This document shows, piece after piece, positions 1 through 35,742 of a stretch of DNA of 35,742 nt. The translations under genes and the position numbers were made by a program. Below the pieces are notes generated by a model. The model did no database searches and was not told the DNA's origin. It saw nothing but the letters and a program-made list of their open reading frames with translations. The number at the start of each line of letters is the position of its first letter. Position 1 is the stretch's first letter. This DNA is from a virus, in IMG/VR virus record IMGVR_UViG_3300038825_000899, positions 1 to 35,742 of that record; one strand, written 5' to 3'.

Positions 1-139
1 CACTAGGTCTAGGCGTACAGTCTACTGCAATGTATATGATGAGTTCATTAGGTTATATACCGAGAGCAGATCATGCAGTGTTTGCTGACCCTGGCGCAGA
101 ATTACCTATGACATATGAGATATTAGAAGTCTTAAAGGA
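1..139. repeat. Terminal overlap, left copy
   Basis: These bases recur at 35604-35742 in direct orientation. The only difference I find is at 62 (G) against 35665 (T), which turns codon CCG into CCT, both proline. The repeat lies inside one gene that reads through the junction in frame. An assembly overlap of a circular or circularly permuted genome explains this better than a true terminal repeat. The silent mismatch suggests the sequence came from a population rather than one clone. Confidence 0.95.
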
Positions 140-764
140 CTGGGCCAAATTAAACAATGGCATACCTATTCATGTAAATAGTGATAGAAACTTATATGAA
201 GATTTATTAAATCAGCAAAATAGTACCGGTCAGCGTTTTTCTAGTATCCCTGCTTTCTCGGAGAATGGTGGAATGGTGCGTAGACAATGCACCAAGGAAT
301 ATAAAATTGAGCCAGTTATTAAGACTATACGCAGTATATATGGCCTTAAACCACGTAAGCGTATGCCAATGACGGAAGTATGGTTAGGTATTACGATGGA
401 CGAAATAGAGCGCGTCAAAGAATCTATGCTACCACGTATTACATATCATTATCCATTAATAGATATGAGAATGAGACGCAGTGAATGCATATCATTTTTT
501 AAGGATCGTAGTTTTCCAGTACCGCCAAAATCATCATGTGTATTTTGCCCATATCATAGTAATAAAAACTGGAAAGAATTAAAAGAAAAGTTACCTGAAG
601 AATTTGATAAAGCGGTCAAGATTGACGAAGCGATCAGAGATTCAAGTAAGAAAGGTTCAAAAGAACCAATATATCTGCACCGTTCATGTACACCGCTTGA
701 GCGTGTTGATTTTGGTGATCAATTAGAAATGTTTATGTGTGAGGAAGGATTTTGCGGATTATGA
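1..764 (+). CDS. PAPS-reductase-like (PP-loop) protein, 3' part of a gene split by the window ends
   Basis: The gene starts at ATG 35564, crosses the circle junction and ends here, giving 267 residues in all. The segment here begins inside codon 14, with the next full codon at base 3. The N-terminal motif SLGLGVQSTAM (full residues 14-24) resembles the nucleotide-binding PP-loop of the adenine nucleotide alpha-hydrolase/PAPS-reductase superfamily, in a form common in phages. Further family-like blocks are RRQCTKEYKI (Cys110), LGITMDE and PPKSSCVFCPYHS (Cys193, Cys196). More cysteines lie at 176, 243, 260 and 265. The conserved cysteines could hold an iron-sulfur cluster or act in sulfur transfer, but this is inference. 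True sulfate reduction is unlikely; nucleic-acid thiolation or modification is possible. The stop overlaps the next gene's ATG (ATGA). Confidence 0.85.
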   Translation, partial: LGLGVQSTAMYMMSSLGYIPRADHAVFADPGAELPMTYEILEVLKDWAKLNNGIPIHVNSDRNLYEDLLNQQNSTGQRFSSIPAFSENGGMVRRQCTKEYKIEPVIKTIRSIYGLKPRKRMPMTEVWLGITMDEIERVKESMLPRITYHYPLIDMRMRRSECISFFKDRSFPVPPKSSCVFCPYHSNKNWKELKEKLPEEFDKAVKIDEAIRDSSKKGSKEPIYLHRSCTPLERVDFGDQLEMFMCEEGFCGL

Positions 765-991
765 TAATAGAACATTACGCAGGAAGTGTCTCATATGACA
801 CAGAAGATTTAGAGCGCAGCGACCAAATAGTAACTGCATTACAATACAAGCATTTAGTGGAAAAGATGCAGTTATTAATGAAGAAGCGCAAAAACCCTGA
901 AGTGCATTTTGCCGTGCATAAGATAGGTAAAAAAGAATTTGATATAACAGATAAAGTAACTAGAGAGGTTAGTAATGCAATGGATAATTGA
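761..991 (+). CDS. Small hypothetical protein (76 aa)
   Basis: ATG 761 overlaps the previous stop by four bases (ATGA), with a purine-rich GAGGAAGGA at 741-749. An in-frame TTG at 752 lies too close to that site to be preferred. The protein is soluble and rich in Lys and Glu, with a probable helix around VTALQYKHLVEKMQLLMKKRK. I do not recognise it. It is translationally coupled between the PAPS-reductase-like gene and a zinc-ribbon gene. Confidence 0.7.
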   Translation: MIIEHYAGSVSYDTEDLERSDQIVTALQYKHLVEKMQLLMKKRKNPEVHFAVHKIGKKEFDITDKVTREVSNAMDN

Positions 992-1217
992 TCAAAGTAT
1001 AAAGAATGAGAACCGTCAAGGTGGTCTAATTAAAAATCAGGAGATGCGTGGGCGTAAGCTTGTTGTAGATACGTCTATCAGAGCATGTCCTAAATGCCGT
1101 AGAACATGGGAAAAGGTTAATCCTGCTAAACATAATGGGCAAGATGTACTATTTTACCGTGTAGGACACATTCCTACATATGGAAAGAAGAAAGTAGTAT
1201 GCAAGAGGTGCAAATGA
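975..1217 (+). CDS. Small zinc-ribbon-like protein (80 aa)
   Basis: The gene overlaps the previous one by 17 bases and is preceded by GAGAGGTTA (963-971), the same leader used by the minus-strand operon. Two CxxC pairs, CPKC near residues 38-41 and CKRC near the C-terminus (VVCKRCK), look like a four-cysteine zinc ribbon. The ribbon may bind nucleic acid or a protein partner. It lies one base upstream of the methyltransferase gene. The product is otherwise unrecognised. Confidence 0.7.
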   Translation: MQWIIDQSIKNENRQGGLIKNQEMRGRKLVVDTSIRACPKCRRTWEKVNPAKHNGQDVLFYRVGHIPTYGKKKVVCKRCK

Positions 1218-1218
1218 T

Positions 1219-2181
1219 ATGCGCATGTTGGACCTTTTTAGTGGTATTGGTGGCTTCCACAAAGGTTTTGAGCAAGCAGGATTTACGTTTACATGGGTAG
1301 GATATTCGGAGATAGACAAGTATGCTGCAATGGTCTATCAGGAGAAATTTCCTGATGCCAAAGCACTCGGAGACATTACCGCTATTCAGCCAAGAAGAGA
1401 TTTACCAAGTAACATTGACATCCTTTGTGGAGGATTTCCGTGCCAAGCTTTCTCAATTGCCGGACGAAGAAAAGGCTTTGACGACACCCGAGGTACTCTC
1501 TTTTTTGATATCGCGCGGATTTTGCGATATTACAGAGAAAATGGAAAGCCGATCCGTTATTTTGTACTCGAAAATGTTAAAGGTCTGCTTGGTCACGACA
1601 ATGGACGCACATTTGCTACAATCTATAGAGTTCTTGCCGACCTTGGTTATACCGTTGAATGCCAATTGCTTAATACTCGCTGGGTACTACCCCAAAATAG
1701 AGAGCGGATATATATTGTCGGACATCTTGGAAACGGAAGTAGATCAAAAGTATTTCCTATCGGAGAGTCAAATAAAATCATTAACGAGTGGAAGACAAAA
1801 GTCGCCAGTACATTACAACACCCTGGACACTTAGGTGGTAACTACAGAGGCATGAATTTAATTCAAGTAGAAACATTAAATAGAAAACAAGATAGTTATG
1901 ATTTTAATTCTAGAGTATATAGTGATCAAGGAATTGCCAAGACGCTTGCCGGTGAAGGTGGCAATAATGACAATAAAACCGGTTTGTACAAGTTAGATAA
2001 TAAAGTACGCAGGCTTACACCCAAAGAATGCGAGCGCTTGCAAGGTTTTCCTGATGACTGGACTGCATATGCAGATGGTCAGAAGATATCAGATACACAA
2101 CGATATAAAATGTGTGGCAACGCCGTGAGCGTGCCAGTGGTAGAATTAGTAGCAAAAAAGATAAGGAGTTTACATGGGTAA
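1219..2181 (+). CDS. DNA (cytosine-5) methyltransferase
   Basis: This orphan type II C5-cytosine methyltransferase transfers a methyl group from S-adenosylmethionine to cytosine in DNA. All core motifs are visible in the 320 residues: motif I DLFSGIGGF (5-13), motif IV GGFPCQAFS with catalytic Cys75, motif VI ENV (118-120), motif VIII QNRERIYIVG (159-168), motif IX RRLTPKECERLQGFPDDW, and motif X MCGNAVSVPV. The target-recognition part lies between VIII and IX and is short, so the target site cannot be read from sequence. GAGGTG (1205-1210) is the ribosome-binding site. No restriction endonuclease with a matching role sits beside it, so protection against host restriction is the likely job. 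A 170-codon open frame overlaps it (1322-1834); see findings. Confidence 0.97.
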   Translation: MRMLDLFSGIGGFHKGFEQAGFTFTWVGYSEIDKYAAMVYQEKFPDAKALGDITAIQPRRDLPSNIDILCGGFPCQAFSIAGRRKGFDDTRGTLFFDIARILRYYRENGKPIRYFVLENVKGLLGHDNGRTFATIYRVLADLGYTVECQLLNTRWVLPQNRERIYIVGHLGNGSRSKVFPIGESNKIINEWKTKVASTLQHPGHLGGNYRGMNLIQVETLNRKQDSYDFNSRVYSDQGIAKTLAGEGGNNDNKTGLYKLDNKVRRLTPKECERLQGFPDDWTAYADGQKISDTQRYKMCGNAVSVPVVELVAKKIRSLHG

Positions 2182-2827
2182 GTTTGATTTGCATGGCACT
2201 AAATATATTAATGAAGAAGGTAATCGCGTGCCAAGCGTAACAACGATTATAAATGGCCATCTTGGATGGAATAAGCAGGCGCTATTAGGATGGACTAAGC
2301 GCATGATGCTTGGTGGCCAGGATAGTGACAAGGTGTTAGATGAGGCTGCGCAGATCGGCACATTACTTCATTTGCTCATTGAAGGTCATCAGCAAGGCTT
2401 TGATATTGACACCAAGGATTATAGTTATAATCAAGAAAAAGCTGCAATGAAGGCATTTGCAGGATATTTGCAGTGGTATGATAAGGTCAAATTCAAACCA
2501 CTTCGTAATGAACTTATCTTGGTAAATGAAGAAATGCAGGTGGGTGGCACAATCGACTGCGTTGCTCGTATGGGTGATGACCTTGTTATTGTGGACTGGA
2601 AGACAAGTAAATATTTATATGCAGAGAACAAATTACAACTTGCTGCATATACATATATGTTTGAACAAGCGCAACCAAAGGCCAATGTAGCGTATGGCCT
2701 TATCATGCGTTTTGGAAAAGATGATGGCAAATTTCATCAGCACATCATAAAGAGAGATAAATTAGAAACCGGGATTGAAATATTTAAGGCGCTTGTAAAA
2801 ATCTCGCAACTCAAGTCTCAGCTTTGA
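2174..2827 (+). CDS. PD-(D/E)XK exonuclease, RecB/Cas4-like
   Basis: The 217-residue protein has the RecB-nuclease pattern: a helix with His66 (LLHLLIEG), GGTIDCV with Asp128, IVDWKTSK with Asp141 and Lys143, then QLAAY with Gln155. These residues form the metal site of phage exonucleases that process DNA ends for recombination or replication. It overlaps the methyltransferase by 8 bases and the primase-helicase by 4, so the three are probably translated together. A role in recombination with the single-strand DNA-binding protein at 33031 is inference; no annealing protein was recognised. Confidence 0.88.
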   Translation: MGKFDLHGTKYINEEGNRVPSVTTIINGHLGWNKQALLGWTKRMMLGGQDSDKVLDEAAQIGTLLHLLIEGHQQGFDIDTKDYSYNQEKAAMKAFAGYLQWYDKVKFKPLRNELILVNEEMQVGGTIDCVARMGDDLVIVDWKTSKYLYAENKLQLAAYTYMFEQAQPKANVAYGLIMRFGKDDGKFHQHIIKRDKLETGIEIFKALVKISQLKSQL

Positions 2828-4689
2828 TCCGGCCATCGGAGATTTTCACTGAGATAAACTCAGTCGGGAATCGTGCGCGTTGTCCTCAATGCAACGATGG
2901 TAAGAAAAACTATAACGTACAGATTGAGCCGGACCATGCATTTTGTCATAAATGCACTAAGACATGGTGGTTTGAGGATAAGCCTACAACAAATGGAGAA
3001 ATTGAACCGCCAGTGGTAAAAGAGCGATTATATAATAAAGCAAATGGTGCGGTAAAAGAATCAGGATATATAAACAATCGTGCCGATTTTATTGCTAATT
3101 CAGAGTTTGTTATTAAACATTTAGAACTACCGTGGAATGAAACTGCATTAGAAGAGCGGTTTGGAATTGGTGTACGTAATGTAGATAACGAAATACAATT
3201 AGTATTTCGTATAGCAAATAATCATATTAAGCGCCATAAAGGCGAGCAATTTGGTGATGCAGAGTGTAAAATTTACCCTGACCTATCAGATATTGACCCT
3301 GATAGCACGCTACTTATCTGTGAGGGTGAGAAAGATGCCGTTAGTGCTTCGTGTTATGGATTCCCGGCCATAACATTTACCAGTGGTGCTAACGGCATTC
3401 CAAAAGATATTAGCGCATTAGATCAATATAATAACATTGTTATTTGTTATGATGCCGATGAAAGTGGTCAAAAAGGCGCTAAAAAGCTAGCAAATCACTT
3501 ATACCATACGGAACGTAATATAAAAATATTGGAGCTGAGTGATGGTATGGACCTTACAGATTACTTTTTTAATGGCAATGATGCTATAAAACTAAATATG
3601 CTTATCCATGACGCAAAGCGGTTTGGCGATGACCCTGCGGACCTTGGCGGTGACCCGGTATACAATGTATTAGATTTTCTTGAAACGTTTCAGGACGAAG
3701 TACATTATATATGTGATGAGATACTGCTTGAGGATGGCCGAACAAGTGTGGCCGGTGGTACGAATGTAGGCAAGTCTTTGTTTGCATTGCAGTTTGCTCT
3801 GTGCGTTTCGATGGGCGTGCCGTTTATGACGTTTAATGTACCAAAGCCGAGGCGCGTTCTCCTGGTACAATTTGAAATGATGGATGCAATGATGACGCAG
3901 CGAATCACTTCAATGATGAATGGACTATTAGATAAATACCCTGACCGCAAACATATTATGGCAAAGAATTTGCACATTATAAGTGCGGACCAAAAGAAGC
4001 TTTTTGAAGATTCATATGTCAAGATTGAAGGCAATTTGAAAGCAAGCAAAACGCCATATGAGGTTCTTATCATTGATAATTTATATACTAGTACGCAGGT
4101 TGATACTGTAAAAAATGATCAGCTCCGTAACTTGCTTGAGACTATCGAATCTATAAAGAAGCGTTATAAACTGGCGGTGATGGTGGTTGCGCATCATAAG
4201 AAGATGGCAGAAAAGCAAGTGCCGTTGGATACGTCTATGGTGTTTGGTGGATCGTTTTATTCTTTTTGGTTGGATAACTTAATTCAGCTTGCAGGCACGT
4301 TTAATGATAAGTTGAAAGTAATGAAGATCACAAAGACCAGGACGAATAGTGAATTTCACAATTTGCCGTTAGGCATTAAGTTGACCGATGATGAAGAACG
4401 CAATCATTTACTATATGAGTACTTGCAGCCACTGCCAAAAGGCGAGGTGTTTTGGTATCGCGAAAAAGAAACGACCGATGAGGACCGAGTTTTGGATGCG
4501 GTGGACACGCAAGGCGATAACTTTACTTATGAAGATATGAAGCTAGCACTAAAAGAAACGTTGAATATTACTAGCAGTGCAAGCGTAAGTAGTTGGCTGA
4601 AAAAGTTATTAAAACAACAAAGAATATTAAAAATTGAGCGCGGAGTTTATGCGAAAAACCGCACAGATTTGGATGACCTATTAAATTAA
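2824..4689 (+). CDS. Replicative primase-helicase (zinc ribbon, TOPRIM, RecA-like ATPase)
   Basis: The 621-residue protein combines three modules. The N-terminal zinc ribbon has CPQC (20-23) and CHKC (41-44). The TOPRIM primase core has ICEGEKDA (Glu168) and CYDADESG (Asp210, Asp212). The RecA-like motor has Walker A GGTNVGKS (311-318), VLLVQFEM (Glu351) and Walker B VLIIDN (414-419). A winged-helix-like tail follows residue 550. It should prime and unwind DNA at the phage fork. The start is TTG 2824, overlapping the previous TGA (TTGA). No ATG precedes the zinc ribbon, so the TTG start is well supported. The motor resembles RepA/AAA_25-type helicases more than T7 gp4. Confidence 0.93.
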   Translation: MIRPSEIFTEINSVGNRARCPQCNDGKKNYNVQIEPDHAFCHKCTKTWWFEDKPTTNGEIEPPVVKERLYNKANGAVKESGYINNRADFIANSEFVIKHLELPWNETALEERFGIGVRNVDNEIQLVFRIANNHIKRHKGEQFGDAECKIYPDLSDIDPDSTLLICEGEKDAVSASCYGFPAITFTSGANGIPKDISALDQYNNIVICYDADESGQKGAKKLANHLYHTERNIKILELSDGMDLTDYFFNGNDAIKLNMLIHDAKRFGDDPADLGGDPVYNVLDFLETFQDEVHYICDEILLEDGRTSVAGGTNVGKSLFALQFALCVSMGVPFMTFNVPKPRRVLLVQFEMMDAMMTQRITSMMNGLLDKYPDRKHIMAKNLHIISADQKKLFEDSYVKIEGNLKASKTPYEVLIIDNLYTSTQVDTVKNDQLRNLLETIESIKKRYKLAVMVVAHHKKMAEKQVPLDTSMVFGGSFYSFWLDNLIQLAGTFNDKLKVMKITKTRTNSEFHNLPLGIKLTDDEERNHLLYEYLQPLPKGEVFWYREKETTDEDRVLDAVDTQGDNFTYEDMKLALKETLNITSSASVSSWLKKLLKQQRILKIERGVYAKNRTDLDDLLN

Positions 4690-4721
4690 CCGACACGCAG
4701 GAGAACTAAACTAACTAAAGT

Positions 4722-4733
4722 AGTGTGAACACT
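4722..4733. promoter_or_regulatory. Putative operator (TGTGAACA family), copy 1
   Basis: AGTGTGAACACT is a near-perfect palindrome (AGTGT-GA-ACACT) containing the TGTGAACA core (4724-4731). The core occurs six times in this window, all in intergenic control regions. This copy sits in the loop of the terminator after the primase-helicase gene. Confidence 0.55.
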
Positions 4734-4757
4734 TACTTTACTTACTTTACTTACTTT
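4731..4757. repeat. Three tandem 9-base repeats (ACTTACTTT), iteron-like
   Basis: ACTTACTTT is repeated three times without error and without gaps at 4731-4739, 4740-4748 and 4749-4757. It lies between two operator-like palindromes just downstream of the primase-helicase gene. Short AT-rich direct repeats beside a replication gene are typical of phage replication origins, but no initiator-binding data exist here, so an origin is only a candidate. Confidence 0.6.
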
Positions 4758-4775
4758 AGTCTTTTTTAGTGTCGG

Positions 4776-4783
4776 TGTGAACA
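4776..4783. promoter_or_regulatory. Putative operator (TGTGAACA family), copy 2
   Basis: TGTGAACA lies within GTGTGAACAC, a GTGT-GA-ACAC palindrome, 52 bases from copy 1 in the same orientation and 5 bases upstream of ATG 4789. A protein bound here would block transcription or translation initiation of the next small gene. Confidence 0.55.
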
Positions 4784-4788
4784 CTTTT

Positions 4789-5004
4789 ATGCAAAAAATG
4801 GATTTTATACATAAATGTCCTTTATCGCATGAAGAGGACAAGACTTGCATGTTTGCCATGCCTGGCAAAGACACCATATTTTGCAAAGCCGTGTTTGGCT
4901 GGTGGCATGATCTTGACATACGCTTGCATGAAAAATGTTTTAACAAAGGTCGCAGCAGGGATAAGCTTTTGTGGCGCAATCGACAACTTAAAAAATTACC
5001 CTGA
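4789..5004 (+). CDS. Possible Cys/His-rich small protein (71 aa)
   Basis: The predicted protein has cysteines and histidines spaced as HKC, SH, KTC, FCK, WWH, LH, EKC, which could bind zinc. There is no Shine-Dalgarno site before ATG 4789 or ATG 4798, and GTG 4777 would lie within the operator. The gene is isolated between a terminator and the minus operon. I do not recognise it, and a non-coding stretch cannot be excluded. Confidence 0.42.
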   Translation: MQKMDFIHKCPLSHEEDKTCMFAMPGKDTIFCKAVFGWWHDLDIRLHEKCFNKGRSRDKLLWRNRQLKKLP

Positions 5005-5124
5005 CAAAATATATATTAGAACCCTGCCCAGTAGATATTAGAAATAAGCCTCAAATAATCAAATTATACGCACTATTCAAGGTTTTGACATTTTTAAAAG
5101 TCAAATTCATGTAACATTTTGAGC

Positions 5125-5158
5125 AAAAAAAAACCCGGAATAAATCCGGGCCTTTTTT
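5125..5158. terminator. Strong bidirectional intrinsic terminator
   Basis: CCCGGA (5134-5139), loop ATAAA, TCCGGG (5145-5150), with nine A on the left (5125-5133) and six T on the right (5153-5158). Read on the minus strand it closes the accessory operon 14 bases after its last stop codon. Read on the plus strand it stops anything coming from the 4.8-5.1 kb side. Confidence 0.92.
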
Positions 5159-5171
5159 GTGAGTGCGGTTT

Positions 5172-5342
5172 TTAAACCGGCCTTAGCCGGCTAATGTCCA
5201 TACTTAACTCATTGTTACGGTCGTAATTATCCCAAGAATAATTCTTGATCCATTTTTCCGCCTTATTATAGCTTTTAAACGGGCCGTGTACAATCGGGTC
5301 ACTACTACACCAAGTTTGAACAACTATATAATTCTCTTTCAT
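5172..5342 (-). CDS. Small hypothetical protein (56 aa), last gene of the minus operon
   Basis: The protein begins MKENYIVVQTWCSSDPIVHG and ends SRLRPV. Its pattern, VVQTWCSSDPIVHGPFKSYNKAEKWIKN, is that of a small alpha/beta protein, but I do not recognise a family. ATG 5342 overlaps the upstream stop by four bases (ATGA) and has the GAGAGGTTA leader at 5347-5355 (minus strand). A short CCGGC/GCCGG hairpin (5177-5190) lies over its last codons, ahead of the main terminator. Confidence 0.75.
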   Translation of the reverse strand: MKENYIVVQTWCSSDPIVHGPFKSYNKAEKWIKNYSWDNYDRNNELSMDISRLRPV

Positions 5343-5734
5343 TTTCTAACCTCTCTTTGTATTGTTTTAAATAAGTTTAAATTGCTTTTAATAACACTGT
5401 AAAAAATATTTATATCTGTAGTTTCAAACAGTAAAACACTTTCACCGCTTACACCGCTTAAATATATTAAATGCGTGTTATATTGCTCTTGATCAATATT
5501 ATCAAATTTACTGTTTGCAATCCAAAAGCGCAGATCATTTTCTTGCTTTACTTGTCCATCATTGCCATTTAACATAAATGAAGGACAAGCATCATTTAAA
5601 TATGAACTATCAAACATATCTAAGCTTTCAAATATATCAAATGTAATTTTCTTTTGATATTCTTTAGCATGTTTGAAGCGCTCTTGGCACGCTTCACGGT
5701 AAGTAATTTCACCGTCTTGATATTCTTTATACAT
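5339..5734 (-). CDS. Hypothetical protein (131 aa)
   Basis: A soluble, acidic protein beginning MYKEYQDGEITYREACQERF. No family or catalytic motif is recognised. The first 40 residues look helical, and the C-terminal half (THLIYLSGVSGESVLLFETT) looks like beta strands. It is translated from ATG 5734 behind a GAGAGGTTA leader (5739-5747, minus strand) and coupled to the downstream gene by an ATGA overlap. Confidence 0.78.
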   Translation of the reverse strand: MYKEYQDGEITYREACQERFKHAKEYQKKITFDIFESLDMFDSSYLNDACPSFMLNGNDGQVKQENDLRFWIANSKFDNIDQEQYNTHLIYLSGVSGESVLLFETTDINIFYSVIKSNLNLFKTIQREVRK

Positions 5735-5833
5735 ATTTTAACCTCTCTTATTTTAGTTATAGACTGGCGCGGATCGGATTAATCTACACCAGTTTCTGCC
5801 TTAAGGCTTCATCGGTATAACAAAAGCGCGTAT
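5735..5833. other. Short gap in the minus operon
   Basis: Apart from the GAGAGGTTA leader of the downstream gene, this ~100-base stretch has no convincing frame. It contains the palindrome GCCTTAAGGC near 5801-5810, which could form a small hairpin within the operon transcript. Confidence 0.4.
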
Positions 5834-5899
5834 TTAATCCGGGTCTAATAAATACGCAATTATGATAAAAACAATTAATATAATGAAATCCTTTACCAC
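5834..5899 (-). CDS. Possible micro-membrane peptide (21 aa)
   Basis: GTG 5899 starts a 21-residue frame, VVKDFIILIVFIIIAYLLDPD, that is almost entirely one membrane segment of Ile, Leu, Val and Phe with charged ends. It is preceded by GAGGTTA inside the end of the upstream gene, at the spacing used by the other genes of this operon. It overlaps that gene by 7 bases. Its tiny size leaves real doubt, but it parallels the 43-residue membrane peptide at 6215-6346. Confidence 0.45.
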   Translation of the reverse strand: MVKDFIILIVFIIIAYLLDPD

Positions 5900-6225
5900 G
5901 TTTTAACCTCGCAATATTTGTAAAGCTTGCGCTCTAATTCGGTTAGATCATCGTTAACAAATTCCTCGTTACCTAACACTAGATAAAAACTAAAAAAATC
6001 ATTAACCGGGTGCGTTTGCAATTCTAGATAAATATATAAATCTTTTTCATATACTAATAAATATTGCAAATCCTCTGTTTGTGTACTTTTAATGAAATCA
6101 TCATTTGTAATAATGTATTCTTTAAATTCACCAACATTGCCGGTTACTTCATTCATGCGCTTAACATCATGCGGTAATAAATTACATAAAAGCCTAGCAG
6201 ATTGTTGAAACTCTTTAAATGTCAT
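5893..6225 (-). CDS. Hypothetical protein (110 aa)
   Basis: The protein begins MTFKEFQQSARLLCNLLPHD and is acidic. LQYLLVYEKDLYIYLELQTH and FFSFYLVLGNEEFV suggest an antiparallel beta sheet. No family is recognised. It has a GAGAGGTTA leader at 6229-6237 (minus strand). The final residues CEVKTW also supply the ribosome-binding site of the possible 21-residue peptide downstream. Confidence 0.75.
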   Translation of the reverse strand: MTFKEFQQSARLLCNLLPHDVKRMNEVTGNVGEFKEYIITNDDFIKSTQTEDLQYLLVYEKDLYIYLELQTHPVNDFFSFYLVLGNEEFVNDDLTELERKLYKYCEVKTW

Positions 6226-6346
6226 TGTTAACCTCTCTTTGTTTGTTTTGTATTAATGTGTTTTTATATTGGTTGCGCTCTTGTTTGACGTGGTATAGTC
6301 TCACATAAAGCGCAATAATAATAATAGTTAATATTATACTATCCAT
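6215..6346 (-). CDS. Small single-pass membrane protein (43 aa)
   Basis: The protein starts MDSIILTIIIIALYVRLYHV and continues with a charged tail KQERNQYKNTLIQNKQREVNND. It therefore has one N-terminal membrane helix and a short hydrophilic tail. GGAGGTTA directly upstream is the strongest ribosome-binding site of the operon. The gene overlaps both neighbours by a few bases. Its function is unknown; phage micro-membrane proteins are often inhibitors or superinfection-exclusion factors, which is analogy only. Confidence 0.68.
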   Translation of the reverse strand: MDSIILTIIIIALYVRLYHVKQERNQYKNTLIQNKQREVNNDI

Positions 6347-6521
6347 TTTTTTTAACCTCCAAATTATGCAATTTTAAATATTTGATCATATTTGAAATAG
6401 CTTCAAACCTGCTATTACGACCCGGCACGCCGTCACCGTTTGGATTGGCGCTTAAATCAATAATGATCTTATGCCCTAGTTCTGCCAACTCTTGCCACTC
6501 TTTATTATTAAAAGTACTCAT
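6339..6521 (-). CDS. Small hypothetical protein (60 aa)
   Basis: The sequence MSTFNNKEWQELAELGHKII, then a Gly/Asn-rich turn (NPNGDGVPGRNSR) and a second helix (FEAISNMIKYLKLHN), suggests a compact two-helix protein. No family is recognised. It has a GAGAGGTTA leader (6526-6534, minus strand) and follows the Cys-rich gene by 3 bases. Confidence 0.75.
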   Translation of the reverse strand: MSTFNNKEWQELAELGHKIIIDLSANPNGDGVPGRNSRFEAISNMIKYLKLHNLEVKKNG

Positions 6522-6524
6522 TTT

Positions 6525-7211
6525 CTAACCTCTCTTATTTAGTATGTTATTAACTGTTTTCTTTTGTGTTCCGTGCGCCGGAAAGTATACAATTGACTTG
6601 CGTGTTTTAACTTCGCACAATTGACACGTTGCGCAACTTACATTATTATTATCTGTTGTTGCCGGACATTGTACAAATTGCTTACCGCCTTTTTTAAACG
6701 CGCCTTTAGTTTCACTATCTGCAACAGATACAACCGGGCCAACATTTAATTTGCTTAGCTCTATGGCCTCATCAATACTATTACCGGATAAATTCACAGT
6801 GAAACCGGCTTTATTCATTGCTTTAATTATTACGCCGTTGCCGTGTTTATTTGGGTTGTAATGCGTGTAAGTGAAACCGCGCTTGCCTTTATTGGCCTTG
6901 GTTAACTCTTCGCATGCGTCACCGTCTAAACGCTCATTGCTTCCGGGTAGGTCGCCGGCTTGGTTGTGTCTCCATAATTGGCCTTTTGGTAGTGCTTTTA
7001 TTTTACCTAAAAACTCTTTGAACGTGTCACCGCGTAAGCCGTTTGATACTTTGTTCCAATGCCACGAAACCGGCCCGGTTTTAGCATAACAACCGGCGTT
7101 AATAAATGGACATGACGGCGGACACGTTGACGCTTCTGTAGTGCTTACCGGTATTGGCCCTACCTTGCTATTTGATGACACTCTTGATAAATGAGTAATA
7201 TATTTATTCAT
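6525..7211 (-). CDS. Cys-rich phage/plasmid protein of unknown function, GCYA...HW type (228 aa)
   Basis: First gene of the minus operon. The N-terminus reads SKVGPIPVSTTEASTCPPSC, followed by PFINAGCYAKTGPVSWHW, giving CPPSC and GCYA cysteines with a conserved-looking HW. A second cluster, CPATTDNNNVSCATCQLC, lies near residue 185. These Cys sets could bind a metal or Fe-S centre. The layout matches an uncharacterised family I have seen in phages and plasmids (I believe DUF7227, from memory and unchecked). RHNQAGDLPG and VNLSGNSIDEA are other blocks likely to be conserved. A GAGAGGTTA leader lies at 7217-7225 (minus strand). The cysteines argue for catalysis or nucleic-acid binding, not structure. 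Confidence 0.85.
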   Translation of the reverse strand: MNKYITHLSRVSSNSKVGPIPVSTTEASTCPPSCPFINAGCYAKTGPVSWHWNKVSNGLRGDTFKEFLGKIKALPKGQLWRHNQAGDLPGSNERLDGDACEELTKANKGKRGFTYTHYNPNKHGNGVIIKAMNKAGFTVNLSGNSIDEAIELSKLNVGPVVSVADSETKGAFKKGGKQFVQCPATTDNNNVSCATCQLCEVKTRKSIVYFPAHGTQKKTVNNILNKRG

Positions 7212-7244
7212 TGTTCTAACCTCTCACAGTTTGTTAATTAATAT

Positions 7245-7272
7245 GCTATAATTTATTGATAATATTTTACAA
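7245..7272 (-). promoter_or_regulatory. Probable sigma70-type promoter of the minus accessory operon
   Basis: On the minus strand TTGTAA (7267-7272) is followed after 16 bases by TATAGC (7245-7250), about 34 bases upstream of ATG 7211. This fits a sigma70 promoter of moderate quality. The operator copy at 7285-7292 lies just upstream of the -35. Confidence 0.5.
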
Positions 7273-7284
7273 TAACTAATTATT

Positions 7285-7303
7285 TGTGAACATTATTTAT
7301 AAA
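7285..7303 (+). promoter_or_regulatory. Operator copy 3 next to a plus-strand -10 element
   Basis: TGTGAACA (7285-7292) is followed after 5 bases by TATAAA (7298-7303). The -35 position is poor (ACTAAT), so a promoter here would need activation or would be weak. It would read toward the hairpin at 7401 and the late genes. Confidence 0.42.
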
Positions 7304-7400
7304 GTAATTCCGGGTTTGATCAATACAAAATAGACACCGGACGGCCGGACCTAGTTTGTAATAGTTTGTGTTACATATTGTATTTTATTCTCGATAAGTC

Positions 7401-7435
7401 ACGGATTTATAATCCGTTTTTCTGTTGCTTTTTTT
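7401..7435 (+). terminator. Hairpin with T-run upstream of the late operon
   Basis: ACGGAT (7401-7406), loop TTATA, ATCCGT (7412-7417), then a T-rich tail with runs near 7417-7420 and 7429-7435. It looks like a modest intrinsic terminator read on the plus strand, ahead of the first late gene. A terminator between a promoter and late genes would suit an antitermination switch, but no antiterminator was recognised. Confidence 0.45.
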
Positions 7436-7504
7436 GTTAGGTAGTGCAGCAAGGCCGACTTTTTAATTTCCACGAAGTCACTCCCTAAAAATTTTTTTTC
7501 TTTT

Positions 7505-7514
7505 TGTGAACACT
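7505..7514. promoter_or_regulatory. Operator copy 4, upstream of the first late gene
   Basis: TGTGAACACT lies 24 bases before ATG 7538. That ATG has no Shine-Dalgarno site (ATTCCACCAC precedes it), so the message may be leaderless or very short. A bound regulator would cover the late promoter. Confidence 0.5.
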
Positions 7515-7537
7515 CTGCACTGTTTACATTCCACCAC

Positions 7538-7858
7538 ATGGATTGGGTAGAACTAACAGACGAAGATGCGGAACGCTTAGTTAGTGCCATCACTCGCGCA
7601 AAAGATTACGCTAAAAAGATGGCCATATTCCAAAGCGGTTTTATCGCACCTGACATGAGATGGCTGCAAACATCAGCGCATGAGCTATACGATGAGCTAT
7701 CAGATCGCGAACGTGAAGTCTTCAGCATGCGCATCCAGCAACACACATTCCCGATCATTGCTGACGCGCTCGGCATTAGCGAAAGCAGTGCAAAGACTTA
7801 CTGGCTACGTACAATGGCAAAATGCGCAAAACTCTTCGTGTCGCCGAATAAACTATAA
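7538..7858 (+). CDS. HTH protein, sigma-70 region 4-like (106 aa)
   Basis: The C-terminal half, ELSDREREVFSMR followed by IADALGISESSAKTYWLR (about residues 53-92), fits the helix-turn-helix of sigma region 4 or LuxR-type proteins. The N-terminal half (ITRAKDYAKKMAIFQSG) is helical. As first gene of the late operon, just before the small terminase, it may be a late-gene regulator or a DNA-recognition subunit of packaging. It has no ribosome-binding site. Confidence 0.75.
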   Translation: MDWVELTDEDAERLVSAITRAKDYAKKMAIFQSGFIAPDMRWLQTSAHELYDELSDREREVFSMRIQQHTFPIIADALGISESSAKTYWLRTMAKCAKLFVSPNKL

Positions 7859-7862
7859 GTAT

Positions 7863-8258
7863 ATGGGAAAAAAAGCAGATATAGACCCGGATAAAGTAAA
7901 GATGCTTGCCAGTTTTGGTTGCACCTACCTAGAAATAGGTAAATACTTCGCTGTTAATGAAGCAGTAATACGCAAGAAGTACAAAACAGAATACGAGCAG
8001 GGCAAAGAAGAGATGAAATTATCTTTGCGTCAGCTCCAGTGGAAGCACGCCGGCCAAGGCAACACGGCATTGCTCATATTCCTAGGCAAGAATTACTTAA
8101 ACCAAACGGACAAGTCACAAGTGGACCACACCAACAACCTGGAGTTAGTGCTAAAAGAAGTGGGGTTTCAAGGTAACCCGATGGATGATCAAACAGATAG
8201 TCAACAAAGAGAAATTGTGGAAGCTGGTGGGATACCAACCGATTCCGCAACAGCTTAA
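7863..8258 (+). CDS. terS: Terminase small subunit (131 aa)
   Basis: The small terminase binds the phage packaging site and hands the DNA to the large subunit. ATG 7863 follows the previous stop by 4 bases; an in-frame start at 7680 would lie inside the previous gene and is rejected. An N-terminal HTH (LASFGCTYLEIGKYFAVNEAVIRKKYK) is followed by a coiled helix (EYEQGKEEMKLSLRQLQWKHAG) and GNTALLIFLGKNYLNQTDK, the usual TerS layout. The end overlaps the large subunit by 74 bases. Confidence 0.87.
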   Translation: MGKKADIDPDKVKMLASFGCTYLEIGKYFAVNEAVIRKKYKTEYEQGKEEMKLSLRQLQWKHAGQGNTALLIFLGKNYLNQTDKSQVDHTNNLELVLKEVGFQGNPMDDQTDSQQREIVEAGGIPTDSATA

Positions 8259-9495
8259 CATACACAACTCCAAAGCTCGCTTTAGAATCAATTGCCAAGG
8301 CAGGCGCAGTGGCAAATCCTATTCAGCAGCATACGAGATACTTCCTTGGCTTTTAACGCCAAACACGCGAGGTTGGATAGTATCACCAAGCTACAACCTA
8401 TCACAAAAGATTGCACGTATTTTAAAAGAAGATATTATGGTCAAGCTCAAATTGCCTATTGAAAACAAAAAAGAAGTTAATGGCGATTTGTATTACATAA
8501 AACTTGCTGGATTAAACTCTGAGCTATCGGTCAAGTCAGCGGACTCTCCGGAATCCTTAATCGGAGAAGGTGTGGACTACTTAGTTATAGACGAAGCTGC
8601 AGCAATGCCAAATAAATTGATATGGGAGCAGTACCTCAGACCAACGCTATCCGATAGGCAAGGTTGGTGCTTGATGGTGTCTACACCACGTGGGTATAAT
8701 TGGTGGCATAAATTATGGGAAAGAGGTAGTGATTCAAACTATCCTGACTGGGAAAGTTGGCAACACCCAAGTAGTGAGTCACCATTTTTTAAAGACAACC
8801 CGGAAGATTTAAAAAAGGAACTAACCAATGAAACATTCTTGCAAGAGTACGAAGCTCAATTTACCTCATTTTCCGGTAAAGTCTACCCATTTGACTCCAG
8901 TGTTCAAGTACGCAAAGACCTTAAATACAATCCCAGCTTGCCAACATACTGCTCAATTGACTTCGGTTTCCGCAAACCTGCCGTTGTTTTCGCTCAAATC
9001 GACTTTAAGTCAAAAGGATTACCAACTATCTATCAGATTGACGAAATAGCAATGGTAGAGAATATCAAAACAGAAGACCTTGCTAATATGGTCCGTAAAA
9101 AACCATATCAGATTGCTGGATATTTTGGCGATCCGGCCGGTGGTGGTAGAAATAGCCAGTCCGGAATGAGTGATATACAGATTTTTTGGCGCAAAGGTAT
9201 GCGCATACGATTTAGAAAAGACGCTATGACGCGTAATGTGGTAAATGGCGTATCACATATGCGTAGATGGTTTGAAGATGCAAATGGCGATACGCACTTC
9301 TTTGTATCTGATAAGTGCAAAGGTAGTATTGCAAGCTATGAAAATTACAGATATCCTGAGAATAGAGCAGAGCAATCAATCAAAGAAGAACCACTTAAAG
9401 ACGGCGTATATGATCACATAAACGATGCCATGCGTTACATGATTGTAAACTTATTTCCTATTAAACAGAGAATGGCCGGAGTAATAGATTGGTAA
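8185..9495 (+). CDS. terL: Terminase large subunit (ATPase/nuclease)
   Basis: This is the DNA-packaging motor and headful or site-specific nuclease. The 436 residues show Walker A GRRSGKS (39-45), Walker B YLVIDE (132-137) and coupling motif VSTPRG (165-170). The RNase-H-like nuclease follows, with Asp259 (CSIDFGF), Asp316 (YFGDPAGGG) and Asp410/Asp414 (YDHINDAM). All are in expected order, so the enzyme looks active. The start overlaps the small subunit by 74 bases. Confidence 0.96.
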   Translation: MIKQIVNKEKLWKLVGYQPIPQQLNIHNSKARFRINCQGRRSGKSYSAAYEILPWLLTPNTRGWIVSPSYNLSQKIARILKEDIMVKLKLPIENKKEVNGDLYYIKLAGLNSELSVKSADSPESLIGEGVDYLVIDEAAAMPNKLIWEQYLRPTLSDRQGWCLMVSTPRGYNWWHKLWERGSDSNYPDWESWQHPSSESPFFKDNPEDLKKELTNETFLQEYEAQFTSFSGKVYPFDSSVQVRKDLKYNPSLPTYCSIDFGFRKPAVVFAQIDFKSKGLPTIYQIDEIAMVENIKTEDLANMVRKKPYQIAGYFGDPAGGGRNSQSGMSDIQIFWRKGMRIRFRKDAMTRNVVNGVSHMRRWFEDANGDTHFFVSDKCKGSIASYENYRYPENRAEQSIKEEPLKDGVYDHINDAMRYMIVNLFPIKQRMAGVIDW

Positions 9496-9502
9496 GAAAT
9501 AT

Positions 9503-10861
9503 ATGGTAACAATTCCTGATTTATCGCAGAGTGCGGTAGCTGAAAGTTTAAAAGATAGTTTAAGATACATTGAAGATGAACGCGTAAGAGAGCGCGATTA
9601 TCTTATGGATTGGTACGAGGGTATCAATGTCGATGATTATGTGCGCGATTACTTTAGTGCAGAGACACTAAGACAAGCGCCAATGTTAAATTCAAATATA
9701 ACTGGTAGAGTCTGCGCTGTACGAGCTATGACATATAAGCGCCCCCCAAGAATGCGCGCTTCGGATACTTACCTTGCCTCCATAAACGTCCACAGTCTAA
9801 ACGCGCAGCGCAGACAACTTGAAAGACTTACATTTTTATTAGGCTCAATGGCCTTTCGCTCAAGATGGTGCGAGATGGAACAGAAGCTCAAATATGAGAT
9901 ACTATCTCATTTTACGCCATTATTTCTTGCTGGAGATAGTAGAGATCAGCCAATAGGCGTTTGCTATCCAATTGAGTTTCAAGGCAACAGCAGAATGGAT
10001 GCACCAATGCATGCAGTGTGGACCGAATCTAGACCAGGATATCAAGGCGAGCATTATCTGCTAGATGACCACGGACGCAAGATAAGCGTCAATGATGGTG
10101 ATATTAACCCATATGGCGTAATGCCAGTTACCTTTTGCCACCGGCATCCACCAATACGTGATTTTAATAGCGTAAAGAACGCAATGGATGTTGCACAAGC
10201 TGATTTAGCGTTAAATGTAGCATTATTTGAACTGGAAATTGCAGTTCGTTATGGTGCAATGGGTATCAAGTTTGTTGCTGGTGTTGATGATGCAAGTAGA
10301 ATACAAATTGGTACAGATAAGATTTTATATTTACCTGAAGGTGCAAATTTTGGAGTAACCAATAGTGGTGGTTCGCTTCAAGAAATAGTGGACGCGACAC
10401 GTTTTTTCGTGGAGTCAACCTTAAACAATAACCACATAAGAGCCAAATTTGCTAGAGATGACTCAGGTAACGCGCCAAGTGCAGCTAGTTTATCTATTTT
10501 AGAGATGGAAGCTAGAGATATCACCACTGGTGAAAAAGAAGATACGTGGAGGCCTTGGGAACAAAAACGCTACAAGATCGATAGAGAAATACTTCGTGTA
10601 GAAGCAGGCGTAGATGTCGGTGAAGATTATAGTGTAGACTTTCTCGAACCGAATTATGCTCTCACACCTGACACGGAGATCGCATTGTGGAGTTGGCGTT
10701 TTGAGCAAGGCTTGGCATCAAAGCAAGATTATTTTGATTATATGAATCCTGATGCAAGTCCTGAGCAACGTGCCGAGTTCCAAGCACAACAAGAACAGAC
10801 TCAGGAGCAAGACCAACCGGTAAATCGATTATTAAACAGACTACAAAATGGCGGTTCTTGA
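9503..10861 (+). CDS. Portal protein (452 aa)
   Basis: The dodecameric portal is the DNA channel at one head vertex. The call rests on size, position directly after the large terminase, and typical features: ERDYLMDWYEGINVDDYVRDYF near the start, NSNITGRVCAVRAMTYKRPP, a long central helical stem region, and a Gln-rich C-terminus (AQQEQTQEQDQPVNRLLN). It lies 8 bases after the large terminase and overlaps the MuF-like gene by 14. Confidence 0.88.
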   Translation: MVTIPDLSQSAVAESLKDSLRYIEDERVRERDYLMDWYEGINVDDYVRDYFSAETLRQAPMLNSNITGRVCAVRAMTYKRPPRMRASDTYLASINVHSLNAQRRQLERLTFLLGSMAFRSRWCEMEQKLKYEILSHFTPLFLAGDSRDQPIGVCYPIEFQGNSRMDAPMHAVWTESRPGYQGEHYLLDDHGRKISVNDGDINPYGVMPVTFCHRHPPIRDFNSVKNAMDVAQADLALNVALFELEIAVRYGAMGIKFVAGVDDASRIQIGTDKILYLPEGANFGVTNSGGSLQEIVDATRFFVESTLNNNHIRAKFARDDSGNAPSAASLSILEMEARDITTGEKEDTWRPWEQKRYKIDREILRVEAGVDVGEDYSVDFLEPNYALTPDTEIALWSWRFEQGLASKQDYFDYMNPDASPEQRAEFQAQQEQTQEQDQPVNRLLNRLQNGGS

Positions 10862-11516
10862 TGATACCATAGACGCTTTTAATAGCGCAATAGACCAAGC
10901 TAGTAACGATTTTATTGACGATACTAAAGAATTAGAAGAAGAAGGTCTATCTGTAGAAGAAATATTACTTTTTCTATCTGCAATCGATATCGGTACATAT
11001 TTTATTGAAGATTTAGGTGCTAGGAATGCAATTACTGCATACATGGCAGCAACTGAGTCACTATTGGATGACATTCCGTTTTTTGGAGCAACATCGGAAA
11101 ATCAGCTCCTAGCATTACAAAATATGCAACGTTCTAATGTTGTAAGGCTTACTGGCACAATTGGAGAGTCTGTAAGAATGAGTATATCACAAGGCATAAC
11201 AAATAAATTAGGTAAAGATGATATAGCAGATTTAATTAAACGCAATCTTGCAAGAGATGTTCCAAGAGTAGATACAATTATTACAAGTACGCTAGGTACA
11301 TATCAGCAAAGTGTTATTGCTACAATGTCAGAAGATTTACCTGATAGTACATTATACCGCTATCAAGGACCACGTGATAATAAGAATAGAGATTTATGCA
11401 GAACATTTTTAAATGATCAGCCATTAACACGCGCAGAAATAGAAGCAGAGCAATCAGGAGCATTTCTTGATAGAGGTGGATACAACTGTCGTCATTTATG
11501 GATACCACTTGTATAA
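10848..11516 (+). CDS. Minor head (MuF/SPP1 gp7-like) protein (222 aa)
   Basis: The C-terminus has the MuF/gp7 signature: YQGPRDNKNRDLCRTFLNDQ, an acidic helix, then GGYNCRHLWIPL. The preceding GITNKLGKDDIADLIKRNLAR and IITSTLGTYQQSVIA match the helical body of this family. Such proteins sit in the head and are often ejected with the DNA or help assembly. It overlaps the portal gene by 14 bases, the usual gene order. Confidence 0.88.
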   Translation: MAVLDDTIDAFNSAIDQASNDFIDDTKELEEEGLSVEEILLFLSAIDIGTYFIEDLGARNAITAYMAATESLLDDIPFFGATSENQLLALQNMQRSNVVRLTGTIGESVRMSISQGITNKLGKDDIADLIKRNLARDVPRVDTIITSTLGTYQQSVIATMSEDLPDSTLYRYQGPRDNKNRDLCRTFLNDQPLTRAEIEAEQSGAFLDRGGYNCRHLWIPLV

Positions 11517-12034
11517 TGTTAAATATTCAAAAAGTATTACGATTCACAAAAAAAGACCTTGATAAGCATGGCAAGGAAATAGCTGATGCTCATAAAGCAC
11601 AAACAGAAATGGGTGTAGACTTTGAAGGTAAGACATTTGCTTCGTATACATCACGCTATCGTAAGAATAAAGCATCAGGCAAAGCTGTTAAAGGTCAAAA
11701 AAGTACACAAGTAGAACCACCAAATTTGAAACTTACTGGTGCAATGCTTGGTGCATTTCGTTTTATAAAAAGCGGTTTTCCAAGTGGTGAATTAGGAATT
11801 TTATATGGTATTAAAGACAAACTTCAAGCGACAAAACTTAAAGACAATCAGCTTGGAAAATTTGGTAATGCACGCAAACGTAAGAACATAATCAAGCGAC
11901 CTGACAAGGCGCGTGTCATCGTTCGTAATAATAAGATAGGACCAATTGCTGAAAAGGAAGTGGTCAAAATGTTTGCTGATGTAATTCGCAATAATGTGAA
12001 AAAGATTAACAAACGCCACACGGTAAAAGTGTAA
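11516..12034 (+). CDS. Probable virion morphogenesis / tail-completion protein (172 aa)
   Basis: ATG 11516 overlaps the previous stop (TAATG); an upstream in-frame ATG at 11498 is less likely. A basic protein: TSRYRKNKASGKAVKGQKST, LKLTGAMLGAFRF, ILYGIKDKLQA, then KRPDKARVIV. The order 'target helix, LTG..L, GI.D, RP....' resembles gpG-like virion morphogenesis proteins, where the last block is usually IPxRPFLG. Assignment to the neck or tail completion step is moderate. Confidence 0.55.
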   Translation: MLNIQKVLRFTKKDLDKHGKEIADAHKAQTEMGVDFEGKTFASYTSRYRKNKASGKAVKGQKSTQVEPPNLKLTGAMLGAFRFIKSGFPSGELGILYGIKDKLQATKLKDNQLGKFGNARKRKNIIKRPDKARVIVRNNKIGPIAEKEVVKMFADVIRNNVKKINKRHTVKV

Positions 12035-12046
12035 AAAGGAGACAGT

Positions 12047-12622
12047 ATGTCTGAAGATAATGTACAGAGCGTACCTGGTGACAAACCATATGTCGAGCGA
12101 CCACCAGTAGAAAAAGCAGTTGCTCAAGAGGTGGCGACCGAACAACCGCAGGATCAACCAGCTAACCCGGAAGTTGGAGATTTGATCGCAGAGTCAAAGA
12201 AGTATCGGGCAAGAAGTCAAAAAGCTGAATCTGAACTTGCTGAATTGCAAAAGAAGGTGGAAGGGCAACGCATTAAAGAGCTTGAAGCAAAAAAAGAGTG
12301 GCAAACTCTTGCTGAAGAGCGTGCAGCGCGCATAGCAGAGCTAGAACCAATTGTTCAAAGAGCAATGCAGGAAGAAGCTGATTTAAGAGAACAACTCTTA
12401 AATGACTTTAGTGTAGATGACCGTGAAGTATTTGGAGATTTGCCAATGGCAAAACTTCGAGCATTACATGGTAAAATAATTCAAAATCCTCGCATACCTA
12501 TAGCGAATAATCCTGCTGTACCAGCAAACGAAGTTCAAGAAGATTGGACTGCGATGAATGATAAAGACAGAAAGAAGAACTGGTCTAGGATTATTGATGG
12601 GTACAAGCGAATGAAAAAATAG
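12047..12622 (+). CDS. Capsid scaffolding protein (191 aa)
   Basis: The sequence is highly charged, with a Pro/Gln-rich start and a long coiled coil (ESKKYRARSQKAESELAELQ onward, about residues 50-115). A basic tail follows (DRKKNWSRIIDGYKRMKK). This is the profile of scaffolds that guide coat assembly and then leave the head. It has a strong AAAAAGGAG ribosome-binding site and lies just before the coat gene. Confidence 0.85.
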   Translation: MSEDNVQSVPGDKPYVERPPVEKAVAQEVATEQPQDQPANPEVGDLIAESKKYRARSQKAESELAELQKKVEGQRIKELEAKKEWQTLAEERAARIAELEPIVQRAMQEEADLREQLLNDFSVDDREVFGDLPMAKLRALHGKIIQNPRIPIANNPAVPANEVQEDWTAMNDKDRKKNWSRIIDGYKRMKK

Positions 12623-12634
12623 AAAGATAATAAT

Positions 12635-13543
12635 ATGGCTTATACCGTTTTTAGTGGAGATGCTACCCAAGGTGCATCAACTGGCGATCTTTCAGGAGCA
12701 GGACACGTAGATGTATTTATTCCTGAACTGTGGTCAGATGGTATCTATCGTTACTTCGAGAAGAACTTAGTACTCAAACCTTTCTTTGATGACTATAGTT
12801 CTTTAGTACAAGGACGTGGTGACATTCTTCATATTCCTACAGTCCAAGAAGTTGCGACTGCAACTAAAGCTGCAAATACTGGTGTTGATTACACTGTAAA
12901 CACTGAAACTGAAATCCAATTGCAAATCGATCAACACATTTACAGCGCAAAATTATTTGAAGACATAGCGATGATTCAGTCAAATGAGCAGTTGTTTGAC
13001 AAGTATGCTCAGTCTATGGCTTACGCGCTAGCAAAAGCAGTTGATACAGAGATTGAATCTAAGCTTCAGTCTTTGGGTACAACTCAAACGCTTGCTGCTG
13101 ATAATAGCATGAGCAATGCAGATGTAGAAACAGCGCTTGGAACGCTAATGTCTAATGACATTCCAAAAGATGAATGTGCATTCTTTGTGAATCCACTTAT
13201 CTTTGCTGACCTATTGAACTCAAAAGCATTTGTTGCTGCTGGTTCTAGTGCTGGTATTGGTTTTGGCGCAGATAATGCTGCAATGAACTCAGGTGAAGTT
13301 GGAAGACTATTTGGTATTCCAGTATTCCAAAGCTCATTGATACCAACAACTGCTTCTACTGGTATTGAAGCTGCATACTTGGTGCATAAGAGTGCGATCG
13401 CTGTTGCGGTTCAGCAGGACATCAGAGTACAGTCTGAATATTCTGTTGACTATCTTGGTACTAAAGTTGTTGCTGATATCATTTATGGTAGCGCAGTTAC
13501 TACTAGTAACCATGTTAAAGGAATTGAGTTCCTTAATCCGTAA
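12635..13543 (+). CDS. Major capsid (coat) protein (302 aa)
   Basis: This is the main head shell protein. The call rests on position after the scaffold and on typical blocks: FIPELWSDGIYRYFEKNLVL, GDILHIPTVQEV, IQLQIDQHIYSAKLFEDIA, QSMAYALAKAVDTEIE, and a C-terminal GRLFGIPVFQSSLIP with AVAVQQDIRVQSEYSVDYLG. The pattern fits the P22/HK97-fold coat group. No separate protease was seen, so maturation cleavage is unlikely. Confidence 0.9.
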   Translation: MAYTVFSGDATQGASTGDLSGAGHVDVFIPELWSDGIYRYFEKNLVLKPFFDDYSSLVQGRGDILHIPTVQEVATATKAANTGVDYTVNTETEIQLQIDQHIYSAKLFEDIAMIQSNEQLFDKYAQSMAYALAKAVDTEIESKLQSLGTTQTLAADNSMSNADVETALGTLMSNDIPKDECAFFVNPLIFADLLNSKAFVAAGSSAGIGFGADNAAMNSGEVGRLFGIPVFQSSLIPTTASTGIEAAYLVHKSAIAVAVQQDIRVQSEYSVDYLGTKVVADIIYGSAVTTSNHVKGIEFLNP

Positions 13544-13556
13544 TGGAAACTATGCT

Positions 13557-13580
13557 GGGCGGTGGCTTTTGTCATCGCCC
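13557..13580 (+). other. Hairpin after the coat gene
   Basis: GGGCGGTG (13557-13564) pairs with CATCGCCC (13573-13580) through one G-U pair, loop GCTTTTGT. No T-run follows, so it is not a classic terminator; transcript stabilisation or processing after the highly expressed coat gene is more likely. Confidence 0.6.
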
Positions 13581-13603
13581 GGTGCAATATATGAAAGACT
13601 ATT

Positions 13604-13762
13604 ATGATTATACTTAAAAAAGACAATAACACCATGCATGTTGACTCTCGCGAAAAAGCGCAAGAGCTAGTTAATGCTGGTTATGAAGTAGTTAGTAATA
13701 AACTTGGTGGGCCAAAGATTGTAAAATCTAAAGCAAAAAAGAAAAAGATATTTAAGAAATAA
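13604..13762 (+). CDS. Small basic protein (52 aa)
   Basis: The protein starts MIILKKDNNTMHVDSREKAQ, continues ELVNAGYEVVSNKLGG, and ends with a run of lysines (KSKAKKKKIFKK). The middle (VDSREKAQELVNAGYEV) looks like a small beta-alpha unit. It follows the coat gene; unrecognised. A weak GAAAGA lies upstream. One of several lysine-rich small proteins in the late operon. Confidence 0.65.
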   Translation: MIILKKDNNTMHVDSREKAQELVNAGYEVVSNKLGGPKIVKSKAKKKKIFKK

Positions 13763-13814
13763 ATCTTAACTATGTCTCGTTCACGGTTCGCCTAACCTTA
13801 GAGATGGAGAGAAA

Positions 13815-14102
13815 ATGGCAACAAGCAATTTACACCGTTATACCGCGCAGGAAGCGCTCAACATTATCACCGCTGGTGGTGGCTATGATTACGTCACCGG
13901 AGCAACAGTCAATTCCCATGTATATGTAGCAATCACTGCTTTATCAGTCGATGCGGTCGTATCTGCAACTAGTGCTGATACTGACATATGGGATTCTTTA
14001 TCCAATGTAACAATTAAGGCAGGGCAGACCATTTATGGACAATGGACATCTGTTACTGTTGCTAGTAGTGATTTCGCAATTGTGCATAGGAGATCAAGCT
14101 AA
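13815..14102 (+). CDS. Small beta-rich structural protein A (95 aa), paralogue of the next gene
   Basis: MATSNLHRYTAQEALNIITA at the N-terminus matches the next gene's MANLHKHSVQESLNTTTGGE, so the two arose by tandem duplication. The rest is Ser/Thr/Val-rich beta structure. Position between coat and fibre genes suggests a decoration, head-fibre or collar protein. A good GGAGAG site precedes it, and it overlaps its paralogue by one base (TAATG). Confidence 0.75.
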   Translation: MATSNLHRYTAQEALNIITAGGGYDYVTGATVNSHVYVAITALSVDAVVSATSADTDIWDSLSNVTIKAGQTIYGQWTSVTVASSDFAIVHRRSS

Positions 14103-14446
14103 TGGCAAATTTACATAAACATTCCGTCCAGGAATCACTAAACACAACGACTGGTGGTGAGTGGTCCGTTAAAAGTGTAGGCACAGCAGGATCAAGCGCT
14201 GATGTAGCTAACACTACACATGTATCACTTGGAGCAACTGCTGGATGTATTGGTATTTACGCAGCGGTTGAGATATTTTTTAACTTCACAACTAGTGAAA
14301 CAAATGTAAATGCTTCAAATGATTTATTAATTCCAAAGAACACACTCACATTTATTACAGTTCCAAGAGGCTTGGGCAATACGATTTATTTTAATTATAA
14401 CTCAACCTCAACAACAACTGGAGCGGTTAGGATAGTAGAATGCTAA
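14102..14446 (+). CDS. Small beta-rich structural protein B (114 aa), paralogue of the previous gene
   Basis: The N-terminal 16 residues match protein A, but the body is different in detail, with VSLGATAGCIGIYAAVEIFF and a C-terminal VPRGLGNTIYFNYNS. Both look like small trimer- or pentamer-forming beta proteins. It overlaps the fibre gene by 7 bases, suggesting the three products act together on the particle. Confidence 0.75.
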   Translation: MANLHKHSVQESLNTTTGGEWSVKSVGTAGSSADVANTTHVSLGATAGCIGIYAAVEIFFNFTTSETNVNASNDLLIPKNTLTFITVPRGLGNTIYFNYNSTSTTTGAVRIVEC

Positions 14447-17400
14447 AATCAATGATAAGTAATATAAGTGCTGGTTTAGCTAGTGGCGGTACAGTTGATG
14501 GTGATTTAACTATTACTGGAGATTTTAAAGTTGAAGGTGCTGGTAGTTTTGCTTATGATGAAGTAATTGAAGGAACGCTTGGATTAAGTAGTCATTTATT
14601 TATTGTATCAAATAGTTTAATTGCATCTGTAAACAGTGCTGGTCAAACTGGTACATCAAGCAACAGAATAAAACTTAAAAACTTTAGCAATGGTAATATG
14701 GAGTTTTTATTAGAAAACTCTGCTTATGATTATGTATTTCCTGATGGAAAATTTGGCATCGGCACATCCTCGCCTCAAGGTAATTTATCAATTACTGCAT
14801 CTTCAAATCCTCTAATTACTATAACAGAAACAACTTCAGGAACTGGGGCATCAGGCGGTATAGCATTTAGCAATCAAACTGAGACAACTTATAGAAAAGG
14901 CGGTATTTATTTTAATAGAACTGAATCCACTGCTAATAGAGGATATATTGGAATAGCTTTAGATGGTAATGCTAGTTCTTCTAATGTAGATGCAGACTGG
15001 GCTGGTAATACTAAAATGGCTATTACTTATGAAGGTAATGTCGGCATAGGCACAACTGCGCCTCAAAGTAATTTAGAAATTTCAGACTCTTCTAGTGGCG
15101 TTGGTGGTGTTTTAAGACTTAGCTCTCCATCTAGTCATAACGATAAAAAAAGAGTTGATTTTGCTAGTGATGGAACAGTCTATCATAGAATCCAAGCAGA
15201 TGCTAATACTGGTCAAATGCTTATAGGAAATATCTCAGGAAGTGGTAGCAGTGTAAGATTAATAACTAATAATATAGCAAGATTAATAGTAGATGATAAC
15301 TCTCGCATTAGTCTATCTAATAATGATAGTGGTTCGAGTTCAACAATATTTGGTTCTTCTGCTGGTAATGCTTTAACAAGTAATGCTCAAGGCAATTCAG
15401 CTTTTGGGCATGAATCATTATTAAGTAATACAGACGCAGATAGGAATACTGGATTTGGATACCAAACTATAAGAGCAGTTACAACTGGTTCTAACAACAC
15501 AGCAGTTGGTTATGAAGCAGTGAGAGGTGGAAATGGAACTTATACTCAAAATACTGGAGTTGGTGGTCATAGTTTGTATTCTGTATACGGATCAGTTGGT
15601 AATAGTGCATTGGGATTTAGGTCAGCAGAAAAAACTTCTAGCGGTAGCTATAATGTAGCAGTAGGTTGGCTTTCTTTATATGAAAATCAAACTGGAGGAA
15701 ATAACACAGCTATCGGTACTTCTGCAATGCAAGGTGCTAGTGGTAATTCTCATAGCAATAATACTGCTGTAGGTTATCAATCTATGTTTTCAGTAACTAT
15801 TTCTGCTGGTTCTACAGCAGTAGGTGCTTACTCACAAAATAAACTTACAAGTGGTGCTGGAAATACATCTTTAGGAAATACAAGTTTATACCATAACCAA
15901 ACTGGTACTAGCAATGTTGCAATAGGTTATGAAAGTATGACTGGTTCTAGTGGTAATTCTCATTCTAACAACACCGCTATAGGGTATCAAAGTTTAAAAG
16001 GAGTTACTACTGGAAGTAATAATACCGCACTAGGCAGAGAAGCACTATATAGTGAAACTACATCTTCATCATTAGTTGCTGTAGGTTCTAAAGCTATGTA
16101 TTCTTCTAATGGAGGTTCACTTAATACTAGCGTTGGTGTAAATTCTATGTTTTACAACGTAAATGGTCAACAAAATACAGCAGTAGGGCATACTGCGATG
16201 CAAGGTGTATCAGGTAATTCTCATAGCTATAATACAGCTATAGGTCATAGAAGTATATTTTCTGTTACTACTGGGGCTCAAAATAGTGGCATAGGATATA
16301 AGTCATTAGAGCTTTTAACGACTGGAATTAGTAATACTGGATTAGGTGGTCGTGCATTAAATAGCCAAACAACTGCAAGTTATAATACCGCAGTAGGGCA
16401 ACAAGCCTCAAGGATGAATGAAACTGGTAGTAATAATACATCCGTTGGCTATGAGGCAATGAAAGGTGTAGCAAGTAACTCGCACTCAAACAATACTGCT
16501 GTAGGTTATCAAAGTATGTTATCTGTTACTACTGGTGGTGCTAATAATGCAATAGGAAAAGAATCTTTATATTCATTGACTACTGGTGGAGAAAATACGG
16601 CTATTGGTAGAGGTGCATCATATTCTACAACTGTTGCTAGTGAAAATATCGCAATTGGTACTCAATCATTATATAATAATACTGCTGGAAAAAGAAATGT
16701 TGCAGTAGGTCTTTACTCTCAGAATGCTGGAAATCTAACTGTAGAAGGACAAATAGCTGGTAATGTTTCACTTGGTTATTCTGCAAGTTATAATAATGTA
16801 ACTGGTATTAGAAATACGGCTCTTGGATATGAGTCAATGAAAGGTGTTAGTGGTAATTCGCATAGTTACAATACTGCCGTAGGTCATTCAAGTTTATATA
16901 GTGTTACTAGTGGACAACAAAATAGTGCGATTGGAAACGCATCATTGTATTTAAATACATCAGGTAATTATAACGTAGGAACGGGATATGAGTCTTTAGC
17001 TTATAATCAAACTGGAGTTGCAAATACTGCTGTAGGTCATTCATCTCAAAGAGGTGTAAGTGGCAATTCTCATTCAAATAACACCTCAGTAGGTTATCAA
17101 AGTTTATACTCAGTTACTACTGGTAGTTATAATACCGCTCTTGGTTGGAAAGCTGGTGTTGGAATAACGACTGGATTGCAAAATGTTTTGCTTGGAGGTC
17201 AAGCTGGAAAATTAGTAACTACTGGTGGAGATAACGTAGTAGTAGGATACAATGCTTTAGTAGCAACTAGTAATAATGTTCAAAAAAATATTGCTATAGG
17301 TACACAAGCATTAGAAAACTCAAATACTAGCAATGGTGTTGCAATAGGTTGGCAAGCTTTAAAAAATCAAACGAATGGTGTTGGTAACATAGCAATAGGT

Positions 17401-18930
17401 TATCAAGCTGCTCAATCTATGACTACAAATGTTAATAATACAATTATAGGATATAATGCATTTAGACTTGCTGATAGTGCTGAAGATAATAATGTGGTTA
17501 TTGGACTTGATGCTGGTGGAGCTATCAATCATGCTAATGCAGATGATAACGTAATTGTTGGATACCATGCTGGGTATGGTGGAGCTAATGCTTTAAGTAA
17601 AAGTGTTGCTATAGGTTCTAATGCTTTAGATGCAACTGGAGCAAATTCATCAACTGGTCAAATAGCTATTGGATACGAAACTCTTACTGATTTAACATCA
17701 GGTGCTAGTAATACAGCAATAGGTTATCTCTCAAGTCAATATAACGTAACTGGCGATGGTAATACATCGCTTGGTTATGAATCATTAAAAGGAGCATCAG
17801 GGCAATCACATTCAGGCAATACTGCGGTTGGATACAGAAGTTTAACGTCAATTACTACTTCAAGTAATTCTACTGCAATAGGGTATAAAGCATTACAAGG
17901 TTTACAAGCTGGAAATGCAAATTTAGCTATAGGGTATGAATCATCTAAATTTTTGACTGGTGGTGCTGCAAATATTACTATTGGACATCAAGCAATGTTA
18001 AACGCTACTAATATTTCATCTGCGATTTTTATTGGAGCAAATGCTGGAGATGCAATAACAACTTCTATAGATCCAAATGGTACAATAGGGATTGGATACA
18101 ATGCTCTTACTGCTTTAACGTCAGGTGCTAATAATACGGCTATCGGATATGAAGCATTAGACTCTATAACGACATCTAGTGGAAATACTGCTATTGGATA
18201 TAATGCTGGAAAAGGCGGTTCTAATGCTAATTTTACATTAAATGTTTTTATCGGTAAAAACTCAGGTAATATTAGCTCAGGAGATGGTGGTGATTCTTTA
18301 TATAATATTGGATTAGGAAACGATACACTTACAAGTTTAGGTGGTGGAGATAAAAATATAGCTATTGGTAGAGCATCAGGTGATGGTATTACATCAGGAA
18401 GTAAAAACATTTTACTTGGATATGGTGCGGATACAAGTGTTGCAGGTGGTCAGCAACAGATTGTTATTGGCGATGAACTTGTTGGAACAGCAAATACAAG
18501 AGTTCACATTGGAAATAGTACAAGTCATATTTATAATGATTATAATACTAATGCTACTTGGACACACTCTTCTGATGAAAGACAAAAGAAAGAAATAAAA
18601 GATGATACATTAGGTCTTGAGTTTATAAACGATATAAGACCAGTAACATATAAGCATAAATCACCAAGCGAATTTCCAAAAGAATGGGATGCTTATGATG
18701 AGAATGATAAAGAACCTATGGGTGGCGATAAAGTCATACATGGTTTAATTGCTCAAGAAGTAAAACAAGCATTGGATAAGCAAGGCATAGATACTTTTAG
18801 TGGATGGGATGAAAATCCTGATGGCAGACAGAGTGTATCTTTTGAAGCATTTGTTCTTCCTTTAATCAAAGCGGTACAAGAATTAAGTGCCGAAGTAAAT
18901 AAACTTAAACAACAACTCAAGGATAAATAA
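14440..18930 (+). CDS. Giant repeat fibre with C-terminal peptidase S74 chaperone (1496 aa)
   Basis: The N-terminal 300 residues hold anchor-like segments with FGIGTSSPQGNLSI-type motifs common in S74 fibres. From about residue 300 to 1340 runs a long array of short units of the type NTAIGYQSL..VTTGS, like the trimeric beta-roll heads of YadA-type adhesins. The C-terminus has the S74 intramolecular chaperone: SSDERQKKEI (Ser1377-Ser1378) with GLEFINDIRPVTYKHK, HGLIAQEVKQAL, then a coiled coil (LIKAVQELSAEVNKLKQQL). In this family the chaperone guides trimer folding and then cuts itself off before the Ser-Asp, which would release about 119 residues. It should be the host-binding or surface-binding fibre. 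Its place directly after coat genes, not after the tail tip, is unusual. Confidence 0.93.
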   Translation: MLKSMISNISAGLASGGTVDGDLTITGDFKVEGAGSFAYDEVIEGTLGLSSHLFIVSNSLIASVNSAGQTGTSSNRIKLKNFSNGNMEFLLENSAYDYVFPDGKFGIGTSSPQGNLSITASSNPLITITETTSGTGASGGIAFSNQTETTYRKGGIYFNRTESTANRGYIGIALDGNASSSNVDADWAGNTKMAITYEGNVGIGTTAPQSNLEISDSSSGVGGVLRLSSPSSHNDKKRVDFASDGTVYHRIQADANTGQMLIGNISGSGSSVRLITNNIARLIVDDNSRISLSNNDSGSSSTIFGSSAGNALTSNAQGNSAFGHESLLSNTDADRNTGFGYQTIRAVTTGSNNTAVGYEAVRGGNGTYTQNTGVGGHSLYSVYGSVGNSALGFRSAEKTSSGSYNVAVGWLSLYENQTGGNNTAIGTSAMQGASGNSHSNNTAVGYQSMFSVTISAGSTAVGAYSQNKLTSGAGNTSLGNTSLYHNQTGTSNVAIGYESMTGSSGNSHSNNTAIGYQSLKGVTTGSNNTALGREALYSETTSSSLVAVGSKAMYSSNGGSLNTSVGVNSMFYNVNGQQNTAVGHTAMQGVSGNSHSYNTAIGHRSIFSVTTGAQNSGIGYKSLELLTTGISNTGLGGRALNSQTTASYNTAVGQQASRMNETGSNNTSVGYEAMKGVASNSHSNNTAVGYQSMLSVTTGGANNAIGKESLYSLTTGGENTAIGRGASYSTTVASENIAIGTQSLYNNTAGKRNVAVGLYSQNAGNLTVEGQIAGNVSLGYSASYNNVTGIRNTALGYESMKGVSGNSHSYNTAVGHSSLYSVTSGQQNSAIGNASLYLNTSGNYNVGTGYESLAYNQTGVANTAVGHSSQRGVSGNSHSNNTSVGYQSLYSVTTGSYNTALGWKAGVGITTGLQNVLLGGQAGKLVTTGGDNVVVGYNALVATSNNVQKNIAIGTQALENSNTSNGVAIGWQALKNQTNGVGNIAIGYQAAQSMTTNVNNTIIGYNAFRLADSAEDNNVVIGLDAGGAINHANADDNVIVGYHAGYGGANALSKSVAIGSNALDATGANSSTGQIAIGYETLTDLTSGASNTAIGYLSSQYNVTGDGNTSLGYESLKGASGQSHSGNTAVGYRSLTSITTSSNSTAIGYKALQGLQAGNANLAIGYESSKFLTGGAANITIGHQAMLNATNISSAIFIGANAGDAITTSIDPNGTIGIGYNALTALTSGANNTAIGYEALDSITTSSGNTAIGYNAGKGGSNANFTLNVFIGKNSGNISSGDGGDSLYNIGLGNDTLTSLGGGDKNIAIGRASGDGITSGSKNILLGYGADTSVAGGQQQIVIGDELVGTANTRVHIGNSTSHIYNDYNTNATWTHSSDERQKKEIKDDTLGLEFINDIRPVTYKHKSPSEFPKEWDAYDENDKEPMGGDKVIHGLIAQEVKQALDKQGIDTFSGWDENPDGRQSVSFEAFVLPLIKAVQELSAEVNKLKQQLKDK
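15340..18510 (+). repeat. Protein-level repeat array inside the fibre gene
   Basis: Dozens of roughly 20-residue units built on N(T/V)A(I/V)G, spaced by TTG or SGN turns. A higher-order marker, GNSHSNNTAVGYQS or close variants, appears seven times (near 15742, 15951, 16212, 16472, 16851, 17062 and 17800). Synonymous codons differ between copies, so selection acts on the protein and the units are old rather than freshly duplicated. Confidence 0.9.
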
Positions 18931-19253
18931 TGAAAAACTATAAAGCAATGAAATCTGCTAAAAGTTGGTCAGTAAAGAAAGCTAAGATTGTTGATTCTCC
19001 ATCAGTTTCTGAAGTCAAAGATGATGACGGAAATGTAGTAAGAGAAGCACAAGCAGAGCAATCTCGTGATGAACTACAATTAGTAAGAAAACAATGGGAT
19101 GCTAGTAGCGGTAAAGCACTAGATGATGCAGTTCAATCATTTAGCTTAGAGCAAGTAGCTAGAGAAATTCAATCTTGTAAAGATAGAGCATCTGAAGCAC
19201 AAGCTGAACAAGCTGATTGGGAAGAACTAGAAAAAGACTTAAAAGCACTTTAA
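18930..19253 (+). CDS. Hypothetical helical protein after the fibre (107 aa)
   Basis: A lysine-rich start (MKNYKAMKSAKSWSVKKAKI) and a Glu/Ala/Gln-rich helical body (VREAQAEQSRDELQLVRKQW; EQADWEELEKDLKAL). It overlaps the fibre stop by one base (TAATG) and is probably co-translated. It may be a fibre chaperone or adaptor, but this is position-based inference only. Confidence 0.75.
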   Translation: MKNYKAMKSAKSWSVKKAKIVDSPSVSEVKDDDGNVVREAQAEQSRDELQLVRKQWDASSGKALDDAVQSFSLEQVAREIQSCKDRASEAQAEQADWEELEKDLKAL

Positions 19254-19288
19254 TCAACCTGGTCACTTATAGCACATAAAGGTAAATA

Positions 19289-19507
19289 ATGGCTAAAAAA
19301 GAAAAACAAAAGCTAAATCTCTTCGATAAAGAGTATGATATAGATGACTTGACTGATGAGCAAAAAGCTATGGTAAATCATATTGCTGATCTTGAAAACA
19401 AGATTGGCTCTATGGCATTTAACGTAGACCAAATGACTGTCGGAAAAGAGGCGTTCATATCTCGTCTTAAAGAGTCTTTAGAATCTGAGGACAAAGAAGA
19501 AGAGTAA
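19289..19507 (+). CDS. Small acidic phage protein (72 aa)
   Basis: The blocks QKLNLFDKEYDIDDLTDEQK, NHIADLENKI and AFNVDQMTVGKEAFISRLKE match a small protein I have seen beside fibre genes in marine phages (possibly DUF6447, from memory). It may pair with the previous helical protein. It overlaps the next gene by one base. Confidence 0.75.
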   Translation: MAKKEKQKLNLFDKEYDIDDLTDEQKAMVNHIADLENKIGSMAFNVDQMTVGKEAFISRLKESLESEDKEEE

Positions 19508-19791
19508 TGCTAGTACGAAAATGCGCACAAGGTCATAAGGTTTATATATTTAAACCTAGGACAAAAGAAAACGCTACATACACTTTTAGTGAGAGTGAGT
19601 CGGTTTCATTTGATGCGCAGAATAAATCGTACGTTGTGACAAGTGACGGAGCAGTGGTCAAAAGAACAGATTCTTGGACTACTGCTCAGTCCAGTTATGA
19701 TAAAGAATGTAAAAACTTACATGCTAATACAACTGGGCCATTAATTATTGGAAAGCACACATTAGTAAACGGAGTAGCGACAGAACTATAA
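19507..19791 (+). CDS. Hypothetical protein (94 aa)
   Basis: The protein begins MLVRKCAQGHKVYIFKPRTK and has alternating beta-type sequence up to about residue 45 with TSDGAVVKRTDSW. No motif is recognised. It overlaps its neighbours by one base on each side, within an unbroken small-gene string. Confidence 0.7.
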   Translation: MLVRKCAQGHKVYIFKPRTKENATYTFSESESVSFDAQNKSYVVTSDGAVVKRTDSWTTAQSSYDKECKNLHANTTGPLIIGKHTLVNGVATEL

Positions 19792-19910
19792 TGGAAGAAA
19801 ATTGGACAGATTATTTAAAAATAATAATATTTTTATTTTTAGTATTAGGCGGTTTAGTGTTGCTTGGTAGCTGCGATGGTGGCTGGTCTATAGCTGGCTA
19901 TGAGGTATGA
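19791..19910 (+). CDS. Micro-membrane or lipoprotein-like peptide (39 aa)
   Basis: The N-terminus MEENWTDYLK leads into a membrane helix IIIFLFLVLGGLVLLGSC, then DGGWSIAGYEV. LLGSC resembles a lipobox, so it could be a tiny lipoprotein, perhaps an outer-spanin-like partner. The acidic N-terminus is poor for a signal peptide, so a plain membrane peptide is as likely. It overlaps the previous stop (TAATG) and the next start (ATGA). Confidence 0.68.
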   Translation: MEENWTDYLKIIIFLFLVLGGLVLLGSCDGGWSIAGYEV

Positions 19911-20227
19911 GCGATGAAAAGAGTTACAATCCACAAACAGCGCGGAGCTACAAAGCTGGAATCGTTGATGATAATCTGTCTTTGCATATCAACGCTAAGT
20001 GGCTTTTGCAAGGTATTGTTCTCATCGCTGGACTTGTTTATACGTACAATGAGATTACGCAGTCAATTAGAGATAATGACAGAAGAATTGACGAACTTGA
20101 GCAGCGAGTTGCTGACCTCAAGTCAATACATGATGCTGAGATGAAAGAGATTGAAGCATGGTACAAGAAAAGCGTTCAGGTCGACCTAAATCCATTAAAT
20201 ATTTTTGGAAAACAGAAACGAAAATAG
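19907..20227 (+). CDS. Single-pass membrane protein with coiled coil (106 aa)
   Basis: A cytoplasmic-type N-terminus, one membrane helix (WLLQGIVLIAGLVYTYNEI, about residues 33-51), then a periplasmic or cytosolic coiled coil (RRIDELEQRVADLKS). This resembles an inner-membrane spanin or holin-accessory protein. It lies in a run of membrane genes before the lysozyme-like gene. Confidence 0.75.
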   Translation: MSDEKSYNPQTARSYKAGIVDDNLSLHINAKWLLQGIVLIAGLVYTYNEITQSIRDNDRRIDELEQRVADLKSIHDAEMKEIEAWYKKSVQVDLNPLNIFGKQKRK

Positions 20228-20301
20228 AGCTATCTGAAGATGACTTTAATCATAACTATTTTATTAATCGAGAGTTGCGGAGAGTAAAGAATGCCACGTA
20301 A
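20158..20301 (+). CDS. Possible small basic protein (47 aa)
   Basis: The sequence MVQEKRSGRPKSIKYFWKTE, then TKIELSEDDFNHNYFINREL, looks protein-like and fills the gap before the next gene. It overlaps its neighbours by 70 and 11 bases. The large overlap weakens the call. A 15-codon frame (20240-20287, MTLIITILLIESCGE) competes with it. Confidence 0.45.
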   Translation: MVQEKRSGRPKSIKYFWKTETKIELSEDDFNHNYFINRELRRVKNAT

Positions 20302-20482
20302 GAAAAAACGTACAAGATCACGCGTAAACGAAGCTGGTAATTATACAAAGCCTGCACTTAGAAAAAGATTATTTTATCGCATAAAAGCAGGAAGCAAGGG
20401 CGGACCGGCTGGAAAGTGGAGTGGTCGTAAGGCCCAAATGTTAGCGCGAGCATATAAAAAAGCTGGTGGTGGATACAGATAA
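20291..20482 (+). CDS. Basic KGG...GGGYR protein (63 aa)
   Basis: A lysine/arginine-rich start (MPRKKKRTRSR), then KAGSKGGPAGKWSGRKAQML and a YKKAGGGYR end. This ending and the GxWS.RKAQ core are familiar from small proteins in marine phage genomes. It probably binds nucleic acid or peptidoglycan, but its function is unknown. It overlaps the next gene by one base. Confidence 0.8.
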   Translation: MPRKKKRTRSRVNEAGNYTKPALRKRLFYRIKAGSKGGPAGKWSGRKAQMLARAYKKAGGGYR

Positions 20483-20730
20483 TGGCACTTAAAAAATCAC
20501 AAAAAAGCCTCAAAAAATGGACAAAACAGAAATGGGGATACGTCAACCCAAAAGATAGCAAAAAGCCTCGTAGAAAGCGCGGTAGATATCTTCCTGCTAG
20601 TGTACGTGCATCCATGACACCATCACAAAAGGCATATGAGAATAGAAGAAAACGCGCTGCAAGCAAACGAGGCAAGCAACGTGCTAAATACAGTAAATCA
20701 ACTAGAGCAAAAGTCAGGAGAGCTAGATGA
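20482..20730 (+). CDS. Basic KKWTKQKWG protein (82 aa)
   Basis: The motif LKKWTKQKWGYVNPKDSKKP with RYLPASVRASMTPSQKAYEN resembles a small basic family found in phages (I believe DUF5872, from memory). It is about one third Lys/Arg, so it must bind something polyanionic such as DNA. Together with the genes on both sides it forms a cluster of basic proteins within the membrane/lysis block. Confidence 0.82.
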   Translation: MALKKSQKSLKKWTKQKWGYVNPKDSKKPRRKRGRYLPASVRASMTPSQKAYENRRKRAASKRGKQRAKYSKSTRAKVRRAR

Positions 20731-21053
20731 CCGAACTTGCGGAACTTTATCTTCAGCTAGGCAGTGCTGGAATGGTATGTATTTTATTTGGCTACTTGCT
20801 AATGAATTTAGTTAATAGTCAAAAAGAACAAACAGATGATTTAGAGTCAATTCGCTCTGATTTGAGCAAAATGAGCGCAGAACTAAGTAATACGCAAAAC
20901 ATTTGTATTAAGCTTATTGATTCAATTAATAATTTTAAAGGTTCTATCAATGACAAAATAGATCGGAAGTTTGATAGGCAAGATGAGAACTTAGAAGATT
21001 TAAGTAAAAGCGTTGCATATCTGCAAGGCAAAAACAATGGTGGTTCAAAATGA
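20727..21053 (+). CDS. Holin-like membrane protein with coiled coil (108 aa)
   Basis: One N-terminal membrane helix (GSAGMVCILFGYLLMNLVN, residues 12-30) is followed by a long coiled coil to the C-terminus. This is the layout of BhlA/UviB-type holins or holin-accessory proteins. It overlaps both neighbours by 4 bases (ATGA). The function is inferred from layout and from the nearby lysozyme-like gene. Confidence 0.68.
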   Translation: MTELAELYLQLGSAGMVCILFGYLLMNLVNSQKEQTDDLESIRSDLSKMSAELSNTQNICIKLIDSINNFKGSINDKIDRKFDRQDENLEDLSKSVAYLQGKNNGGSK

Positions 21054-21301
21054 TTACATATCGCGGTGAAAGATTTAGTGGTTATAATAAACCAAAGCGT
21101 ACTCCGGGTAAGCGTAAGAAATTTGCAGTGCTTGCTAAAGTGGGTAAGAAAGTGAAGTTAATACGTTATGGCGATCCAAATATGCGTATTAAAAAAAGCA
21201 GTCCTGCTAGGCGTAAATCTTTTAGAGCCAGGCATAAATGTGATACGCCTGCTGGTAAGAATAAGCTAACTGCACGTTACTGGAGTTGTAAAAAATGGTA
21301 A
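21050..21301 (+). CDS. Basic RRKSFRARH...YWSCKKW protein (83 aa)
   Basis: The blocks KLIRYGDPNMRIKKSSPARR, KSFRARHKCD and LTARYWSCKKW define a small phage family I recognise (I believe DUF6321, from memory). Two cysteines and a histidine (HKCD, WSCK) could bind zinc. It is strongly basic. Its function is unknown; constant presence in marine phages implies a structural or DNA-linked role. Confidence 0.85.
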   Translation: MITYRGERFSGYNKPKRTPGKRKKFAVLAKVGKKVKLIRYGDPNMRIKKSSPARRKSFRARHKCDTPAGKNKLTARYWSCKKW

Positions 21302-21534
21302 AGTTAAATACCAATGTATCTATTGAGAATGTTATTACAATAGTAGTTCTTATTGGCTCTATGACACTTGCTTTTGGTTTTATGAAGTCAGATGTTAGTA
21401 GCATAAAAAAGGAATTAGACCTTAAAATAGATACGCGTCAATACGAAGCTGACGAAGACTTAGTTAATTACAAACTCGATGTTATTATGCAAGACATCGA
21501 TGAAATAAAGCAAATACTCAAGGAAAGAAAATAA
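21295..21534 (+). CDS. Small membrane protein with coiled coil (79 aa)
   Basis: One membrane helix (VITIVVLIGSMTLAFGFM, about residues 13-30) and a C-terminal coiled coil (SSIKKELDLKI; LDVIMQDIDEIKQILKER). It is similar in layout to the proteins at 19907 and 20727. It overlaps the previous gene by 7 bases. It is a possible lysis accessory protein. Confidence 0.7.
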   Translation: MVKLNTNVSIENVITIVVLIGSMTLAFGFMKSDVSSIKKELDLKIDTRQYEADEDLVNYKLDVIMQDIDEIKQILKERK

Positions 21535-21535
21535 T

Positions 21536-21769
21536 ATGGAATGGTTATCACTTAGTAATGCAGCATATATGCTAGTAATTATTTTAGGTGCAGTAGGAAC
21601 AGTTGCTGCTGTGCGTTATAGACCTTTAATTAAAGAAATAAAAGAAGTAGCACAGAAATATCACGATGCTAAGAAAGATGGTAAGATATCTAAGCAAGAA
21701 CAGCAAGCAATTGCAAAAGAATGCATGGATGTTATTGTTGCTATTGGCAGATTAGTGTGGAAGTTCTAA
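21536..21769 (+). CDS. Small membrane protein, possible holin (77 aa)
   Basis: An N-terminal membrane helix (AAYMLVIILGAVGTVAAV), then a helix-turn-helix with DAKKDGKISKQEQQAIAKEC, which looks like an EF-hand-type loop (D.KKDGKIS), and a hydrophobic tail (VIVAIGRLVWKF). Its place directly before the lysozyme-like gene makes holin the best guess. Confidence 0.62.
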   Translation: MEWLSLSNAAYMLVIILGAVGTVAAVRYRPLIKEIKEVAQKYHDAKKDGKISKQEQQAIAKECMDVIVAIGRLVWKF

Positions 21770-22252
21770 ATGGTCAATAAAGACCAAATGCTAAATCTCA
21801 TTGATGAGACATTGCATGACATTGGCCTGCATAGTCAGGAAGCAGTGTCACTTGTATATAATACTGGTCTTGTCGAATCAAAGTATGAGTACTTATATCA
21901 AAAAGGTGGTAACAATGTAGCACGTGGATTCTTTCAGTGTGAACCACACAACGCCGTTGATATATGTAAGAACTACCTCGCATATAGAGAAGATTTAATG
22001 CGTGAGGTAGCTAATGCTTGTATGTTAGATTGGCGTTTTTTTACTGGTCCAAATGAAGATGCTTGGCGCATTATTTTAACGTATAACGTCAAAGCACAAA
22101 TTGCTTTTTGTAGATTGCATTGGCGTAGAGTACCACAAAAACTACCAAAGACATTATTAGACCAAGCTCGTCAATGGAAGCAATATTATAACACTGCACG
22201 TGGGAAAGGCACTGTCGACCATTTTGTTAAGATAGTAGAAGCATATGGATAA
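21770..22252 (+). CDS. Lysozyme-like endolysin or transglycosylase (160 aa)
   Basis: The segment NTGLVESKYEYL (Glu36, with ESKY) followed by GGNNVARGFFQCEPHNAVDI has the layout of a lysozyme-fold active site: catalytic Glu, then a loop resembling GxxQ. LTYNVKAQIAFCRLHWRRVP and a Trp/Tyr-rich end complete the fold. It probably cuts peptidoglycan at lysis or at DNA entry. There is no signal peptide, so export through a holin is expected. Confidence 0.68.
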   Translation: MVNKDQMLNLIDETLHDIGLHSQEAVSLVYNTGLVESKYEYLYQKGGNNVARGFFQCEPHNAVDICKNYLAYREDLMREVANACMLDWRFFTGPNEDAWRIILTYNVKAQIAFCRLHWRRVPQKLPKTLLDQARQWKQYYNTARGKGTVDHFVKIVEAYG

Positions 22253-22436
22253 CGAAGTACAAAAAATAGAAAACATTATAGAAGTAATGTGCAGGCTCAA
22301 AGAGTTAGAAAAAGAACTGCGCCGTGACTACAACGCACATGGTGAAATATTCTCGCTCATTCTTGCTTTAATAGCGACTGCTGAGATACCAAATATTACA
22401 TTACTCCCAAACATTGAGGACATGGCTAGAGCATGA
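22245..22436 (+). CDS. Small helical protein (63 aa)
   Basis: A charged coiled helix (VQKIENIIEVMCRLKELEKE) and a hydrophobic helix (IFSLILALIATAEI). It overlaps the endolysin-like gene by 8 bases and the next gene by 4. Unrecognised; it may be a regulator of the lysis protein or part of the neck. Confidence 0.65.
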   Translation: MDNEVQKIENIIEVMCRLKELEKELRRDYNAHGEIFSLILALIATAEIPNITLLPNIEDMARA

Positions 22437-23413
22437 GTAGTATATATTCAGCATTTTGTAACATTACAACTGACTTACAAGGCGTAGTCAATGATATTGA
22501 TCGTTATGATAGGAAGCGCGTATGTGCGCCTAACTGGACCACAGTAAGCAGTAATTTGTACCGCTTATCTGATGTTGGCTATGTAGAAAATTTATACAAA
22601 GACGGTGTGGAGCTGACAAAGGTTACTGATACACCTAACGCAGATAATGAATACAAATATAATGAGTCAACAGATAGCGTTGATTTTTATTTAGCATCCA
22701 GTTCTGTATCTGCTTTGAATAGCGCAGTATTTGAAGCAGGACAAGATTGGGAAGATTTAAAGACTAGGATATGTAAAGAGCAGGCCGATCTCATGCGGTC
22801 CTACTTAGATAGACCTATCTACAAGCGTGCAAACACCACATACCAAGGCGCAAGCGAGCGAAACTATGATTTTATAATCGTTCGTATAAACGCCATTCTC
22901 GCCTGCGCCGACCTGGTAAGAAGTCACGATCCGGAAAAAGCACAAGCCATTGAAGAGATGGCAATTAATCCTGATGGCACTGGACTATTAGACAAGCTTA
23001 AAAGGCGTGAATATGTAATGTCAAATGAGACATCCTTTGCTTCAGAAAAAGGTGTGATACAAGAGATATCTCTCAACGGCTCTACAACTGGTTATGTTGA
23101 AGATATCAAGCTTCATGGTCCACCAGCAGTGGATTATGATGAAGTAAGAGTGGTTATTTCTACTGGTGGCACGTTTGCATTAGGTACGGAAAGTCCAGTC
23201 AAATACGATGTATATGTCAAGAACAGTGAAGGTTTGCGTATGCATAAGGTGGTGGATGCACAGCAAGTGAATGGTGATTATCAACCACTTGCTTATGGAG
23301 CAAGGATAAGATTTCAGGCAGGAGTGTACGTTGCTAATGATGAATGGTCAATCATTTTTCAAAGTGACGAACTGCCAATTGGAACAATCAAGTCAGGTCA
23401 AATCTACAGATAA
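22433..23413 (+). CDS. Putative structural protein between lysis and tail genes (326 aa)
   Basis: The N-terminal third is helical (ITTDLQGVVNDIDRYDRKRV), the middle has CKEQADLMRSYLDRPIYKRA, and the C-terminal third is a beta domain (TSFASEKGVIQEISLNGSTT to WSIIFQSDELPIGTI). The position before the tail terminator suggests a neck or head-tail joining protein. No clear family was recognised. Confidence 0.7.
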   Translation: MSSIYSAFCNITTDLQGVVNDIDRYDRKRVCAPNWTTVSSNLYRLSDVGYVENLYKDGVELTKVTDTPNADNEYKYNESTDSVDFYLASSSVSALNSAVFEAGQDWEDLKTRICKEQADLMRSYLDRPIYKRANTTYQGASERNYDFIIVRINAILACADLVRSHDPEKAQAIEEMAINPDGTGLLDKLKRREYVMSNETSFASEKGVIQEISLNGSTTGYVEDIKLHGPPAVDYDEVRVVISTGGTFALGTESPVKYDVYVKNSEGLRMHKVVDAQQVNGDYQPLAYGARIRFQAGVYVANDEWSIIFQSDELPIGTIKSGQIYR

Positions 23414-23424
23414 GGAGTAACGCT

Positions 23425-23523
23425 ATGCCAATGGGTAAAGGATATGGTAAGATGGGCAAAAAGAAGAAGAAGCTCAAGAAAAAAGTGATGAAAAAGCGCA
23501 AGATGTCATCTAAGCGCCGTTAA
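23425..23523 (+). CDS. Tiny lysine-rich peptide (32 aa)
   Basis: The peptide MPMGKGYGKMGKKKKK continues LKKKVMKKRKMSSKRR. More than half of its residues are Lys or Arg and there is no acidic residue. A perfect AAGGAG site sits 8-12 bases upstream and the next gene follows in 5 bases, so it is a real, well-translated gene. It may neutralise DNA or bind RNA; nothing more can be said from sequence. Confidence 0.8.
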   Translation: MPMGKGYGKMGKKKKKLKKKVMKKRKMSSKRR

Positions 23524-23528
23524 TATAG

Positions 23529-23960
23529 ATGGCAATTTCTTACGAAAATGTTATCTACGATCGAGTCATTGAAAGTTTATCTAGCATTATTGCTGATGAA
23601 TTTTCAATGCCGATCTATTACGATGCCCATGAGGGTAATCAAAGTTTTTTGATAACGCCAGTTTCTGATGAACTAAATGAGACTTTAAGCACAGCGAAGA
23701 TACGTGAGTATACAGTAAATGTGTCATATCAAGTAGACTTAGCAGGCAATTATACAAAGCTTACATTAAAGCAAGTATCTGAGATTGCTGAAAGAATGAA
23801 AAGACTTATTTATAATAATAGAAACTATACTGTATCAGGCTCAAGGCAATTCTATAATGCTAATGTTAGTTCGATAGAATATGCTAGAGATGAAGATAAT
23901 CCTGATTTAGTATCGGCTAGTATGGAAGTAAACGTATCAGTAATGGAAGTGATAGGATGA
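23529..23960 (+). CDS. Tail terminator/completion-like protein (143 aa)
   Basis: The order ISYENVIYDRVIESLSSIIA, REYTVNVSYQVDLAG, LKQVSEIAERMKRLIYNN, YTVSGSRQFYNANVSSIEYA and a final SMEVNVSVMEV strand fits the small alpha/beta tail-terminator fold that caps the tail tube. Its position just before the tail tube gene agrees. It overlaps the next gene by 4 bases. Confidence 0.65.
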   Translation: MAISYENVIYDRVIESLSSIIADEFSMPIYYDAHEGNQSFLITPVSDELNETLSTAKIREYTVNVSYQVDLAGNYTKLTLKQVSEIAERMKRLIYNNRNYTVSGSRQFYNANVSSIEYARDEDNPDLVSASMEVNVSVMEVIG

Positions 23961-24136
23961 AATATAAAGCAAAAGATAGCTATAAAAAGCTTGATGACAG
24001 TAAAAACTACAATGCCTTTGGTAGTCCAGCAAAGCATATGAGATTAATGGCAGGTAATGAGGTAGAAATAGACTCTGTGCCAAAAGAATTAGAAAAGCAT
24101 TTAGAAAGTGCAAAACCAAAAAAGGAAAGTGAATAA
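23957..24136 (+). CDS. Small charged protein (59 aa)
   Basis: The sequence MKYKAKDSYKKLDDSKNYNA is followed by FGSPAKHMRLMAGNEVEIDS and a lysine/glutamate-rich tail. It is coupled to the previous gene (ATGA) and to the tail tube gene (TAATG). Small proteins like this often occur beside the tail tube; its function is unknown. Confidence 0.75.
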   Translation: MKYKAKDSYKKLDDSKNYNAFGSPAKHMRLMAGNEVEIDSVPKELEKHLESAKPKKESE

Positions 24137-25119
24137 TGGCTACAAATTTTCAACCAAGAAGTGATATAAAAGTTGCGATTGGCAGTGGTTCTGCTAATTT
24201 AGGTACAGCACACGTTGCTAGTGATACTTGGGATTTTCTTCAAGTAGTAGATTTTAACATTGAGCAAGCATCAGCTCCGGTTGATGTTGCGCCAAGTCGT
24301 AATGGTATTTATGGGCAAGTAAAGAACCAAGGTCATCATAGACCGGATACGCAGATGTATGAAATTAGCTTGACAATGCGTGGCACAGTCACTGCGGTCA
24401 CAAAAACTTGTCTTGCTTTGTTTGGTGATAGTAGTAGTCCATTATCTTTAACACCATCTGTTAGTAGTGGTTCAATGGTTGATGGTGCTTCTCATGCAAG
24501 TGCAGTTACGTTATTATTTGAAAATGCTGGAGCAAGAGACAATGCAAGTAATATCGATGTGGTGATAGCTGGTTGTTTTTGTACATCAATGGTATTAAGA
24601 GAAGATGTTGGTACAAATGGTGGTGAGTTAATCGTAGAAGCAACGTTTATGAGTGCTTATAGGCCATCAGAAACTGCATTAGCGCCAAGTGGTGGTGGAA
24701 CACTAGATACTGGCGTACCAAAGAATATTTTTAATCTTAGCGCTTCTACTATTAATAGCCAAGCTTTGATCGTTAATAACTTTGAAATAAGCATAGTAAG
24801 ACCACTTGAAAGAGTACACTTTCAAGATACGACTAATTACAATCCTTATGGTTATGTACAGAACGGACCATATGAAGTAACTGGTAGCATTGTATGTAAA
24901 AGAGATGATTCTATTTATGCTTTAGATACGCAGATAAAAGGCGATTCAACGCCAGTCGCACTTTCTATTGCTGAGTCTTCAGGATTTACTATAGCATGCG
25001 ATAAGATTTTAATTGATAACAGTAAGCCTGAGATGGGTGACTTTATGTTGCAGACTATACCATTTCGCGCTTTTGCCGACTCTGAATCAGATAATATAAT
25101 AAATATTACAATATCTTAG
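24136..25119 (+). CDS. Major tail (tube) protein (327 aa)
   Basis: This is a beta-rich protein starting MATNFQPRSDIKVAIGSGSA. WDFLQVVDFNIEQASAPVDV and the repeated ISLTMRGTV / FEISIVRP / VTGSIVCKRDD strands suggest a two-domain tube subunit. Its place between the tail terminator and the two chaperone frames is diagnostic. Tube rings stack along the tape measure to form the tail. Confidence 0.78.
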   Translation: MATNFQPRSDIKVAIGSGSANLGTAHVASDTWDFLQVVDFNIEQASAPVDVAPSRNGIYGQVKNQGHHRPDTQMYEISLTMRGTVTAVTKTCLALFGDSSSPLSLTPSVSSGSMVDGASHASAVTLLFENAGARDNASNIDVVIAGCFCTSMVLREDVGTNGGELIVEATFMSAYRPSETALAPSGGGTLDTGVPKNIFNLSASTINSQALIVNNFEISIVRPLERVHFQDTTNYNPYGYVQNGPYEVTGSIVCKRDDSIYALDTQIKGDSTPVALSIAESSGFTIACDKILIDNSKPEMGDFMLQTIPFRAFADSESDNIINITIS

Positions 25120-25148
25120 ACCTGGGTTAATACAAGTAGTGAGGTTGT

Positions 25149-25415
25149 ATGACCATCAAATCAGAACATGGTACATTTGAATGCCGTGAATTAACATTTA
25201 AAGATAGACGTGAGTTACACAAGCTAGAGATTTCTGCCGTTGATATGAATGGCAATGTCGATAGTTCTAAGTTCTACACTGTGTTAGAATGGATAATGGA
25301 TTTTGCATTTGAAGATGCAGAAAAAGAATTAAGCCATCTTGACGATAATCAGATAGACGTTGTGCTTATGGATATCTACAATACATATAAAGTACCTAGT
25401 AAAAAAAAGAATTAA
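25149..25415 (+). CDS. Tail assembly chaperone, short form (88 aa), frame 0 of a frameshift pair
   Basis: This is the gpG-type chaperone lying between tail tube and tape measure. It begins MTIKSEHGTFECRELTFKDR and ends VPSKKKN. Its last codons contain the slippery heptamer A-AAA-AAG (25403-25409), six bases before the stop, feeding the -1 frame. The short form alone coats the tape measure during assembly in related phages; the shifted form carries an extra domain. Confidence 0.85.
   Translation: MTIKSEHGTFECRELTFKDRRELHKLEISAVDMNGNVDSSKFYTVLEWIMDFAFEDAEKELSHLDDNQIDVVLMDIYNTYKVPSKKKN
25403..25409 (+). promoter_or_regulatory. Programmed -1 ribosomal frameshift site
   Basis: A-AAA-AAG in the zero frame is the classic -1 slippery heptamer. 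Slipping yields KKKELKARVALWMHYHK with no stop, entering the next frame, which has no good start of its own. This is the conserved G/GT arrangement of long-tailed phages. Confidence 0.85.
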
Positions 25416-25828
25416 AGGCTCGCGTAGCTTTATGGATGCATTACCATAAGATCAAGTCACGTGAGCTTACATTTCCTTATACAGCAAATAGTCCTACACT
25501 TCGCAAGCGCATAACTTTTACAGAAGAGGAGCTATGGCATGAGATTAAACGCATATTGGATGAAGATGACCAGCAAAAGTTTACACCGGGTCAGCAACTT
25601 TATTTTAACCTCTTGCATTGTGCTGATATCAGTTATTTTAGCGATGGTGATACTTTGTTATGGCTTGATGAATTTATGGCCATTAAGCGATTTAATTTAC
25701 CAGTAGCAGACAATTTAGATTCAATGCCGTATGAGCGTTTCGTCATCTTTTCTGCTATAGATGAAGAGTATAATGCATGTATAAAATTGGAACAAGATGA
25801 GCAAGTTCATAATAGAAATAAGAACTAA
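25409..25828 (+). CDS. Tail assembly chaperone, T extension in the -1 frame (fused product about 226 aa)
   Basis: This is the second frame of the G/GT pair. After the slip at 25403-25409 it reads ELKARVALWMHYHKIKSREL and continues to NRNKN and stop at 25828. An internal ATG (25436) exists but has no ribosome-binding site, so translation as a fusion is preferred. The fused protein would be 87 residues of the first frame plus 139 of this one. It overlaps the tape measure gene by 32 bases. Confidence 0.83.
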   Translation, partial: ELKARVALWMHYHKIKSRELTFPYTANSPTLRKRITFTEEELWHEIKRILDEDDQQKFTPGQQLYFNLLHCADISYFSDGDTLLWLDEFMAIKRFNLPVADNLDSMPYERFVIFSAIDEEYNACIKLEQDEQVHNRNKN

Positions 25829-27659
25829 AGGTTTTAGAGATGCTAAAAAAGGTTTTCAAGAAATTGAAAAATCTTCAGACAAAGCAACTAAAGCAAAGAA
25901 CCGTCAACGCCAAGCTACTGCTGGATTACGCAGGCAAGTTGGCGCATTACGAAATAATTTATTACTAGTATCATTTGCTACTGTAGGCCTTACTAAAGCT
26001 GTTGGTGGCTTTGTAAATGCTTCAAGACAATTTGAAGATGTTAAAACAAGATTAGTAGGCTTAACTGGTGGAGCTGAAGAAGCTGAAAGAGCTTTTGCGT
26101 CTTTTAATAAAGTCGCTGCAACTACGCCGTTTATGCTTGATGATGTTGTCAATGCTGGTGCGCAGTTACAAGCATTTGGCTTAAATGCAGAAGTAACGTT
26201 AAGAGCAGTAACTGACTTAGCAGCATATATGAGAACTTCTGTAGTGGAAGCTGCAAATGCTGTAGGCCGTGCGTTCGCTGGTGGTGCAGGTGCAGCAGAT
26301 ATTTTGAGAGATAGAGGCGTTTTAAATATTATAAAAACCTCACAAAGCTTAGATGATTTAAGAAAAACTTCATTACCTGAATTTAGAAAAGCACTATTAA
26401 ATACATTAGTTGATCCTGCTGCTAGAATACAAGGTAGTTCTAAAAGAATGAGCGAAACTTTAACTGGCGCAATGAGCAATATGCAGGATGCAATTGTAAG
26501 ATTTCAAGCCAAAGTTGGTGACGTATTTAAACCTACATTAATTGAAATGGCAAAATCGGTAGAAGCTTTTTTTAGAGCATTAGATATACAATCTTTAATT
26601 GATTTTACTAGGCATGTTACTGCATTAGGTGCTGCCTTTGTTATTTTTAATGCCAAGGCAATTATAGCTACGGCTAGAACATTGCAGTTTAGTAAAGCAC
26701 TTCGTGCTAGTGCTATTGGTGTAGTTGCGTTGGCTATAGATAAATTGTTAGAGTATAGTGGACTTTTACAAACAAACACTAATACGTTAAATAATAATGC
26801 TCAAGGCTTGCAAAATAATTCAATGAATATGCAGCAATATATTAGCTCTTTGGGTAGTAGTAATATGGTGCTTGAGCGTAATAACGAATTACAAAAAACG
26901 CAAGAATCGTTATTAAATAAATTATTTCTTATCAATGCGCAAAACAATAACATGGATGAGCAAAGACTAAAAGTATCACAATTAATATTTGATAGTGAAA
27001 AATTACTTACTCAAGCGTTTGGAGATAGACTTACATTTCAAAAAGGTTTAAGTCTGCAAACACAAGAATTAAAATTTAAAGTTGTAGATTTAAAAGAAGG
27101 CGAAGCAGAGTTTCTACAAATTATCGAAGATGGTTTTGCTATACAAAAACAAAACATCTCTCTTAACAAAGATATGGCAATGTCAGCACAACAACTTGGT
27201 AGCGCCTTTAGCCAGGTTGGGAATAACCTACGCGCATTAAGTCAAGAAGGTTTGTCTGCTGAAAAGAAATTTGCAATATTATTAAAGACTCTTGGTACAG
27301 TATTGTCTCTAACACCCGGAACGGCAGCAGGTGGTTCTGCAATTAGCGCATTTGCCAGTCTTTTTGCTCATACTGGTGGATTAATTAAGAGTAATGGAGT
27401 ACAACGCTTTGCTACTGGCGGTATGATCCAAGGACAAGACAATGTGCCAATCATGGCACAAGCAGGTGAATTTGTAATGCAACGTAGCGCAGTAAATAGT
27501 ATTGGTCTGCAAAACCTAGCACAAATGAATAACACTGGCCAACCTAGTGGTGGCGTTACAATTAACATTGCAGGCGATATGGTTGGTGATGAAGATCACG
27601 TTAGGACCAAAGTACTTCCTGCTATAAAAGAAGAATTAAGGCGTGAAGCTCTCGCATAG
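25797..27659 (+). CDS. Tape measure protein (620 aa)
   Basis: This protein sets tail length. A basic start (MSKFIIEIRTKGFRDAKKGF), membrane-like Ala/Gly-rich helices (LLLVSFATVGLTKAVGGFVN), the block GLTGGAEEAERAFASFNKVA then TPFMLDDVVNAGAQL, long coiled coils, and the C-terminal signature GGLIKSNGVQRFATGGMIQG with AQAGEFVMQRSAV are all standard. At about 1.5 angstrom per residue, the usual rule, the tail would be roughly 90 nm. Confidence 0.95.
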   Translation: MSKFIIEIRTKGFRDAKKGFQEIEKSSDKATKAKNRQRQATAGLRRQVGALRNNLLLVSFATVGLTKAVGGFVNASRQFEDVKTRLVGLTGGAEEAERAFASFNKVAATTPFMLDDVVNAGAQLQAFGLNAEVTLRAVTDLAAYMRTSVVEAANAVGRAFAGGAGAADILRDRGVLNIIKTSQSLDDLRKTSLPEFRKALLNTLVDPAARIQGSSKRMSETLTGAMSNMQDAIVRFQAKVGDVFKPTLIEMAKSVEAFFRALDIQSLIDFTRHVTALGAAFVIFNAKAIIATARTLQFSKALRASAIGVVALAIDKLLEYSGLLQTNTNTLNNNAQGLQNNSMNMQQYISSLGSSNMVLERNNELQKTQESLLNKLFLINAQNNNMDEQRLKVSQLIFDSEKLLTQAFGDRLTFQKGLSLQTQELKFKVVDLKEGEAEFLQIIEDGFAIQKQNISLNKDMAMSAQQLGSAFSQVGNNLRALSQEGLSAEKKFAILLKTLGTVLSLTPGTAAGGSAISAFASLFAHTGGLIKSNGVQRFATGGMIQGQDNVPIMAQAGEFVMQRSAVNSIGLQNLAQMNNTGQPSGGVTINIAGDMVGDEDHVRTKVLPAIKEELRREALA

Positions 27660-27662
27660 ATT

Positions 27663-29762
27663 ATGGCATTATCTTTTCATGCAAACTTTTCAAACTCTCT
27701 TAAGCGCAACAACGATATATTCCCATTGGTGCAGATTGGTGGTAGTTCAACTATATATCTTAGCACTAGAGACGTAACAGTTGATTCTCAGGCTTACGAT
27801 GGCAGGTTACTTGCCACCCCATCTATAACATCAAGCATAGACCTACGTAATAGAACAAGCAGAATAAGCACAATATCATTGCGTATTGCTAACGCAGGAT
27901 ATGATGTTACATTTGGCGAGCGCACCAATAAAGTAGTTACGATATATTTTGGTACAGATGGTACAACATCTGCTATTGGTCAATGTTTAAAAGTATTTGT
28001 TGGTCGTATCATAGGCATTACAAAACTTACAGAGCGAGAAATTACTGTAAGTTGTGAGGATGACGCTGCTTGGCGTACAAAGACAATACTGCAAGAACTT
28101 GTCACATCTGAAGCTGGATATAATATGCCGGGTGATAAGATGTTCAAATCATTGAGTTATGGTGCATATACAGCAAATAGTTCTAACGAATCAACATCAG
28201 GAGCATGTTTAAGTAAAGAATTAAGACCAGTAAAGTTTGTCGCACATGACAGAGATAATTTATATTATAGTGAAGGCTTAACAGATAAAGGCGGTAGACC
28301 TCATATATATGTTGATGGTATTGATAAGTTTGTGCCTATTCAGCAAGCAAGTACTGGCTCTAATTCAAAATTCAATACGAATAATGTGCTAGTATATAAT
28401 GATGACGATCCTGATACAAACAAGTCATATTTTCGTCAAACAGTGAGATTATTTCCAAATACAGATGCATCTGCGTCAGACATACCAACTACTATAGATG
28501 ATACTGGATTGATTGCTAACGCAATTGACAATGACAACAATACAATTGTTCAAGTTACTGCCGTGCAAGGAGGAGATGATCCAGTTGGCGTTTTTGGTGA
28601 GATGAGTGGAACGCTTAATGGTACTATAAAATCTGTACGTGCAGTTATAAGAGCAAGAAGTGACGTTCCAGGTGGAGTTGAAGTATGGATTAAAGCTGGG
28701 GATGGAACTACTATATTAAATGAAGCAATTACTGGTGGAAATGATTGGAGTCCAGTAATTGGTAATATATCAGGTTCGTATGTAGACTCTAAAAAAGATA
28801 TTACTACTGAATGGAATAATAATGCTGCTGGAATAAATCTAAACGGCATAATATATGGATATTATCAAGAAGTAAGCATTGGTAGTGCTACATTACAGAT
28901 TGCTGAGATGTACCTTGAGTTTACTACCTACATACCAATTGATACTGCTAATGGCAAGGCACGAAATCAAGAATTACCACCAGTGCTATATCTTGGCACA
29001 GATGCTGATACAATAGAATCAGGCTATACGAGTATTGGAGCAAATAATTTTACGCCAACAGAAGTTCATTACAATATCCTGCGCAATTTTGGACCTGGTA
29101 CAACTTATATAGATATTACATCAGAAATCTCAGTACGTGCCAACTTTTCTGACAGCGTAAGATGTACAATAGACGATGAGAACATGACTGTGCAAAATGC
29201 TTTAGTTAAATTACAACAAGAAGCAGGATTTATAAGTTATTATAGACCAATAGATGGCAGAATACATTATTTAATCGAAGATGCTACAAGTAAAACAATT
29301 GATCAGAATTTAACACAGTCTATGTATAGAAATGCTAATTTTGGCACAATACCGCTAAGTCAGGTTATATGGAAAATAAACTACAGATATGATAAGCATC
29401 CTGCTAAAGGCACATATTTAAGTGGTTCAAGCACAACTAAAACTGCGACACAGACTCAATATGGGTTTGGTGATAATGACAATGTGGTGAATGTTAATTT
29501 AGATTGGATAAATGAAACAACTGGGCCAGTTAATTTAATTAACTTATATCAAGTGCAACGTGTAACCGCAGAATGTGAATTGTTAGACCCAACCGTATGG
29601 AATCTTGAAATTGGTGATATGGTTACATTTAGCAATCCACCAGCAGATTTTCGTATGCGTGATAGCAGCGCAGCATATACTGATTATCAGTTTAGAATTA
29701 TTGAGACTACTCGCACGGTAAATAGTCTTAAAATTAAAGCAATGGAAGTGCATAAAGCATAA
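27663..29762 (+). CDS. Tail-tip / baseplate hub protein (699 aa)
   Basis: This is a large beta-rich protein directly after the tape measure. IYLSTRDVTVDSQAYDGRLL and ITSSIDLRNRTSRISTISLR resemble the N-terminal domain of distal tail or hub proteins. A C-terminal part (VQNALVKLQQEAGFISYYRP, LEIGDMVTFSNPPADF) resembles hub proteins of long-tailed phages. A central jelly-roll-like insert (28430-28950) with VFGEMSGTLNGTIKS may bind sugars. Confidence 0.72.
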   Translation: MALSFHANFSNSLKRNNDIFPLVQIGGSSTIYLSTRDVTVDSQAYDGRLLATPSITSSIDLRNRTSRISTISLRIANAGYDVTFGERTNKVVTIYFGTDGTTSAIGQCLKVFVGRIIGITKLTEREITVSCEDDAAWRTKTILQELVTSEAGYNMPGDKMFKSLSYGAYTANSSNESTSGACLSKELRPVKFVAHDRDNLYYSEGLTDKGGRPHIYVDGIDKFVPIQQASTGSNSKFNTNNVLVYNDDDPDTNKSYFRQTVRLFPNTDASASDIPTTIDDTGLIANAIDNDNNTIVQVTAVQGGDDPVGVFGEMSGTLNGTIKSVRAVIRARSDVPGGVEVWIKAGDGTTILNEAITGGNDWSPVIGNISGSYVDSKKDITTEWNNNAAGINLNGIIYGYYQEVSIGSATLQIAEMYLEFTTYIPIDTANGKARNQELPPVLYLGTDADTIESGYTSIGANNFTPTEVHYNILRNFGPGTTYIDITSEISVRANFSDSVRCTIDDENMTVQNALVKLQQEAGFISYYRPIDGRIHYLIEDATSKTIDQNLTQSMYRNANFGTIPLSQVIWKINYRYDKHPAKGTYLSGSSTTKTATQTQYGFGDNDNVVNVNLDWINETTGPVNLINLYQVQRVTAECELLDPTVWNLEIGDMVTFSNPPADFRMRDSSAAYTDYQFRIIETTRTVNSLKIKAMEVHKA

Positions 29763-30550
29763 TGGCACATAAGTTATACTTTGACAATGTTGCAACAAGA
29801 AGCGCTACGCTTACTGATGGTAAGATATTAAATAATACCGAGTCTGATTCATACGCATTTAGCTCTTCAGCAACATTAACCAATGAAGCAAGAGCAATCG
29901 ATAGAAATTTTACAGACGCTATTACATCATTTAACACTGGCACTCATAGTGAACTTGGATTTCCTAATAATGATGCATTACAATTTAATTTAGGCAGTGC
30001 TAAAAGTGTAGATTTTATGGCATTGTATTTTAGTAGTGCTGAGACAGATAGTATTAGAATCCATGCAGATGATAGTGCTACTGGAAATACAACCACAAAA
30101 CATGTATTTACTAGTGATTTTTCTGCTGGATGGAATATTTGTAGTTTTACAGAAGCATCATATCAATACTGGTTGCTTGAAGTTACAAGTAATACATTAG
30201 ATAATTTGACAGAAGTGTTCTTAGGTTTATCATTTGATGTTAAAACATTAGATATTAATGTGACAAAGCCATTTAATACTGTTATTGCATCTACATATAA
30301 TAATATAGAATTTTCTAATAAAATAGATACAGAAGTATCAACATGGACAATTAATATACCATTGATAACTGAAGCAGATAAAACATCATTAGAATTATTA
30401 CAAAGTGACTATAGTAATTTATATACTTTTGTATATTATGATGATTCAAATTATTATAATGTGCGTTTAGTTAATGCAATAACATTTAATCAAGTAGCAA
30501 CCAATACATATTCTGCCACGTTAATTCTTCAAGAAGAAAGTTCTTCATAA
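29762..30550 (+). CDS. Tail-tip protein A (262 aa), tandem paralogue
   Basis: LYFDNVATRSATLTDG at the start, ATLTNEARAIDRNFTDAI, LQFNLG and SAGWNICSFTEASYQYW match the next protein's IYYDNLDSRSATLTDG, DVLSNELRAVDGNITDVI, LQFNFG and VGWNIRTLTALQMQYW. A beta-sandwich of lectin type is likely, followed by a domain ending in strands (YSATLILQEES). It overlaps the previous gene by one base. Confidence 0.78.
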   Translation: MAHKLYFDNVATRSATLTDGKILNNTESDSYAFSSSATLTNEARAIDRNFTDAITSFNTGTHSELGFPNNDALQFNLGSAKSVDFMALYFSSAETDSIRIHADDSATGNTTTKHVFTSDFSAGWNICSFTEASYQYWLLEVTSNTLDNLTEVFLGLSFDVKTLDINVTKPFNTVIASTYNNIEFSNKIDTEVSTWTINIPLITEADKTSLELLQSDYSNLYTFVYYDDSNYYNVRLVNAITFNQVATNTYSATLILQEESSS

Positions 30551-31305
30551 TGGCTGCAACTATATATTACGATAACTTAGATTCACGTTCTGCAACATTA
30601 ACCGATGGAACTACTGGTAGCTTTGCTTTTAACAGTAGTGACGTATTATCCAATGAACTTCGTGCCGTAGATGGAAACATTACAGATGTCATTGGTGGGT
30701 GGGCAGTCAATGAAGGTTTGCAGTTTAATTTTGGCACTGCTGTAAACCCTACATTTTGCGCTATATATAGTACAGTAGCAACAGGTAATGATATACTAAT
30801 ACAACGTGATAATGCAGCAAGTGGAACTTTTAATGGTATTATTAATACTATAAATGATCTTGCCGTTGGGTGGAACATTAGAACGCTTACTGCGTTACAG
30901 ATGCAATATTGGACTATTAATAGCGCAGTTGGAGATTTAACTGGTATATCAGAAATATTTTTTGGCAATCCATTTGAACTACCAGTACAACCTACGGCAA
31001 ATATAATTACTGCACATAATTTTGGTTCAGAAGAAGTAAAAGCACTTGGTGCTAATCGTTATTATTTTAGTAAGCATGATAACTTTAAAACACTTACACT
31101 TAGTTTAGATCACATGACTAGCGCAAATAAAACTAGCCTAGAAACATTTGCTAATACAGTAACTGATCGCGAACCTTTTATATATAGTGAAGATGGTACT
31201 ACTGGGCCATTTCATTGGGTAAGGTTAGTTCGCCCACTGACATTCAGGCAAATAGCACCTGATATATATTCTACTCAATTAGTATTAAGAGAACTTACTG
31301 CTTAA
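30550..31305 (+). CDS. Tail-tip protein B (251 aa), tandem paralogue, last late gene
   Basis: A duplicate of protein A along its full length, including the C-terminal strands (IYSTQLVLRELTA). The two probably sit together at the tail tip and may differ in receptor-binding loops. The stop lies 11 bases inside the convergent integrase gene, with no terminator between them. Confidence 0.78.
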   Translation: MAATIYYDNLDSRSATLTDGTTGSFAFNSSDVLSNELRAVDGNITDVIGGWAVNEGLQFNFGTAVNPTFCAIYSTVATGNDILIQRDNAASGTFNGIINTINDLAVGWNIRTLTALQMQYWTINSAVGDLTGISEIFFGNPFELPVQPTANIITAHNFGSEEVKALGANRYYFSKHDNFKTLTLSLDHMTSANKTSLETFANTVTDREPFIYSEDGTTGPFHWVRLVRPLTFRQIAPDIYSTQLVLRELTA

Positions 31306-32401
31306 CAATATCAATGAAAGCATTGTAAGCAGTATCATTAATTGCTTGTTGCTCTTCAATGGTTGTGCCTGCATAATGATTATGCACTACCTCAGTTGTT
31401 TTATCACCAATACCTTTTGATGCTTGCGTAACATCCTGAGTCTCATTGCGCAATACTTGCGCTTTCATTCTGCGTAAATCATGGCACGTAAATTTAATGG
31501 CTACAATACTACTGATTTGTTTAATTAATGCATTTAGCTCTTTGTAGTTCATATCAAGCGGTCTATCAGCTCCGCTTCTAAAACGCTTCTTTAATATTGC
31601 AATAGCACTTGGATGTACTGATGCCGTTTCTCTTATTTGACGGCGCTTTTGCAATAACTGCATCTTATTACCAATAAAGTCAATATGATGCCAGTGTAAC
31701 TCCTTGTATGGCTTTTTAGTATTGTGGCCAACTAATTCATTAGCACGAACACCAGTAATAGCAAATAACCACAATATATCTTTTTGCTCTTGTGATAGTT
31801 CAGAATGGTTGAAGATATAATTGATTTCTTCATTGGACCATACTTTAAATGTAAGCGGTGCAAGCTCATGCTTTTTATAGCGATCGCTTTTACGCATAAT
31901 GCGCTTATCTATCAACTCTTCCTCATAGGCCCAATTAAATATGTGCAATAAATCTCTCATATAACTATCTATACCACGGCGTGAACGATTGTGCTGATAT
32001 TCCATAATATGTTTATATATGGTCCAACCAGTAACCGCAACACCCATTACGTTTTGTGATGTAGTGCGGACTTCAGATGCAATTGTATTGCCAGGAAAAA
32101 CTTTTTTGCAACTATTAATCACTACATTATATTTAGCGATTGTGTCTACATTAGTTAATGTGCTTAGTACATTATTAGTAAAAGCCGTAAATATCTCATC
32201 TAATGTTTTTTGTGGTGCTTCATTATATAATAATGCGCGCCAGTTCATATTGTTCTTAGCATACAATTCTACTTGCTGCCAATGACCTAGTGCAATAATT
32301 GCTTCTTCTTTAGTTTTAAAGTATCGTTGTTTTCTTTTACCATCGCGTGGATCACGATATGCAACCTTATATGAATTACGAAATGTGTTTAAACTTGCCA
32401 T
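31295..32401 (-). CDS. int: Tyrosine recombinase (integrase), 368 aa
   Basis: It catalyses site-specific integration and, with a directionality factor, excision. An N-terminal arm-type DNA-binding region (YKVAYRDPRDGKRKQRYFKT) is followed by a core-binding domain and a catalytic domain with Arg219 (ITGVRANELVG), a Lys near 252, His307-Arg310 (CHDLRR), His340/His342 and nucleophile Tyr343 (HNHYAG). All key residues are present, so it looks active. The message has GAGAGGATAAA before ATG 32401. No excisionase or att site was recognised. Confidence 0.93.
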   Translation of the reverse strand: MASLNTFRNSYKVAYRDPRDGKRKQRYFKTKEEAIIALGHWQQVELYAKNNMNWRALLYNEAPQKTLDEIFTAFTNNVLSTLTNVDTIAKYNVVINSCKKVFPGNTIASEVRTTSQNVMGVAVTGWTIYKHIMEYQHNRSRRGIDSYMRDLLHIFNWAYEEELIDKRIMRKSDRYKKHELAPLTFKVWSNEEINYIFNHSELSQEQKDILWLFAITGVRANELVGHNTKKPYKELHWHHIDFIGNKMQLLQKRRQIRETASVHPSAIAILKKRFRSGADRPLDMNYKELNALIKQISSIVAIKFTCHDLRRMKAQVLRNETQDVTQASKGIGDKTTEVVHNHYAGTTIEEQQAINDTAYNAFIDIVKQ

Positions 32402-32423
32402 TTTATCCTCTCAATTATATTTG

Positions 32424-32451
32424 AATATACACATTTGTGAACAAAATGCAA
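32424..32451 (-). promoter_or_regulatory. Probable integrase promoter with an operator in its spacer
   Basis: Minus-strand TTGCAT (32446-32451), 16 bases, TATATT (32424-32429), 23 bases before ATG 32401. The spacer contains the operator core at 32436-32443. A second TATAAT (32411-32416) lies too close to the start codon to leave room for the ribosome-binding site. Confidence 0.55.
32436..32443. promoter_or_regulatory. Operator copy 5 (integrase side)
   Basis: TGTGAACA within TTTGTGAACAAA, a TTTGT-GA-ACAAA palindrome. It lies between the -35 and -10 of the integrase promoter. Its partner at 32475 is in opposite orientation, 39 bases away. Confidence 0.65.
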
Positions 32452-32459
32452 AATAATAC

Positions 32460-32488
32460 TTGCAAATAAAAAAGTGTTCACATTAAGT
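32460..32488 (+). promoter_or_regulatory. Probable promoter of the Cro-like gene with operator in its spacer
   Basis: TTGCAA (32460-32465), 17 bases, TTAAGT (32483-32488). The -10 is weak, with three of six matches. The operator core lies at the end of the spacer (32475-32482). It mirrors the integrase promoter about a centre near 32459. Confidence 0.48.
32475..32482. promoter_or_regulatory. Operator copy 6 (Cro-like gene side)
   Basis: TGTTCACA, the reverse complement of TGTGAACA, abuts the proposed -10 of the Cro-like gene. Binding by that gene's product would give autorepression. Confidence 0.65.
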
Positions 32489-32501
32489 TTTGTTAACGTT
32501 T

Positions 32502-32708
32502 ATGGAACAAACACATACCAAAGTAAAATTTAGCGAATTGTTATCTCAGAATAAAATTTCGCAACGAAGACTAAGCGCACTAGTCGGCATAAGTCCGGCA
32601 CTCCTTACGATGATGCTAAAAGGTGAGAGAACATTTCAATTTAGACATCGCGACAATATATCGCGTATATTTAATGTTCAAGAAGATAGCATCATTTGGC
32701 ATGAATAA
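32502..32708 (+). CDS. Cro/C1-type HTH regulator (68 aa)
   Basis: The protein has a single HTH of the XRE type: FSELLSQNKISQRRLSALVG then ISPALLTMMLKGERTF (about residues 10-45), followed by a short tail. Its small size, with no oligomerisation or cleavage domain, fits a Cro-like protein. ATG 32502 is chosen over TTG 32490. Neither has a Shine-Dalgarno site. Location next to two operator copies and opposite the integrase makes it the best candidate to read the TGTGAACA sites. I recognise no separate CI-like repressor. Confidence 0.83.
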   Translation: MEQTHTKVKFSELLSQNKISQRRLSALVGISPALLTMMLKGERTFQFRHRDNISRIFNVQEDSIIWHE

Positions 32709-32710
32709 TT

Positions 32711-32793
32711 TGGGGCGACATCCTTCTTGTTTACACAGTGTACTGCACTGTGTTTTGATTCTAACCTCTCAATTGAATCCTCAAGTCGCCCCA
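32711..32793 (+). ncRNA. Predicted structured leader with antisense-like loop
   Basis: TGGGGCGAC (32711-32719), starting two bases after the regulator's stop codon, pairs perfectly with GTCGCCCCA (32785-32793), whose last base is the A of the next ATG. Inside lies a second hairpin: ACACAGTG (32733-32740), loop TACTG, CACTGTGT (32746-32753). The loop on the 3' side contains CTAACCTCTC (32761-32770), which is complementary to the GAGAGGTTAG leader of the minus operon. It may be a leader that controls the next gene, or a regulatory RNA. Confidence 0.45.
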
Positions 32794-33041
32794 TGATTTT
32801 TAGAGTACACATAAAAGATGATAATGAACAGATACGCATAGCGCGCAAAATACGTTCATTGCTAGATATATATAAGATAGATAATAGCACATATGAACCT
32901 GACAACGCTGATATTGGTATTAAAGTACATCAAGAATTGGATAAAGAAATTCTAACACAAGTAATTGGGTTAGTGCAAAGAAGTGATTATAAAATCACAT
33001 TAATCGATAATGAAAATAAGGAAAAACAATATGTCAAATAG
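32793..33041 (+). CDS. Hypothetical early protein (82 aa)
   Basis: ATG 32793 begins MIFRVHIKDDNEQIRIARKI. An upstream in-frame TTG (32727) would add 22 residues encoded by the structured leader and is rejected. Beta-alpha pattern (IFRVHIKDDNEQIRIARKIR; DYKITLIDNENKE). There is no ribosome-binding site before the ATG, and the closing arm of the leader stem touches it. It overlaps the SSB gene by 11 bases. Confidence 0.65.
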   Translation: MIFRVHIKDDNEQIRIARKIRSLLDIYKIDNSTYEPDNADIGIKVHQELDKEILTQVIGLVQRSDYKITLIDNENKEKQYVK

Positions 33042-33567
33042 TTTAAGTGGACTAGATATACCGACCAGTGAATCAGGCGGTCTATTTATGAAAAAGCTAG
33101 AGCAAGGTGAGAACAGAATGCGCATCCTTACTACGCCAATACAAGGTTATGTACATTGGCCTGAAGGTTCTAATAAACCAGTTAGGTATCACGGACCAAC
33201 CGATATACCAACTGGCGTAAAAGATGCAAAGTACTTTTGGTTTCTTACTATTGCTATTAATGGCGAAGTAAAATTCTTAGAAATTAAGCAAAAGACTATC
33301 CTCAGTCAGATTAAGGCACTATCTGATAATAAAGAATGGGGCGAAGTGCAAGACTATGACATCACTATTACACGTAGTGGTCAGGACCTAGAGACACAAT
33401 ATACAGTCGTTCCAAATCCTAAAAAGGCACTAGATGATGATGTGGCAAAACAGTGGGCCGACATGAAGGCACGCTATAACGCTGAAAATCTTTTTACCAA
33501 TGGATCTCCGCTGGATGCAGGTGAAGAGAAACAGCAAGACGCTAAAGAAGAAGAGTTGCCGTTTTGA
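33031..33567 (+). CDS. Single-strand DNA-binding protein, gp32-like (178 aa)
   Basis: The blocks FMKKLEQGENRMRILTTPIQ, GYVHWPEG, AKYFWFLTIAINGEVKFLEI, QKTILSQIKALSDNKEWGEV, YDITITRSGQDLETQYTVVP and the acidic tail AKEEELPF match gp32-like SSBs of marine phages; the acidic tail is the usual partner-docking tail. It coats single strands during replication and recombination. ATG 33031 with AAGGAAAA upstream is preferred over ATG 33010. Confidence 0.8.
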   Translation: MSNSLSGLDIPTSESGGLFMKKLEQGENRMRILTTPIQGYVHWPEGSNKPVRYHGPTDIPTGVKDAKYFWFLTIAINGEVKFLEIKQKTILSQIKALSDNKEWGEVQDYDITITRSGQDLETQYTVVPNPKKALDDDVAKQWADMKARYNAENLFTNGSPLDAGEEKQQDAKEEELPF

Positions 33568-33866
33568 ACGTAGCTAAAAAAGGCTATCGTGGCGAAGTCG
33601 AGGTTAAGGAATTACTTTCTGACCTCGGCTTCGATGCCGAACGTTCATGGGGCAGTGATGGCAGAGCGTTTGGACTTGCATCGGATATAGATATTAAAGC
33701 TACACGCGGTGAGTTAGAATTACATGTACAAGTAAAGCGCCGTAAGAAGATAGCGAGTTATTTAGCATTTAAGAATGCAAACCTAGTTGCCGTTCGTGAG
33801 GATCGCGGTAAATGGTTATTTATAATGGACGAAGAGATGTTTAAAGATGTGCTTCGCGTGGAATAA
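33564..33866 (+). CDS. Holliday-junction-resolvase-like nuclease, PD-(D/E)XK (100 aa)
   Basis: GYRGEVEVKELLSDLGFDAE (Glu11), SDIDIKA (Asp41 region), HVQVKRRKK (Gln-Val-Lys) give the E..D..(E/Q)xK layout of Hjc-type resolvases and related small nucleases. It should cut branched DNA, useful when concatemers are packaged. The start is TTG 33564, overlapping the SSB stop (TTGA). The Q in place of E in ExK is a variant known in the superfamily. Confidence 0.78.
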   Translation: MNVAKKGYRGEVEVKELLSDLGFDAERSWGSDGRAFGLASDIDIKATRGELELHVQVKRRKKIASYLAFKNANLVAVREDRGKWLFIMDEEMFKDVLRVE

Positions 33867-33875
33867 AGATATACA

Positions 33876-34017
33876 GTCCAAGGACATGGAAGATAAGACA
33901 CTAAATGTTAAGTCTGATGAACGATTGGCTAATCGGTCCTTGGACAATAATCCGGCATCGAAAGGCTTGAAGATTAACACCCAGGTTGGCGTAGGCGGTA
34001 AGCTGCCTGATGCCGGA
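33876..34017 (+). ncRNA. Two adjacent long-range stem-loops around a small gene
   Basis: GTCCAAGGAC (33876-33885) pairs perfectly over 10 bases with GTCCTTGGAC (33936-33945). Five bases later TCCGGCATC (33951-33959) pairs over 9 bases with GATGCCGGA (34009-34017), with an inner AGGC/GCCT hairpin (33993-33996, 34005-34008). The first arm includes the only ribosome-binding candidate (AAGGA) of the 46-codon gene and ends directly before its ATG, so the stem would hide it. The pair may be a translational switch or a functional RNA. Confidence 0.5.
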
Positions 34018-34026
34018 AAAAAATAA
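33886..34026 (+). CDS. Small KGLK-type protein (46 aa)
   Basis: The frame reads MEDKTLNVKSDERLANRSLD, then NNPASKGLKINTQVGVGGKL and PDAGKK. The NPASKGLKxxTxVxxGG motif resembles short phage or bacterial proteins with GLKVKTxVKAGG repeats, of unknown function. The ribosome-binding site lies in the first arm of a perfect 10-base inverted repeat whose other arm encodes Arg-Ser-Leu-Asp, so expression is probably gated by RNA folding. Confidence 0.65.
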   Translation: MEDKTLNVKSDERLANRSLDNNPASKGLKINTQVGVGGKLPDAGKK

Positions 34027-34041
34027 AAGAGAGGAAATAGT

Positions 34042-34245
34042 ATGAGTTATGATTATCAAAAAGACCTAAAAGAAGTAGTAAACAAGGCTACAAACAAATA
34101 TGGCAGTATGGAAAAAGCTATATTTGAAATGAATGGTCATATAGCAGACTTAAAAGCGCAAGTTAAAGGCAAACAAGCGTTATTAGACCTATTATATAGT
34201 GCTATAAATAAAGCTAAAAATTCATTGGAAAGCGTAAAAATATGA
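34042..34245 (+). CDS. Small coiled-coil protein (67 aa)
   Basis: The protein starts MSYDYQKDLKEVVNKATNKY and continues in one long amphipathic helix (KAIFEMNGHIADLKAQVKGK QALLDLLYSAINKAKNS). It has a strong AGAGAGGAAATAGT leader. Unrecognised; it is the first of three genes linked by ATGA overlaps. Confidence 0.75.
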   Translation: MSYDYQKDLKEVVNKATNKYGSMEKAIFEMNGHIADLKAQVKGKQALLDLLYSAINKAKNSLESVKI

Positions 34246-34415
34246 CCGCTAAACAAAAAATGATTTATATAGTAGGCAAGGCTATTGTGGACAACTTAGA
34301 GAAGTATGCAGACAAGCAACCAAACCTTGCCAGTGAAACAACGCGATTTCGTATTATGACAGATATTATGGATGATGTGATACGCGTAATTGATGATCCG
34401 GAGTTTAAACAATGA
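34242..34415 (+). CDS. Small helical protein (57 aa)
   Basis: The protein starts MTAKQKMIYIVGKAIVDNLE and ends IMTDIMDDVIRVIDDPEFKQ. It joins both neighbours by four-base ATGA overlaps. Unrecognised. Confidence 0.72.
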   Translation: MTAKQKMIYIVGKAIVDNLEKYADKQPNLASETTRFRIMTDIMDDVIRVIDDPEFKQ

Positions 34416-34846
34416 CATATAAAGAATTTAACGAATTTAGAGATGCATTTATTGGAGAAGCATTGGATATAAGTGATTCTAAGTCAATTGAATACACAAT
34501 ATCCAATGAGGATAAGCATTATAATTTTAAACATGTTGCTGATAGGTTAGGTATTAGTCCATCGCAGGCCATGATGGTTTACGTGTTAAAACATGTTGAT
34601 GCTATTTGCAATGATGCAAAAACTGGCAAACAAGTAAGTGACGAAACTGTGCGGAGCAGATGTCAGGATATTATGAATTACTCTATATTGTATGCTTCAT
34701 TGCATGCAGAACAACATACCAAAGGTAATCACAATGATAATAACATTGAACAAAATGGAACAAGAGCTAGCGAAGATGGTGGGCGTAGCACGTCACAATC
34801 AAAACCTAGCAAATGGAACGAACTCAGACGCGATCGCAAAAGCTGA
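34412..34846 (+). CDS. DUF1599-like nucleotide-modification-associated protein (144 aa)
   Basis: The block ALDISDSKSIEYTISNEDKH, then YNFKHVADRLGISPSQAMMV, YVLKHVDAICNDAK and VSDETVRSRCQDIMNYSILY, resembles the phage family named nucleotide-modification-associated domain 1 (DUF1599). Homologues normally end near the ASLHAEQ position (about residue 105). Here a 37-residue low-complexity tail continues, overlapping the next gene in another frame by 113 bases. Its role is unknown. Confidence 0.68.
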   Translation: MTYKEFNEFRDAFIGEALDISDSKSIEYTISNEDKHYNFKHVADRLGISPSQAMMVYVLKHVDAICNDAKTGKQVSDETVRSRCQDIMNYSILYASLHAEQHTKGNHNDNNIEQNGTRASEDGGRSTSQSKPSKWNELRRDRKS

Positions 34847-35210
34847 TAACGACATCAACGGTTTTGCCGGCGAGATTGCAGTAGCGAGAGTTATAAACGG
34901 CTATCCTGATTTAAGTATTGGACCACATCGCCGTGGATATGATTTAAAAATGCGTGGCCACAATGGCGAAGATATACGCATTGATGTAAAGACAACTAGA
35001 CATGACCCTGGCTATTTGGTGGCAAAAAAGTGGCGTAAGGTCGATGATTGCGACATGTACGTGCTTGTTAGCGGTAAGATGCCAAGATATGAAATTAAAG
35101 GATGGGTTTACTCTGTAGAGTTAATTAATCCCAGTAATTTAAGTGACATGGGATATGGTGAGCATTACCATATGGAGCATGAACAGTTAAGGATATGGAA
35201 AGTTGCATAG
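34734..35210 (+). CDS. PD-(D/E)XK nuclease-like protein (158 aa)
   Basis: ATG 34734 with AAAGG upstream is chosen; an earlier in-frame start (34692) would add residues encoded by the neighbour. RHNQNLANGTNSDAIAKADN, INGFAGEIAVARVINGYPDL, GYDLKMRGHNGEDIRIDVKT and MYVLVSGKMPRYEIKGWVYS give the GE..D..(D)VKTT pattern of a small nuclease family common in phages. The predicted active-site residues are Glu at GFAGE, Asp at YDLK, and Asp-Val-Lys at IDVK. Confidence 0.78.
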   Translation: MIITLNKMEQELAKMVGVARHNQNLANGTNSDAIAKADNDINGFAGEIAVARVINGYPDLSIGPHRRGYDLKMRGHNGEDIRIDVKTTRHDPGYLVAKKWRKVDDCDMYVLVSGKMPRYEIKGWVYSVELINPSNLSDMGYGEHYHMEHEQLRIWKVA

Positions 35211-35589
35211 TACGAATAAAGGTACAATTGGAGAGCTTGCAGTGCGTCAGGAATTATTAAAGCAAGGATACGCTACTTATATTCCTGAAGTTGATATTGA
35301 TCATGTTGACCTGATTGTAGAGCTAAAAAATGGTTCTTTTCAACGAGTACAAATTAAGACTATTACCAAACCTACAACAAAAACTGCGATACAAATACGT
35401 TGCGCTAAATATGTAAATAGCGGTCGCGTTGATGTTGTTGCGGTTTATTATACACCTATTAATAAGTGCGCATTTGTGCCATATAATAATGAAAAAATGT
35501 TAAGTCTTGCCTTGCAAACGGCAAAAAATAATCAAACAAGTAAACGTACATGGTTTTATCAATATGAAGAATACCCCGAGTTCAGCTAA
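35203..35589 (+). CDS. PD-(D/E)XK endonuclease-like protein (128 aa)
   Basis: NKGTIGELAVRQELLKQGYA (Glu), VDIDHVDLIVELKNGSFQRV (Asp) and VQIKTITKPTTK (Gln-Ile-Lys) match the layout of intron-associated PD-(D/E)XK endonucleases and of the plain small nucleases derived from them. CAKYVNSGRVDVVAVYYTPI and CAFVPYN fit the C-terminal part of that fold. The start is TTG 35203 overlapping the previous stop. No intron is seen nearby, so a free-standing nuclease is likely. Confidence 0.75.
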   Translation: MHSTNKGTIGELAVRQELLKQGYATYIPEVDIDHVDLIVELKNGSFQRVQIKTITKPTTKTAIQIRCAKYVNSGRVDVVAVYYTPINKCAFVPYNNEKMLSLALQTAKNNQTSKRTWFYQYEEYPEFS

Positions 35590-35742
35590 TCTTAAAGTAA
35601 TATCACTAGGTCTAGGCGTACAGTCTACTGCAATGTATATGATGAGTTCATTAGGTTATATACCTAGAGCAGATCATGCAGTGTTTGCTGACCCTGGCGC
35701 AGAATTACCTATGACATATGAGATATTAGAAGTCTTAAAGGA
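35564..35742 (+). CDS. PAPS-reductase-like protein, 5' part (continues at 1-764)
   Basis: ATG 35564 starts MKNTPSSANLKVISLGLGVQ and runs off the end of the window in frame with the coding segment at 1-764. It overlaps the previous nuclease gene by 26 bases and carries the PP-loop-like motif of the full 267-residue protein. Confidence 0.88.
   Translation, partial: MKNTPSSANLKVISLGLGVQSTAMYMMSSLGYIPRADHAVFADPGAELPMTYEILEVLK
35604..35742. repeat. Terminal overlap, right copy
   Basis: Identical to 1-139 except for one base (35665 T, 62 G). See the left copy for interpretation. Confidence 0.95.

Follow-up and report, generated by a model that had tools for sequence, protein, structure and literature searches.

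In stop/start translational coupling, a stem hides a start codon until a ribosome on the upstream gene opens the stem. Most of the known phage antisense immunity RNAs belong to a small number of phages that infect enteric bacteria. The C4 RNA of phages P1 and P7 is structured, and its complementary loops pair around the ribosome-binding site (RBS) of an immunity-related mRNA (PMC12197685). The OOP RNA of lambdoid phages is antisense to the lysogeny gene cII and favours the lytic cycle, and the sar RNA of phage P22 is an antisense RNA impairing translation initiation of the regulator ant (PMC12197685).

The window analysed here was a 35.7-kb virus record (35,742 nucleotides). Its first 138 bases reappeared at its end as a direct terminal repeat (1-138 and 35605-35742), so the genome was probably complete, and the repeat suggested a circular genome. 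The element under study, at 32711-32793, is probably an intercistronic RNA of the lytic (Cro-side) operon that would have two jobs, with an anti-RBS loop acting in trans and a start-codon cage acting in cis (probability about 0.7). It was surrounded by the following genes.

31295-32401, minus strand: integrase, heading the divergent lysogeny operon of the window
32503-32708, plus strand: Cro/C1-type HTH gene (HTH_26), with the stop codon TAA at 32706-32708, 2 nt upstream of stem P1 of the element
32793-33041, plus strand: gene of an 82-aa protein with a predicted ferredoxin-like fold, with its ATG at 32793, without a Shine-Dalgarno sequence, overlapping the start of the next gene
33031-33567, plus strand: single-stranded DNA-binding protein (SSB) gene, with an 11-nt overlap with the 82-aa gene

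The gene of the 82-aa protein (pLDDT 91.5 for the predicted fold) always adjoined the element and the SSB gene, and the protein had no match in Pfam or PHROG. A CI-like HTH repressor gene was located upstream of the integrase in many relatives (L004:3305-4099 on the minus strand, and its equivalents). This gene was absent from the window, and lysogeny control there must therefore differ. The phage family was temperate, marine and uncultured, and was represented in metagenomes only. No close isolate was found, the SSB reaching at most 31% identity over 85% and the integrase giving none, and prokaryote genomes contained no relative.

By analogy, the nearest functional relative of the element would be the C4 RNA of P1/P7 and, for the direction of the effect, OOP. 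The element resembled C4 as a structured phage RNA whose loop shows complementarity to a regulatory gene's RBS in its own phage. C4 blocks the antirepressor (ant) and favours lysogeny, whereas action on the predicted targets of the element, repressor and integrase, would favour lysis. Unlike C4, the element was located inside the lytic operon, held a start codon in its stem and matched no Rfam family; no family reached the gathering threshold in the window, and a search of 12 related loci up to E=1 gave nothing but an unrelated weak AdoCbl-II match. C4 targets ant on the same transcript, whereas the predicted targets here were the divergent integrase or CI-like repressor gene and minus-strand genes. 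Because of these differences in target and family match, the element was classed as a variant of phage antisense regulation and not as a C4 RNA. OOP shares with the element an antisense sequence against a lysogeny gene and the lytic direction, which is predicted for the element. However, OOP is cis-encoded and fully overlaps its target, whereas the element would pair over a short stretch, through its loop, with the mRNA of a non-overlapping divergent gene. The sar RNA differs in target and direction, and is a cis-encoded antisense RNA whereas the element is an intercistronic three-way structure. In contrast to the cis-encoded antisense RNAs of the OOP and sar type, the element and its target leader were 0.3-0.5 kb apart and did not overlap. 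Compared with general stop/start coupling, the element adds a predicted trans-acting antisense loop, and its stop and start codons are directly juxtaposed.

On the plus strand, 32711-32793 folded into a three-way junction composed of stem P1 and hairpins P2 and P3, with the following parts.

32711-32719, plus strand: 5' arm of P1, TGGGGCGAC, pairing with 32785-32793
32722-32729, plus strand: unpaired CCTTCTTG, kept among near relatives
32733-32753, plus strand: hairpin P2, 4-9 bp, different in length and sequence among relatives
32757-32779, plus strand: hairpin P3, GATTC/GAATC, with arms at 32757-32761 and 32775-32779 and a 13-nt loop
32761-32770, plus strand: anti-RBS loop CTAACCTCTC, consisting of P3 loop bases and the first flanking base
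32785-32793, plus strand: 3' arm of P1, GTCGCCCCA, whose final A is the A of the ATG start at 32793

P1 was an exact 9-bp stem closing on the ATG of the next gene, as the original prediction had described it. The hairpin that it placed inside this stem was also present (P2), but the antisense segment assigned to the loop of that hairpin was found in the loop of the third hairpin, P3. The fold of the window element gave z = -5.7 on the plus strand and -6.5 on the minus strand, and 0 of 200 shuffles was equally stable. Since the complement folded as stably, the functional strand was not told by folding alone. The unpaired CCTTCTTG is possibly bound by a protein, and no consistent trans partner for it was identified across near relatives. 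The segment CCUUCUUG was considered as a second antisense seed and, though conserved, was rejected for lack of a consistent partner. A tRNA, tmRNA or att-like relic was also rejected (ARAGORN reported no tRNA), as was a coding sequence, which was interrupted by in-frame stops in several relatives. The length differences of the element between near relatives were often multiples of 3.

Relatives were located by the SSB protein, which gave 20 loci, and a search by sequence pattern gave the identical set and one extra. The structure and loop were found in about 25 related phage contigs, a recurrence that excludes chance. Every relative found had the same architecture, in which the HTH gene was followed by the element, the small ferredoxin-fold gene and the SSB gene. 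All near relatives had the element between the upstream stop and the downstream start, with a variable P2. The distant relatives L068 (SSB 51%), L070 (SSB 46%) and L138-L142 kept the architecture with quite different stems. The upstream gene was exchanged among phages, being a Cro-like HTH gene in some and an excisionase-like HTH gene in others, with both in L068. The element and the downstream genes stayed linked although the upstream gene changed, and the element was thus regarded as a part of the downstream cistron. Wider pattern scans gave no members beyond the phage family. A weak covariance-model match at L019:8801-8870 (minus strand) lay in a cytosine methyltransferase gene, did not contain the loop and was judged to be a chance match.

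Compensatory changes in the stems, which the original prediction had proposed as a check, were found among the relatives. Over 8 distinct P1 stems, all 72 of 72 pairs were standard and 10 changes were two-sided, and either value was reached by 0 of 5000 shuffles. When read on the plus strand, P1 contained 4 G-U and 0 C-A pairs, which indicated that the functional RNA is the plus strand. Because P1 varies in a compensatory manner, the plus-strand RNA structure is conserved. Eleven relatives folded singly gave z values between -3.8 and -6.4.

In all 18 groups, the P3 loop showed complementarity to the RBS of the gene that headed the divergent lysogeny operon, either the integrase or the CI-like repressor gene. 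A plus-strand RNA with an RBS-pairing loop had been predicted, and this part was retained; its target common to all 18 groups was the divergent lysogeny gene and not the accessory operon that had been proposed. The integrase as the sole conserved target was rejected, since some relatives place the repressor before the integrase and the target was whichever gene came first. The positions in the window that are complementary to the loop were as follows.

32407-32416, minus strand: target 1, a 10-nt complement of the loop, AATTGAGAGG, within the RBS of the integrase
7214-7226, minus strand: target 2, a 13-nt complement of the loop, TGAGAGGTTAGAA, at the RBS of the gene for the DUF7227 protein (6525-7211)
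6523-6534, minus strand: target 2 group, GAGAGGTTAGAA in the RBS of gene 6339-6521, complementary to the loop
5344-5355, minus strand: target 2 group, GAGAGGTTAGAA in the RBS of gene 5172-5342, complementary to the loop

The match with the integrase RBS of the window covered 10 contiguous nt and ranked 5th, after the accessory RBSs, with an A-A mismatch mid-pairing in the leader. In every genome the own divergent leader ranked 1 to 5 among 11-69 RBSs. The loop and the divergent RBS co-vary across phages, as is evident from the sequence comparison, and lysogeny control would in this way be linked with other genes, as had been anticipated. Where the loop contained UAUCC, the leader had GGATA in all near cases and in L068; among groups with UAACC loops, two had GGTTA in the leader and the remaining ones had different bases there. 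The loop flank CAGUUG faced CAAC in the leaders of both L020 and L004, with the integrase downstream in one and the repressor in the other. In L141 and L142, the loop UUUAUCUUUCCUU and the repressor leader AAGGAAAGATAAAC formed a 14-nt perfect match with a sequence unlike that of the window, and the exact 14-mer was present in those contigs only at the repressor leader and the element. Some matches used a G-U pair (L140, L020), and the pairing was weak in L010, L016 and L139. Given the short distance between the element and the target leader, the loop and the leader may be co-inherited.

The pairing of each loop with its own divergent leader in the 18 groups had a mean of -15.1 kcal/mol, against -11.5 kcal/mol for shuffled partners. 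Permutation of loops against leaders over the 18 groups reached this in 1 of 200000 cases (p about 5e-6), and in 30 of 200000 (1.5e-4) when stratified by clade; one representative per distinct loop gave p 0.0005-0.001. With the groups permuted singly, the near relatives alone gave a weaker p of about 0.006, so the strength of the test derives partly from the distant group. An earlier 14-group test (near relatives and L068), in which loops were permuted as clusters, gave 0.008 or, with groups weighted equally, about 0.05. When the flanks were shuffled and CCTCTC was kept, 0 of 2000 loops reached the real value.

A second group of targets, supported in part, comprised minus-strand genes in some genomes, including the window. 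As in the original prediction, GAGAGGTTAG was located upstream of three minus-strand genes (starts 7211, 6521 and 5342), and the shorter GAGAGGTTA upstream of two further genes (5734 and 6225). The plus-strand gene at 975 was also preceded by GAGAGGTTAG. With at most 1 mismatch, GAGAGGTTA had 13 occurrences, against 5.6 expected. The window loop matched the minus-operon RBSs over 12-13 nt. The RBS homologous to that of the DUF7227 gene had an A matching the U of the loop in L014 (13 nt), and paired with one G-U in L020; a minus-strand gene of L142 gave a match of -20.5 kcal/mol. When the divergent leader was excluded, each genome's own loop was best or tied in L004, L014, L019 and L142 and close to the best in the window and in L016, but not best for these targets in L012, L020 and L139. 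Pairing with multiple messages is therefore plausible in some genomes only. The DUF7227 protein is common in Pseudomonas phages and present in some cyanophages.

In the proposed mechanism, we infer that the RNA is synthesized and acts as a repressor. The exposed P3 loop would pair in trans with the RBS of the divergent first gene and, in some genomes including the window, also with RBSs of the minus-strand accessory operon. This pairing would block 30S binding during transcription of the lytic operon, and the lysogeny genes would probably be switched off by the loop RNA.

The chief competing explanation is a shared DNA site, in which a repressor, a Cro-like protein or the integrase binds both copies as an operator or recombinase site and its specificity drives the co-variation. 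One shared binding protein would indeed yield similar co-variation, and, read on the plus strand, the two copies form direct repeats that flank regulatory genes. Nevertheless, the leader copies were located at Shine-Dalgarno positions, even between genes inside the minus operon, and the other copy always occupied the apical loop of a plus-strand hairpin that covaries. Furthermore, L141 and L142 had just two exact copies, whereas operators usually occur in sets, and the matches of L140 and L020 require a G-U pair. This explanation is disfavoured and was considered unlikely.

In the two-job RNA, the second function would be exerted in cis by P1. The closing pair of P1 took in the first base of the start codon, as U-A where this was AUG and as C-G where it was GUG. 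The stop codon of the upstream gene was located at P1 or within the stem. In L138-L142, CAC-UAG/UAA paired with CUA/UUA-GUG, and the helix held both the stop and the GUG start. The downstream start codon was predicted to be paired with a probability of 0.79-1.0 in context. By sequence and predicted pairing, the start was thus blocked by structure, with an upstream stop within it and without a Shine-Dalgarno sequence of its own, and translational coupling would be the natural reading. This cage against the upstream stop codon was not part of the original prediction. P1 would hold the 82-aa gene start against the HTH stop codon, and a ribosome halting at that stop would occupy the P1 5' arm. Only a ribosome arriving at the HTH stop would free the 82-aa start, and the 82-aa gene, along with the SSB gene that overlaps it, would then be coupled to HTH translation; this mode of coupling is what we infer from the caged start.

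These features would also be expected of a switch acting in cis only, in which the P1 cage is combined with autoregulatory binding of the loop by the 82-aa protein or SSB, and the RBS complementarity is a by-product. The start codon in a stem, the missing Shine-Dalgarno sequence, the stop at the stem foot, the inheritance of the element with the downstream genes and the ferredoxin-like fold are all in line with such a switch. It does not account, however, for the joint change of the loop and the divergent RBS, and the 82-aa fold had no solved relative at E < 0.001; this reading was likewise judged improbable. A relic of the minus-operon leader cassette, left in minus orientation after loss of a small gene, was an alternative offered in the original prediction and is very improbable: the reverse complement of the loop resembles an RBS, but the element was conserved, with compensatory changes, in about 25 contigs, its G-U pairs were consistent with the plus strand only, and no relative had a minus-strand gene at the site.

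The fuller combination within one RNA, a stop/start cage tying replication genes to Cro-side translation and a co-evolving loop silencing both repressor or integrase and accessory RBSs, was held tentatively, at slightly under even odds. Its design would be compact, with a single hairpin acting on one gene in cis and on others in trans. Comparative sequence analysis indicates that, in uncultured marine phages, a lytic-operon RNA has co-evolved with the RBSs of lysogeny genes at the RNA-RNA level, and would add a concrete and testable RNA layer to the lysis-lysogeny switch. If true, the lytic mRNA itself would regulate the decision between lysis and lysogeny as an RNA with multiple targets.
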